DNA from: Halobiforma nitratireducens JCM 10879
GTDB lineage: Archaea; Halobacteriota; Halobacteria; Halobacteriales; Natrialbaceae
Assembly: GCF_000337895.1 (NCBI RefSeq)
Contig: NZ_AOMA01000167.1
Span: forward strand, 7,338-57,273
DNA length: 49,936 bases
Reading direction: 5' to 3'
The notes under the pieces were generated by a model that was not told where the DNA came from, did not search any database, and was given only the letters and a program-made list of their open reading frames with translations. Below, piece after piece: positions 1 through 49,936 of this stretch. Made by a program: the position numbers and the translations under genes. How positions within the stretch are numbered: position 1 is the stretch's first letter; every line of letters begins with the position of its first letter.

Positions 1-20
1 GAACGGGAGTCCACGCGAAA

Positions 21-97
21 GCCTCGGGGTCGTACGGAAATCTTCGATTTCCGTGATGACGAGAATCTCCGATTCTCGAACCACTTGACCCCGAGGC
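21..97. repeat. Three-way-junction inverted repeat (Y-shaped)
   Basis: An 11-bp outer stem (21-31 with 87-97, perfect) encloses two perfect hairpins: 34-42/46-54 with loop TTC and 60-67/71-78 with loop TCC. It lies four bases beyond the blh stop codon. All three stems are perfect, so a cruciform or RNA structure is likely. It could act as a blh 3-prime end structure or be a dispersed REP/MITE-like palindrome. No coding potential is apparent. Confidence 0.7.
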
Positions 98-100
98 GAT

Positions 101-1138
101 TTACGGCACGTACCAGATTCCCCGCCCGACGTCGAGCCACTCGCCGACGACGACGTGGGGCAACGCGACGATACAGATGAAGATCGTGTAGAACGCGACC
201 AGTCCCGGGAGCAGCGGTAGTCCGCCCAGCGGGTTCGGAACGACGACCCAGAGCACGGCTGCGACGGTCGCCGTCGCGAGCGCACCGACGACGAGCGCAG
301 CCCACGCCAGCCCGACCGGGAGCCCGTCGTCCCGGTGCTCGAGTTGCCGGTTCACTGCGGCGCTCCGAGCGGACTGGCGAAGCGAGTACCACAGCGGGAA
401 GTAGAGCCCGATGGCGACGACCACCGGCACGACCGCGAAGAAGACGACGAGCAGCGACGTCTCGAAGACATCGAGCAGCCAGGCCCGACTCGCACCACCG
501 ATCAGGAGGCCGCTACCGAGATGGGCAACGACTCCCAGCGCGAAGAGGCCGCCCAGCGCCGTGATCGCGACGTCGGGGCCCGAGGCGAGCGGGACGGACA
601 ACGCGGGGTCGAACAGCGCGAGCATGTAATCGGAGAAGCCGACGAACGTCTCGGTCCAGAACACGAGTGGGACGATCATCACGGCTCCGCCCCGGACCAG
701 CGCGGCCAGGAACCGCTGCCAGCGGTACTCGAGGTGGTCGGAGCCGACCTGTGCGTCCATCACCCGGAGATCGCCGTGACCGCCCTTGGCGACCGCAGTG
801 GCGAACGCAAGTCCGAGCGCGAGGACCGGGGCGAGCAGGAAGAAGGCGATAAAACCCGCGACGAACGCCAGGTACAGGGCGACGTACCGAGCCCCGAACG
901 GGAGCCCGCGCCGGCGAAGGTTGGTGAAGTGTTCGTAGCCGCCGTGCGGGAGGTTGATCGCGACCATCCCGACGAGGTAGATGAGCATCTGGATATCGAG
1001 CGACGGCGTCCGACCCAGCAGCGCCGCGGCTCCGAACGCGGCGATCACGACGAGCAGTGCGACCCGGGACGCGTCGACGACCAGGCGTTCCAGCGGCGGA
1101 ACGCCTCGGTGTTCGATCCGCGACGAACCGGTTTCCAT
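101..1138 (-). CDS. blh: Brp/Blh family beta-carotene 15,15'-dioxygenase
   Basis: A 345-residue polytopic membrane protein with the conserved His-rich Brp/Blh motifs NLPHGGYEH, KGGHGDL and PHVVVGEWLD, the presumed iron ligands. The family cleaves beta-carotene to two retinals, supplying the chromophore of rhodopsins. Several hydrophobic segments of about 20 residues span the length. The start is ATG at 1138, divergent from the Bat-type regulator across about 128 bp. Neighbouring lycopene cyclase makes the beta-carotene substrate precursor, so the locus is a retinal supply unit. Function follows from family; the family call is firm. Confidence 0.92.
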   Translation of the reverse strand: METGSSRIEHRGVPPLERLVVDASRVALLVVIAAFGAAALLGRTPSLDIQMLIYLVGMVAINLPHGGYEHFTNLRRRGLPFGARYVALYLAFVAGFIAFFLLAPVLALGLAFATAVAKGGHGDLRVMDAQVGSDHLEYRWQRFLAALVRGGAVMIVPLVFWTETFVGFSDYMLALFDPALSVPLASGPDVAITALGGLFALGVVAHLGSGLLIGGASRAWLLDVFETSLLVVFFAVVPVVVAIGLYFPLWYSLRQSARSAAVNRQLEHRDDGLPVGLAWAALVVGALATATVAAVLWVVVPNPLGGLPLLPGLVAFYTIFICIVALPHVVVGEWLDVGRGIWYVP

Positions 1139-1233
1139 GTGCCCTGATACGTCCGCGGGACGGTTGTTCCCTGACCGTACTGCGACGGCCTTTTTTGGCG
1201 GAGAGCGTCCCGCTGGCGACTCAGACGACCCAA

Positions 1234-1242
1234 ACGTTTACT
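1234..1242 (+). promoter_or_regulatory. Probable TATA box of the bat gene
   Basis: A T/A-rich CGTTTACTC element lies about 29 bases before the GTG start at 1267, the usual haloarchaeal spacing for a leaderless transcript. A 6-bp inverted repeat (1255-1260 and 1263-1268) sits between this box and the start codon. Confidence 0.5.
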
Positions 1243-1266
1243 CCGGATCGTCCCACAGTTCAAACT

Positions 1267-3303
1267 GTGACAGGAGCCCGGACTTTGCTGGTTCGCCCGC
1301 GCGGCGGGAACGACCAGCTCGCCGAGCCGCTCGAACGGGCCGATTGTCGTGTGACGACGGCTGAGTGTGCGACGACGGCGGTCGCCAAGCTCTCGACGGA
1401 CGAGCGGGGATTCGACTGTCTCGTCAGCGAGTACGATCTTCCCGGTGACGACGGACTGTCGCTGTACGATGCGGTCCGTGACGTCGATCCGACCGTTCCG
1501 TTCGTTCTCGTAACTGACCGCGACGAGGAGATAACGAGCGAGGCCTTCGACGTCGGCGTCGACAGAGTGTTGTACAAGAACGGCTCCAATCCCGAGGAGA
1601 GCCTGACTGCGGCCGTTTCGGAGCTGGCCGCATCGACCGACAGACTCGGTCCCCAGCAGGACATCACGGGACACGAGCCGGAGCCGGAAGAGATCGTCCG
1701 AGCGATCGAGGACGCGCCGATCGGAATCAGCCTGAGCGATCCGTCCTTGCCGGACAACCCGCTGGTTTACGTCAACCGGGCCTGGGAGGAGTTGACGGGG
1801 TACGAAGAGGAGACCGTGCTTGGCCGAAACCCGCGACTACTGCAAGGCCCCGATACCGACGACGAGGCCATCGAAAAGCTGGCAAACGGCATCCGCGACG
1901 GGGAACCGACGACGGTCGAAATTCGGAACTACCGACGCGACGGAACGCCGTTCTGGAACGAGTTAACGATCGCACCGATCGGGAACGAAGGCGACGACGC
2001 GACCGCGGACGACGAGTACGCCCACTACGTCGGCTTCCAGAACGACGTCAGCGACCGGAAAGCCGCCGAGGAACTGGCCGAGGAACGATCCGAGCGACTC
2101 TCGGCCGAGCGAGCGGCACTCAGTCGCATCCTCGGTCGCGTGAACGGCCTCGTCAACGAGATTACGCGCATTCTGGTCGAGGAACGCGATCGGACCATGA
2201 TCGCACAGCGTCTCTGTGACGAAATCACCGACGAGCGCGGCTACACGGCGGGGTGGATCGGCACGGTGACTCGAGCCGACACCGGCAACGGTAGCGAACC
2301 GGTCCACAGCCTGCGTCTGACGGCCCGCGCTGGAGTTCCCGACGAGGTACCGGCCGAACCGACGCTTGCCGAGCTCCCGAACGCGGTTCGCGAGTGTGTC
2401 GAGACGAACGACGTCGCCGGCTGTGCAGTCGAGGACTGTGACGCAACACAGCTCGGCCCCGCCTCGTTTGGAGCTCGCCGGATGGCCGTCGTTCCGCTCG
2501 TCTACGGCCGACAACGGTACGGTCTCCTCGGGGTGTACGCCGACGGCGCGGAGGCGCTCGACCACCGCGAGCGGTCCCTGTTCGAGTCGATCGGGCAGAT
2601 GATCGCGAGTCGGCTCAACGCACTCGAGCGGACCCGCATCCTCACCGCCGACCGCGTGATCGAGGTGGAAGTCGAAGTCCGCGACGAGTCGTTTCCCCTC
2701 TCGAGGGCCGCCGAGGCTCTCGGAAGCGAGATCGAGTACGTGGGGCTGACGACGGGACCCGAACAGCGGACCTGCGAACTGTTCCTGACGACCGACGGCG
2801 GCGTCGATGTCGAGGACCTGACTGCCCTCTCGCTCGTCGAGGACACCCGCACGATCGCGGAGGGTGACGACGAACATACCTTCGCGATCACCGTCTCCTC
2901 GTCGTCGCCGTTCGCCGATCTCGCGGAGTACGGGGTCTCGGTCGACGGGATCACGGCGACCCCTGGACGGGCCGTGCTGACGCTCGAGCTCCCACCCGAC
3001 CAGGAAGTCCGGTCCGTCCTCGAGATACTCGACGGGCTGTACGACCAGACCGCGTTACAGTCCCGACACGAACACGACCGGCAGCGGGAGACGTCACTCG
3101 AGTTCGCCAGCGAAGTCGACGCGAAGCTGACGGAGCGACAGCACGCCGCCCTCGAGGCTGCACACATGAACGGCTACTTCGAGTGGCCGCGACCGACCGA
3201 CGGGAGCGAGATCGCCGACACGATGGGAATCACGCGACAGACGTTCCACCAGCACCTTCGCGCGGCCGAGCGCAAACTCGTCGACGCCTACCTCGAGTGT
3301 TGA
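1267..3303 (+). CDS. bat: Bat-type regulator: receiver-like, PAS/LOV-like, GAF, HTH-10
   Basis: About 678 residues from GTG at 1267; earlier in-frame starts would read through the blh promoter and antisense to blh. Domains: receiver-like fold (about 5-120) in which the phosphoacceptor position is Glu (SEYDLPG) rather than Asp; PAS with LOV-like flavin motif GRNPRLLQG (Pro189 in the photoactive cysteine position); a coiled linker; GAF; the Bat-associated region; and a C-terminal HTH-10 (LTERQHAALEAAH ... TFHQHLRAAERK). By family it is a DNA-binding activator of bacterioopsin/retinal genes responding to redox or light. Position between blh and crtY supports control of retinal synthesis. Actual targets are inferred. 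Confidence 0.88.
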   Translation: MTGARTLLVRPRGGNDQLAEPLERADCRVTTAECATTAVAKLSTDERGFDCLVSEYDLPGDDGLSLYDAVRDVDPTVPFVLVTDRDEEITSEAFDVGVDRVLYKNGSNPEESLTAAVSELAASTDRLGPQQDITGHEPEPEEIVRAIEDAPIGISLSDPSLPDNPLVYVNRAWEELTGYEEETVLGRNPRLLQGPDTDDEAIEKLANGIRDGEPTTVEIRNYRRDGTPFWNELTIAPIGNEGDDATADDEYAHYVGFQNDVSDRKAAEELAEERSERLSAERAALSRILGRVNGLVNEITRILVEERDRTMIAQRLCDEITDERGYTAGWIGTVTRADTGNGSEPVHSLRLTARAGVPDEVPAEPTLAELPNAVRECVETNDVAGCAVEDCDATQLGPASFGARRMAVVPLVYGRQRYGLLGVYADGAEALDHRERSLFESIGQMIASRLNALERTRILTADRVIEVEVEVRDESFPLSRAAEALGSEIEYVGLTTGPEQRTCELFLTTDGGVDVEDLTALSLVEDTRTIAEGDDEHTFAITVSSSSPFADLAEYGVSVDGITATPGRAVLTLELPPDQEVRSVLEILDGLYDQTALQSRHEHDRQRETSLEFASEVDAKLTERQHAALEAAHMNGYFEWPRPTDGSEIADTMGITRQTFHQHLRAAERKLVDAYLEC

Positions 3304-3472
3304 GTTCGGAACTGGAGCCAAACAGACACTGCGTCTCGATCCACCTCCGACCGGACGGGAATCGACCCTGACGTGTATGGTCCAATGGTTATAGTCGCGA
3401 GGGAACTAGGGCCGAATAGTCCGTGATCGACCGCTGGTTACCGTCGCTCGACGATCGTAAACGTAGGAACCG

Positions 3473-4264
3473 ATGAGTGTTCAGTACGGCTATCTTGCCT
3501 TCCATCTCGTCTTTATCGTCCCGCCGATACTGCTGCTGGGATGGCTGTCGGTCCGTCGCTCGGGGGCGTGGCTCGACCGGCGGTCGCTGTCCGGCCTCGC
3601 TATTATGATCGTGCTGGCGGTCGTCTACACCACACCCTGGACGAACGTGATGATCCCCGAGGGGGTCTGGTGGTACGGCGACGGTGCCGTCGTCGCTCGG
3701 CTGTGGTACACGCCGGTCGAAGAGTACCTCTTTTTCGTCCTCCAGCCGGTCCTGACGGCGCTGTGGCTGTTCCAGTTTCTCACTGTCGCCGATCGGTCGC
3801 TGCGCATTCCGATGGGACATCGGATCGCCGGCGCACTGGCCGGACTCGGAATCTCTGTCGTCGGCTGGGGCCTGCTCGAGACGACTGCGACGTTCTATCT
3901 CGGGTCGATCCTGTTCTGGGCGGGCCCGATCCTCGCGATCCAGTGGGCGTTCGGACTGACGTATCTGCGAGACGTCTGGCCGACGGTGCTCGTCGGCGTC
4001 GGCGTGCCGACGTTGTACCTTTGGGTTGCCGACCGGGTCGCGATCGGTCTCGGTATCTGGGAGATTTCGGGGACCCATACCGTCGGTTACACGCTGTTGG
4101 GATTACCCGTCGAGGAAGCACTGTTTTTCCTGGTGACGAACGTCTTCGTCGTTCAGGGGATCGTCTTCTACGTCTGGCTACTCGACCGCCGCGAGGAACT
4201 GCGGGCACTGGTGTCGGCACCCGACTGGACGCCGAACGTCGATCCCGACGTCGACCGTAGCTAG
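3473..4264 (+). CDS. crtY: Lycopene beta-cyclase (CrtYcd-fusion type)
   Basis: A 263-residue integral membrane protein with two homologous halves of the archaeal/fungal lycopene cyclase domain. Each half carries the family PxEE(Y/A)LFF signature: TPVEEYLFFVLQ in the first half, PVEEALFFLVTN in the second. The enzyme closes the ends of lycopene into beta-ionone rings, giving beta-carotene, the substrate of the Blh enzyme encoded upstream. The start is ATG at 3473, 169 bases after the bat stop. In other haloarchaea this gene clusters with brp, bat and bop; no opsin gene lies here. Confidence 0.93.
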   Translation: MSVQYGYLAFHLVFIVPPILLLGWLSVRRSGAWLDRRSLSGLAIMIVLAVVYTTPWTNVMIPEGVWWYGDGAVVARLWYTPVEEYLFFVLQPVLTALWLFQFLTVADRSLRIPMGHRIAGALAGLGISVVGWGLLETTATFYLGSILFWAGPILAIQWAFGLTYLRDVWPTVLVGVGVPTLYLWVADRVAIGLGIWEISGTHTVGYTLLGLPVEEALFFLVTNVFVVQGIVFYVWLLDRREELRALVSAPDWTPNVDPDVDRS

Positions 4265-4459
4265 CCTCGTCCCTGCTCGCTCATGGCAGCGAACTCAGAA
4301 GTCCCGAATACGACTCGAGGGGGTACAACCGCTATCGAAATGAAAACGGCAGGCCACGACGCTGCCCGACGAGCTGCCGCTCAGGCGAAAACCAGTGACC
4401 GACCTCGGTGGTCGCTCGTCGACCCGACTGTCGAATCGGGCACGGGAGTTCGGCGCTCG

Positions 4460-4633
4460 TTACTCCCAGTCCGGAAGCGACGCGGCCTCGTCTCTCGGTA
4501 CCGAAATCCAGGCACCGTCACGGGCGATATTGGCGATGACGAGGTGTGGCTGGCCGTCGATCTCGTCGATCGCTGCCACGATCTCGCTGCCCTCGGTCGG
4601 AAGTTTCCCGACTGAGCCTGGAGTAGGCGTCAT
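4460..4633 (-). CDS. Small conserved haloarchaeal protein (DUF7556-like)
   Basis: A 57-residue acidic protein beginning MTPTPGSVGKL, containing EIVAAIDEIDGQPHLVIANI and ending ASLPDWE. The ATG at 4633 is preferred to an in-frame TTG nine bases upstream. It resembles a short protein seen widely in haloarchaea, which I associate tentatively with DUF7556. The alternation of hydrophobic strands suggests a small beta fold. It stands alone between crtY (convergent) and purU. Function is unknown. Confidence 0.7.
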   Translation of the reverse strand: MTPTPGSVGKLPTEGSEIVAAIDEIDGQPHLVIANIARDGAWISVPRDEAASLPDWE

Positions 4634-4755
4634 GTTCGACAATCTCCCCTTTATCGCTATGAATGTTCCGGATCGAAGATTCAGGTTGATCGAATCTAAC
4701 TCTCAAAACCGATAACGACCACGACTCCAAATGTAATGATTGTCAGGAACGGATA

Positions 4756-5703
4756 TTAGTCGTCGGCGATCGCGCTCCCGATCCCGTCGACGGGACGGTC
4801 CGGCGTCGCGTCGTCGATCTCGTCAGGGAGACCGAGCTGGTATTCGTTGGCATCGTCCCGAACACTCGTCCGTCCGCGGTGGACGGAGACGTCGCCGTTC
4901 AGGTGCAGGCGGACCGCCTCCAGCAGGGCCTCGGCCTCGAGGGGCTGGCCTCGGTGTTTCAGGTCTTCGACGTCGGCATCGTCGGGAACGTCGAAGGCGC
5001 GCTGGGTGATGATCGGCCCCTGATCGAGGTCGGTCGTCACGTAGTGAGCGGTGACGCCGGCCACGCGAACGCCCTCGTCGACGGCTTGCCGGTAGGCCTC
5101 CGCACCGGGGAACGCGGGCAGCAGGGAGGGATGGACGTTGATGATCCGGTCCTCGTACCGGAACACGACGTTCGGGCTGAGGATGCGCATGTACCGTGCC
5201 AGCACGATGAGATCGGCATCGTACTCCGCGAGCACGTCGAGCAGTTCGTCTTCGTTTTGGCGTCCCTTCTCGTCGCCGATGTCGTGGAACGGAACGCCGT
5301 AGTGCTCCGCCAGCGGTTCGAGGTCGTCGTGGTTGCCGATGACGACGCCGATGTCCGCGCCGAGCTCGTCGTTGGTCCAGGCTTCGAACAACGCCTCGAG
5401 ACAGTGACTCTCCTTGGTGACGAGGACAGCGATCTGCTGGTTCTCGCGATCGGCGGGGAACCGGACCTGGACGTCGAGCCCGAGGTCGTCGCCGAGGTCG
5501 TGGAGGTCCTCGCGGAGCTTCTCCTGAGTACAGACCATCTCCGTGGTGTCGACCGCGAGGTACATCCGAAAGACGCCGTCACGGACGGCCTGATCGAGGT
5601 CCTCGATGTTGACTCCGCGCTCGAACAGGAGGCTCGTCACGTTCGCGATCAGCCCGGTGTCGTCGTCTCCGATCACCGTGATTTCGGTCAGGTCGGTCGT
5701 CAT
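4756..5703 (-). CDS. purU: Formyltetrahydrofolate deformylase
   Basis: An N-terminal ACT domain (about 5-85, starting TEITVIGDDDTGLIANVTSL) is followed by a formyltransferase-type catalytic domain. Its motifs include NHDDL, ILSPNVV, NVHPSLLPAFPGA and GVTAHYVTTDLDQGPII, the latter carrying the catalytic His/Asp set. The enzyme hydrolyses 10-formyl-THF to formate and THF. The C-terminus runs about 35-40 acidic residues past the usual end. The ATG at 5703 is chosen because GGAGGTG (5710-5716) is a good ribosome binding site for it; the upstream GTG lies inside that site. Confidence 0.9.
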   Translation of the reverse strand: MTTDLTEITVIGDDDTGLIANVTSLLFERGVNIEDLDQAVRDGVFRMYLAVDTTEMVCTQEKLREDLHDLGDDLGLDVQVRFPADRENQQIAVLVTKESHCLEALFEAWTNDELGADIGVVIGNHDDLEPLAEHYGVPFHDIGDEKGRQNEDELLDVLAEYDADLIVLARYMRILSPNVVFRYEDRIINVHPSLLPAFPGAEAYRQAVDEGVRVAGVTAHYVTTDLDQGPIITQRAFDVPDDADVEDLKHRGQPLEAEALLEAVRLHLNGDVSVHRGRTSVRDDANEYQLGLPDEIDDATPDRPVDGIGSAIADD

Positions 5704-5709
5704 CGCTGC

Positions 5710-5716
5710 CACCTCC
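5710..5716 (-). promoter_or_regulatory. Ribosome binding site deciding the purU start
   Basis: On the minus strand GGAGGTG precedes the ATG at 5703 by six bases. The longer reading frame would start at the GTG inside this motif, which is therefore unlikely. Confidence 0.65.
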
Positions 5717-5821
5717 GCTCGAGCGCGCGTCGATACATTGGACGTTTCTCAGACCCCGGGTGACTAAAAGTCCTGTCTTCCGCGGTCGCCACGTCGGCTA
5801 CTCGAGTTGTCCGCCCCCAAT

Positions 5822-5829
5822 TATTAATA
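5822..5829 (+). promoter_or_regulatory. TATTAATA promoter element
   Basis: A palindromic TATTAATA octamer 44 bases before the oxidoreductase ATG, followed by a GGAGG motif at 5855-5859. The same octamer recurs at 9656-9663 and 12064-12071. Confidence 0.5.
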
Positions 5830-5873
5830 CCACATCCAATCTTGTTAAGTGCGTGGAGGACCTGGACGGTGAT

Positions 5874-7181
5874 ATGACACGCTCGACCGACCTCGAGGTC
5901 GCGATCGTCGGTGCCGGTCCCGCGGGTATCGGAACCGCCGTCGCACTGGAGAAACTCGACCTCGAGTACGCCGTCCTCGAACGCGACTGCATCGGCGCGT
6001 CGTTCCGGCAGTGGCCCGACGAGATGCGCCTGTTGACGCCGTCGTTCCCCGCGAACGCCTTCGGCGTGCGCGATCTCAACGCCGTGACGCCGGACACCTC
6101 CCCCGCGCTCGCGCTCGATCGGGAACACCCGACCGGCGATCAGTACGCCGACTACCTCGAGGCAGTCGCCGACTTTCACGACCTGCCGATCGAAACCGGC
6201 GTCGATGTCGAGCGCGTCGTCCACGACGACGACGGTCCGTTCACGCTCGAGACCGACAGGGAGCCGATCGACGCACAGTACGTCGTCTGGGCGGCGGGGC
6301 AGTACCAGTATCCCGCGAACGGGTCGATGCCGGGCGCGGACCGGGCAGTTCACGTCGCGGAGATCGACTCCTGGTCGACGTACGTCGACTCGCTTTCGGT
6401 CCCGTCGTCCGAATCGTCAGGTTCGGAAGCGACCGACGATCCGGGCGAACCACCAACCCGGACCGCGGCGGACGGCGCGGGCGCGGAGACGAGGAGTTCC
6501 CAGGAACCGATCGGGGACGACGCTATCGTCGTCGGCGGTGCGGAAAGCGGGATCGACGCCGCCCTCGAGCTCGCCGAGCGGGGGGTTTCGGTGACCGTCC
6601 TCGACGAGGAGGGGCCCTGGCAGTTTCGCAGCCCCGACCCGAGCGAGGTGCTCTCGCCGCGAACGACCGAACGCCTCGAAGCTGCGCTGACCGACGGTGC
6701 GCCCATCGACCTCGTCGACGGCATCCGAGTCCAGCGAATCGAGTCCGTTACAGACACTACCACGGATGGCTCCGCCGATCCGACCGACAGTTACCTGCCC
6801 GGCCGGGAAACCGAAGGGTACGCCGTCATCACGACGAGTGGCGACCGGATCAGCTCACGATCGCCGCCGATCCTCGCAACGGGGTTCGACACCAGTCTCT
6901 CGCTCGTTGCGGACCTGTTTGCGTTCGAGAACGGACTCCCCGAACTCACCGAGCGGGACGAGTCGACGGCGACGCCAGGGCTGTTCCTCGTCGGGCCGGA
7001 GGTCGCCCACAACGGGCAGAAATTCTGTTTCATCTACAAGTTCCGGCGACGGTTCGCCATCGTCGCCGAAACCATCGGCGAACGGCTCGCTGTCGACACC
7101 GATCCGCTCGCGGAGTACCGCGAGAAGGAGATGTACCTCGAGGACCTCGAGTGCTGTGAGCCCGAGTACTGCGACTGTTGA
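5874..7181 (+). CDS. FAD/NAD(P)-dependent oxidoreductase with Cys-rich tail
   Basis: About 435 residues. An N-terminal dinucleotide-binding motif VAIVGAGPAGIGTA (FAD) is followed by a second glycine-rich motif IVVGGAESGIDAALELAERG (NAD(P)H) in the middle. The fold matches CzcO/YpdA-like flavoprotein monooxygenases or reductases. A low-complexity acidic stretch between the two nucleotide domains is an insertion. The last ten residues hold four cysteines (ECCEPEYCDC), unusual for the family. ATG at 5874 is chosen because the FAD motif begins eight residues later and a promoter box lies upstream. Substrate unknown; it neighbours CobW and FeoB genes. Confidence 0.8.
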   Translation: MTRSTDLEVAIVGAGPAGIGTAVALEKLDLEYAVLERDCIGASFRQWPDEMRLLTPSFPANAFGVRDLNAVTPDTSPALALDREHPTGDQYADYLEAVADFHDLPIETGVDVERVVHDDDGPFTLETDREPIDAQYVVWAAGQYQYPANGSMPGADRAVHVAEIDSWSTYVDSLSVPSSESSGSEATDDPGEPPTRTAADGAGAETRSSQEPIGDDAIVVGGAESGIDAALELAERGVSVTVLDEEGPWQFRSPDPSEVLSPRTTERLEAALTDGAPIDLVDGIRVQRIESVTDTTTDGSADPTDSYLPGRETEGYAVITTSGDRISSRSPPILATGFDTSLSLVADLFAFENGLPELTERDESTATPGLFLVGPEVAHNGQKFCFIYKFRRRFAIVAETIGERLAVDTDPLAEYREKEMYLEDLECCEPEYCDC

Positions 7182-7432
7182 TACGGTCGGCCAGCAGTCA
7201 CTACGAAGCCGATGGCGAACTCGGCGTCGTCGCCAATGGTGACGACTCCACCAGTACGATCGGCGTCACGTCGTCCTGTCTGACAGTACGAGTAGCGGCG
7301 TCCGGACGGATTCGACCGTTCGGCTGCGTTCCCGTCGACCGCGTGCAGGCGTCGGACGGATTGCTGTACCGAGGTCCCGGTACAACCGCCTTGGATCGCG
7401 ATTGTACTGGAACGGAGGTACGGTGAACCGAC

Positions 7433-7585
7433 TCAGTGGTTCTCGTGGATGTGGGACTGTAGCGATCCGACGTCGTCGAACCCTTCGTCACAGACCGCAC
7501 AGGTGTTGTGGTGGAGGGCGACGTGCTGGGTGACGCCGGCGGCTGACTGGAAGCTCTCGTCGCAGTTGGTGCAGTTGTATCCCAT
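7433..7585 (-). CDS. 50-residue C2H2 zinc-finger protein
   Basis: A short gene encoding 50 residues starting MGYNCTNCDESF. Two C2H2 fingers are visible: C5-x2-C8-x12-H21-x3-H25 and C29-x2-C32-x12-H45 with H47 or H50. A box TTTTTACG (7611-7618, minus strand) lies 26-33 bases before the ATG, consistent with leaderless transcription. Codon third positions are GC-rich as in neighbouring genes. Small C2H2 proteins of haloarchaea are implicated in regulation, but no target can be inferred here. The CobW zinc GTPase gene lies less than 1 kb away. Confidence 0.82.
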   Translation of the reverse strand: MGYNCTNCDESFQSAAGVTQHVALHHNTCAVCDEGFDDVGSLQSHIHENH

Positions 7586-7723
7586 GTCGTTGCTAACTGA
7601 CGGGCTCTTACGTAAAAAGGATTGCTAGGAATAACCTACCTGCTGGCCCTACATTTTAACAAAACAGTGGCGGACGGTCATTCGTCCGTCCGTGGTACAG
7701 CACCGACCCTGACCACGTGGCTC

Positions 7724-7981
7724 TCAGCGCAGGTCGTCGGCTCGTCGTCGTAGCGACGGTTCGATCGTGGTATTGTCGGCGAGTTCTTCGAGCTGTTCGC
7801 GCCCGTTGCACTCGGCGAGCCCGTTCAACGCGTATCGTCGGAACTCCCCGTCGAGGCCGCTCGTTCGGACGAGTAGCGCGAGGTTCGTTCGTTCGCCGCG
7901 CTCGATCAGTCGGTCGATCGCGTCGCGTCGGTGCGTGTGTGAGACCCGTTTCTTGACTGCCGTCTGGAAGTGTGTGGACAT
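7724..7981 (-). CDS. Hypothetical 85-residue helical protein
   Basis: Starts MSTHFQTAVKKRVSHTHRR. It is rich in Leu, Arg and Glu with helix-favouring segments (AIDRLIERGERTNLALLV, ALNGLAECNGREQLEELAD) that look like a short HEAT-like helical repeat pair. One cysteine. It is cotranscribed in direction with the DUF7511-like and CobW genes upstream (gap 91 bases). I do not recognise the family. The basic N-terminus is unusual for this acidic proteome. Confidence 0.6.
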   Translation of the reverse strand: MSTHFQTAVKKRVSHTHRRDAIDRLIERGERTNLALLVRTSGLDGEFRRYALNGLAECNGREQLEELADNTTIEPSLRRRADDLR

Positions 7982-8072
7982 GGTTCGGTATCGGTGTGTT
8001 CGTCGTCGGTGTGGGTTCGAGACCCGATTCGAGGCGGCCGTTCTTGAGACGCGAGACGACCGGCCAGATACC

Positions 8073-8306
8073 TTAGCGAGCGTCTTCTCGGGAGACGAAC
8101 GCGTCTCCCCAGGCCCTGATCCACTGATATCGCGGCGTGTCGGCGGTGACTGCCGAGTAGATCGTACAGGAATCCGACCGGCCGTCGTGACGCTCGAGGT
8201 ACGCCTGATAGCACGGCGAGATGTCGGGTTCGGGTGGGCCGGTGTCCGAATCGCCGTCGGGCTGGCTGCGGTCGGTCGCGTCGTGGCTGCTCACGTCGTC
8301 GGTCAC
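8073..8306 (-). CDS. DUF7511-like small protein
   Basis: About 77 residues from GTG at 8306, seven bases after the CobW stop. A longer frame from 8390 would overlap cobW and adds a basic non-conserved leader, so GTG is preferred. The C-terminal part SDSCTIYSAVT ... YQWIRAWGDAFVSREDAR fits the haloarchaeal pattern CTIY-x-W-(I/L)-x-A-x-FV that I associate with DUF7511. The N-terminus is Asp/Ser-rich and probably disordered. The tight spacing indicates one operon with cobW. Function unknown. Confidence 0.65.
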   Translation of the reverse strand: MTDDVSSHDATDRSQPDGDSDTGPPEPDISPCYQAYLERHDGRSDSCTIYSAVTADTPRYQWIRAWGDAFVSREDAR

Positions 8307-8313
8307 CTCGATC

Positions 8314-9600
8314 TCAGTCGGCGATCCCGATCTCTTCTTGCTGGTCCTCGGCCGTCGCGTCGCCGTCCGACTCCGCGGGCACCTCGTCATCTTCGTCGGG
8401 ACGTTCGAACGTCGGGAACCGATCTTCGTACGTCGACCAGTCTTCCTCGAGTTCCGCGTCGGTCAGCAGACAGTCCGCGAGGTCGGCCCGCAAGGCGTCG
8501 TGGTCCATCTCCGTCCCGATCAAGACGAGTCGAACGTTCCGATCGCCCCAGCGGTCGTGCCACACCGCCTCGAGTTCGGGGTTCGCCTCGAGTTGCTGTT
8601 CGCGTTCCTCGGCCGGAAGCGCGTCGAGCCATCGCCCGCCGGGGGCGACACGGACGGACTGTCCCGCGACGTTGACCGTGATGACGTCGTCTTCGCGACT
8701 CGCGATCCAGAAGTGCCCCTTCGATCGGACGACGTTGTCCGGGAACTCGTCGAGCAGGTCCGCAAATCGCTCGGGGTGGAACGGCCGTCGCGCCTCGAAG
8801 ACCAAGGAGGTGACGCCGTGTTCCTCCTCCGCAGTCTCGTGGGGCTGTTGCAGTTCTCGAATCCAGCCTGCGGACTGGCTGGCTTCCTCGAAGTCGAAGC
8901 GATCCGTCTCGAGGAGTTCCTCGGAATCGACGTGCCCGTGTTCGGTTCGAACGATCTTCGCACGCGGCTGGAGCATCTCGAGTGTCTCCTCGATCTTCGC
9001 GAGCCGCTCCTCGTCGACCAGATCGCACTTGTTGAGCAGGAGAACGTCGCAGAACTCGACCTGCTCGACCAGCAGATCGCCGAGGTGTTTCTCCGTTCCG
9101 TCGTCGTCTAGAATCTCGTCGGACTGCATCGCTTCGTGGAACTGGTGGGCGTCGACGACGGTGACGGTCGTATCGAGGTGACAGCCCTCGAGGGGTTCGA
9201 TGCCGGTCTCCTCGTAGAACTCGGTCGGGTCGAGGTCCGACTGGTCGAACCCCAGCGTCAGGGTCTGGGCGACCGGTAGCGGTTCGGCGACGCCGGTCGA
9301 CTCGACGACCAGGGCATCGAACGCGCGGTCCGAGGCCGTGAGTTCCCCGATGGCGTCCAGCAGATCGCCTCGCAGCTCACAGCAGATACAGCCGTTCGAG
9401 AGTTCGACTAGTTCCTCGTCTTCGTCGGCGATATCCGAAGATTCGGCGACGCGGTCGGCGTCGACGTTGACCTCGCCCATGTCGTTGACGAGGACGGCGA
9501 GATCACGGTCGGTCTCGCTCAACATGTGGTTCAGCACGGTCGTCTTGCCCGCACCGAGCGTTCCGGACAGCACCGTCACGGGTATCGAGTCGTCTTCCAT
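8314..9600 (-). CDS. CobW/COG0523 GTPase, metal chaperone
   Basis: 428 residues with the full COG0523 signature: Walker A GTLGAGKTT (13-21), the metal-binding motif CICC (71-74), ESTGVAEP, NKCDLVDEE for guanine recognition, and a C-terminal CobW_C domain (LRLVLIG-like strand then a catalytic-site-free tail). The C-terminal 40 residues are acidic. COG0523 GTPases deliver zinc or other metals to client proteins. The divergent FeoB-like gene shares its upstream region, and a zinc-finger gene lies downstream, so a metal-homeostasis role is likely. The specific metal is not shown by sequence. Confidence 0.88.
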   Translation of the reverse strand: MEDDSIPVTVLSGTLGAGKTTVLNHMLSETDRDLAVLVNDMGEVNVDADRVAESSDIADEDEELVELSNGCICCELRGDLLDAIGELTASDRAFDALVVESTGVAEPLPVAQTLTLGFDQSDLDPTEFYEETGIEPLEGCHLDTTVTVVDAHQFHEAMQSDEILDDDGTEKHLGDLLVEQVEFCDVLLLNKCDLVDEERLAKIEETLEMLQPRAKIVRTEHGHVDSEELLETDRFDFEEASQSAGWIRELQQPHETAEEEHGVTSLVFEARRPFHPERFADLLDEFPDNVVRSKGHFWIASREDDVITVNVAGQSVRVAPGGRWLDALPAEEREQQLEANPELEAVWHDRWGDRNVRLVLIGTEMDHDALRADLADCLLTDAELEEDWSTYEDRFPTFERPDEDDEVPAESDGDATAEDQQEEIGIAD

Positions 9601-9655
9601 CAGTTAACAACAAAACCCTCAAGGTAATAGTAGTTATTATCTGGTCCGAAGATAT

Positions 9656-9663
9656 TATTAATA
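9656..9663. promoter_or_regulatory. TATTAATA element in the cobW/feoB divergent region
   Basis: A palindromic octamer 55 bases from the cobW start and 120 bases from the feoB start. Being palindromic, it could serve either promoter or bind a dimeric regulator. Confidence 0.45.
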
Positions 9664-9703
9664 TGCGGCACGGCTCTATCGACGTGCACTGCCGAGACCG
9701 AGC

Positions 9704-9719
9704 GGCCGTTTCGACGGCC
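9704..9719 (+). promoter_or_regulatory. TTCG-tetraloop hairpin in the feoB leader
   Basis: A 6-bp GGCCGT/ACGGCC stem closes a TTCG tetraloop, an exceptionally stable RNA hairpin. It lies between the presumed promoter and the ribosome binding site of the FeoB-like gene. Confidence 0.5.
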
Positions 9720-9766
9720 ACTGACCGTCGTATCGTCGCTGCAGCCACGATTCGAGCCGGATGTCG

Positions 9767-9773
9767 GGAGGAG
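9767..9773 (+). promoter_or_regulatory. Strong ribosome binding site of the FeoB-like gene
   Basis: GGAGGAG nine bases before ATG 9783. Many genes in this window look leaderless, so this gene is an exception with a leader. Confidence 0.6.
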
Positions 9774-9782
9774 CGACGCTGA

Positions 9783-11477
9783 ATGTCCGACACCGAGCGC
9801 GATCGCGTTGTCCTCGTCGGCAAGGAAAGCGTCGGGAAATCCGCTCTCGCAGCCGGACTCACCGGTGCGACGCCGGCCGACGAAAAGATCGGCGGATCGA
9901 CCGTCTCGAGCGAGGTTTACAGCACCGGCGGGGTCGAACTGGTCGATACGCCCGGTATCACGCTCGAGGCGGATACGGAGACGACTCGCGAGGCGCTGTC
10001 ACAACTCGAGGCGTCCGACGAGGTCGTCCTCGTGGTCCCGGCGACCGACGTCGACGGCGACCTCGCGGACCTGTTGCCCCTCGTACAGGGGCGAACGGGC
10101 GCGGTCGTTGTCACCTACTGGGATAAAGTCACAGACGACCCGGACGCCTGGAACGGGATAACCGAGCTCGAAGACGACCTCGGCGTTCCCGTCGTACCGG
10201 TCGACGCGCGGACACTGACGCGAGCCACAGCGGACGGCGGACTCGGCCGCGACAGTGCCGGGCCATCGGTCGTAGACTCGGCCGAGACGACGGACGCTCG
10301 TGCGGTCCTCGACGCGATCCGCTACGGCGGGCGACTACCCGGCGGAGCCGGGACCCGGGTCGGCTGGAACGTCGAACCGGCCGCGACGATCTTCGAACGT
10401 CAGTACGCGGGCCCGGTCGCGAGCGCGCTCGTCCTGCTCGCGCCTGCGGTCGTCGCCGTCTGGTTCGCCAATACGATCGCCGGCGAACTCGATCCCGTCG
10501 TCGGCGCGGCACTCGAGCCGGCAGTCGCCCGTGCCGGGACGCTACCGGGTCCGCTCGCGGCTGCTCTCGGGGGCGACTACGGCCTGCTCTCGATGGGGCC
10601 GTTCCTGTTCGTCTGGGCGTTGCCGACGATGCTCATCTTCGCGTTGTTCATGGGCGCGTACAAGGCAAGCGGGCTCGTGACCAGGGTGACAACCGCCCTA
10701 CACCCGTTCATGCGACGGGTCGGGCTGACCGGCCAGGACCTCGTCCGGGTCGTGATGGGGTTTGGCTGTAACGTCCCCGCTGTCACCAGCACCCGGAGCT
10801 GTTCGGACTGTACTCGCTGTACGACGATCTCGGCGATCTCCTTCGGCGCGGCCTGCTCCTATCAGTTCCCGGCGACACTGGCCGTGCTCGCCGCGGTGGG
10901 GATGCCGTGGCTCGTCGTCCCGTACCTCGCTATCCTGGTCCTCACGACGTTGCTCTACGTCCGGCTCGTCGCACCCTCCGAAGCCCGAACGACGAGCCTG
11001 GCGGTCGATCGCCGCACCTACCTCGAGTGGCCCCGACCACGGGCGATCTGGCGGGAGGCCCGTACCTCGCTTGCGAGTTTCGTCACGACCGCGCTCCCGG
11101 TCTTCGCGGTGATCTGTGTCGTCGCCGCACTGCTCGAGTACGTCGGCGCGCTCGATCGGCTCGGGGCCGGACTCGAGCCCGCGATGGCCGCGTTCGCGTT
11201 GCCGACGGAGGCAGCGCTCCCGGTCGTCCTGGCCTCGGTCCGCAAGGACGGGATCGCCCTGCTGACCGCCGACGCCGCGGGTGTCGCGACGCTGTCGCCG
11301 GTCCAGGTCCTCGTGGCGGTCTACCTGGCGGGTGTTCTCTTCCCCTGTCTCGTGACGGCGATAACGGTCGCCCGCGAGGTCTCGACACGGTTCGTCGCGA
11401 AGATGTTGGCGCGGCAGGCCGCGGCGGCGATCGGATTCGCGCTGGCGATCGCGTGGATCGGTCGACTCCTCCTGTAA
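9783..11477 (+). CDS. feoB: FeoB-like GTPase-coupled metal transporter
   Basis: 564 residues, shorter than many FeoB proteins. The N-terminal G domain has G1 GKESVGKS (13-20) and G3 DTPG, but the expected NxxD/NKxD G4 reads TYWDK, so guanine recognition is atypical. The membrane part shows gate motifs PFLFVWALPTMLIF, GFGCNVPAVTSTRS and a Cys-rich SCSDCTRCTTIS followed by AISFGAACSYQFP, matching FeoB Gate/C domains. It should import ferrous iron or a related divalent ion across the membrane. No feoA is adjacent. It is divergent from the CobW gene. Confidence 0.87.
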   Translation: MSDTERDRVVLVGKESVGKSALAAGLTGATPADEKIGGSTVSSEVYSTGGVELVDTPGITLEADTETTREALSQLEASDEVVLVVPATDVDGDLADLLPLVQGRTGAVVVTYWDKVTDDPDAWNGITELEDDLGVPVVPVDARTLTRATADGGLGRDSAGPSVVDSAETTDARAVLDAIRYGGRLPGGAGTRVGWNVEPAATIFERQYAGPVASALVLLAPAVVAVWFANTIAGELDPVVGAALEPAVARAGTLPGPLAAALGGDYGLLSMGPFLFVWALPTMLIFALFMGAYKASGLVTRVTTALHPFMRRVGLTGQDLVRVVMGFGCNVPAVTSTRSCSDCTRCTTISAISFGAACSYQFPATLAVLAAVGMPWLVVPYLAILVLTTLLYVRLVAPSEARTTSLAVDRRTYLEWPRPRAIWREARTSLASFVTTALPVFAVICVVAALLEYVGALDRLGAGLEPAMAAFALPTEAALPVVLASVRKDGIALLTADAAGVATLSPVQVLVAVYLAGVLFPCLVTAITVAREVSTRFVAKMLARQAAAAIGFALAIAWIGRLLL

Positions 11478-11945
11478 TCACTCCGACGAGCGCTCGAGGT
11501 TTCGGTCGTCCCGATTCCAGTCTCGGTCCCCCGCGGGCGGTTCGTCACTTTGCGCCGTCGGTCGCCCCTCAGCGTCGTCGCTCTTGCCTTCGAGGAATTG
11601 CTCGACGTCGGCGATCGTCTCCGTCTCGAGCAACATCTCGAGCCGGCGTTCGAACTCGGCGTCGGTCAGCTCGCCGTCGGCGTAGCGCGTTCGCAACCGC
11701 TCGAGGGCGTCGATCTCGGGCTCGTGATCGTCCGACGCGTCGTCGGCCGTCGAACCGCCATCGCGTTCGTCGGTCTCCCATGCGAAACCCCACAGGATGT
11801 CGCCGCCGAAAACGAACGCGAAGATCGCTACGATGATCGCGAGACTGGAGTCGATGACCGCCAGCGCGACGAACGCCGCGAGGAGTGCGACGATGACGAC
11901 AGCTGCAGGCACCGAGAGAGTACCGCCTGACCCGTGGGTTGTCAT
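11478..11945 (-). CDS. SHOCT-domain membrane protein
   Basis: 155 residues from ATG at 11945; a longer frame adds a basic leader without promoter support. Two or three hydrophobic segments occupy the first 60 residues (VPAAVVIVALLAAFVALAVI and LAIIVAIFAFVFGGDILWG). They are followed by an acidic linker and a SHOCT domain (EIDALERLRTRYADGELTDAEFERRLEMLLE, here split as IDALERLRTRYADGELTD and AEFERRLEMLL). SHOCT is a short oligomerisation module. The stop abuts the convergent FeoB gene. Function unknown. Confidence 0.8.
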   Translation of the reverse strand: MTTHGSGGTLSVPAAVVIVALLAAFVALAVIDSSLAIIVAIFAFVFGGDILWGFAWETDERDGGSTADDASDDHEPEIDALERLRTRYADGELTDAEFERRLEMLLETETIADVEQFLEGKSDDAEGRPTAQSDEPPAGDRDWNRDDRNLERSSE

Positions 11946-12063
11946 GGGATGCTGTTCGACTACCAACACAAAAATACCTGCCCAAGTGAGGTTGCCGTTC
12001 CGCAGGCTACCGCCGCTTTTCGCCGAGTGTGTGTGTGTGAAAATACCCTCTCCCAATGTTGTC

Positions 12064-12071
12064 TATTAATA
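12064..12071 (+). promoter_or_regulatory. TATTAATA promoter element
   Basis: Third copy of the palindromic octamer, 41 bases before the oxidoreductase ATG at 12113, with AAGGAGT shortly downstream. Confidence 0.5.
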
Positions 12072-12112
12072 ACTCGAAGGAGTAAAGTAACAACAGGGCG
12101 TACCAGGGTTCG

Positions 12113-13357
12113 ATGTACGAGTGCGTCATCGTCGGCGGCGGCATCCACGGCACCTACCTGGTCCAGCGGGTACTCGAGGAGACCGCCCTCGAGCACGACG
12201 AGGTCGCGATCGTCGACCCGCACGACCGCTTGCTGGCGTCGTTCCGGCGGAAAGCGCGAGCCTGCGAACTGGACGCACTGCGGTCGACGTTCGTCCACCA
12301 CGTCGGCACCGAACCGTTCGGACTCGAGGACTTCGCGGAGGCCCGTGACCGTGAGGACGAGTTGCTGCCTACGCCCGGCTACCCGCGACGACCGTCGCTG
12401 TCGCTGTTCCTCGACTACGCCGACTACGTGATCGACCGTAACGACCTCGCGTCGCTACACCGCCACGCGTCCGTCGCGTCGATCCGCGACGCCGACGCTC
12501 CCGGGGGCGGTCTCGTCCTCGAGACCGACACCGGTCGATCGATCCGGACGCGACGCTGCGTGCTCGCGATCGGTCACGGCGGACGCTATCGCCGCCCCGA
12601 CTGGGCCCGGAACGTCGAGGACGCCACACACGTCTGGGACGACTCGTTCGATCCCGACGGACCGGCCGACGAGACCGTCGTCGTCGGCGGCGGGATCACC
12701 GCCGCACAGCTCGCGACTTGCCTCGCCGAGCGTGAGTCGGTCACGCTATGCTCGCGTCACGACCTCGAGCCGGCGACGATAGAGGCCGATCCACGCTGGA
12801 TAAACTGGAACCACATCGAATCACACCTGCACCGGCATCCGCCGGGATCGCGGCGACGCGACGACGTGCTCCGGGACGCACGCAACGACGGAACGATTCC
12901 ACCGCAGTTGCTGGAGCGACTCGAGGCGCTCGCGGACGACGAATCGGTTGGCGACGGCGACCCAGACGGCTCGCTTACGATCCGCCGCGGCGAGATCAGT
13001 TCGGCCCGCACCGTCGACGGCCAGGTACGGCTGCTTCTCGAGGGGGGCGGCTGCTGTGTCGCCGATCAGGTCGCGCTGGCGACCGGATTCGAACCCGTCT
13101 TCGACCATCCGTTCGTCGATCGCGTCGCGGCCACGCTGGACCTCGAGCGTGGCTATCGCGGGATGCCCGTGCTCGCGGACGCGACGCTCGCCTGGCGACG
13201 GACCGACGGCGACTCGAGTCCGCTGTTCGTCTCCGGTGCGCTGGCGGCCGGCACCGTCGGCCCCCTGGCCGGCAATATCGCCGGTGCACGGCGAGCGGCG
13301 GATCGGATCGCGGCGGCGATCGACTCGGCCGATCGGCCGCGGCTGGCCGCCGACTGA
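12113..13357 (+). CDS. FAD-dependent oxidoreductase / N-hydroxylase-like flavoprotein
   Basis: 414 residues. The N-terminal FAD motif is CVIVGGGIHGTYL, and a central NAD(P)-binding motif is TVVVGGGITAAQLATCLAE. LALATGFEPVFDHP-like sequence (QVALATGFEPVF) is the characteristic ATG motif of this superfamily. It resembles FAD/NAD(P)-binding proteins of the SidA/YdhS group. It stands alone between the SHOCT gene (divergent) and purS. The substrate cannot be read from sequence. Start is the first ATG after a clear promoter box. Confidence 0.8.
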   Translation: MYECVIVGGGIHGTYLVQRVLEETALEHDEVAIVDPHDRLLASFRRKARACELDALRSTFVHHVGTEPFGLEDFAEARDREDELLPTPGYPRRPSLSLFLDYADYVIDRNDLASLHRHASVASIRDADAPGGGLVLETDTGRSIRTRRCVLAIGHGGRYRRPDWARNVEDATHVWDDSFDPDGPADETVVVGGGITAAQLATCLAERESVTLCSRHDLEPATIEADPRWINWNHIESHLHRHPPGSRRRDDVLRDARNDGTIPPQLLERLEALADDESVGDGDPDGSLTIRRGEISSARTVDGQVRLLLEGGGCCVADQVALATGFEPVFDHPFVDRVAATLDLERGYRGMPVLADATLAWRRTDGDSSPLFVSGALAAGTVGPLAGNIAGARRAADRIAAAIDSADRPRLAAD

Positions 13358-13579
13358 CCACCGTCTCGACGACGCGAGCCTGGGTCGGTTCCGGAGCAGG
13401 GACCGGAACGCCCCGCTGGAGTCTCGACCACGGGCCGTGATCGAAGGTTGCTCCCCTGAACGCCGCCGGTTGTGGCGTCGTCGGCCCGGTCGCTATCGAC
13501 TGCCGCCACAGTATCCACGATCGTGTATCACGAAGACAAGGCGAAAGCGTTTTTGAGCACGAATACGGGACATCAGCTA

Positions 13580-13831
13580 ATGACGGCCTACACCGCCACG
13601 GTGACTGTTCGACTCAAACACGGCGTCCTCGACCCCGAGGCCGAGACCACGAAACAGGCCCTAGAGCGGCTGGGCTTCGACCTCGAGGACCTCCGTTCCG
13701 CGGATCGGTTCGAGATCGACCTCGAGGCGGACTCCGCGGACGCGGCCCGCGAGCGCGCCGACGAGATGGCCGAACGGCTGCTGGCGAACCCGACCATCCA
13801 CGACTACGACGTGGAGGTCGACGAACGGTAA
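13580..13831 (+). CDS. purS: Phosphoribosylformylglycinamidine synthase subunit PurS
   Basis: 83 residues starting MTAYTATVTVRLKHGVLDPE, the typical PurS ferredoxin-like fold with GVLDPEAET and the closing strand YDVEVDER. PurS bridges PurL and PurQ in the fourth step of purine synthesis. ATG 13580 has a T-rich box (CGTTTTTGAG) about 30 bases upstream, so it is probably leaderless. purQ follows in the same operon; purL is not in the window. Confidence 0.93.
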   Translation: MTAYTATVTVRLKHGVLDPEAETTKQALERLGFDLEDLRSADRFEIDLEADSADAARERADEMAERLLANPTIHDYDVEVDER

Positions 13832-13894
13832 ATGACGGGCGTTGACACGCCGATCGAAGCCGTCGACCGCGACGCCGGGAGGTGGCGACTGTGA
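13832..13894 (+). CDS. 20-codon ORF between purS and purQ (possible leader peptide)
   Basis: Begins ATG at 13832, the base after the purS TAA, encodes MTGVDTPIEAVDRDAGRWRL, and ends in TGA at 13892-13894 that overlaps the purQ GTG (13891-13893). It contains the purQ ribosome binding site. Such an arrangement allows translational coupling. Whether it is translated is unknown; chance is possible given the length. Confidence 0.35.
   Translation: MTGVDTPIEAVDRDAGRWRL
13877..13884 (+). promoter_or_regulatory. Ribosome binding site deciding the purQ start
   Basis: GGGAGGTG six bases before GTG 13891. The alternative GTG at 13882 lies inside it, so the shorter purQ start is favoured, as also happens at purU. 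Confidence 0.65.
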
Positions 13895-14565
13895 CGGTTT
13901 CGATCGTCCGATTCGGCGGTTCGAACTGCGACCGGGACGCGAAACGCGCCCTCGAGCACCTGGGCATCGACGCCGAGATCGTCTGGCACGAGGACGGGCT
14001 CCCCGCAGACACCGAGGGGATCGTCCTGCCAGGTGGGTTCTCCTACGGCGACTATCTCCGTGCCGGCGCGATGGCGGCTCGCTCGCCGATCATGGAGTCG
14101 GTCCGCGAGGCAGCGAGCGAGGGGGTCCCCGTGCTGGGGGTCTGTAACGGGGCCCAGATCGGCTGCGAGTCGGGGCTAACGGACGGCGCGTTCACGACAA
14201 ACGAGAGCGCTCGTTTCCAGTGCGAGCACGTCTATCTGCGGGTCGAGCGAGCCGACACCCCCTGGACGGCCGCCTACGAGGAGGGCGATGTGATCGAGAT
14301 TCCGATCGCCCACGGCGAAGGTCGCTACGAGATTCCCGACGACCGACTCGCGAAATTGGAAGACGATGATCGCGTGCTCTTCCGGTACTGCGACGAGAAC
14401 GGCGAGACGAACCCCGCCGCGAATCCGAACGGATCGAAAAACGCCGTCGCGGGCGTCCTCGGCGATCGCGACACCGTGGCGGTCATGATGCCCCACCCAG
14501 AACGCGCAACGTTACCTGATATCGGCCCAACGGACGGTCGCGGCGTTCTCCGGGCGTTCGAGTGA
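13891..14565 (+). CDS. purQ: Phosphoribosylformylglycinamidine synthase subunit PurQ
   Basis: 224 residues, class I glutamine amidotransferase. RFGGSNCDRD opens the protein; the oxyanion region GGFSYGDYLRAGAMA and nucleophile LGVCNGAQIG (Cys) follow; MMPHPERA near the end holds the catalytic His and the Glu two residues on. It releases ammonia from glutamine for FGAM synthesis with PurL and PurS. Translation starts at GTG 13891, giving MTVSIVRFGGSNC as in homologues. Confidence 0.95.
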   Translation: MTVSIVRFGGSNCDRDAKRALEHLGIDAEIVWHEDGLPADTEGIVLPGGFSYGDYLRAGAMAARSPIMESVREAASEGVPVLGVCNGAQIGCESGLTDGAFTTNESARFQCEHVYLRVERADTPWTAAYEEGDVIEIPIAHGEGRYEIPDDRLAKLEDDDRVLFRYCDENGETNPAANPNGSKNAVAGVLGDRDTVAVMMPHPERATLPDIGPTDGRGVLRAFE

Positions 14566-14931
14566 CTGCCGTCCGGGTGGCATTGCTGGGAGTAGCTATA
14601 GTAACAACTGCAACGATTTGCCGACTGATCGCCGATCTCTCCGGCGATCAGGTACGCACTGACTTGCAGTGGCTACTATCCAATTATGATCGGCCGATCG
14701 AGTACGGTCGACACCAACACCGGCGAGACGGCCGAATCTGGTACGGGTCCCTCGGATTCTGACCTCTCGTTTTTCCGACGTTATCTGAACAGCGCCGTTT
14801 CGGGGGCCAACACACTTATATTGGTTCCGAGCCGACTCCGACGGAAGTAACGATCTCACGCGGTCTCGTGTCCGAAACGCGGCCGCTGTGGGTTCGCCCA
14901 GCAGAAGGAGATAGACCCCGATACAGAGACG
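14566..14931. other. Intergenic region, 366 bases, with hairpin and palindrome
   Basis: No convincing gene on either strand. It holds a perfect 9-bp hairpin (14625-14633 with 14643-14651, loop 9) about 60 bases after purQ that may end its transcript, the palindrome GATCGGCCGATC near 14688-14699, and a box ACTTATATTGG near 14815 that probably starts transcription of the downstream kinase with a leader of about 90 bases. Confidence 0.55.
14625..14651. terminator. Hairpin downstream of purQ
   Basis: Perfect 9-bp stem CTGATCGCC/GGCGATCAG with a 9-base loop. No strong T-run follows, so a terminator role is only a suggestion. Confidence 0.35.
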
Positions 14932-18735
<3,804 letters not shown>

Positions 18736-18766
18736 TCGACGGGTTCGCCGTTCGGTTTCGACCACC

Positions 18767-19864
18767 TCACCGCGTCAGCGGCTGGTTGAAACTCCGCTCG
18801 CGCTCCATAACCGTCTCCCACGTGAGTTCACACTCACAGGAAACCTGCTCGAAGACCGACGGGTCCTGGCGCAGATCGAAGTCCTTGATCGCTTTCTGGA
18901 CGAGGTCGTCACACTCCCCACAGTTGTGTGGTCCGCGGTCGGAGCCGTGACCGACTGGGTCAGAGACGACGATGGCGTCGATGTCGGCCGTCTCCTCTAA
19001 GACGTGGGCGATCGACCACATCCACGGCGGGCGATAGCCGTCGTCGAAGTAGAGGTCGTCGATCATCGTGTAGCGCTGGACGTTACAGGGGTTCATCGAG
19101 ACGGTGTGACAGCCCTCGACGTCGGCACAGCGTTCGATCGAGGAGATCATGTCTTCGACGGCCTCGGACTCGGTGAGGAAGGGTGGCTTCATCAGGAGAT
19201 AGGCCTTGATTCCGGCGTCGGCGTCGTCGGCCGCCGCATCTGCCGTTACAGCCTCGGCACAGGCGTCCTCGAAGTCCGCGAAGTCGAAATACTTGTTCAC
19301 ACAGTCGTGGCGCACGCGGTCGGTCGCGGTCTCGAGGCCGATCGCGATGTCGGTGTCGACGCCGTGCTGGGTGAAGTCCTCGATCTTCTCGCGGTCGACG
19401 AAATCCGGCAGCGATTCGATGACCATCCGTTCGCGGTCCGCGAACGTCTCGGCGATCGCCTTGCGGGTCTCCGCTCCGACCTCGCGCTCGTCGAGGAACG
19501 AGCCGGAGGTGTATATCTTGATGAGAGCCGCGGGGTCGTCGGCGTTTTCGGCCTCGTGCTCGAGACAGACGTCGATCTGGTCCATCAGGGCCTCGTGGGA
19601 GACGCTGCCGCCGTCGACGCTCTCGGCGACGTACCCACACATCGTACAGCCGCCAGCGCGGGCCCAGCGACAGCCGCCGGTATTGAGGATGATCGTCAGG
19701 CTCTCTTTGACGCCATCGGGCGTGTTGTCCTCGTCGAGCCAGACGCGGGTCGGCTCGTGGGGATCGTAGCTTGCCTCCTTGCGCGAGCGAATCTCGCGCA
19801 TGACCTGGTTGTGGGCGTCCATGCCCTTGCCCTGCTCGTAGACTTCGGGCGTGGGTTGACTCAT
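18767..19864 (-). CDS. raSEA: Archaeosine synthase subunit RaSEA (radical SAM)
   Basis: 365 residues. The iron-sulfur motif GGCRWARAGGCTMCGY gives Cys65, Cys73 and Cys76 (CX7CX2C spacing rather than the classical CX3CX2C), as in RaSEA. ESLPDF, GLETATDRVR and MNPCNVQRYT are further radical SAM landmarks. C-terminal HNCGECDD and SCECEL add cysteines. RaSEA works with ArcS to turn lysine-modified preQ0 at tRNA position 15 into archaeosine. ArcS and TgtA genes lie about 22-28 kb away in this same window. Convergent with the kinase gene. Confidence 0.9.
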   Translation of the reverse strand: MSQPTPEVYEQGKGMDAHNQVMREIRSRKEASYDPHEPTRVWLDEDNTPDGVKESLTIILNTGGCRWARAGGCTMCGYVAESVDGGSVSHEALMDQIDVCLEHEAENADDPAALIKIYTSGSFLDEREVGAETRKAIAETFADRERMVIESLPDFVDREKIEDFTQHGVDTDIAIGLETATDRVRHDCVNKYFDFADFEDACAEAVTADAAADDADAGIKAYLLMKPPFLTESEAVEDMISSIERCADVEGCHTVSMNPCNVQRYTMIDDLYFDDGYRPPWMWSIAHVLEETADIDAIVVSDPVGHGSDRGPHNCGECDDLVQKAIKDFDLRQDPSVFEQVSCECELTWETVMERERSFNQPLTR

Positions 19865-19923
19865 TATCGAGGCAAGGGGCCCGAACGCCTAAAGCGCCTT
19901 CGTCTGTGCGGTCCGGGCCGCGA

Positions 19924-21279
19924 TCACTCCGCGGGCCGATCCAGCCGATCCGCTTCCGGACCGTCGGTGTCCGCCGGCCGGCCGTCGAGTTGTTGGTGAC
20001 CGTCGGCCAGGTGACAGGCAGTCCGGTGGTCGGGTCCGACTCGCTCGAGTTCGGGCGTCGCCCGCCGACAGACCGTCGTAAACTCCGAGGCGAGCGTCTC
20101 CCGTGCATCCTCCGGATCGCCCGAAGCGAGCCGTTCGACGGCACGTTCGAAAACCGCGTCGGCGTCGGGGTCGCCGATATCGTCGGCGAGGTCGTACTCG
20201 GAGCGGAGCGCGGCCTCGACGTCGCTGGTCGGGAGCCGCTCCGGGACATCACGGTCCTCGAGTGCTTCTTCCGGATGCAACAGATCGTACACCGCCTCGA
20301 GGTCCATCCCCTCTTCGACCCGCTGGGTGAAATCGAGGAGGGATCGCCAGGTCCGTTGCTCGAGGTCGTACCCTTCGGGTGGAACGACCTCGGGACAGCG
20401 CGTGTGGAACCGACAGCCACGGGGTGGATCAGACGGGTCTGGAACGTCACCTTTCAGCCTGACTCGGTCGCCCCGATCCGAGAGGTCCGCCGAGGGAATC
20501 GCCGAGATCAGCGCGCGGGTGTACGGGTGCTCCGGGTCCGAGAACAGCTCCTCCGTCGGCCCGACTTCGACGAGTTCGCCGAGGTACATGACACCGACGC
20601 GGTCGCAGATGTGGCGAACGACGCCGAGGTTATGACTGATAAGCAGGATACTCAGCCCGAATTCGTCTTGTAGATCCTCCATCAGCTCGAGGATTTCCGC
20701 CTGTACCGAGACGTCGAGCGCACTGACCGGCTCGTCGGCGACGAGCAGCCGTGGATTCAACACCAGTGCCCTGGCGAGTCCGATCCGCTGTTTCTGCCCA
20801 CCGGAGAACTCGTGTGGGTAACGGTCGATGTCGTCGGCCTGTAGTCCGACCCGGACGAGCAGCTTCTCGATGATACTTCGGCGACGCTCCCGATCGGTCA
20901 TCCCGTGGACGATCAGCGGCTCGGCAAGCGATTCGCCGACGCTCATCCGGGGATCGAAACTCGAGTCCGGGTCCTGGAAGATCATCTGGGCCTCCCGTCG
21001 GAACCGTTTCAACTCGGTACTGTCGTACTCGGTAATGTCCTGGCCGTCGAACCGGACGGTTCCGTCCGTCGGGTCCTCGAGACGCAGGATGGTCCGGGCT
21101 GCCGTGGACTTGCCACAGCCGGACTCGCCGACGATGCCGAACGTCTCTCCCTCCGCGATTTCGAAGGAGATCCCGTCGACGGCTTTCACGCGGCCGATCT
21201 CGTCTTTCAAAACGCCTCTGGTCATCGAGAAGTGCTTCTCGAGGTCGCGGACCTCGAGTAAGGTTCGCTGGGTACTCAT
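19924..21279 (-). CDS. dppF: Peptide-type ABC importer ATPase, DppF/OppF-like
   Basis: 451 residues. Walker A GESGCGKS (51-58), Q-loop [10 protein letters not shown], signature EFSGGQKQR, Walker [13 protein letters not shown] and H-loop ISHN are complete. The C-terminal oligopeptide-binding domain signature GCRFHTRCP is separated from its partner half (TTVCRR ... RTACHL) by roughly 100 acidic residues (about 300-395), so the protein exceeds the usual 320-330. Start ATG overlaps the upstream ATPase stop as ATGA. Last gene of the five-gene operon. Substrate class (peptide, nickel or other) is not decided by sequence. Confidence 0.9.
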
Positions 21280-22313
21280 CGTTCACCTCCGGTCGATCGT
21301 ACCGGTCCCCGCACGTCGGTCGGTTCGGGGAGCCCGTCGCTGCCCCTCTGCCAGTGGACGCAGGATACCCCATGCCCGTCCTCGATCTCGGAGAGGGCCG
21401 GCTGGTCACCGACACGACACTCCTCGGTCGCGTACTCACATCGGTCGTGGAACCGACAGCCGTCCGGCGGATCGGTCGCGCTCGGGAGGGTCCCCGGGAT
21501 CGGCTCGAGGTTCGATTGGCCTGGCAGACACTCGAGCAACGCCTCCGTGTACGGATGTGCGGAGTTCTCGAAGATGTCCTCGACGGAGCCGGTTTCCATC
21601 ACCTTTCCGGCGTACATGACGACGACGCGGTCGGCGATTTCGGCGACGACGCCGAGATCGTGGGTGATGAAGACGATACTCATGTCGTACTCGTCCTGGA
21701 GGTCTCGCAGGAGATCGAGGATTTGAGCCTCGATCGTCACGTCCAGGGCGGTCGTCGGCTCGTCGGCGATCAACAGGTCGGGCTCGCACGCGAGCGCGAT
21801 CGCGATGACGACGCGTTGTTTCATTCCTCCCGAGAACTCGTGGGGGTAGTCGTCGATCCGCGTCGCCGCCTCCGGAATACCGACGTCCTCGAGCAGCCGG
21901 ATCGCACGCTGGCGGGCCTCGGCCTTCGAGAGGTCGTGGTGGGCGTCGATCGCCTCGCGAATCTGGTAGCCGACGGTGTAGACCGGGTTGAGGGCACCCT
22001 GCGGGTTCTGAAACACGTGGCCGATGCGGCCTCCACGCAGTTCCTGCAGTTCGCCCGTGGACAGCTCGGTCACGTCTTCACCGTCGAAGTACACCTCGCC
22101 ACCGACGATCTCCCCCGGTGGGATCGGGATCAGTTGCGTTATCGATTCGCTCGTGACGGACTTTCCAGAACCGCTTTCACCGACGATACAGACGGTCTCT
22201 CCGCGGTCGACGTCGAAGCTGACGCCGTCGACCGCTTTGACGACGCCGTCGTCGGTGTGGAAGTACGTTTGCAAGTTTCGGATCGAGAGGAGTGGGTCGT
22301 CAGTCATCGTCAT
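21276..22313 (-). CDS. dppD: Peptide-type ABC importer ATPase, DppD/OppD-like
   Basis: 345 residues from ATG at 22313, which overlaps the permease TGA as ATGA; a far longer open frame upstream is antisense read-through. Walker A GESGSGKS (45-52), Q-loop [10 protein letters not shown], signature EFSGGMKQR, Walker [13 protein letters not shown] and H-loop ITHD are intact. The C-terminus has the family [11 protein letters not shown] and VSCVHW cysteines. It pairs with the DppF-like ATPase to power the two permeases encoded upstream. Confidence 0.93.
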
Positions 22314-23482
22314 TCGTGTCGTGGATCGAGCGCGTCTCGCAACGCGTCGCCGAGGAAGTTGAACGCCAGTACGGTCAGGAACAGGAACACGCCGGGGATC
22401 GTCGCGATCCACCAGGCGTTTTGCAGATCGCCGCGGCCTTCGGAGATCACGCGGCCCCACGACCAGACGTTCGGGTCGCCGAAGCCGAGGAACGCCAACA
22501 CCGCTTCGTAGAGGATCAGCGACGGAATCGCCAGCGTCGCCGCAGTAATGATCGTGTTCGAGACGTTCGGCACGAGATGGCGCGTGATGATCCAGCGTTC
22601 GCTCGCGCCGACGTTCTTCGCGGCGTCGATGTACTGCTCTTCGTTGCGCTGGAGCGCCTCCGAACGGACCAGCCGCGAGGTCGCGGTCCACGTCGTCAGC
22701 CCCAGGATGAGGATGATCGTGAACAGGTCGCCACCGTAGAGGTAGACGACGAACAGGATGAGGAAGAACGTCGGGAACGTCAGCATGATGTCGACGAACC
22801 GCATCAGCACCTCGTCGACCAGTCCACCGAAGTACGCGGCGGTCGTCCCGACGGCACTGGCCAGCACGACGATCATCAGACAGCCGATGAGCCCGACCAT
22901 CATACTCACCCGAGCACCGATGACGACGGTCTGGAGGATGTCTTCCCCCGACTGCATGGTGCCGAACGGGTGCTCCCACGTCCCACCCTCGAGTCCGGGA
23001 ACGTAGCTGTAGAACACGGGCGGCTGGTAGGCGTTCGCGAGGTCCAGTTCCGGCCGTCCGACGATGAACGGACCGAACACGGCGACGAGGAAGATGAACA
23101 CGAGGAAGACCAGACTCGCGACGGCGGCTTTGTTCTTCTTGAACTCCTTCCAGTAGTGTTTCGTCCGCCGGGGGTTCTGGTACAGCGGCACGAGGCAGTA
23201 GAAAAACAGCACCGCGAGGGTCAGCGTGAACAGCCACTCGACGTTGCCGGGGTTCGGAGCGAACTCGACCGGACCGAACTGGTAGTCGACGAGCGGGTCG
23301 CGTCGGCTCCCGTACAGGGAGTCGAGAAGCCACGCGAGGGCGATTCCGCCCATGGTCAGATAGGCCGCGACCCGCGTTCGCGTCCACTCGAGGCCGCCGT
23401 CGAACTCTTCCCAGTCGACGTCTTCGAACGTGATCTCGTCGTGACCGTCGCGTGTCCCGTCAGTGTGTGTCTCAGTACTCAT
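22310..23482 (-). CDS. dppC: ABC importer permease, DppC/OppC-like
   Basis: 390 residues. An N-terminal acidic leader and two early membrane segments precede the OppC-type domain, which begins WKEFKKNKAAVASLVFLVF. The EAA coupling loop is EALQRNEEQYIDAAKNVGAS followed by ERWIITRHLVPN. The amino-terminal extra segments (about 40-95) make it longer than the usual 280-300 residues. The start ATG shares its last position with the preceding DppB-like stop (TAATG). It forms the translocation pore with the DppB-like partner. Confidence 0.91.
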   Translation of the reverse strand: MSTETHTDGTRDGHDEITFEDVDWEEFDGGLEWTRTRVAAYLTMGGIALAWLLDSLYGSRRDPLVDYQFGPVEFAPNPGNVEWLFTLTLAVLFFYCLVPLYQNPRRTKHYWKEFKKNKAAVASLVFLVFIFLVAVFGPFIVGRPELDLANAYQPPVFYSYVPGLEGGTWEHPFGTMQSGEDILQTVVIGARVSMMVGLIGCLMIVVLASAVGTTAAYFGGLVDEVLMRFVDIMLTFPTFFLILFVVYLYGGDLFTIILILGLTTWTATSRLVRSEALQRNEEQYIDAAKNVGASERWIITRHLVPNVSNTIITAATLAIPSLILYEAVLAFLGFGDPNVWSWGRVISEGRGDLQNAWWIATIPGVFLFLTVLAFNFLGDALRDALDPRHE

Positions 23483-24453
23483 TAGCGATCACCGAAGTCG
23501 ATTCGCGGATCGAGGATAGTGTAACAGATGTCCTGGACGAGGTTGCCGATGATCGCGATGAACACCGGGATCAACACCGTCGCCAGCACGAGCGGCGTAT
23601 CTTGCTGGATGATGGCTTCGTAACTGACGAGGCCGAGTCCGGGAATCTGGAAGATCACTTCGATGACGTACCCGCCGGCGAACAGCAGTCCGAGGATGTC
23701 GCCGACGAGGATCGTGATCAACGGCACCATCGCCGGCCGGAAGATGTGGCGGATAGTAACCTGGTTCTCCGAGAGCCCTTTCGCTCGCGCCGTCTTGACG
23801 AACTCCGCGTGGACGTACTCCAGTGACTCGGCTCGAGCGTACCGCATCTCCGAGGCGATCGCTGCCGTCGACAGCACGATCACTGGCAGTATCAACTGCT
23901 TTGCGTTCTCGAGCGAGAGCAACGCGACGTCCGTCGAGTAGTACGTCGGCAGCCAGCCGAGCATGGTGGCGAAGATGAGGATGAGCATGATCGCGAACCA
24001 GAAGTTCGGCAGGCTGATTCCGGTGAACGCAAACAGCGTGGCTGCGTAGTCTTCTTTCGTGTACTGGTGAGTCGCCGAGTAAAGGCCGATCGCGAACCCG
24101 AGTATCACCGACAGTACAGTCGCCGGGAAGACATACTGGAACGAGTAAATCCAGGAGTTTGCGATGACATCGACGACCGGCTGGCTGTACATCGACGACC
24201 AACCCCAGTCGAACGTCGCCAGTCCGACCATGAAGTTGGTGTAACGTTCCCAGGCGGTGTCGCCGTGTCCGAGTTGTTCTTGATACAGTTCTCGCGCTTC
24301 GTCGGCGTCCATCCCCTGCTGGACTTGCTGATCGACGAACTCGGCACCGGCCGCCGAGATCGGCGAGAAATCGAGCAGCAGGAACGTGATCGTCAGCGTG
24401 ACCCAGGTCGCGAAGAAGGTCCACGCGATCCGCTTTGCGATGTACGCTTTCAT
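23482..24453 (-). CDS. dppB: ABC importer permease, DppB/OppB-like
   Basis: 323 residues, six predicted membrane segments. It opens with the typical OppB start MKAYIAKRIAWTFFATWVTL and carries the EAA loop RAESLEYVHAEFVKTARAKG before LSENQVTIRHIFRPAM. A periplasm-facing loop lies between the first and second segments. It is separated by 90 bases from the substrate-binding protein gene and overlaps the DppC-like start by one base, so the permeases and ATPases are one translational unit. Confidence 0.92.
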   Translation of the reverse strand: MKAYIAKRIAWTFFATWVTLTITFLLLDFSPISAAGAEFVDQQVQQGMDADEARELYQEQLGHGDTAWERYTNFMVGLATFDWGWSSMYSQPVVDVIANSWIYSFQYVFPATVLSVILGFAIGLYSATHQYTKEDYAATLFAFTGISLPNFWFAIMLILIFATMLGWLPTYYSTDVALLSLENAKQLILPVIVLSTAAIASEMRYARAESLEYVHAEFVKTARAKGLSENQVTIRHIFRPAMVPLITILVGDILGLLFAGGYVIEVIFQIPGLGLVSYEAIIQQDTPLVLATVLIPVFIAIIGNLVQDICYTILDPRIDFGDR

Positions 24454-24543
24454 TGTCCGTGTCGGTCGGTGTACATTGGATATTGATATCGAAAGCCCCC
24501 GTCAACACGGGGCCAACGGCTGCAGTTCGCAGGTGAACCGGCG

Positions 24544-26358
24544 TTACTGCTCGGATTCGATCTCCCAGCGGTGGATGTCGTACCCCCAGGAGATACTCGG
24601 GTCCTCCGTCGGCTCGACGTGGGCACGGTAGCCGTTGAGGTCCTCCGGGAAGTAGAGGAAGTTCCACGGCTGTTCTTCGCTGAGAATACCGTAGACTTCC
24701 GCGAGATTCTCCTGTCGCGCTTCGGGGTCGGTCTCCTGTGCGGATTCCGTGAGAATGTCGGCAATACCCTGTGGGTCGTCGTAGCCATACGCGTTGGCGG
24801 TGTCCCAGGGCTCGTCGGTCGCACGCCAGTAGCTCTCGGTCGCCTCGGGTGCTCGCGGATACGAGTTGCGCCCGATACCGGCCATCAGGTCCCAGTCCCG
24901 TGCGTCCGCCGGTGCGGTGTAGAAGAACTCGTTTAACATCGAGTTCCAGGGCACGGGCTCGAGTTCCACTGCGAGTCCGAGGTTCTCGTCGAATTCGTCC
25001 TGGATGTATCGTGCCGTGAGTTCGGTCGCTTCGGCCGAGTCGGAGAAGACGAAATCGAGGACGACCTCCTCCCCGTCGCCGTCGACGACGCGACCGTCCG
25101 AGTAGCCGTAGGGGCTGGGAAGGTGTTGCTCGAGTCGCTCTCGAGCGCCGTCGGGGTCGTACTCCCACTGGACGACCTGTGAATCGTCGTAGAACTCGGA
25201 GTACTCGGGCTGGAGGGTGTGGGCGACCGTTCCGTAGCCGTGCTGGATGTTGTCGACGATCGACTGTCTGTCGACGGCCATCGTCAGCGCCTGCCGCACC
25301 TCGGTGGTGTTGAGCGCGTCCCAGCCGTCGCTTCGCATGTTGTAGAACATGCTCTGGCAGTAGACGGTCGGCGTCCCGATGACCTGGACGTCGTCCATCC
25401 CCTCGAATTCCTCGGCACGACGTGCTGGAATATCGGTATTGGTGATCTCACCTGACTGGATCGCCGACAGGCGAGTCGCCTCCTCGCGCATGACCTGGTA
25501 GGTCCACTCGTCCATATGCGGCGAGTCCTCGTGGCCGTCGTAGTTGCGCAGGTAGTAGTCGTCGTTTCGCGGCGCGTACATCCGGGCCTCCGTCTCGAGG
25601 ACTTCGGGCGTGAACGCGCCGAGGTTACCGGTGTACGCGAGGTCCTGGATCTCGTCGTCTTCGTTCAGGCCGTCGCCGTCGCGGTCTTCGACGTACGGCT
25701 CGGCCAGTTCCCTGGGCACGACTTCCTGGAAGCCCCAGATGATCGGTTCCTCGAGGAACGACGGGTACGGCTCCGGGGTCTCGATGGTGAACTCGAACTC
25801 TCCGGTTTCCTCGACGTTGAACCACGCTTCGTCGCCGTCTTCGTCGGCGGCCTCGAAGCCGTCCGGAACCGCGTCGACCCCCATCCGGAAGTCGTCGTCC
25901 ATGGAGACTGTCGCCCAGTTGTCTTCGCCCTGGATGATCTCGGTGATGGAGTACACCCAGTCCTCCGCAGTCATCTGTCCGTACGGGTCGCTCCACTCGC
26001 CGTACTCGGTCAGCGTGAACGTAAACTCCGTAAAGTCGTCACCGACCTCGATATCACGGACGAGTCGGTAGACGATCTCCCCGTCTTCGTCGATCGTGTA
26101 CGCGGGATCCATCACTCGGGAGACCCGATTCGACGAGGTCACGTCGGTGATACGGAACACGTTGTAGTTCGGGGCTTCGCTCCCCTGGGCACCAATCCAG
26201 TGTCTCGAGTCCCCGTCGCCCGATCCGCCGTTAGCGCCGTCGTCCGCTGCCGGGGCATCCCCCTCGGAGCACCCGGCCAAGAACGCAACCCCACCGACTG
26301 CGGTCGATTTCAGCACCGTTCGCCTATTGACACCGTCTGTCGTGTCTCTTGATGGCAC
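24544..26358 (-). CDS. ABC importer substrate-binding lipoprotein (SBP family 5)
   Basis: 604 residues from GTG at 26358. A Tat signal (RRTVLKS) is followed by the lipobox FLAGC with Cys30, so a lipid-anchored extracellular protein is expected. The body matches family 5 solute-binding proteins (peptide, nickel and sugar-oligomer binders). A loop DRDGDGLNEDDE at residues 225-236 resembles an EF-hand/dockerin calcium loop. It heads the five-gene operon and delivers substrate to the DppB/C-like pore. The ligand is not identifiable. A TTTATAC box lies 23-32 bases upstream of the start. Confidence 0.9.
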   Translation of the reverse strand: MPSRDTTDGVNRRTVLKSTAVGGVAFLAGCSEGDAPAADDGANGGSGDGDSRHWIGAQGSEAPNYNVFRITDVTSSNRVSRVMDPAYTIDEDGEIVYRLVRDIEVGDDFTEFTFTLTEYGEWSDPYGQMTAEDWVYSITEIIQGEDNWATVSMDDDFRMGVDAVPDGFEAADEDGDEAWFNVEETGEFEFTIETPEPYPSFLEEPIIWGFQEVVPRELAEPYVEDRDGDGLNEDDEIQDLAYTGNLGAFTPEVLETEARMYAPRNDDYYLRNYDGHEDSPHMDEWTYQVMREEATRLSAIQSGEITNTDIPARRAEEFEGMDDVQVIGTPTVYCQSMFYNMRSDGWDALNTTEVRQALTMAVDRQSIVDNIQHGYGTVAHTLQPEYSEFYDDSQVVQWEYDPDGARERLEQHLPSPYGYSDGRVVDGDGEEVVLDFVFSDSAEATELTARYIQDEFDENLGLAVELEPVPWNSMLNEFFYTAPADARDWDLMAGIGRNSYPRAPEATESYWRATDEPWDTANAYGYDDPQGIADILTESAQETDPEARQENLAEVYGILSEEQPWNFLYFPEDLNGYRAHVEPTEDPSISWGYDIHRWEIESEQ

Positions 26359-26379
26359 AGCAAATGGTTAGATTAAGAT

Positions 26380-26389
26380 AGTATAAAGT
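26380..26389 (-). promoter_or_regulatory. Promoter of the ABC importer operon
   Basis: Minus-strand ACTTTATAC centred about 27 bases before the GTG start; the region beyond it (to about 26480) is distinctly AT-rich. Confidence 0.6.
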
Positions 26390-26605
26390 TTTCCATCACT
26401 TCAATAGTTGTTGTATATCTATTGGAAATCAAGCACTAATCCAATAATCGGGGTCATTATTGTAGAGTCTCACACTATACGACGCATGGCTGAGAATTGT
26501 TGGTTGACCAGGCAACTGATGGCGGACAGTGAGTACTATAGCCAGGCGATATTCGAGATACCTCACAGCGTCGGACGACGGTTCACACGAGACTCGGAGA
26601 CGGAA

Positions 26606-26956
26606 TCAGACGACAGTATAGTCGAGGCCGAACGACACGGCGAGAAATGCCGTCGCGACGAGCGCCAGTCGAATACCTGTACGGAACTGCACGGCGGGGT
26701 CACGAGCGCCGGAGCGACCGTCTTGGCCGGTAGACTCGTGCTCGTCGGTTGCATCGTCGATAGCCCGGCGGCGAGAAACCGAGGGGCGGGTCAGCAAAAC
26801 GGCGAGCGCGAAGCAGCCGATGGCGAGGACGAACAGTGCGTCGACGACGAAGACGACACCCCCATCGAGCATCACACCAGCGACGAAAACGACGCCGATA
26901 CCGACGATAGCGATCACCGTTGCACGGGAAAGGTGTGATCGATACTGTTCCGTCAC
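26606..26956 (-). CDS. Small membrane protein, unknown
   Basis: 116 residues from GTG at 26956. Three hydrophobic segments are clear: ATVIAIVGIGVVFVAGVML, VVFVVDALFVLAIGCFALAV and, at the C-terminus, GIRLALVATAFLAVSFGL. A charged acidic loop (about 60-90) joins the second and third. No motif is recognised. It sits between the ABC operon promoter region and the zinc-ribbon gene, both on the same strand. Confidence 0.65.
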   Translation of the reverse strand: MTEQYRSHLSRATVIAIVGIGVVFVAGVMLDGGVVFVVDALFVLAIGCFALAVLLTRPSVSRRRAIDDATDEHESTGQDGRSGARDPAVQFRTGIRLALVATAFLAVSFGLDYTVV

Positions 26957-27074
26957 GGTAACTGTTCGATACGCGTTACCGATACCCTGTAGCTGTTTCG
27001 ATGCGAACAGGACCGATCAATCCCGGGACGACTGGCACGCCAGGCCTCGTTTCTCTTCGGCGACAACGAGCCGG

Positions 27075-27266
27075 CTACTCCAGGCGCAGCTCCCGGGTTT
27101 CAACCGCATCACAGACCGGACAGACGAACTGGTAGTGGATTCTGTCTCCCGATGTCGTAACGTCCCACCCATCGTCGGTGTCGTGATACCCGCACTGTCG
27201 ACACTCGGAATCGGACCTGTCGTACTTCTGGCGGAGTCGGTCGAACGGCGAGCGGTGGGTAGACAT
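27075..27266 (-). CDS. Zinc-ribbon protein, HVO_0649-like
   Basis: 63 residues starting MSTHRSPFDRLRQKYDR. Two CxxC knuckles, CRQCGYHD and CPVCDAVE, form a zinc ribbon, matching the small haloarchaeal HVO_0649-type family. A minus-strand box ATGTTATTATG lies about 27 bases before the ATG, so it is probably leaderless. It is divergent from the LOV-Bat regulator with about 90 bases between starts, so the two promoters may be linked. Function unknown. Confidence 0.82.
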   Translation of the reverse strand: MSTHRSPFDRLRQKYDRSDSECRQCGYHDTDDGWDVTTSGDRIHYQFVCPVCDAVETRELRLE

Positions 27267-27325
27267 ATGTTACCACACAACGTGGAGCATAATAACATTC
27301 TGGGTCGGAGACGGACACCCCCACA

Positions 27326-27334
27326 GTTATTGAT
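27326..27334 (+). promoter_or_regulatory. TATA box of the LOV-Bat gene
   Basis: GTTATTGAT about 27 bases before ATG 27357, giving a leaderless transcript. Confidence 0.55.
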
Positions 27335-27356
27335 CGCGGCCTACCTATGGAGGCAT

Positions 27357-29258
27357 ATGAGTAATGCCGACGCGGAGCCAGGCGCTGGCGAGGCACCGCA
27401 GTCGCCAGCGTCGGCTGCGCTCGAACACCTCGTCGATCCCGTCGTGGCCGTTGCCGACGGCCGGATCAGCTACGCGAACGGTGCGGCTCGGTCGGCGTTC
27501 GGAATTCGAGAGGGACAGGTGACCGAGGGCGACGTGACCCCCAGCGACGTGCTGGCGGGCTGGCCCCGACTCGAGGCGGCGATCGACGAGACGACCGTCG
27601 GGACCGCTCGGCGGGTCGAACTCGAGGAGGCGGGGTACGTCGCGCGGGTCCACCGAGACGCCGACGCGGCGACGATCGTCTACCGACCCGACGAAAGCGC
27701 GACGTCGACGGAGAGCGACCGGGTCGTCAAAGAGCGGGCGATAAACGAAGCGCCGGTCGGCATCACGATCTCCGATCCCGACCGCGAGGACAACCCGCTC
27801 GTCTACGTCAACGACGCCTACGAGGAGATGACCGGCTACAGCTACGACGATGTCGTCGGGCGCAACTGCCGGCTCTTGCAGGGGGAAGACTCGAGTGAGG
27901 AGGCGATTGCCGAGATGGCAGCCGCGATCGACGAGGACTATCCCGTTACCGTCGAGATCAAGAACTACCGGAAAGACGGCACCGAGTTCTGGAACGAGGT
28001 GACGATCGCACCCGTTCGGAACGACGCGGGCGAGGTCACCAACTACGTCGGCTTCCAGAACGACATCACCGCACGGAAGGAAGCCGAACTCGAACTCGAG
28101 CACCGGACAGAGGAACTCGAGTATATCCTCGACCGCGTCGAGGGTCTCGTCCAGGACGTTACGGCCGCCGTCGCCGGATCGACGAGCCGGACCGAACTCA
28201 AGGAGTCGGTCTGCGATCGGATCGCCTCGGAGGACGCTTACGAGGGGGCCTGGATCGGCGAGCGAAACCCTGCCACCGGGACGGTCGAGGTGCGTACGAG
28301 CGCGGGCGTCGACCCGGATTCGGTACCGATCGAGGCCGATCACCCGGCTGCGGACACGCTCCCGAACGAAGCCGTCGCCGTCGACACTATCGATGGGACC
28401 ACACACGCCGCGTTCCCGCTGTTTTACAACGACATCGAGTACGGCGTGTTGACCGTCTGCACCGACGATTACCGTGAGATCGACGATCGCGAGTCCGTCG
28501 TCCTCTCGGCGCTCGCACGGGCCATCGCAAGCGGCGTCAACGCCCGCGAGACCAGCCGGGTGCTCGAGACCGACGCCGTCGTCGCCGTCGAACTCGAGGT
28601 CGAAGACGACGCTATCGCGCCGGCCGCGCTTTCGGCCGACGCCGGCTGCCGGCTCGAGTACCGACGGTCGGTCCATCGGTCGGGTGCCGATTCAGGGACT
28701 GCGTCGCTGTTTTCCGTCGCGGGCGATCCGGACGCGATCACCGAGGCGGCCGAGGCCCGCGACACTCCCGACCTCGACTGTCGGGTCGTCGTCGAGCGGG
28801 ACGACGGTTGCCTGATCGAACTCTCGGGCGGCGACGATCCGGTCGCCTGGCTCTCGGAACGGGGTGCCAGAATCCGATCCATCGAAGCCGAAGACGGGCG
28901 AACGAGCCTGACCCTGGAGATTCCCCGGTCGGCGAACGTTCGCTCGGTCGTCGAAGCTGTCGAAGACCGCTACGAACGAACGGACGTCCGCTCGTTCCAG
29001 CAGCAAGATCGGAGCGGCGAAACGCGACAGGAGTTCGCCGACCGCCTCGAGAGTGACCTCACGGATCGCCAGTTCGCCGCGTTACAACGGGCATACCTCG
29101 GTGGCTACTTCGAGTGGCCTCGGCCGACCACCGGCGAGGAGTTAGCGGAGTCGATGGACGTCTCGCGACCAACCTTCCACGAACACTTGCGGACGGCCGA
29201 AGGGAAACTCTGTCGGGCCTTCTTCGGCGACGAACGGTCCGAACGGCCCGACCGCTGA
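27357..29258 (+). CDS. Bat-type regulator with canonical LOV domain
   Basis: 633 residues. An N-terminal PAS-like segment (about 20-110) precedes a LOV domain (about 125-245) with the photoactive-site motif GRNCRLLQG, Cys171, and downstream flavin contacts [15 protein letters not shown] and [10 protein letters not shown] coiled segment, a GAF domain, the Bat-associated region and the HTH-10 DNA-binding domain ([12 protein letters not shown] ... [13 protein letters not shown]) follow. LOV domains form a blue-light cysteine-flavin adduct; the sequence keeps the residues needed. It should be a light- or redox-responsive DNA-binding protein. Targets are unknown; it lies 24 kb from the blh/crtY locus. 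Confidence 0.9.
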
Positions 29259-29341
29259 ATCCGTCGTTACCGGCCTGTAGACTCTCCTTAGCGTTCGAAC
29301 CGTACCAGGCGTTTATACCACGGGTCGTGATAGCCGGGGGT

Positions 29342-29533
29342 ATGCTCGAGCACGCAGCGCAGGTACCGCTCCAGGCCGGCGGCGAGTTTCTGTACTGGGC
29401 GATCGTGTTCTTCGTTCTCGCGATCATCGCGGCGGCGGTCGGGGCCCGCGAAGTCGCCGGTATCTCGATGGAGGTCGCACGCATCTTCGTGCTGGTCTTC
29501 ATCGTGCTTGCGATCGTGGCGCTCCTGTTGTAG
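29342..29533 (+). CDS. DUF1328-like small membrane protein
   Basis: 63 residues with two membrane segments ([20 protein letters not shown] and [18 protein letters not shown]), matching DUF1328/UPF0391. ATG 29342 has CGTTTATACC about 30 bases upstream; a longer open frame from 29114 overlaps the bat gene and is rejected. Function unknown. Confidence 0.82.
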
Positions 29534-29757
29534 CTGCAGTTGCGGGGGAAACGAGCCCGACGGTCCTTTTTCCCCTGGTCGAGTCGGTCCGTCGCCAGCT
29601 ACTCGACTCGTTCGCGACCAGTTACGAAATGGCAGCAATTACCACCTTTTCGCCGGTCCGAATCGCGAATCGTCACCGGAATCTTCCGTTCGGTGGGGGA
29701 ACCGAAACCGGTTACTCTGCGTTGGCAATTCATAACACTCTGGAGACCGAAGGTAAC

Positions 29758-29764
29758 GGAGAGG
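29758..29764 (+). promoter_or_regulatory. Ribosome binding site of the AOR gene
   Basis: GGAGAGG seven bases before ATG 29772; a box ATTCATAAC lies about 40 bases upstream. Confidence 0.5.
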
Positions 29765-29771
29765 CGTTACT

Positions 29772-31697
29772 ATGACAGAACTCGGCGGTTTTCAGGACAG
29801 GGTCGCTCGCGTCGACCTCTCCGAGGAAGCGGTTGCTTACGAGTCGATCGACGAGGAGGACGCAAAGAAGTACATCGGGGCCCGGGGGCTCGGCGTCAAG
29901 TACGTGTTCGAACAGGGACCGGACGTGGACCCGCTCGGACCGGATAATCTGCTCGCGTTTATGAACGGGCCGCTGTCGGGGACGCAGGTGACCATGAGCG
30001 GTCGGATCGCGGTCTGTACGAAGTCGCCGCTTACGGGTACGGTTACCGACAGCCACCACGGCGGCTGGTCCGGCGCGCGCCTGAAGTGGGCCGGCTTCGA
30101 CGGCCTGCTGTTCGAGGGTGAAGCAGACGACCCCGTCTACGCGGTCGTCGAGGACGGCGACGTCGAACTCCGGGATGCCTCCCACGTTTGGGGGAAAGGG
30201 TTCCACGAGACCCGTGATACTCTCGAAGAGGAAGTCGAGGGGTCCTACGGAAAGAACCTGAGCATCATGGGGATCGGGCCTGGCGGCGAAAACGAGGTAC
30301 GCTACGCCTGTATCATGAACGAGGACGACCGTGCCTCCGGCCGGGGTGGTACGGGCTGTGTGATGGGCTCGAAGAACCTCAAGGCAGTCGTCGTCAAATC
30401 GAGCACGAAGATGCCCCAGCCGGCCGCTCCGGAGACGTTCAAGGAGGGCCACCAGCAGGCGATGCAGGCTATCCAGGAGTCCGACGTCACCGCGCCCAAC
30501 GAGGGCGGACTCTCGCAGTTCGGGACGAACGTCCTGATGAACATCACCGAGGAGATGTCCGGCCTCCCCACGAGGAACGGAAAGTACACCTCGACGCGGG
30601 ACGCCCGCGAGGACGGATTCGCCGACGACGAATTTGATTCCGAACGAGTCAGCGGCGAGAACGTCCGCGAGAACATCCTCGTCGACGAGCCGACCTGTCA
30701 CTCCTGTCCGGTTGCCTGCAAGAAGGAAGTCGAGGTACAGGCGATGCACAAGGGCGAGGAGATGAACGTTCGGACGGAATCCTACGAGTTCGAGTCGGCG
30801 TACGCCCTCGGGCCGAACTCCGGTCACACCGAACGCGACGACATCGCGGTAATGCTCGACCGCTGTAACGACATGGGCCTCGATACCATCGACACGGGCA
30901 ATATGATGGCGATGGCCATGGAGATGACCGAGGAGGGCAAACTCGAGGACGGGCTCGACTGGGGCGACACCGAAACGATGATCGAGATGATCGAGAAGAT
31001 CGCCCATCGGGACGGCGAACTCGCCGACCTGCTGGCGAGAGGCGCTCGCCGCATCGCAGACGAGGTCGGAGCCCACGACAACTCCCTCGCGGTCAAGGGT
31101 CAGACGATCGCCGCCTACGACCCGCGCTGTATGAAGGGTATGGGGATCGGCTACGCCACCTCGAACCGCGGTGCGTGTCACCTGCGAGGGTACACGCCCG
31201 CTGCCGAGATTCTCGGCGTGCCGGAGAAAGTCGATCCCTACGCGTGGGAAGGCAAAGGCGAACTGACCGCGGAGTTCCAGGACCTCCACGCCATCAGCGA
31301 CTCCTTCGACATCTGCAAGTTCAACGCCTTCGCGGAAGGCATCGAGGAGTACGTCATGCAGTACAACGGCATGACGGGACGTGACGTCACCGAAGAAGAA
31401 CTGATGGAGGCCGGCGAACGGGTCTACAACCTCGAGCGGTACTACAACAACCTCGTCGGCTTCGACGGTGACGACGACTCGCTGCCCGAGCGGTTCCTCG
31501 AAGACGGCGTCCCCGGCCAGGGCGCAAGCGAAGGCGAGTACTGCGAACTCGAGGAGATGAAAGCGGAGTACTACGACTACCGCGGCTGGGTCGACGGCGT
31601 CGTGCCGGACGAGAAACTCGACGAACTCGGTATCGAGATCGGTCCCGGAACGGGCGTCAGTAGCGAAGGCGGTGCAACAGCACCCAGCGACGACTGA
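29772..31697 (+). CDS. aor: Aldehyde ferredoxin oxidoreductase (tungsten)
   Basis: 641 residues of the AOR family. The iron-sulfur ligands are Cys309, Cys312 and Cys316 in CHSCPVACKK and a distal Cys515 in DICKFNAF. Tungstopterin-binding landmarks include GARGLGVKY, GPLSGTQVTMSGR and GRGGTGCVMGSKNLKAV, with DPRCMKGMGIGYATSNRGACH-type sequence in the C-terminal half. The enzyme oxidises aldehydes to acids with ferredoxin as acceptor. A MoaD/SAMP3-like gene lies 5 kb downstream, but no pterin-synthesis operon adjoins. The C-terminal tail is Ser/Gly/acidic. Confidence 0.92.
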   Translation: MTELGGFQDRVARVDLSEEAVAYESIDEEDAKKYIGARGLGVKYVFEQGPDVDPLGPDNLLAFMNGPLSGTQVTMSGRIAVCTKSPLTGTVTDSHHGGWSGARLKWAGFDGLLFEGEADDPVYAVVEDGDVELRDASHVWGKGFHETRDTLEEEVEGSYGKNLSIMGIGPGGENEVRYACIMNEDDRASGRGGTGCVMGSKNLKAVVVKSSTKMPQPAAPETFKEGHQQAMQAIQESDVTAPNEGGLSQFGTNVLMNITEEMSGLPTRNGKYTSTRDAREDGFADDEFDSERVSGENVRENILVDEPTCHSCPVACKKEVEVQAMHKGEEMNVRTESYEFESAYALGPNSGHTERDDIAVMLDRCNDMGLDTIDTGNMMAMAMEMTEEGKLEDGLDWGDTETMIEMIEKIAHRDGELADLLARGARRIADEVGAHDNSLAVKGQTIAAYDPRCMKGMGIGYATSNRGACHLRGYTPAAEILGVPEKVDPYAWEGKGELTAEFQDLHAISDSFDICKFNAFAEGIEEYVMQYNGMTGRDVTEEELMEAGERVYNLERYYNNLVGFDGDDDSLPERFLEDGVPGQGASEGEYCELEEMKAEYYDYRGWVDGVVPDEKLDELGIEIGPGTGVSSEGGATAPSDD

Positions 31698-31841
31698 CGG
31701 CCGTCGGACCCTCACGCTCGCCCGTCCGTTCGGCGACGATTTCGTGGATTCTTTTTCGGTCGAAAGCGAGATCAGTACGGCCCTCGTGCCGGGAACGCGA
31801 TGACACAATAGCTATACCCGCGTCGTTCCAATCTGCGTCGT

Positions 31842-32432
31842 ATGATGGCCACGACCCACGCGTTCGTGGGGCTCGTTTTCGCCGCGGCCGTCGCGGTCGT
31901 CGCACCGGTAGACGCCGGCACAGTAGCGATCGCAGCGATCCTCGGGGGACTGTTTCCGGATTTCGATGTCTGTGCCACCCACCGGAAGACGCTGCATTTT
32001 CCCGTCTACTACTGGGTCTTCGCCGTTCCTGTGGCAGTCCTCGCCGTCCTCGTCCCGACGACGGCGACCGTCGCCGCTGCAGTCTTCCTTCTGGGGGCTG
32101 GCGCTCACGCACTGTCGGATCACCTCGGTGGCGGACTCTCCGCGCGGCCCTGGGAGAGACGAGCCCGACGAGCCGTCTATAGCCACTACCACGGCCGCTG
32201 GCTCGAGCCGCGCCGGTGGGTTGCCTACGATGGGTCGCCCGGCGATCTCGCGCTCAGTGCCGTCCTGGCGATACCGGCACTTTTCGTTTTCGAGGGGGCG
32301 GTCCGGACGATCGTCGTCGTGATGCTGTTGGTCTCGATCGGCTACGCCGTGTTCCGGCGGTACTTCGCCAGCGTCGGCGAACGGGTGCTCGAGGGGCCTG
32401 GCTCCGGGCGGTCGGACGGCTCGAACGAGTGA
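31842..32432 (+). CDS. YdjM-like membrane protein (metal-dependent hydrolase fold)
   Basis: 196 residues with about five hydrophobic segments. The family motifs are TTHAFVGLVF, LGGLFPDFD, HRKTLHFPVYY and HALSDHLGGG, whose His/Asp residues are the presumed metal ligands. Homologues are annotated as inner-membrane metal-dependent hydrolases (YdjM/DUF457); biochemical activity is not established. ATG 31842 is followed directly by a second ATG. It follows AOR on the same strand with its own CTATACC box. The C-terminus is short and charged. Confidence 0.82.
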   Translation: MMATTHAFVGLVFAAAVAVVAPVDAGTVAIAAILGGLFPDFDVCATHRKTLHFPVYYWVFAVPVAVLAVLVPTTATVAAAVFLLGAGAHALSDHLGGGLSARPWERRARRAVYSHYHGRWLEPRRWVAYDGSPGDLALSAVLAIPALFVFEGAVRTIVVVMLLVSIGYAVFRRYFASVGERVLEGPGSGRSDGSNE

Positions 32433-32717
32433 GACGGAGTGCTGTACCGCTGTCCCGGTGCGATCGCTTCGGGGTTTGGCCAAAAATAGCAGCGGCAGTA
32501 CGACGGCTCTGTCGTTCGCCACCGAAAGCGGATCGACCGCGAACGACGTGGATATCCGAGGTCACCGAGGACGGACACAGAAACGCGATCCAAAACGAGA
32601 GACCACCCACCGGAAACGCTCGAGATATCCGCTACGACGGTCCCCGAGCAGTGCCGGTGTGTCGTTCGGCTCGGTCGACAGCGCGGCTCGACCAGTCGGT
32701 GTCGGCACGTCGTTCGA

Positions 32718-33095
32718 TCAATCGCCGGCCACTGGCGCAGCCGCTCCGGACTGCCGTTCGCCGTTCGTCAACTCGAGTTCGACGCCGCCGTCGGCGAGCG
32801 AGACGACGACATCGTCGAAACACGTCCGGTATTCGGTTGCGTGCTTGCCGGAGGTGTTGATTCGAACCTGCTCTGTGACCAGTCCGGCGTCGGTCAGTTT
32901 CTCGACCTTGCGGTAGGCCGTGGAGGTCGGGATGTCACACTGCTCGGAGAGTTCGGTCGCGGTCAGGGCCTCCTCGCTCGTCGCCTCGAGGATGGCCCGG
33001 CAGGCGTCGTCGTCCAGCGCCGAGAGCACGGCGTCGGTGTCTACGGTTTCTTCCTCGGTCAGCCATCCTCGCGTCGTTGGGTTCGTAGCGGACAT
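32718..33095 (-). CDS. ArsR-like winged-helix regulator
   Basis: 125 residues. A winged helix is visible: DACRAILEATSEEALTATEL then SEQCDIPTSTAYRKVEKLTDAG and LVTEQVRINTSGKHATEYR, the wing. The remainder is an acidic, beta-rich tail (VVVSLADGGVELELTNGE). It is divergent from the short Bat-type gene across 226 bases, so it may regulate itself or that gene. Effector unknown. TATTTATTGG lies about 50 bases upstream, suggesting a short leader. Confidence 0.82.
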   Translation of the reverse strand: MSATNPTTRGWLTEEETVDTDAVLSALDDDACRAILEATSEEALTATELSEQCDIPTSTAYRKVEKLTDAGLVTEQVRINTSGKHATEYRTCFDDVVVSLADGGVELELTNGERQSGAAAPVAGD

Positions 33096-33321
33096 CGTTC
33101 ACTCTCTACTATCCACCAGTCCCCCTCCAAATGACTCCCAATAAATACAGGGCTCTTTATATGGGGTCGGGTAAATTGGCGGCTACAGCAGTCCTGCGAA
33201 TTAGGTCGTCACGTGGTGTCTCACGGCACGGAGGGGTTCTTCCGAGTCGATAGGTCCTCGCCGGTATCGGCGGTCGCTGACCGAGGGTTTACGAGGCCGG
33301 GGTCCCCATCGATAGCCGTAG

Positions 33322-34026
33322 ATGACCTCGGGGATCCGCGCCGAGATAAAGATCGACGAGCCGCCGTCTTGCGTCGTCGCCGACGCGAGCGCCGCCACTA
33401 GCGGGACCGTCCACTCGGTCTCGAAGAGTATCAACCCGACCGAACCCGACCGCGTCAGCGAGGAGTTCCTCCTCGAGCCCGAGGACCCGGACGGCGAGGC
33501 GGGACTCGGGGCCGGTGAGAGCGAACACGACGACACAGACGACGTCGAACTGACTGAAATCTTCTCGTACGGCTCGAGTTCGGTCTACCGGTTCACCCGG
33601 GAGCTCGGCCGTGGCTGTCCCTGCGAGATCGTCGAGGAGTTCGACTGTCCCGTCGTCGACGTCCGCACGAAGGGATCGGCGCTGTACCTTACGTTCCACG
33701 CGCCCGACATGCAGGGGCTCCAGGCGATCATCGGCGAACTGCAACAGCAGTGTGAGACGATCGACGTCCAGCGACTCCTCCAGTCTCAACAGGACCACTC
33801 CGAACAGAACCTGGTCTTCGTCGATCGGAGTGTCCTTACCGCACGCCAGCTCGAGGTGCTCGAGACGGCCCACGAGATGGGCTACTTCGAGCACCCGAAG
33901 CGTGCCAACGCCGGGGAGGTCGCGGACGCCCTCGACATCACGAGCACGACGTTCACGGAACACCTCGCGGCTGCCCAGACGAAGCTACTCGATGCGATTC
34001 TCGACCACGATGGCGGAGGACGATAA
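33322..34026 (+). CDS. Short Bat-type HTH-10 regulator
   Basis: 234 residues starting MTSGIRAEIKID. It lacks PAS, LOV or GAF domains: an N-terminal Bat-associated half (to about 150) precedes the HTH-10 domain (SVLTARQLEVLETAHEMGYF ... TFTEHLAAAQTK). A Cys pair CPCEIVEEFDCP lies about residues 95-106. A GTTTACG box lies 34 bases upstream. The absence of a sensor suggests control by expression or by the N-terminal region. It is divergent from the ArsR-like regulator and followed by a zinc-ribbon gene on the same strand. Target unknown. Confidence 0.85.
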   Translation: MTSGIRAEIKIDEPPSCVVADASAATSGTVHSVSKSINPTEPDRVSEEFLLEPEDPDGEAGLGAGESEHDDTDDVELTEIFSYGSSSVYRFTRELGRGCPCEIVEEFDCPVVDVRTKGSALYLTFHAPDMQGLQAIIGELQQQCETIDVQRLLQSQQDHSEQNLVFVDRSVLTARQLEVLETAHEMGYFEHPKRANAGEVADALDITSTTFTEHLAAAQTKLLDAILDHDGGGR

Positions 34027-34175
34027 CTCATGGTTCAAGAACCCTTCGAGACCTACTGCTTTCCGGAACCGAACCGCAACCCTATATATATCGGACGCAC
34101 AGCTACGAACAGAAGCGACTTTCGTCCCTCCCGACCGACGAGAGAGCGGACGCGAACACGAACACGAATCCCGAC

Positions 34176-34325
34176 ATGAGCAGATACGAATTTACCTGCC
34201 CGGAGTGTGGGCAAGAGATCGAGGTCAACGAGTCGATGCGCGATGCCACCATGACTCACGGCTGTCCCGTCTGTGGTGCTTCGGTCACCGAGGCGGACTT
34301 CGCCGGCAAACAGCAGCCGAGCTAG
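34176..34325 (+). CDS. 49-residue zinc-ribbon protein
   Basis: MSRYEFTCPECGQEIEVNES opens it, with knuckles CPECG (C8, C11) and CPVCG (C30, C33). It fits the small haloarchaeal zinc-ribbon (DUF7560-like) group, which is a tentative label. CTATATATATCGG lies about 90 bases upstream, so a 65-base leader is probable. It may be cotranscribed with the short Bat gene ending 150 bases before it. Function unknown. Confidence 0.8.
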   Translation: MSRYEFTCPECGQEIEVNESMRDATMTHGCPVCGASVTEADFAGKQQPS

Positions 34326-34523
34326 TCCGGCCACCGCCACTCGAGAATCGCGACTCCAACCGTTCTCGGCCTCGCAGTTCGATTTCTGCCTCGCACGTCG
34401 CGTTCGGACTGATCCTTTGTGGAGACATTGCCCGGAGGTTACTGCCCTCTGTTTTCCGGTTTTCACCCTGACTGGTCGTAACTCGGATCGGTCGAATCCC
34501 ATCCCCGTCGAGTCGACCCTCGA

Positions 34524-34976
34524 CTACTCCTCGCGATCGACGACCGTCCGACGTCCCTCGAGGGTTTCGGGAGCCAATCGGTAGAGTTCGATGTTCAGTT
34601 CGTTTTTCGACTGTGCCCAGATTTCGAACAGCGGCCGTTTCGCGTCGCCGTACTGTGCGATCTGGTCGGGTGTCAGCTCCGCTGGCGGGATGTTTTCGAG
34701 CGTCCCTTTGGCGATTACGCTCCGGTACGTCTCCTGGGACTCGTCGTAGATGACGAGCCGGCTGTCCGGTGTCGAATCGAGGAACTCCCGCTTTTCACTT
34801 TCGGGCGTCGAGACGAGTCGCATGTAGAACTCCTGGTTCTCCTCGTCGTATCCGTACGAGATCGGGATAGCGTAAGGATCGTTATCGCGCGCGAGGGAGA
34901 GGATGCCGGTCTCGTGCCGACTAAGAAAGTCGTCGATCTCCGCGTCGGTCATTTCGGTCTCTTGATCGATGGCCAT
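34524..34976 (-). CDS. Pyridoxamine 5'-phosphate oxidase-like flavin protein
   Basis: 150 residues from ATG 34976; the longer frame from 35294 has a basic, serine-rich leader. The FMN-binding split-barrel pattern is seen in ETGILSLARDNDPYAIPISY, FYMRLVS and SRLVIYDES ... SVIAKGTLENI. The family binds FMN or F420 and acts on pyridoxamine phosphate or other substrates. CTATAAAG lies about 34 bases upstream. Single-gene unit; the true substrate is unknown. Confidence 0.82.
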   Translation of the reverse strand: MAIDQETEMTDAEIDDFLSRHETGILSLARDNDPYAIPISYGYDEENQEFYMRLVSTPESEKREFLDSTPDSRLVIYDESQETYRSVIAKGTLENIPPAELTPDQIAQYGDAKRPLFEIWAQSKNELNIELYRLAPETLEGRRTVVDREE

Positions 34977-35118
34977 CGTCTCAGTGCTCTCCCAATGGCA
35001 CAACACGATCTTTATAGTTTTGACCTGCCCTCGCGCCGTCGGCTGGGGACTCGAGGCGTCCGGTCGGTTCGAAAACGGACGGACGCTCGCCGGGACCCGA
35101 TCGATTGGCTCATCGCTT

Positions 35119-35538
35119 TCAGGTCCATGGTTCGCGGTCGTCGGTTGCGCCGCCCTCGATTCCGATGAGCACCGGTTCACGGATCTCGAGGGCCGTTTCG
35201 AACTCCTCCTCGCGGTCGATCCGTCGCCCGATTCGGAGCAGTTGTTCCTCGTGGGCACGCCTGACCGCCGACAGCTCGCGCTCGTCGAAGCCAACCGTTT
35301 CGCCGACCGTTTCCCAGTGGCCCCAATCGACCAGAAACGACTCGAGCCGGTCAGTCTCGTCGTCGTGGTCGGTAGCGTCGTCGACGTACACCCGTTCGTA
35401 CTCGCGACGATATCGCTCGAGTTCGTCAGCGAGGTGGGCCTGTGCTCGCTCTACCAGCTCCGGCAGTCGCGTCGCCGGGACGCTCGCTTTCGCTGCGGTG
35501 AGCAAGAGGACCTGCCCCTCGATCGGCTCGCCGGTCAT
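35119..35538 (-). CDS. Hypothetical helical protein, cotranslated
   Basis: About 139 residues from ATG 35538, one base after the upstream gene's TAA (TAAGATG); a GTG at 35547 inside that gene is less likely. Long helices LPELVERAQAHLADELERY and ERELSAVRRAHEEQLLRI dominate, with an acidic hinge (DDATDHDDETD). No motif is recognised. The tight coupling to the diglycine-ending gene upstream suggests the two products act together. Confidence 0.7.
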   Translation of the reverse strand: MTGEPIEGQVLLLTAAKASVPATRLPELVERAQAHLADELERYRREYERVYVDDATDHDDETDRLESFLVDWGHWETVGETVGFDERELSAVRRAHEEQLLRIGRRIDREEEFETALEIREPVLIGIEGGATDDREPWT

Positions 35539-35539
35539 C

Positions 35540-35806
35540 TTACCCACCCGCTCGCATCGCTTTCCGGGCGAAGTCGTCGATCAACGACTCGAGCGGTTCT
35601 TTTTCCCCTTCGAAGACGATCGTGATCTCGGTCAAGGTCAGCGAGGGGCCGATCTCGACGGTGTCGCTCGAGAAGGTCGCCTTCCACTCGCCGTCTTCGT
35701 CTTCGACCGTATCTTCGGCCACTCGCTTGCCACCCAAGTTCGTCAGGTACCGCACCACGAGCCGCTCGGAAATCCCTCGGAACGAACGCTCGACACGCGT
35801 CGTCAT
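35540..35806 (-). CDS. Small protein ending in diglycine (MoaD-related)
   Basis: 88 residues from ATG 35806. The C-terminal helix LESLIDDFARKAMRAGG ends exactly in Gly-Gly, a feature of ubiquitin-like/MoaD modifiers. The body (EIGPSLTLTEITIVFEG) is beta-rich. I associate it with MoaD-related C-terminal-domain proteins of archaea, tentatively. The downstream hypothetical gene starts one base beyond its stop. Whether the diglycine is used for conjugation is unknown. Confidence 0.65.
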   Translation of the reverse strand: MTTRVERSFRGISERLVVRYLTNLGGKRVAEDTVEDEDGEWKATFSSDTVEIGPSLTLTEITIVFEGEKEPLESLIDDFARKAMRAGG

Positions 35807-36041
35807 ACCTGGGGTTGGGTCCCCGAGAGTAAATTCGTTCGCCACGCGATCTATGCCCGCGGTCAGAACGACAGCCCGTCGACCACCAGCCGGACCGATG
35901 CGATCACGATCGTACCCGACGGGACGGAGAGCCCGGCCCGGGCTCGAGTCGGTCACTCAGTTCGGCCCGGTTAGCGAGCACTTCGAGCGCGACACGTACC
36001 CCGTCGCCCTCGAGCGGGATCGTGCTCGTCGGCCTCCCCCG

Positions 36042-36332
36042 TCACTGGCGATGGCTCCCGCCGGCGACAGGCGGGAACACCGACACCACGTCGCCGTCCT
36101 GGAGTTCGGTCTCCGCTCCCTCCATGTGGATCACGTCCCTCCCGTTTTTCAGTACGCTCAACTGGTCTCGGATCGCACCGTCGGCGAGCAACTGTCCCTC
36201 CAGGCCGTCGTAGTCGTCCTCCAGCCCCCGGAGGAGGTCGCCGATCGTCGCGTCCCTCTCGAAGTTGCGCGTGCGTTCTTTCTCGCCGACGGCGTCCCGA
36301 AAGGTCGCGAAGAACCGCAGATCGATCTCCAT
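36042..36332 (-). CDS. MoaD / SAMP3-like sulfur carrier or modifier
   Basis: 96 residues with the MoaD/ThiS beta-grasp pattern MEIDLRFFATFRDAVGEK ... VFPPVAGG. Related haloarchaeal SAMP3 ends at the double glycine, but here four residues (SHRQ) follow before TGA, so the sequence is not diglycine-terminal as translated. By family it donates sulfur to molybdopterin/tungstopterin or is conjugated to proteins. A TATTATG box lies about 27 bases before the ATG. AOR, which needs a pterin cofactor, lies 5 kb upstream. Confidence 0.85.
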   Translation of the reverse strand: MEIDLRFFATFRDAVGEKERTRNFERDATIGDLLRGLEDDYDGLEGQLLADGAIRDQLSVLKNGRDVIHMEGAETELQDGDVVSVFPPVAGGSHRQ

Positions 36333-36404
36333 AGGTAACGCTCGTCGTGATTCGACATAATACGGACGGTCGCCGAACGTCCGGCCTCGCGCTCGAGTCG
36401 GTCC

Positions 36405-36758
36405 CTACGCAGCCGAGGCAGCCGGCGACGTCGTGTAAGACACCGACTCGACGCCGGCTTCCTCGAGGGCGTCGTCGATCGCGTTCGCACCGATTTCGGT
36501 CGCCCGTTCGGCGTCGTCGGCCTCGACGGTCACTGTCACGGCAAACGAGACGGTGATCGTGTACGGGTCGAAGGGACCAGCCGGGGGTTCGTATACGTCC
36601 GCGTCGTCGAGCTCCCAGTCGGTGATCGTTCCCTCGGCGGTCAGTTCCTCGAGCGTTGCGGTTACTTCCTCTGTTGCCTCGTCGCGGGCCGTGGTGTCGC
36701 TGCCCTCGTGTAGTGTCACGAGCGTCGTTCCCTCTCGTGAGACGGCGTATTTGGTCAT
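36405..36758 (-). CDS. Conserved hypothetical haloarchaeal protein, 117 residues
   Basis: Starts MTKYAVSREGTTLVTLHEGS and contains ITVSFAVTVTVEADDAERATE, an alternation typical of a small alpha/beta protein. Acidic, no cysteine, no membrane segment. A longer frame upstream has a basic leader and is rejected. A 7-bp inverted repeat AAGGGTT/AACCCTT (36779-36794) lies just upstream. Function unknown. Confidence 0.68.
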   Translation of the reverse strand: MTKYAVSREGTTLVTLHEGSDTTARDEATEEVTATLEELTAEGTITDWELDDADVYEPPAGPFDPYTITVSFAVTVTVEADDAERATEIGANAIDDALEEAGVESVSYTTSPAASAA

Positions 36759-36903
36759 CGTACTGGTACTGTCACTGAAAGGGTTTGAACCCTTGGGAAG
36801 AAACCCCGTGGAGAGTCGCCCGCCACGTCGCCCCGCCGAATTCGGCCGCCGGCGAGTGTCGGCCGTCCGCTTATCGGTCTCTCCCGTCGATTCCTGCCCG
36901 AAG

Positions 36904-37152
36904 ATGCAACGAAACCGACGATCCACGCGACCGACGCGTAGACGACTGCTCGGAGCGGCGGGCGCAACGCTGGCGACGGTGACCGTCGCCGGTTGTGGCG
37001 GCCCGGGCGAACAAGAGGAAGACGAAGAGGGTGAAGGAGACGTCCAGCCCGAGGGCCAAGAAGACGAGGAAGACGACGATCAGGCCGACATGGAGGAAGG
37101 GACAGGAAACGGGCAGGAGACCGAGAACGACGGGGAAGACGAAGACGGATAA
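36904..37152 (+). CDS. Tat-exported acidic lipoprotein
   Basis: 82 residues. TRRRLLGAAGATLATVTVAGC is a Tat signal with lipobox VAGC; the mature chain is almost entirely Glu, Asp, Gly, Gln and Asn (for example EQEEDEEGEGDVQPEGQEDE). It should be a small lipid-anchored, highly charged surface protein. Similar small acidic lipoproteins are common in haloarchaea but functions are unknown. Start ATG 36904; longer frames precede it without support. Confidence 0.7.
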   Translation: MQRNRRSTRPTRRRLLGAAGATLATVTVAGCGGPGEQEEDEEGEGDVQPEGQEDEEDDDQADMEEGTGNGQETENDGEDEDG

Positions 37153-37454
37153 ACCACGACGTACGCGCCCGCTCCCGGCACGTACGCTGTCACTTCTCGC
37201 AGATGTCTGGGCTTACGGACGACGTTGGCCGAGGTTACCGACTCCGCCTTGAGGGCCGTCGGGACTTCGCCCGTAGTGGCTAGGGCGTTCCGTCGGGCCC
37301 GCCAGGGATCGGTACTCGAGGATCGCCGCACCCGTCGCTACGAGCTGTCGACCTGCCTCAGTCACCGATCGGCTGTGCGTGGAGCTGGGGCTGTATCGCT
37401 TCTCTCGATGGATACTGTGACAGGAAGAGAAGATGACGGAAACGCCGCTGGGAG
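37153..37454. other. Intergenic region, 302 bases
   Basis: Between the acidic lipoprotein and the convergent PadR gene. No convincing ORF, RNA gene or strong hairpin is seen; short frames here are likely chance in GC-rich DNA. Confidence 0.5.
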
Positions 37455-37730
37455 CTATACGTCGACGTACTGGTCGACCCACTCCTGGCGGCGCTGTAGC
37501 ACGCGACGCCCCTTCGGTGTAAGCGCGTAGTAGTTCGTCCGTCGGTCGAGTTGTCCCTTCTCGACGAGGTCTTTCTCGACGAGCGTATCGAGATTCGGAT
37601 ACAACCGACCGTGGGTTACCGGCTGGTCGATGTATCGGTTGACGTCGTCGAGAATCTCCTGTCCGGACGGTCGGTCCTTCCCTGCGATGACGTACAGCAA
37701 ATCACGCTGGAATCCGGTGAGTTCGTCCAT
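37455..37730 (-). CDS. PadR-family transcription regulator
   Basis: 91 residues: GFQRDLLYVIAGKDRPSGQ then a winged helix with THGRLYPNLDTLVEKDLVEK and NYYALTPKGRRVLQRRQEWV, the PadR signature including the (R/T)xYYxLTxxG turn. PadR proteins usually repress efflux or stress genes. The adjacent Nudix gene is divergent about 170 bases away. Effector unknown. Confidence 0.9.
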   Translation of the reverse strand: MDELTGFQRDLLYVIAGKDRPSGQEILDDVNRYIDQPVTHGRLYPNLDTLVEKDLVEKGQLDRRTNYYALTPKGRRVLQRRQEWVDQYVDV

Positions 37731-37903
37731 GGATCACGCTCTGAATATCGACGTTCATCGATTCGTGGCTTTGTTATAGAGCTGATACGTATCCTCACTC
37801 ACACGGAACGCGCCACGTAGGCCGAGAACGGGCCGCTTGGCCGAACCGAAGGGGAGTCGAACCGCGACGCGGCGTTTTTCACGGTCTGCGTTCTACGACC
37901 GGT

Positions 37904-38452
37904 ATGACCGATCAACTCGCCTGGGAGACTCAGGAACGACGAGTAGCTTACGCGTGTCCGGGCTTCGAGGTCGTTAACGAATCCGTTCGCCTTCCGGACG
38001 GAACCGAGACCGAGTTCGACTACGTCTCCGAACCCGCGAGCGTCTGTGTGCTTCCGTTTACCCCTGACGGCGACGTGGTCTGTATCGAGGAGTGGCGACA
38101 GGCCGTCTCGCGCATCAGCCGCGGGCTGCCCGTCGGCGGCACCGAACCCGAGGACGACGACCTCGAGGCCGCGGCACGCCGTGAACTCGCCGAGGAAACC
38201 GGTCACGAAGCCGCAGAGATCGAGCCGCTGGTGACCGTCGAACCGGCAAACGGGATCGCCGATTCGGTGATGCACTTCTTCGTCGCGCGAGAGTGTCGGC
38301 CGACGGCCGAACAGGAACTCGACCACAACGAGAGTATTCGCGTCCGGCAACGACCGTTCGGCGACCTCCTCGCGGACGTTCGCGAGGGCGACGTTCGCGA
38401 CGGTCGCGCGGTGCTTGCGGTGTCGTACTACCAGCTGTTCGACGCCGAGTAG
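37904..38452 (+). CDS. Nudix hydrolase, ADP-ribose pyrophosphatase-like
   Basis: 182 residues. The Nudix box is GGTEPEDDDLEAAARRELAEETGHEA (split here: GGTEPEDDDLEAAA then RRELAEETG), with the REL-x-EE-x-TG catalytic core. VEPANGIADSVMHFFVARE fits the ADP-ribose pyrophosphatase-like subgroup. Such enzymes hydrolyse ADP-ribose or related nucleoside diphosphates. ATG 37904 has GCGTTTTTCA about 30 bases upstream. Precise substrate inferred. Confidence 0.85.
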   Translation: MTDQLAWETQERRVAYACPGFEVVNESVRLPDGTETEFDYVSEPASVCVLPFTPDGDVVCIEEWRQAVSRISRGLPVGGTEPEDDDLEAAARRELAEETGHEAAEIEPLVTVEPANGIADSVMHFFVARECRPTAEQELDHNESIRVRQRPFGDLLADVREGDVRDGRAVLAVSYYQLFDAE

Positions 38453-38599
38453 GCCGCTTTCTCCGGGTCGTTCCCGATCCGGAACGAAGGGCAACAGGAA
38501 TCGAAACGGGTGTGGGATACCGGTCGATACGAACGGGAAGGCAGCGGGGACGGCCGAGTGCGCTCCCGTACCGATCGCGCCGATCACCGTGCGTTCGGC

Positions 38600-39919
38600 T
38601 TACGCCAGCGCGGCGATCGACAGTTCGTCGTTGTCGTCGTCGTTATCGCCGTCATCGTTGTCGTCGAAATCGTTCTCGTCGTCCTCGACATCGTCCTCCT
38701 CGTCCGCGACAGCTTCGAGGTCCTCCGTGTCCTCTAAGGTAACCGTATCGGCGTTCGCGTCGTCGATCGAGATTGCGGTGGCTGTGGCTTCTGAGACCGT
38801 CTCGTCTTCGGCGTCGGTTTCGTCATCGTCCTCGTCGTTCTCGTCGTTCTCGTCGTCGACGCCGTTGTCGTTCATCTCGTCGGCTTCGTCATCGTCGACA
38901 GCGTTCTCATCCTCTTCGTCGGCTTCGTCATCCTCGTCCGCTTCCTCGAGGGACTCGACGGTCATCGTGTCGATCGCGATCGACTCGACATCGAACTGTT
39001 CGATGGTGAGTTCGCCGATCTCCTGGGTTTCGACGTCGTCGTTCGCTTCGTCGTCTTCGTCAGTCTCGTCGTTCTCATCGTCGGCGACAGGTGGTTCGTC
39101 ATCGTCGTCTTCGGCAGCCTCGTCGTCGTTGTCGTCGTCGTTAAACAGCCCCTCGAAGAAGTCACCGATCTGATCGAGGATTCCGTCGTCGTCCTCGATC
39201 TCGAGGTCTGAGATCGTCATCTGCTCGACGTCCATCGTCTCGATGGTGAGGTCTTCGACGGTGAGTTCGTCAGCGTCCTCGTCGATCAGTTCCTGTCCGT
39301 CGCCCTCCATCTCGTCGTTTTCGTCGGCAGCGACGTCGTTGTCGTTGTCGTTGTCGTCCATCTCGTCGTCATCCATCTCATCGTCTTCAGCATCCGCCTC
39401 AGCATCGACCATCTCGTCGTCCTCGTCATCTACCTCGTCGTCATCCATCTCGTCGTCCTCGATCTCGAGGTCCTCGACCGAGACGTTCTCGAATTCGAGC
39501 TGTTCGATCTCGATATCCGAGAGCGTCACGTCCTCGACAGTATCGAGATCTTCGACATCGTTGTCGTCGTCAGCAGCCACGCCGTTTTCGTCCTCATCGT
39601 CTTCTATCTCGTCGTTCTCGTCGTTCTCGTCATCTACCTCATCGTTCTCGTTATTCTCGTCATCTTCCTCGTCGACCTCATCCTCGAGTTCCTCCGCATC
39701 GAGCTCGAGTTCGTCGGCGTTCAGCTCTTCGATGGTTGCGTTCTCGATCGTCACGTCATCGAGGTCAAGTGTCTCGACCTGTACGTTCTCGAGTGTTGCG
39801 CTCATGTCTCCGGCGTCGTCGGTCGCCGTGGTCGCAGTCGCGCTGGCGAGGGCGGGCCCCGACAGTGCGACCAGCAGTGCGACCAAAACGACACCGAGCG
39901 TCTGTGGTCGTGAAACCAT
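38600..39919 (-). CDS. Secreted hyperacidic pentapeptide-block protein, paralogue 1
   Basis: 439 residues. The Sec signal MVSRPQTLGVVLVALLVALS + GPALA is identical to that of the downstream-coordinate paralogue at 40433-41725. Five blocks of pentapeptides of pattern [VIL]-x-x-[LVMA]-x lie at about 48-75, 133-155, 221-245, 301-325 and 379-403 (for example VETLD-LDDVT-IENAT-IEELN). Poly Asp/Glu/Asn linkers separate them. A unique amphipathic GILDQIGDFFEGLFN lies at 246-260. The tail is LSIAALA. No transmembrane anchor. Pentapeptide proteins form right-handed beta-helices; short blocks on acidic tethers are unlike known examples. Function unknown. Confidence 0.85.
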   Translation of the reverse strand: MVSRPQTLGVVLVALLVALSGPALASATATTATDDAGDMSATLENVQVETLDLDDVTIENATIEELNADELELDAEELEDEVDEEDDENNENDEVDDENDENDEIEDDEDENGVAADDDNDVEDLDTVEDVTLSDIEIEQLEFENVSVEDLEIEDDEMDDDEVDDEDDEMVDAEADAEDDEMDDDEMDDNDNDNDVAADENDEMEGDGQELIDEDADELTVEDLTIETMDVEQMTISDLEIEDDDGILDQIGDFFEGLFNDDDNDDEAAEDDDDEPPVADDENDETDEDDEANDDVETQEIGELTIEQFDVESIAIDTMTVESLEEADEDDEADEEDENAVDDDEADEMNDNGVDDENDENDEDDDETDAEDETVSEATATAISIDDANADTVTLEDTEDLEAVADEEDDVEDDENDFDDNDDGDNDDDNDELSIAALA

Positions 39920-40432
39920 GCGCTCCGACCTACAGCCGTATTCCGGCTAAAACGAGCCGACTGTTACAGGATTATCTCGGTGCTGTCCGTCGTCCCCTCC
40001 GAGAAACGGCGAGTTGCAAACCTCGGGGCGGGTCCTAATCATTCGTTCATTCGTTCGGTCTCGCGGGCAGTTCGCGAGTCCGGGAAATACCCGAAGACCA
40101 CTCCAGACCGTCGTTTTGCTTGCGGTCGCTGTCGTCTTATCGCACGGGTCACGGAACGAGCCTTTACTTTATTCTCGGTTGCTCCGGTGTCCCCACCGAC
40201 GGCTGCTTGGGGAGCGACTCGGACCTCAGTTTCGGTATTACGACGTTCGATTGACCACGTTCCGCGGCGGTCCGGTCGGACAAAAGAAGTAGAAGCGAAT
40301 CGCTCGGTACGTCACAGTTCGTGAGTCGGCGGAGCCGGTCGGTCCGTCGGCGTCGGCACGCCGTGGAAAGCGGATACGTCCGCCCCCGGCTCCGAACCCG
40401 GCTCGACCGGACGCGGACGACGAACGGCTCGA
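39920..40432. other. Intergenic region between the two acidic paralogues, 513 bases
   Basis: Contains the conserved promoter block of paralogue 1 at its left edge (39948-39973). Further on are ATTCGTTCATTCGTTCGG (about 40040), a short direct repeat, and T-rich stretches such as CTTTACTTTATTC near 40165. No convincing gene. It may hold the end of the transcript of paralogue 2. Confidence 0.55.
39948..39973 (-). promoter_or_regulatory. Conserved promoter block of paralogue 1
   Basis: TAAAACGA ... GACTGTTACAGGATT (plus strand) is shared, with two mismatches, with 41754-41779. The CTGTTACAG palindrome is at 39961-39969 and the TATA-like CGTTTTA about 29 bases from the ATG at 39919. Confidence 0.6.
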
Positions 40433-41725
40433 TTAGCTCAGGACGGCGATCGACAGCGTGTCGTCGTCCTCGTCGTCGTCATCCTCAAGGTCGTCGTCAT
40501 CGTCCTCGAGGTCGTCCAGACCGTCGGCTTCACCGATAGTGAACGACTCGGCGGTCGCGTCGCTCACGTCGATGGACGTGGCGGAGGCCTCCGAGACGGT
40601 CTCTTCTTCGACGTCGTTCTCGTCATCGTGGTCGTTCTCGTCGTTCATCTCGTCGTCATCCATCACGCCGTCATCGTCCATCTCGTCGTCATCGTCGGCG
40701 AGGTCGTTGTCGTCCATCTCGTCGTCGTCATCGAGTTCGTCGTCCTCCTCGTCGACGGATTCGACGGTCATCGAGTCGACGGTTATCTCGTCGACATCGA
40801 ACTGCTCGATGGTGAGGTCCTCGATGTGGTGCTCTTCGACATCGTTGTCTTCGTCGTCAGCCATCTCGTCGTCATCGTCAGCGAGGTCGTCGTCTTCGTC
40901 GTCAGCCATCTCGTCGTCATCGTCAGCGAGGTCGTCGTCTTCGTCGTCAGCCATCTCGTCGTCATCGTCGGCGAGGTCGTCGTCTTCGTCATCGACCATC
41001 TCATCGTCTTCTTCATCGACCTCGTCGTCCTCGATAGTCAGCTCGTCGATCGTGAGCTGATCGACATCCATCGTCTCGATGGTGAGCTCTTCGACCGTGA
41101 CCTCGTCAGCGTCTTCGTCGATCAGGTCGTGCTCGTCGTTTTCGTCGACGCCGTTGTCGTCAGCAAGGGCGTCGTCTTCGTCATCTTCATCGGCCATCTC
41201 GTCGTCATCGTCAGCGAGATCGTCATCCTCCTCGTCTGCCTCATCGTCTTCCATCTCGTCGTCCTCGTGGAGTTCGAGGTCCTCGATCGTCACGTCCTCG
41301 AGTTCGAGGTGCTCGATTTCGACATCGGAGAGGGTGACGTCTTCGTCGTCGACGCCGTTCTCGTCGGCGTCATCATCGTCGAGGGCGTCGTTCTCGTCGT
41401 CGACGCCGTTATCGTTCATCTCGTCGTCTTCGTCGTCAGCCATCTCATCGTCATCGTCGGCGAGGTCGTCATCCTCCTCGTCGACGAGTTCCTGAAGTTC
41501 GTCTTCGTCGACGTCGAGGTCCTCGACGTTCAGCTCCTCGATCGTCGCGTCCTCGACGGTGACGTCATCTAGTTCGAGCGTCTCTACCTCTGTATCTTCG
41601 AGTGTCGCGCCCATGTCTCCCTCGGGGTCGTCCGTCGCGGCCGTTGCGCCTGCCAGGGCAGGTCCCGACAGTGCAACCAGCAGTGCTACCAGAACGACTC
41701 CGAGCGTTTGCGGTCGTGAAACCAT
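40433..41725 (-). CDS. Secreted hyperacidic pentapeptide-block protein, paralogue 2
   Basis: 430 residues, same plan as paralogue 1. Signal to GPALA (AxA-type cleavage), then pentapeptide blocks at about 47-74, 132-156, 211-235, 301-325 and 382-401, for example IEDLT-IEQFD-VDEIT-VDSMT-VESVD. The spacing between block starts is 85, 79, 90 and 81 residues. Linkers are nearly pure Asp/Glu with Met/Ala. A 45-bp tandem repeat encodes the linker near 247-291. The tail LSIAVLS resembles LSIAALA of its paralogue. Upstream of the gene is the conserved promoter block. Likely an extracellular cation-binding or matrix protein; that role is inference. Confidence 0.85.
   Translation of the reverse strand: MVSRPQTLGVVLVALLVALSGPALAGATAATDDPEGDMGATLEDTEVETLELDDVTVEDATIEELNVEDLDVDEDELQELVDEEDDDLADDDDEMADDEDDEMNDNGVDDENDALDDDDADENGVDDEDVTLSDVEIEHLELEDVTIEDLELHEDDEMEDDEADEEDDDLADDDDEMADEDDEDDALADDNGVDENDEHDLIDEDADEVTVEELTIETMDVDQLTIDELTIEDDEVDEEDDEMVDDEDDDLADDDDEMADDEDDDLADDDDEMADDEDDDLADDDDEMADDEDNDVEEHHIEDLTIEQFDVDEITVDSMTVESVDEEDDELDDDDEMDDNDLADDDDEMDDDGVMDDDEMNDENDHDDENDVEEETVSEASATSIDVSDATAESFTIGEADGLDDLEDDDDDLEDDDDEDDDTLSIAVLS
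40861..40995. repeat. 45-bp tandem repeat, three copies
   Basis: Units 40861-40905, 40906-40950 and 40951-40995, the first two identical and the third with a few differences near its end. On the coding strand each encodes 15 residues (DDEDDDLADDDDEMA). Partial further units flank them. Confidence 0.88.
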
Positions 41726-41753
41726 GCACGCCGATCTACCGCCAGTATCGGAG

Positions 41754-41779
41754 TAAAACGAAGCGACTGTTACAGGATT
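41754..41779 (-). promoter_or_regulatory. Conserved promoter block of paralogue 2
   Basis: Twin of 39948-39973; the CTGTTACAG palindrome is at 41767-41775. Both palindromes begin 42 bases from their ATG codons and both TATA-like elements begin 29 bases from them, which argues for shared control. Confidence 0.6.
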
Positions 41780-41976
41780 GTGTCCGAAACAATAGCAGGT
41801 AGAAAATCGCCCCCGCTCGGTAATCCCGCTTTCATCCTGTCGGCGACGATTACGGTCATCGGTCTCGAGATGTCCGAGTCGCTCAAGCGGAATTTCGCTT
41901 TCGCTTGCGGTCGCCGCTGCTGATGTACCTTACGGAGAACGGAACCCTTACCGCCGTGGTCGGTAATACTCGGTCG

Positions 41977-43458
41977 ATGCGCGAGTGCTTCGAACTCAGG
42001 GACGCCGACGCCGGGGGACGGATCGGCGAGCTCACCGTCCCACGAGCGGAAACGACGGTCGAGACGCCAGCGCTCCTTCCAGTCATCAATCCCAATCTAG
42101 ATACGATCAGTCCACGTCGACTCGCCGAGGAGTTCGGCGCAGAGATCCTCATCACCAACTCCTATATCATCCACGGGACCGAGGACGTCCGCGAGCAGGC
42201 ACTCGAGGAGGGGCTCCACGAGTTGCTCGATTTCCCGGGCGCGATCATGACCGACTCCGGATCGTTCCAGCTCTCGGAGTACGGCGACATCGACGTCACG
42301 ACCGAGGAGATCCTCGAGTTCCAGCACGAGATCGGGTCCGACATCGGCACACCGGTCGACATCCCCACCCCGCCGGATGTCTCCCGCGAGCGCGCGGAAG
42401 ACGAACTCGCGACCACCCAGGAACGGCTCGAGGTCGCCGAAGACGTCGACACCGGCGACATGCTCGTCTCCGCACCGGTCCAGGGCTCGACGTACCCCGA
42501 CCTGCGCGAGGAGGCAGGCAGCCACGCCGATGCGACCGATCTGGACGTGTTTCCCGTCGGCGCGGTCGTGCCGCTGATGAACGACTACCGATACGACGAC
42601 ATGGTCGACGCTGTCGCCGCCGCGAAACGCGGGCTGGGTGCGGACGCGCCGGTGCATCTCTTCGGCGCGGGCCACCCCATGATGTTCGCGCTCGGGGTCG
42701 CGATGGGCTGTGATCTGTTCGACTCCGCTGCGTACGCCCTGTACGCCCGTGACGATCGCTATCTCACCGTCCGCGGAACGCGCCAGCTCGCGGAGCTGGA
42801 CTACCTCCCCTGTTCCTGTCCCGTCTGTACCGAGCACTCGCCCGACGACCTCCGCGCGTTGCCCGACCGGGATCGCGAGGAGGAACTGGCCGCCCACAAC
42901 CTCCACGTCACGTTCGAGGAGATTCGCCGGATCAAGCAGGCGATCCGTGCCGGCAACCTCCTCGAGTTGGTCGAACAGCGCGCTCGGGCCCACCCGGCGA
43001 TGCTCGACGGGTACCGGGCACTGCTCGATCACGCCGCGCAACTCGAGCAGTCCGATCCCGTCTCGAAGGGATCGTTCTTCTATACGTCCCACGAGAGCGC
43101 GCGTCGACCCGAAGTTCGCCGCCACCACGAGCGCGTGACACGCCTCGAGACGCCCGACTCGCTGTTTCTCACGGAAGGCGAGCCGGCCCGCGGCGACGAG
43201 TACGACGAATCGTGGCGCGTCGAACCCCCGTTCGGCCCGTTCCCGCGAGCGCTCTCGAAGAGCTACCCGTTCACCGCCGAGCTACCCGAACGGACCGACC
43301 GTGCGGCGCTCGAGGCCGCTGTGGAAGGCGTCGTTCGCCTCGTCGAGGCCAACCCCGAGACCGAGGTGACGCTCGGCCACTGGGGCTGGCCCGACGGCGT
43401 GCTCGAGGCGGTTCCCGAGCGCGTCGAGGTGGTGGACCTGATGGGCGACGGCGACTGA
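41977..43458 (+). CDS. tgtA: tRNA-guanine(15) transglycosylase, archaeal type
   Basis: 493 residues from ATG 41977; a longer frame adds a non-conserved leader. The catalytic region [14 protein letters not shown] contains nucleophile Asp93. The zinc site is PCSCPVC with Cys279, Cys281, Cys284 and His287. The enzyme swaps guanine at tRNA position 15 for preQ0, the first tRNA step of archaeosine synthesis. A box CCCTTA about 30 bases upstream fits a leaderless start. arcS lies 3 kb downstream. Confidence 0.95.
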
Positions 43459-43525
43459 CCGCTCCCTACGCTCGGGAAGCCCGCCGAACCACAACAGCAA
43501 AGGACCGAACGCCCCGAATCGGGAT

Positions 43526-43891
43526 ATGCTCGGCGCAGCGTCGCTCGTGCTCGGTGTGTTCGTGATGGTGCTTTTCGGCGCGTGGATCGTCGGCCGTGTC
43601 CGTGGCTGGCTGTTTGGCTCGTCGGACCGCCGCGAGTCTTACGAGCGCCACCGTGAGGCCCAGAAGCGCGAGCCGCCGGTCGATCTCGGCGACGTCGAAC
43701 GGGTCGCCGTCGAGGAGTTCACCGAACACCACACCGGCGAACTGCAGGCAGTCACGAAGGTCGAAGGATTCGTCGTCTTCGTCGAGGACCTCCCCCGTGG
43801 CCTCGAGGTCGGCGACGTGATCGAGGTCGAAATTCTCTCGTTCAACCGCGGGCATACGTCGGCGACGGCACGGTATCGCGGGCGGGGGTAG
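43526..43891 (+). CDS. TRAM-domain membrane-anchored protein
   Basis: 121 residues. One N-terminal membrane segment (LGVFVMVLFGAWIVGRV) is followed by a basic linker and a TRAM domain from about 60 on (AVEEFTEHHTGELQAVTKVE ... GLEVGDVIEVEILSF, ending TSATARYRGRG). TRAM is a small beta-barrel that binds RNA. Between tgtA and arcS, an association with tRNA modification is plausible but not shown. Confidence 0.82.
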   Translation: MLGAASLVLGVFVMVLFGAWIVGRVRGWLFGSSDRRESYERHREAQKREPPVDLGDVERVAVEEFTEHHTGELQAVTKVEGFVVFVEDLPRGLEVGDVIEVEILSFNRGHTSATARYRGRG

Positions 43892-43901
43892 TCCTGTTCT
43901 T

Positions 43902-43964
43902 CGTTCTCCGTTTCCCGTTCTCCGTTTCCCGTTCTCTTCCCCCCCTCTTCCCCCCTCTTCCCCC
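43902..43964. repeat. Polypyrimidine tract with tandem repeats
   Basis: Two 14-bp CGTTCTCCGTTTCC units (43902-43915, 43916-43929) then an uninterrupted 33-base pyrimidine run (43932-43964) containing two 10-bp CCCCCTCTTC units (43941-43960). It lies 80-140 bases before the Gfo/Idh/MocA gene. Confidence 0.85.
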
Positions 43965-44041
43965 GTCCCTCGGCGGACGGCGGAGTTCGACCGCGACTCG
44001 GGATGCACACCTTCTTTGGACGAGCGTCCCTCCTCGCAGTC

Positions 44042-45046
44042 ATGTACCAGGTCGGAATCGTCGGCTGTGGCGTCATCGGGTCGCGTCTCGCGGAGGCGTT
44101 CGGCGAACACGAGCATACAGCGATCCGGGCGGTCTGTGATCGGGTTCCGGAGCGGGCCAGGTCGATGGCGGACACGTACGACGCCGAGTCGTTCACTGAG
44201 GTCGAGACGCTCGTCGACGTCGACGCGCTCGATGTCGTCTACGTCGGCGTCCCGCCGAAACACCACGCCGGGGTCGTCCGAGCCGCGCTCGAGGCCGGAA
44301 AGCACGTCATCTGCGAGAAGCCGATCGCGGAGAACGCGACGGTCGGTCGCGAACTGGCTGCCCTCGCTCGCGAGAGCGACCGGACGACCGCTATCAACTT
44401 CCCGTTCCGGTATACGCCGGGGTTCGTCGAGATGCGCGATCGGATCGCGGCCGGCGAGGTTGGGACACCGAAACGCGTCTCCCTCCGGTTTCGGTTCCCG
44501 CGGTGGCCCCGCGAGTGGCAGGACGTCGACTGGCTCGCCGGCCGCGAGCAGGGTGGCCCGCTTCGTGAAGTCGGTAGCCACTTCGTGTTCGGGATCAGGG
44601 AACTGTTCGGCTCCGTCGACGATGTCACTGCAGACGTTCGGTACACGGCCCCTGACCGGTACGAGGAGTCCGTCGTCGGGACGTTCCGGGCCGGCGGACC
44701 CGATGTCGGCGTCAGCGGTGCCGTCGACCTCGAGGAGCCCGTCCACGGGACGGTCGACCTCCTGTGTGACTGTGCCGGCAGCGAAGAGAACAGTATCACC
44801 GTCGAGGGGACGGACGGGTCGCTGTCGCTGCGGGAGTGGCGACGCCTCGTCGCCGACGACGTCGCGGGCGAATCGGACCGGACCGTGATCACGGAGGACC
44901 CGGGCGAAACGACCCTCGCTCTGATCGAGGAGTTCGTGACCGACCTCGAGGGCGGCGACGGCGACCTCGTCTCGTTCGAAGCAGCAGCGCACGTGCAGGC
45001 GGTTATCGACGACCTCCGCGGAGTAGCGGCAAGCGGTGTCCCGTAA
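44042..45046 (+). CDS. Gfo/Idh/MocA-family dehydrogenase
   Basis: 334 residues. The N-terminal dinucleotide motif is VGIVGCGVIGSRLAEAF, and ICEKPIAENATVGRELAAL contains the family E-K-P motif. GGPLREVGSHFVFGIREL and the C-terminal beta-sheet region fit the oxidoreductase C-terminal domain. Members act on sugars, inositol or biliverdin with NAD(P). ATG 44042 is preferred over an upstream Met in the polypyrimidine region. Substrate unknown. Convergent with the EamA transporter gene. Confidence 0.87.
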   Translation: MYQVGIVGCGVIGSRLAEAFGEHEHTAIRAVCDRVPERARSMADTYDAESFTEVETLVDVDALDVVYVGVPPKHHAGVVRAALEAGKHVICEKPIAENATVGRELAALARESDRTTAINFPFRYTPGFVEMRDRIAAGEVGTPKRVSLRFRFPRWPREWQDVDWLAGREQGGPLREVGSHFVFGIRELFGSVDDVTADVRYTAPDRYEESVVGTFRAGGPDVGVSGAVDLEEPVHGTVDLLCDCAGSEENSITVEGTDGSLSLREWRRLVADDVAGESDRTVITEDPGETTLALIEEFVTDLEGGDGDLVSFEAAAHVQAVIDDLRGVAASGVP

Positions 45047-45091
45047 CGGGATCGTCGACTCACTGGGCGTGTCGCTCCAGGCACTCCGTTC

Positions 45092-46150
45092 TCACCCCGA
45101 AATAGAGACGAACGTCGCCCCGATCACCACGAGGATCGCCGCAGCGACGACGCGCCAGCTCACCCGCTCGAGGTGGCTCGGCAGCAGTGCGATCGAGAGG
45201 ACGACGACCAGTAGCGGCGTCAACTGCAGGAACGGCATTACGACCACTACCGGCGCGACCTCGAGGGCCGCGAAGTACGAGAGGAAGCCGACGGTGGTTG
45301 CGACGCCGGCGCTGAGATACCACTTCAACTCCGGGCCGGAGCCTCGAACTCGCCGGACCGACTCCGAGACGCCGAGATAGCCGACGAAGCCGACGGTCGC
45401 GGTGCCGGCCATGACGACGATACCGGGGAGGACCGCGGTGCCGTCGGCCAGCCCGATCGAGATGAAGATCGGTTCGATGCCGATCGCGGCGGCGGCTACC
45501 AGCGGTAAGGCGAGGGTCGTCCCGAGGTCCCGGATCGACCGGTCGGCTCCGGTCGATTCGGCGGTGTCCCAGGAGGCGACGGCCAGCCCCGCGACGATCA
45601 GGACGATCCCGGCGGCGTGGATGACCGTCAGCCGCTCCTCGAGGAGGACGACGGCAAACACCGTTGCGAAGAGCACGTTCGAGGCGACGATCGGCGAGGT
45701 CAGGTTCGCGCCGATGGCCTCGATGCTGCGGAACATCGCCAGCCGGGCGACGAACATCCCGGCCACGCCAGCCGCGGCGAAGGAGACGAACGAGACGGGC
45801 GTGAACAGGTCGACGTACGGCGGCGAGTACGCCGCCAGCAGCGGCGGTACGAGTAGCCCGACGTTCACCAGCAAGACGACGAGTACCGCGTCGATCACGT
45901 CGCCGTCCTCGGTGCCCAGCCGGACGAAGAGAAACTGGCCGGCGAAGCCGACGGCAGCGATCGTCGCGAGGAGTATCCCCAGTGCCGGCTCGGAGAGTCC
46001 GCTCCCGACCTCGAGTCCGAGTATAGCTCCGAGTTCGAGGCCGAGTCCTGTATGCATGGACCCGACGGACGACGCGAGGGGAACCGACGACGGGAGCGAC
46101 GGGAGCGACGAGAGCGCCCCGGGAAAGCCGGGAAGACCGGGAACAGCCAT
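45092..46150 (-). CDS. EamA/DMT-family transporter
   Basis: About 352 residues, ten hydrophobic segments in two EamA halves (first around LGILLATIAAVGFAGQF to VLIVAGLAVAS; second around GTTLALPLVAAAA to AAILVVIGATFVSI). ATG 46150 is selected because a GTTATCG box lies about 27 bases upstream; ATG 46057 is an alternative that would drop a low-complexity LPSLPSS leader. DMT proteins export metabolites or amino acids. Substrate unknown. Divergent from arcS. Confidence 0.8.
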   Translation of the reverse strand: MAVPGLPGFPGALSSLPSLPSSVPLASSVGSMHTGLGLELGAILGLEVGSGLSEPALGILLATIAAVGFAGQFLFVRLGTEDGDVIDAVLVVLLVNVGLLVPPLLAAYSPPYVDLFTPVSFVSFAAAGVAGMFVARLAMFRSIEAIGANLTSPIVASNVLFATVFAVVLLEERLTVIHAAGIVLIVAGLAVASWDTAESTGADRSIRDLGTTLALPLVAAAAIGIEPIFISIGLADGTAVLPGIVVMAGTATVGFVGYLGVSESVRRVRGSGPELKWYLSAGVATTVGFLSYFAALEVAPVVVVMPFLQLTPLLVVVLSIALLPSHLERVSWRVVAAAILVVIGATFVSISG

Positions 46151-46242
46151 GTGGTCCGGTTTCGACCCGCAGACGATAACCACACCGGAACCGGCGACGC
46201 CCGACCGACAGCCTCTTTCGCTCCCCACCACCCATATCGGGT

Positions 46243-48018
46243 ATGACCGACTACTTCGAAGTACACGAGCGCGACGGGGCCGCCCGCGTCGGCGAGTTGC
46301 GACTCGCCGACTCCCGGACGACCCCCGGGCTCGTCGACGATCTCCTCGAGGACGCGGGCTCGCTCTGGTCGAGCGACCGCGAACTCCCCGAGGGTGACGA
46401 GTCGAAACTCACCGTTCTTCCGCATCGAGCGTTTCCCGGCGGCACCGCCGACGAGGTCCAGGAGTCGTTCGCGGTCGACTATCCGGACGTCGACTATCCG
46501 AGCGTCGCCGTCGTCTCGAGCGATCACGTCGAGACGCAGGGGACGGACGCCTACGCCGTCTCGGATGTCCAGTCGATCACGGGCCACGGCGCGGCGCTGG
46601 TCGAGGCCGTCGTGACCGTCCGCGAGTCGATCCCCGCGGACACCGCCTTGCTGTTCTCGGGCGTCGCGACGCCGCGAAACGTCGCCCTGCTCGCCTACGC
46701 CGGCGTCGACCTTTTCGACGCCACTGCCGCCGTCGTGAAAGGCACGGAGGGCAGGTACCTGACGACGGACGAGGCCTACTTCCTCGAAGACCTAGCAGAA
46801 CTGCCCTGTTCCTGTCCCGCTTGCCAGCAGCCCCGCGAGGAGTTCACCCGCGAGGACTGTGCCGAGCACAACCGCTACGCTCTCGAGTCGGAACTCGGTA
46901 TCGTCCGCCGACGGATTCGTGAGGGTCGCCTGCGGGACTACATCGAGGGCCAGGCCCGCCACGATCAGTGGCTCACCGCGGCGATGCGGGAACTCGACGG
47001 CCAGTGGGGCTACCTCGAGGAACGGACGCCGATCCTCCGGGACGCCCAGATCACTGCCGCGACCGAGGACACCATGCGCCGCGTCGAGATCCAGCGCTAC
47101 GCGGACCGCGTGACGACGCGGTATCGCAACCGGTTTGCGAACCCGCTGGTGCTCGTTCCCTGCTCGGCGGCGAAACCCTACAGCGAGTCCCAGAGTCACC
47201 GCCAGTTCCACGATGTCATCCAGTGGCGCGCCCATCTCGTGTCGATGACGAGTCCGATCGGCGTCGTCCCCCAGGAACTCGAGACCACGTATCCGGCCCA
47301 ACACTACGACACCGTCGTCACCGGCCGCTGGTCAGAGGACGAGACGGAGTTCGTCAGCGAAGTCCTGCACCGCTATCTCGAGCGCAACGCCGACACGTAC
47401 CCCTACATCGTCGCACACGTCCCCGACGAGGGGTACCGCGACATCGTCGAACGGGTCGAAGCGTCGTGGGACGGCGACGAAAAGCTCGATATCACCTACA
47501 CGGTTCCCGAGGGCGGACACCCGACCGACGACGAGGCGCTCTCGAACCTCGGCGAGGCGCTGTCGGGCGAGTTGAAGTACTCCAAGCGAGAACGCGAGCA
47601 CAACACCGTCCGTGCTATCGCGGACTACTTGCTCGGCGACGGAGCCGGCGACGAGCTCTTCGAGGACGTTCAGACGACCAGTCGCTACCCCAAAATCCAG
47701 GTTCGCGACCGCGACGACACCCAACTGGCGACGATGGTCCCACAGTATGGCACGCTCTCCTTTACCCTCGAGGGAGCTCGACGCTGGGTCGACAGCGACG
47801 TCCCGGTCAAGCGAGTCGAGATCGACGGCTTCGTCCCCCACGGCAGCGTCCTCGCGCCGGGCGTCGTCGACGCCGACGAGAACATCCGAGTCGGTGACGA
47901 AGTCGTCATCGAAGGACCCAACGCCTTCGCCGTCGGCCGCGCCGAGATGTTCGGTCGCGAGATGGCCGAGAGCACCCGCGGCGTCGCCTGCGAGGTCCGC
48001 CACGTCGAAGAAACGTAA
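46243..48018 (+). CDS. arcS: Archaeosine synthase ArcS
   Basis: 591 residues. A TGT-like N-terminal region carries a zinc site CSCPACQQ (Cys189, Cys191, Cys194). The ArcS-specific motif PCSAAKPYSESQSH is at 306-319. A PUA domain fills the C-terminus (VKRVEIDGFVPHGSVLAPGV ... GDEVVIEG). ArcS adds lysine to preQ0-tRNA; RaSEA then completes archaeosine. Its gene is divergent from the EamA transporter. Length and motif order match haloarchaeal ArcS. Confidence 0.93.
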   Translation: MTDYFEVHERDGAARVGELRLADSRTTPGLVDDLLEDAGSLWSSDRELPEGDESKLTVLPHRAFPGGTADEVQESFAVDYPDVDYPSVAVVSSDHVETQGTDAYAVSDVQSITGHGAALVEAVVTVRESIPADTALLFSGVATPRNVALLAYAGVDLFDATAAVVKGTEGRYLTTDEAYFLEDLAELPCSCPACQQPREEFTREDCAEHNRYALESELGIVRRRIREGRLRDYIEGQARHDQWLTAAMRELDGQWGYLEERTPILRDAQITAATEDTMRRVEIQRYADRVTTRYRNRFANPLVLVPCSAAKPYSESQSHRQFHDVIQWRAHLVSMTSPIGVVPQELETTYPAQHYDTVVTGRWSEDETEFVSEVLHRYLERNADTYPYIVAHVPDEGYRDIVERVEASWDGDEKLDITYTVPEGGHPTDDEALSNLGEALSGELKYSKREREHNTVRAIADYLLGDGAGDELFEDVQTTSRYPKIQVRDRDDTQLATMVPQYGTLSFTLEGARRWVDSDVPVKRVEIDGFVPHGSVLAPGVVDADENIRVGDEVVIEGPNAFAVGRAEMFGREMAESTRGVACEVRHVEET

Positions 48019-48171
48019 CTGCGGTCGTCAGTGCCGACGTAACCGTCAATTGCACGGAGACGGGAGGTCCCGTCGACACCATATTCGTCCCGTTTTCGGA
48101 CCGGTCCGACGACGCGACAGACCGTCGAACGCGCAACATCCTTTATGCGCTCGTCCGGCGTATTATGTTTG

Positions 48172-48783
48172 ATGTCACCAATACTCACATCGACGTCGAC
48201 TGCCGACCCGACCAACTACTCCCTCGAGCGTGGCTGGCGGACCCTCGCGATCGCCGGCGGCGTCGTCGGCCTGCTCGGCCTCCTCGCGATTGCCGCGCCG
48301 TTCGTCACCGGGGTCTCGGTAACGCTTCTGCTCGGTGCCGTCCTCGTCGCGGGCGGTATCGTCCACGGCGCACACGCGGTCACCGCACGCGGCTGGCGTG
48401 GTCAGCTCTGGCAGGCCACGCTGGGTGTCGTCTCGATCGTCGCCGGGCTCATCCTGCTGGCGAATCCGGTGTTGGGACTGGCGAGTCTGACAGTGCTCGC
48501 GATCGCGTACCTCCTGGTCGATGGCGTCGCCGAACTGTGGCTGGGGGTCCGCAGTGGGATGGCCGACCAGCCCGGCCGCCGTGCGATCGCTGCAAGCGGC
48601 GCGCTCTCGGTCGTCCTCGCGGTCCTGCTGTGGGCTGCCTTCCCGGCCGATGCGGCCTGGGCCGTCGGCACGCTCGTGGGCGTCGCCCTCTTCGTGACCG
48701 GCATCTCGATGGCCGCCGTCGCCGTCGCCGGCCGAGATGCGGCCGCGAAGACGCCGTCCGCGACCGAGCCCCGTCGGGCCTGA
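48172..48783 (+). CDS. HdeD/DUF308-like membrane protein
   Basis: 203 residues with about six membrane segments in three DUF308 repeats (for example TLAIAGGVVGLLGLLAIAAP, ATLGVVSIVAGLILLANPVL, ASGALSVVLAVLLWAAF). The start is ATG 48172 because CCTTTATG at 48140-48147 is about 27 bases upstream, which also rejects the Met at 48145. HdeD proteins are linked to acid resistance in bacteria; the role here is unknown. Confidence 0.84.
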   Translation: MSPILTSTSTADPTNYSLERGWRTLAIAGGVVGLLGLLAIAAPFVTGVSVTLLLGAVLVAGGIVHGAHAVTARGWRGQLWQATLGVVSIVAGLILLANPVLGLASLTVLAIAYLLVDGVAELWLGVRSGMADQPGRRAIAASGALSVVLAVLLWAAFPADAAWAVGTLVGVALFVTGISMAAVAVAGRDAAAKTPSATEPRRA

Positions 48784-48916
48784 GACTCCTCGATAGGTGC
48801 GTTCCGCGAACCACCCACCGGGTTACTGTTAGTCAGCTCCGGTGTAATCGCGATCCGGTGGCGGTTGCACCAGTACAACGGGCCAGCAATCCGCATCGGC
48901 CTCCGTTCCCCGTCTC

Positions 48917-49936
48917 CTACTCGTCGCCCTGGTCACCGAGCACCGAATCGAAAAACTTCCGTTCTGCCGTCCGGAGGTGCTGGTTGAACGTCGCCGGCGA
49001 AATCCCGAGCCGTTCGGCGATCTCCTCGCCGGTACTCTCGCGCGGCCAGTCGAAGTAGCCCGCGAAGTACGCAGTCTCGAGGGCTGCCCGCTGTTTCTCC
49101 GTCAGATCACCCTCGAGGACCGAGGTCGAACTCGCCGCGTCGGGCCCTCGCCGTTCGGTGGTCCGCTGGGCGAGGTAGGTTGCGTCCGGGCGCTGTTCCC
49201 GGATGAGTTCGATTAGCTGGCGCGTGTCCCTGCCACGAGGGAGTTCGACGATAAAACGGAACTCCCCGCCCTCGATGCTGGCGGACTTGATTCGGCCGCC
49301 GTAGGTCGCGATGGTATCGAAAAGCGAGATTGCCGCCGGCGAGAGCAGTTCGAACTCGAGTTCGTCGCGTCTAATCGAGAGAAACCGGACATCCTCGATA
49401 CCGTCGGTCTCGTCGACGGCGTCCCTGAACCGGTCCTCGGAGACGCCTTCGGCGGCCCCGTACGCAAGCAGCGTCTCGTCGCCGTGGACGAGTTGCTCGA
49501 ACTCGATCGTACACGACTCGGTCGCCGAGAGTTCGACCAACTCCTCTGCCATCCCCTCGATGCGGAACTCGAGTTCGACGACCGCGTCGCTGACGAGCGC
49601 GTCGCGGCGCTCGATGGCGGTGATCGCGTGTGCGATGACGTCGCCAATTCGCGAGAGGATCGTCTTCACCGGAGCCGTGAACGCCCGCTCCGACCCGGCG
49701 TAGACGACCAGGACACCGTAGACGAGATCCTCGTGGATGATCGGGACCGCAGCCGCGGAGCGATAGCCACGCTCGAGTGCGGCGTCGCGCCACGGTTCGA
49801 ACGAGGGATCGGACGCGGTGTCGTTGACGACCTGTCCCTCGCTGCTTCGGATCGCCCGTCCGACCGGCCCGTATCCGATCGCCTCGTCGTCGTCGGTACT
49901 GATCTCGACCGATTCGAGGTAGCCGTCCTCGGCTCC
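48917..49936 (-). CDS. GAF plus HTH-10 Bat-type regulator (5'-truncated by window end)
   Basis: 339 residues in frame to the window edge; the gene continues beyond 49936. A GAF domain (GPVGRAIRSSEGQ ... GYRSAAAVPIIHEDLVYGVL, LVVYAGSERAF) occupies the N-terminal part seen. A GTG at 49669 could be mistaken for a start, but the open frame and GAF residues continue 89 codons further. The Bat-associated region and HTH-10 (LTEKQRAALETAYFAGYF ... TFNQHLRTAERK) follow. Fourth Bat-type regulator in the window. Any PAS or other N-terminal domain is outside view. Confidence 0.87.
   Translation of the reverse strand, partial: GAEDGYLESVEISTDDDEAIGYGPVGRAIRSSEGQVVNDTASDPSFEPWRDAALERGYRSAAAVPIIHEDLVYGVLVVYAGSERAFTAPVKTILSRIGDVIAHAITAIERRDALVSDAVVELEFRIEGMAEELVELSATESCTIEFEQLVHGDETLLAYGAAEGVSEDRFRDAVDETDGIEDVRFLSIRRDELEFELLSPAAISLFDTIATYGGRIKSASIEGGEFRFIVELPRGRDTRQLIELIREQRPDATYLAQRTTERRGPDAASSTSVLEGDLTEKQRAALETAYFAGYFDWPRESTGEEIAERLGISPATFNQHLRTAERKFFDSVLGDQGDE

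Follow-up and report, generated by a model that had tools for sequence, protein, structure and literature searches.

Background and comparison with described proteins

Halomucin of Haloquadratum is a single, very large exported haloarchaeal protein that is thought to retain water and charge around the cell, and membrane-anchored S-layer-type glycoproteins possess a C-terminal membrane or sorting segment. Proteins of the pentapeptide repeat (PRP) superfamily, which share the Rfr fold, have a period of five residues with hydrophobic side chains at positions i-2 and i (PMC8145042). PRP helices can carry loops of 6-24 residues, with loops within or between coils described for QnrB1, AlbG, HetL and Rfr23 (24 residues) and a signal peptide for Rfr32 (PMC8145042). 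YjbI, a secreted PRP of Caulobacter, is located at the cell surface, forms a quadrilateral beta-helix and contains conserved cysteine pairs; its abstract mentions neither acidic nor sequon-bearing tethers (PMC12864828).

The window, that is, the whole stretch of 49,936 nucleotides analyzed from Halobiforma nitratireducens JCM 10879, carries two adjacent genes, P0001 and P0002, whose products are members of a previously undescribed family of exported haloarchaeal proteins; a literature search found no publication on this family among the matches listed. The family shares the five-residue hydrophobic periodicity of the PRP superfamily and its beta blocks, here predicted, of about four repeats, and resembles YjbI in being secreted and Halomucin, by description only, in being haloarchaeal and exported. 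Unlike the PRPs, as far as these are described in the sources cited, it has a linker of 19-175 residues between each two successive blocks and, in 59 of the 60 aligned members, no run longer than seven repeats (seven in P0001, five in P0002, eight in the one exception; at most seven in 55 of 60 with a relaxed residue set). Among 1435 pentapeptides, one fits the 2006 form of the PRP consensus and 120 fit the 2019 form (PMC8145042), and the repeat centre is Leu or Phe in 285, otherwise mostly Ile or Val. The cysteine pairs of YjbI likewise have no counterpart, only one of the 60 members having any Cys in its mature part.

Neither P0001 nor P0002 has a match in NCBIfam. In Pfam, the pentapeptide score of P0001 is 12.6 bits against a gathering cut-off of 38, P0002 has no pentapeptide match, and at E 0.1 or better Pentapeptide_4 is found in 4 and Pentapeptide_3 in 2 of the 60 members (best E 2.3e-4). 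Single odd matches to DNA_ligase_OB, Asp_protease_2 and choice_anch_D (3/60, best E 8.1e-4) were taken as chance.

Two paralogous genes in a conserved locus

The two genes and their surroundings are as follows (block coordinates derive from residue numbers; positions of the promoter-like elements are contig positions minus 7337).

37904..38452, plus strand: NUDIX-domain gene, convergent neighbour, conserved
38600..39919, minus strand: P0001, a type B gene encoding 439 aa, with a signal peptide and five pentapeptide blocks on acidic linkers
38714..38800, minus strand: P0001 block 5, residues 374-402
38945..39019, minus strand: P0001 block 4, residues 301-325
39194..39280, minus strand: P0001 block 3, residues 214-242
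39464..39529, minus strand: P0001 block 2, residues 131-152
39695..39799, minus strand: P0001 block 1, residues 41-75
39948..39967, minus strand: promoter-like element GTAACAGTCGGCTCGTTTTA of P0001 (contig 47285-47304)
40433..41725, minus strand: P0002, a type A gene encoding 430 aa and built like P0001
40842..41042, minus strand: tandem repeat with a unit of 45 bases (4.4 copies, 88% matches) that takes up a large part of linker 3 in P0002
41754..41773, minus strand: promoter-like element GTAACAGTCGCTTCGTTTTA of P0002 (contig 49091-49110)
41905..43458, plus strand: conserved divergent neighbour, a tgtA-like gene encoding a TGT domain

Residues 1-25 are identical in the two proteins, bearing out the original prediction of a common Sec signal encoded by adjacent genes. 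Five blocks were likewise found in each protein. Searching for [VILMFA]x[VILMFA]xx runs, we obtained 7/5/5/4/4 pentapeptides per run for P0001 (starts 41/131/219/304/378) and 5/5/5/4/4 for P0002 (starts 50/130/209/304/380), so that the block starts proposed earlier hold to within 12 residues, and the run length of four to six becomes four to seven. Pentapeptides in runs of at least three number 25 in P0001 and 23 in P0002, compared to shuffled means of 0.6 and maxima of 9 and 7, and the observed count was reached in 0/2000 full and 0/2000 local shuffles of either protein. The linkers are indeed acidic, Asp and Glu making up 210 of 413 mature residues in P0001 and 226 of 404 in P0002, and neither mature protein contains Lys or Arg. 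The expected lack of a membrane anchor also holds: in the mature part, hydropathy averaged over 19 residues peaks at 0.47 (P0001) and 0.37 (P0002). P0001 (type B) differs from P0002 (type A) by an amphipathic stretch, GILDQIGDFFEGLF, which follows block 3 and is absent from P0002.

Family genes usually sit in a fixed tgtA-NUDIX locus, tgtA being a gene of tRNA modification. The promoter-like element was matched 85 times, in 64 of the 101 genomes, compared to none for the reversed control, and all but two of these matches stop 29 or 30 bases upstream of a family gene (83 of 85); judged by sequence, the element is nearly private to these genes. In the genome of the host, fewer than three mismatches to the element occur at the two family genes only. 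A wider regulon was rejected, given that this genome adds one match at three mismatches and the reversed control also gives 3. Because one nearly private element is common to both, A and B are probably made together. A phage origin was rejected (227 viral-contig stretches matched the pattern and no relative was confirmed among them), as was a plasmid origin (no relative in plasmids), the locus being conserved.

An exported DUF4397-like ORF (PF14344) was detected in 15 of 42 loci, two of them (L045, L053) confirmed by Pfam and the remainder called by sequence pattern, and was not found in the other 27, where some stretches end nearby. Proteins of this type differ from the family in having DUF4397 domains, and the two that were scanned (L045, L053) had no Pfam pentapeptide match.

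Conservation of the block plan

The block-linker plan and signal recur in other haloarchaea, as anticipated: relatives are present in 75 of 101 genomes of the host's taxonomic family, Natrialbaceae, and within the class 118 genomes out of 391 contain a match to the N-terminal profile. Across the 60 aligned members, the five blocks keep a constant order and nearly fixed length, their columns are about 99.9% filled, and all five pass the strict run test in 55. Rather than varying at random like linkers, which would have told against the original prediction, the blocks show a mean pairwise identity of 60% versus 31% for the linkers. The hydrophobic h.h.. register is kept throughout, and each of blocks 1-4 has invariant residues of its own, with nearly invariant ones in block 5. 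Two ORFs from outside the taxonomic family (L079, L080) retain the five blocks in order, each at E 2.1e-4 or better; in the more remote ORFs, block 5 mostly goes unrecognised in place, as do blocks 2 and 4 in many cases. A nucleotide-level constraint on the well-conserved signal peptide was rejected: its pS of 0.48 resembles the 0.45 of the blocks (500 sampled pairs), and therefore constraint acts on the protein.

Paralogs A and B probably derive from an old duplication. The formal tree label test required 4 changes instead of one clean split, because L056, L057, L062 and L068, all without the helix, were labelled in the other group; by eye, these rows read as type A. Membership among membrane-anchored S-layer-type glycoproteins was rejected, since in the 60 members the highest 19-residue mean hydropathy beyond residue 40 is 1.19 and a pattern search found no lipobox.

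Acidic residues and N-glycosylation sequons replace each other in the linkers

The acidic tethers of P0001 and P0002 do not extend to all relatives. Linker Asp/Glu density and N-glycosylation sequon density are strongly opposed (rho -0.89, 60 members). Polyacidity is not the conserved property, less acidic relatives bearing sequons instead; relatives from other families have Thr-rich linkers. The A and B copies within one genome are concordant (rho 0.85 and 0.92, 17 pairs), and the DUF4397-like neighbour follows the family genes of its locus in acidity (rho 0.89) and sequon density (rho 0.81) over 15 loci, or 0.78 and 0.79 in a per-row version with 23 rows. Because the rows come from related genomes, the p-values of these correlations overstate significance. 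Mere salt-adapted bias of the whole proteome was rejected as the source of the acidity, linker Asp/Glu not following the acidity of TgtA (rho -0.14, 34 loci); yet the second cytosolic control, an arcS-like gene, shows an unexplained negative relation (rho -0.50 in 36 rows, -0.53 in 25 loci).

Predicted fold

AlphaFold models were obtained for P0001 (pTM 0.48; mean pLDDT 56.5; pLDDT at least 70 for 129 of 439 residues) and for the relative L060:6518-7561 (pTM 0.53; mean pLDDT 61.2; at least 70 for 126 of 348). All five blocks were predicted to contain strand, 10-residue pLDDT means peaked at 89 and 91, respectively, the start of block 1 stayed below 50 in both models, and the linkers were mostly below 50. 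Blocks 2-5 would each correspond to about one beta-helix coil, and block 1 to nearly two. Both pTM values are well above our estimate for separate beads and are reached though few residues are confident, which leads us to propose that the five blocks may share one core with the linkers as loops. AlphaFold may over-stack repeats, and it is on pTM that the shared core rests.

Foldseek found no significant match in the PDB for either model (probabilities 0.02 or less), nor in BFVD for the L060:6518-7561 model. The insignificant best matches were mostly polysaccharide-acting proteins (3/3 for P0001, 8/9 for the L060 model), which we take to be beta-helices. A profile search of PDB chains with the full family profile gave none at E 1, and matches of the N-terminal profile at E 0.74-2.4 were dismissed as chance. 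As regards the right-handed quadrilateral beta-helix of the PRPs, with four repeats to a coil, what the models show is predicted strand in the blocks.

Proposed model and alternatives

We propose that these proteins would be exported by Sec and then released, as the signal peptide and absent anchor suggest, and that the five blocks would stack in order within a single chain to form one short beta-solenoid core, a reading drawn from the predicted strands, the pTM, the constant number and order of blocks and their block-specific conserved residues. The linkers would leave this core between coils as disordered, densely negative loops, the charge being supplied by Asp and Glu or, in other lineages, by glycans on N-glycosylation sequons. 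Haloarchaeal glycans can be acidic: N-glycans of Halobacterium contain sulfated iduronic and glucuronic acid (PMC11980604). We picture the product as a stiff rod, densely set with hydrated polyanionic loops, that might lie in the cell envelope or in the extracellular matrix, where it would retain water and counter-ions and space surfaces apart; A and B are probably co-produced from the shared promoter-like element. Taken as a whole, this proposal seems to us evenly balanced between right and wrong.

The original prediction pictured blocks as beads on a string, with those of different chains forming composite helices that could make a matrix or cation sponge; the acidic tethers would then yield a cross-linked matrix or gel. 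Its block-linker plan stands, and its premise that known pentapeptide helices are uninterrupted does not always hold, given the 6-24-residue loops described in the text cited above (PMC8145042). Stacking between chains could draw on the likeness of the blocks (59% consensus identity between blocks 3 and 4 over 22 residues), on linkers long enough to bridge molecules and on the need of a single coil for a stacking partner. The picture of separate beads is weakened, however, in that a block amounts to about one coil and so is unlikely to be a stable bead by itself, as far as we can judge from the same account (PMC8145042). Single-chain models already reach the pTM values given above, and constant block number and order with residues particular to each block are unlike interchangeable beads, so that we consider inter-chain assembly quite unlikely.

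A somewhat better, still unlikely, candidate is adhesion or scaffolding, in which one face of the helix would bind some other component of the cell surface, for instance a polysaccharide, the S-layer or the DUF4397 protein, while the role of the charged tethers would be limited to solubility in brine. The DUF4397-like ORF, the polysaccharide-acting proteins among the Foldseek matches and a CARDB-like C-terminal stretch in some relatives from other families (L082, E 0.024, 15.3 bits versus a cut-off of 22.7) point this way, but that ORF was not found in the 27 loci noted above, the Foldseek probabilities are 0.02 or less, and CARDB yields only scattered weak matches, with none in the 60 close members. 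The low overall pLDDT and lack of a significant fold match would also suit a mostly disordered acidic protein whose blocks form beta structure weakly, lack a stable fold and are retained solely for composition and export. We regard this as improbable, given that the register is strict, block length hardly varies, some residues are invariant and pLDDT is locally high; moreover, pN is higher in linkers than in blocks in 8/8 between-genome pairs, although pS is also higher there and misalignment may contribute.

The single-chain solenoid with polyanionic loops could, more tentatively, represent a new type of extracellular protein, in which each coil carries one long disordered loop of interchangeable chemistry. 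Lineages would then convert the loops of several exported proteins together, from polyacid to closely spaced N-glycan sites or to Thr-rich sequence that is perhaps O-glycosylated, and back; we lean against this broader generalisation while considering it a real possibility. If true, such switching changes how the polyanion is made while keeping the net polyanion. The exchange of acid for sequon amounts to a natural experiment that asks if glycans and side chains, both acidic, are equivalent at high salt. Common as the family is, no Pfam or NCBIfam model fits P0001 or P0002 convincingly, and even weak matches are confined to few of the 60 members. It may also be abundant yet missed by trypsin-based proteomics, because the mature protein is without Lys and Arg in 33 of the 60 members and a tryptic peptide of 6-40 residues is yielded by 11.

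Anatomy of two probably exported block-and-linker proteins

The original prediction placed two adjacent open reading frames (ORFs) for secreted pentapeptide proteins in the window, and both are present as claimed: P0001, the type B gene product (439 aa), and P0002, the type A gene product (430 aa). Residues 1–25 are identical between them. Pentapeptide runs start at residues 41, 131, 219, 304 and 378 in P0001 (7, 5, 5, 4 and 4 repeats) and at 50, 130, 209, 304 and 380 in P0002 (5, 5, 5, 4 and 4 repeats), and the observed totals were reached by none of 2000 shuffles of each of two kinds. Asp and Glu make up 51–56% of the mature parts, which contain no Lys or Arg.

We aligned P0001 and P0002 with 58 other family members, a non-random set of 60 drawn from the loci at hand that includes near-copies. 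The hydrophobic register h.h.. is kept across all five blocks. Length is constant in 60/60 members for blocks 2, 3 and 4, in 93% for block 5 and in 73% for block 1 (range 34–36 residues), while the four linkers span, in order, 22–115, 19–93, 37–163 and 25–175 residues. Mean pairwise identity is 60% in the blocks and 31% in the linkers, against a composition-based chance level of 17%, and is highest in the signal region:

Residues 1–27 of P0001 and P0002: signal region, better conserved than any other part (mean identity 72%, 60-member alignment)

Such identity is, in our view, unusual for a cleaved signal; reduced synonymous change in the signal peptide was looked for and not seen. Runs of at least three repeats occur in every one of the five blocks in 55 of the 60 members, block 5 failing in the other five. 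Outside the taxonomic family, all five blocks are found in order at loci L079 and L080 (each E ≤ 2.1e-4) and blocks 1–4 at L074, L089, L091 and L092 (E < 0.01); in most of the 23 distant ORFs, block 5 went unrecognised in place, and the same was often true of blocks 2 and 4. A 45-base tandem repeat in the P0002 gene suggests that linkers may grow through repeat slippage.

Predicted fold

AlphaFold modeled all five blocks as strand and the linkers mostly at low confidence, both for P0001 (mean pLDDT 56.5, pTM 0.48) and for a short-linker relative, L060:6518-7561 (mean pLDDT 61.2, pTM 0.53). Because these pTM values exceed the ~0.1–0.15 that we roughly estimate for separate beads of ~30 residues, most ordered residues should lie in one common frame. 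One coil comprises four repeats in known pentapeptide proteins (PMC8145042), so blocks 2–5 would each provide about one coil and would need to stack. Foldseek returned nothing significant for either model against the PDB, or for the L060:6518-7561 model against viral models, and a sequence search of deposited chains gave none convincingly similar.

Linker chemistry and proposed function

D/E accounts for a fraction of 0.61 in the linkers of P0001 and 0.67 in those of P0002, and neither set contains a sequon. Less acidic members carry linker runs such as DNETEDNET, in which sequon density reaches as much as 13 per 100 residues, and members from other taxonomic families have linkers that are Thr-rich (ETTTE or TPE) or sequon-bearing. 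Across the 60 members, linker D/E falls as sequon density goes up (Spearman -0.89), and block acidity rises with linker acidity (0.81). Within the 17 genomes with both copies, the type A and type B linkers resemble each other in chemistry (correlations of 0.85 for D/E and 0.92 for sequons). A pattern search places exported DUF4397-like proteins near family genes in 15 of 42 loci:

L034, L035, L037, L039, L041, L042, L043, L045: DUF4397-like loci
L046, L048, L050, L051, L053, L056, L058: DUF4397-like loci

Across loci, which are non-independent, these proteins track the family linkers of the same locus (0.89 for D/E, 0.81 for sequons, per locus), TgtA acidity shows no tracking of linker chemistry (-0.14, 34 loci), and the acidity of the arcS-like protein, a cytosolic control, correlates negatively with linker acidity (rho -0.50, 36 rows; -0.53, 25 loci), possibly through relatedness or cut ORFs.

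Export, disorder, charge or sequons, and the absence of an anchor suggest that the proteins may serve as soluble polyanions of the envelope or matrix. Since haloarchaeal N-glycans can be sulfated and uronic (PMC11980604), sequons could possibly substitute for Asp and Glu. Because 33 of the 60 mature proteins lack any Lys or Arg and only 11 would yield a tryptic peptide of 6–40 residues, surveys that rely on trypsin would tend to overlook the family; in TgtA of the window, Lys and Arg together number 45 among 517 residues.

By the published definition of the pentapeptide repeat superfamily, eight contiguous repeats with a Leu or Phe centre (PMC8145042), the family falls outside it; it may well work like a pentapeptide repeat protein folded coil by coil. 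Exported superfamily members and loops of up to 24 residues are already known (PMC8145042, PMC12864828). The accessible portions of these two papers describe neither a long loop following each coil nor the exchange of loop chemistry. A literature search covering few subscription papers, and judged by titles, found nothing about such haloarchaeal proteins.

A promoter-like element and the spread of the family

Both window genes are preceded by the same promoter-like element, GTAACAGTC-NNN-TCGTTTTA:

39948-39967, minus strand: element of the type B gene (P0001)
41754-41773, minus strand: element of the type A gene (P0002)

At least 10 bases of the 13-base CCTGTAACAGTCG are matched in 55 of the 60 members, always starting 51 or 52 bases ahead of the start codon, versus 19 of 1200 random stretches; 8 or 9 bases are matched in the remaining five members. 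TCGTTTTA or a similar sequence follows. In its own genome, the full element occurs without mismatch only at the two family genes, with one further match at three mismatches, a level at which the reversed control gave three. With at most one mismatch, it occurs in 64 of 101 same-family genomes (85 matches; reversed control, 0), and 83 of the 85 matches end 29 or 30 bases upstream of a family gene. Family genes have this element in common, and it is nearly exclusive to them; we read it as a putative TATA box that has a regulatory site upstream. Among 15 ORFs from distant families, the best match was 9–11 of 17 bases. Two of the 85 same-family matches lie elsewhere. In genome G043 (locus L104, 5764-5783), the element adjoins the NUDIX gene in a 10-kb stretch with no recognisable family block and is probably what remains of a type B gene that was lost. 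The match in genome G081 lies upstream of an ORF where no family block was found. This ORF is presumably dehydrogenase-like, by motif.

Queried with P0001, 75 of the 101 same-family genomes gave matches (E ≤ 1e-10); class-wide, 85 of 391 genomes matched at 1e-8, 81 of them from the same family. A profile of the signal and block 1, built on 24 rows and used at 1e-4, extended this to 118 of 391 genomes, 82 from the same family and 36 from five other families of the order. The weakest profile matches include block 1 in three f4 ORFs, two with a block-4 match (E 7e-4), and the f2 stretches L085 and L087, where no ORF exceeded the block-1 threshold. Relatives occur in Natrialba hulunbeirensis JCM 10989 and Natrialba sp. 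SSL1; none were found in plasmids and none confirmed in viral contigs.

Paralogs and locus organization

In opposite orientation to the family gene, a tgtA-like gene lies upstream in 51 of the 60 members and a NUDIX gene downstream in 50, four misses in each count being short loci outside the comparison. At the 17 two-copy loci, a GILDQIGDFF-like amphipathic stretch after block 3 is absent from the copy on the tgtA side and present in its partner. In a block-column tree with a midpoint root, unsettled bootstrap and four rows relabelled by eye, one branch (95/93) splits 21 helix-less rows, including P0002, from 39 others, including P0001 (type B calls: 27 by strict pattern, 12 judged by eye). 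A single duplication that took place before these genera spread is the simplest reading. In two genomes of one genus, G068 (L061/L062) and G191 (L068/L069), the copies lie apart, type A adjoining tgtA and type B adjoining NUDIX, as if a rearrangement had divided the locus. Elsewhere in the window, the ORF at 36553-37152 (plus strand) carries an RRRLLG...AGC stretch ahead of an acidic region and resembles a Tat lipoprotein whose tether is acidic.
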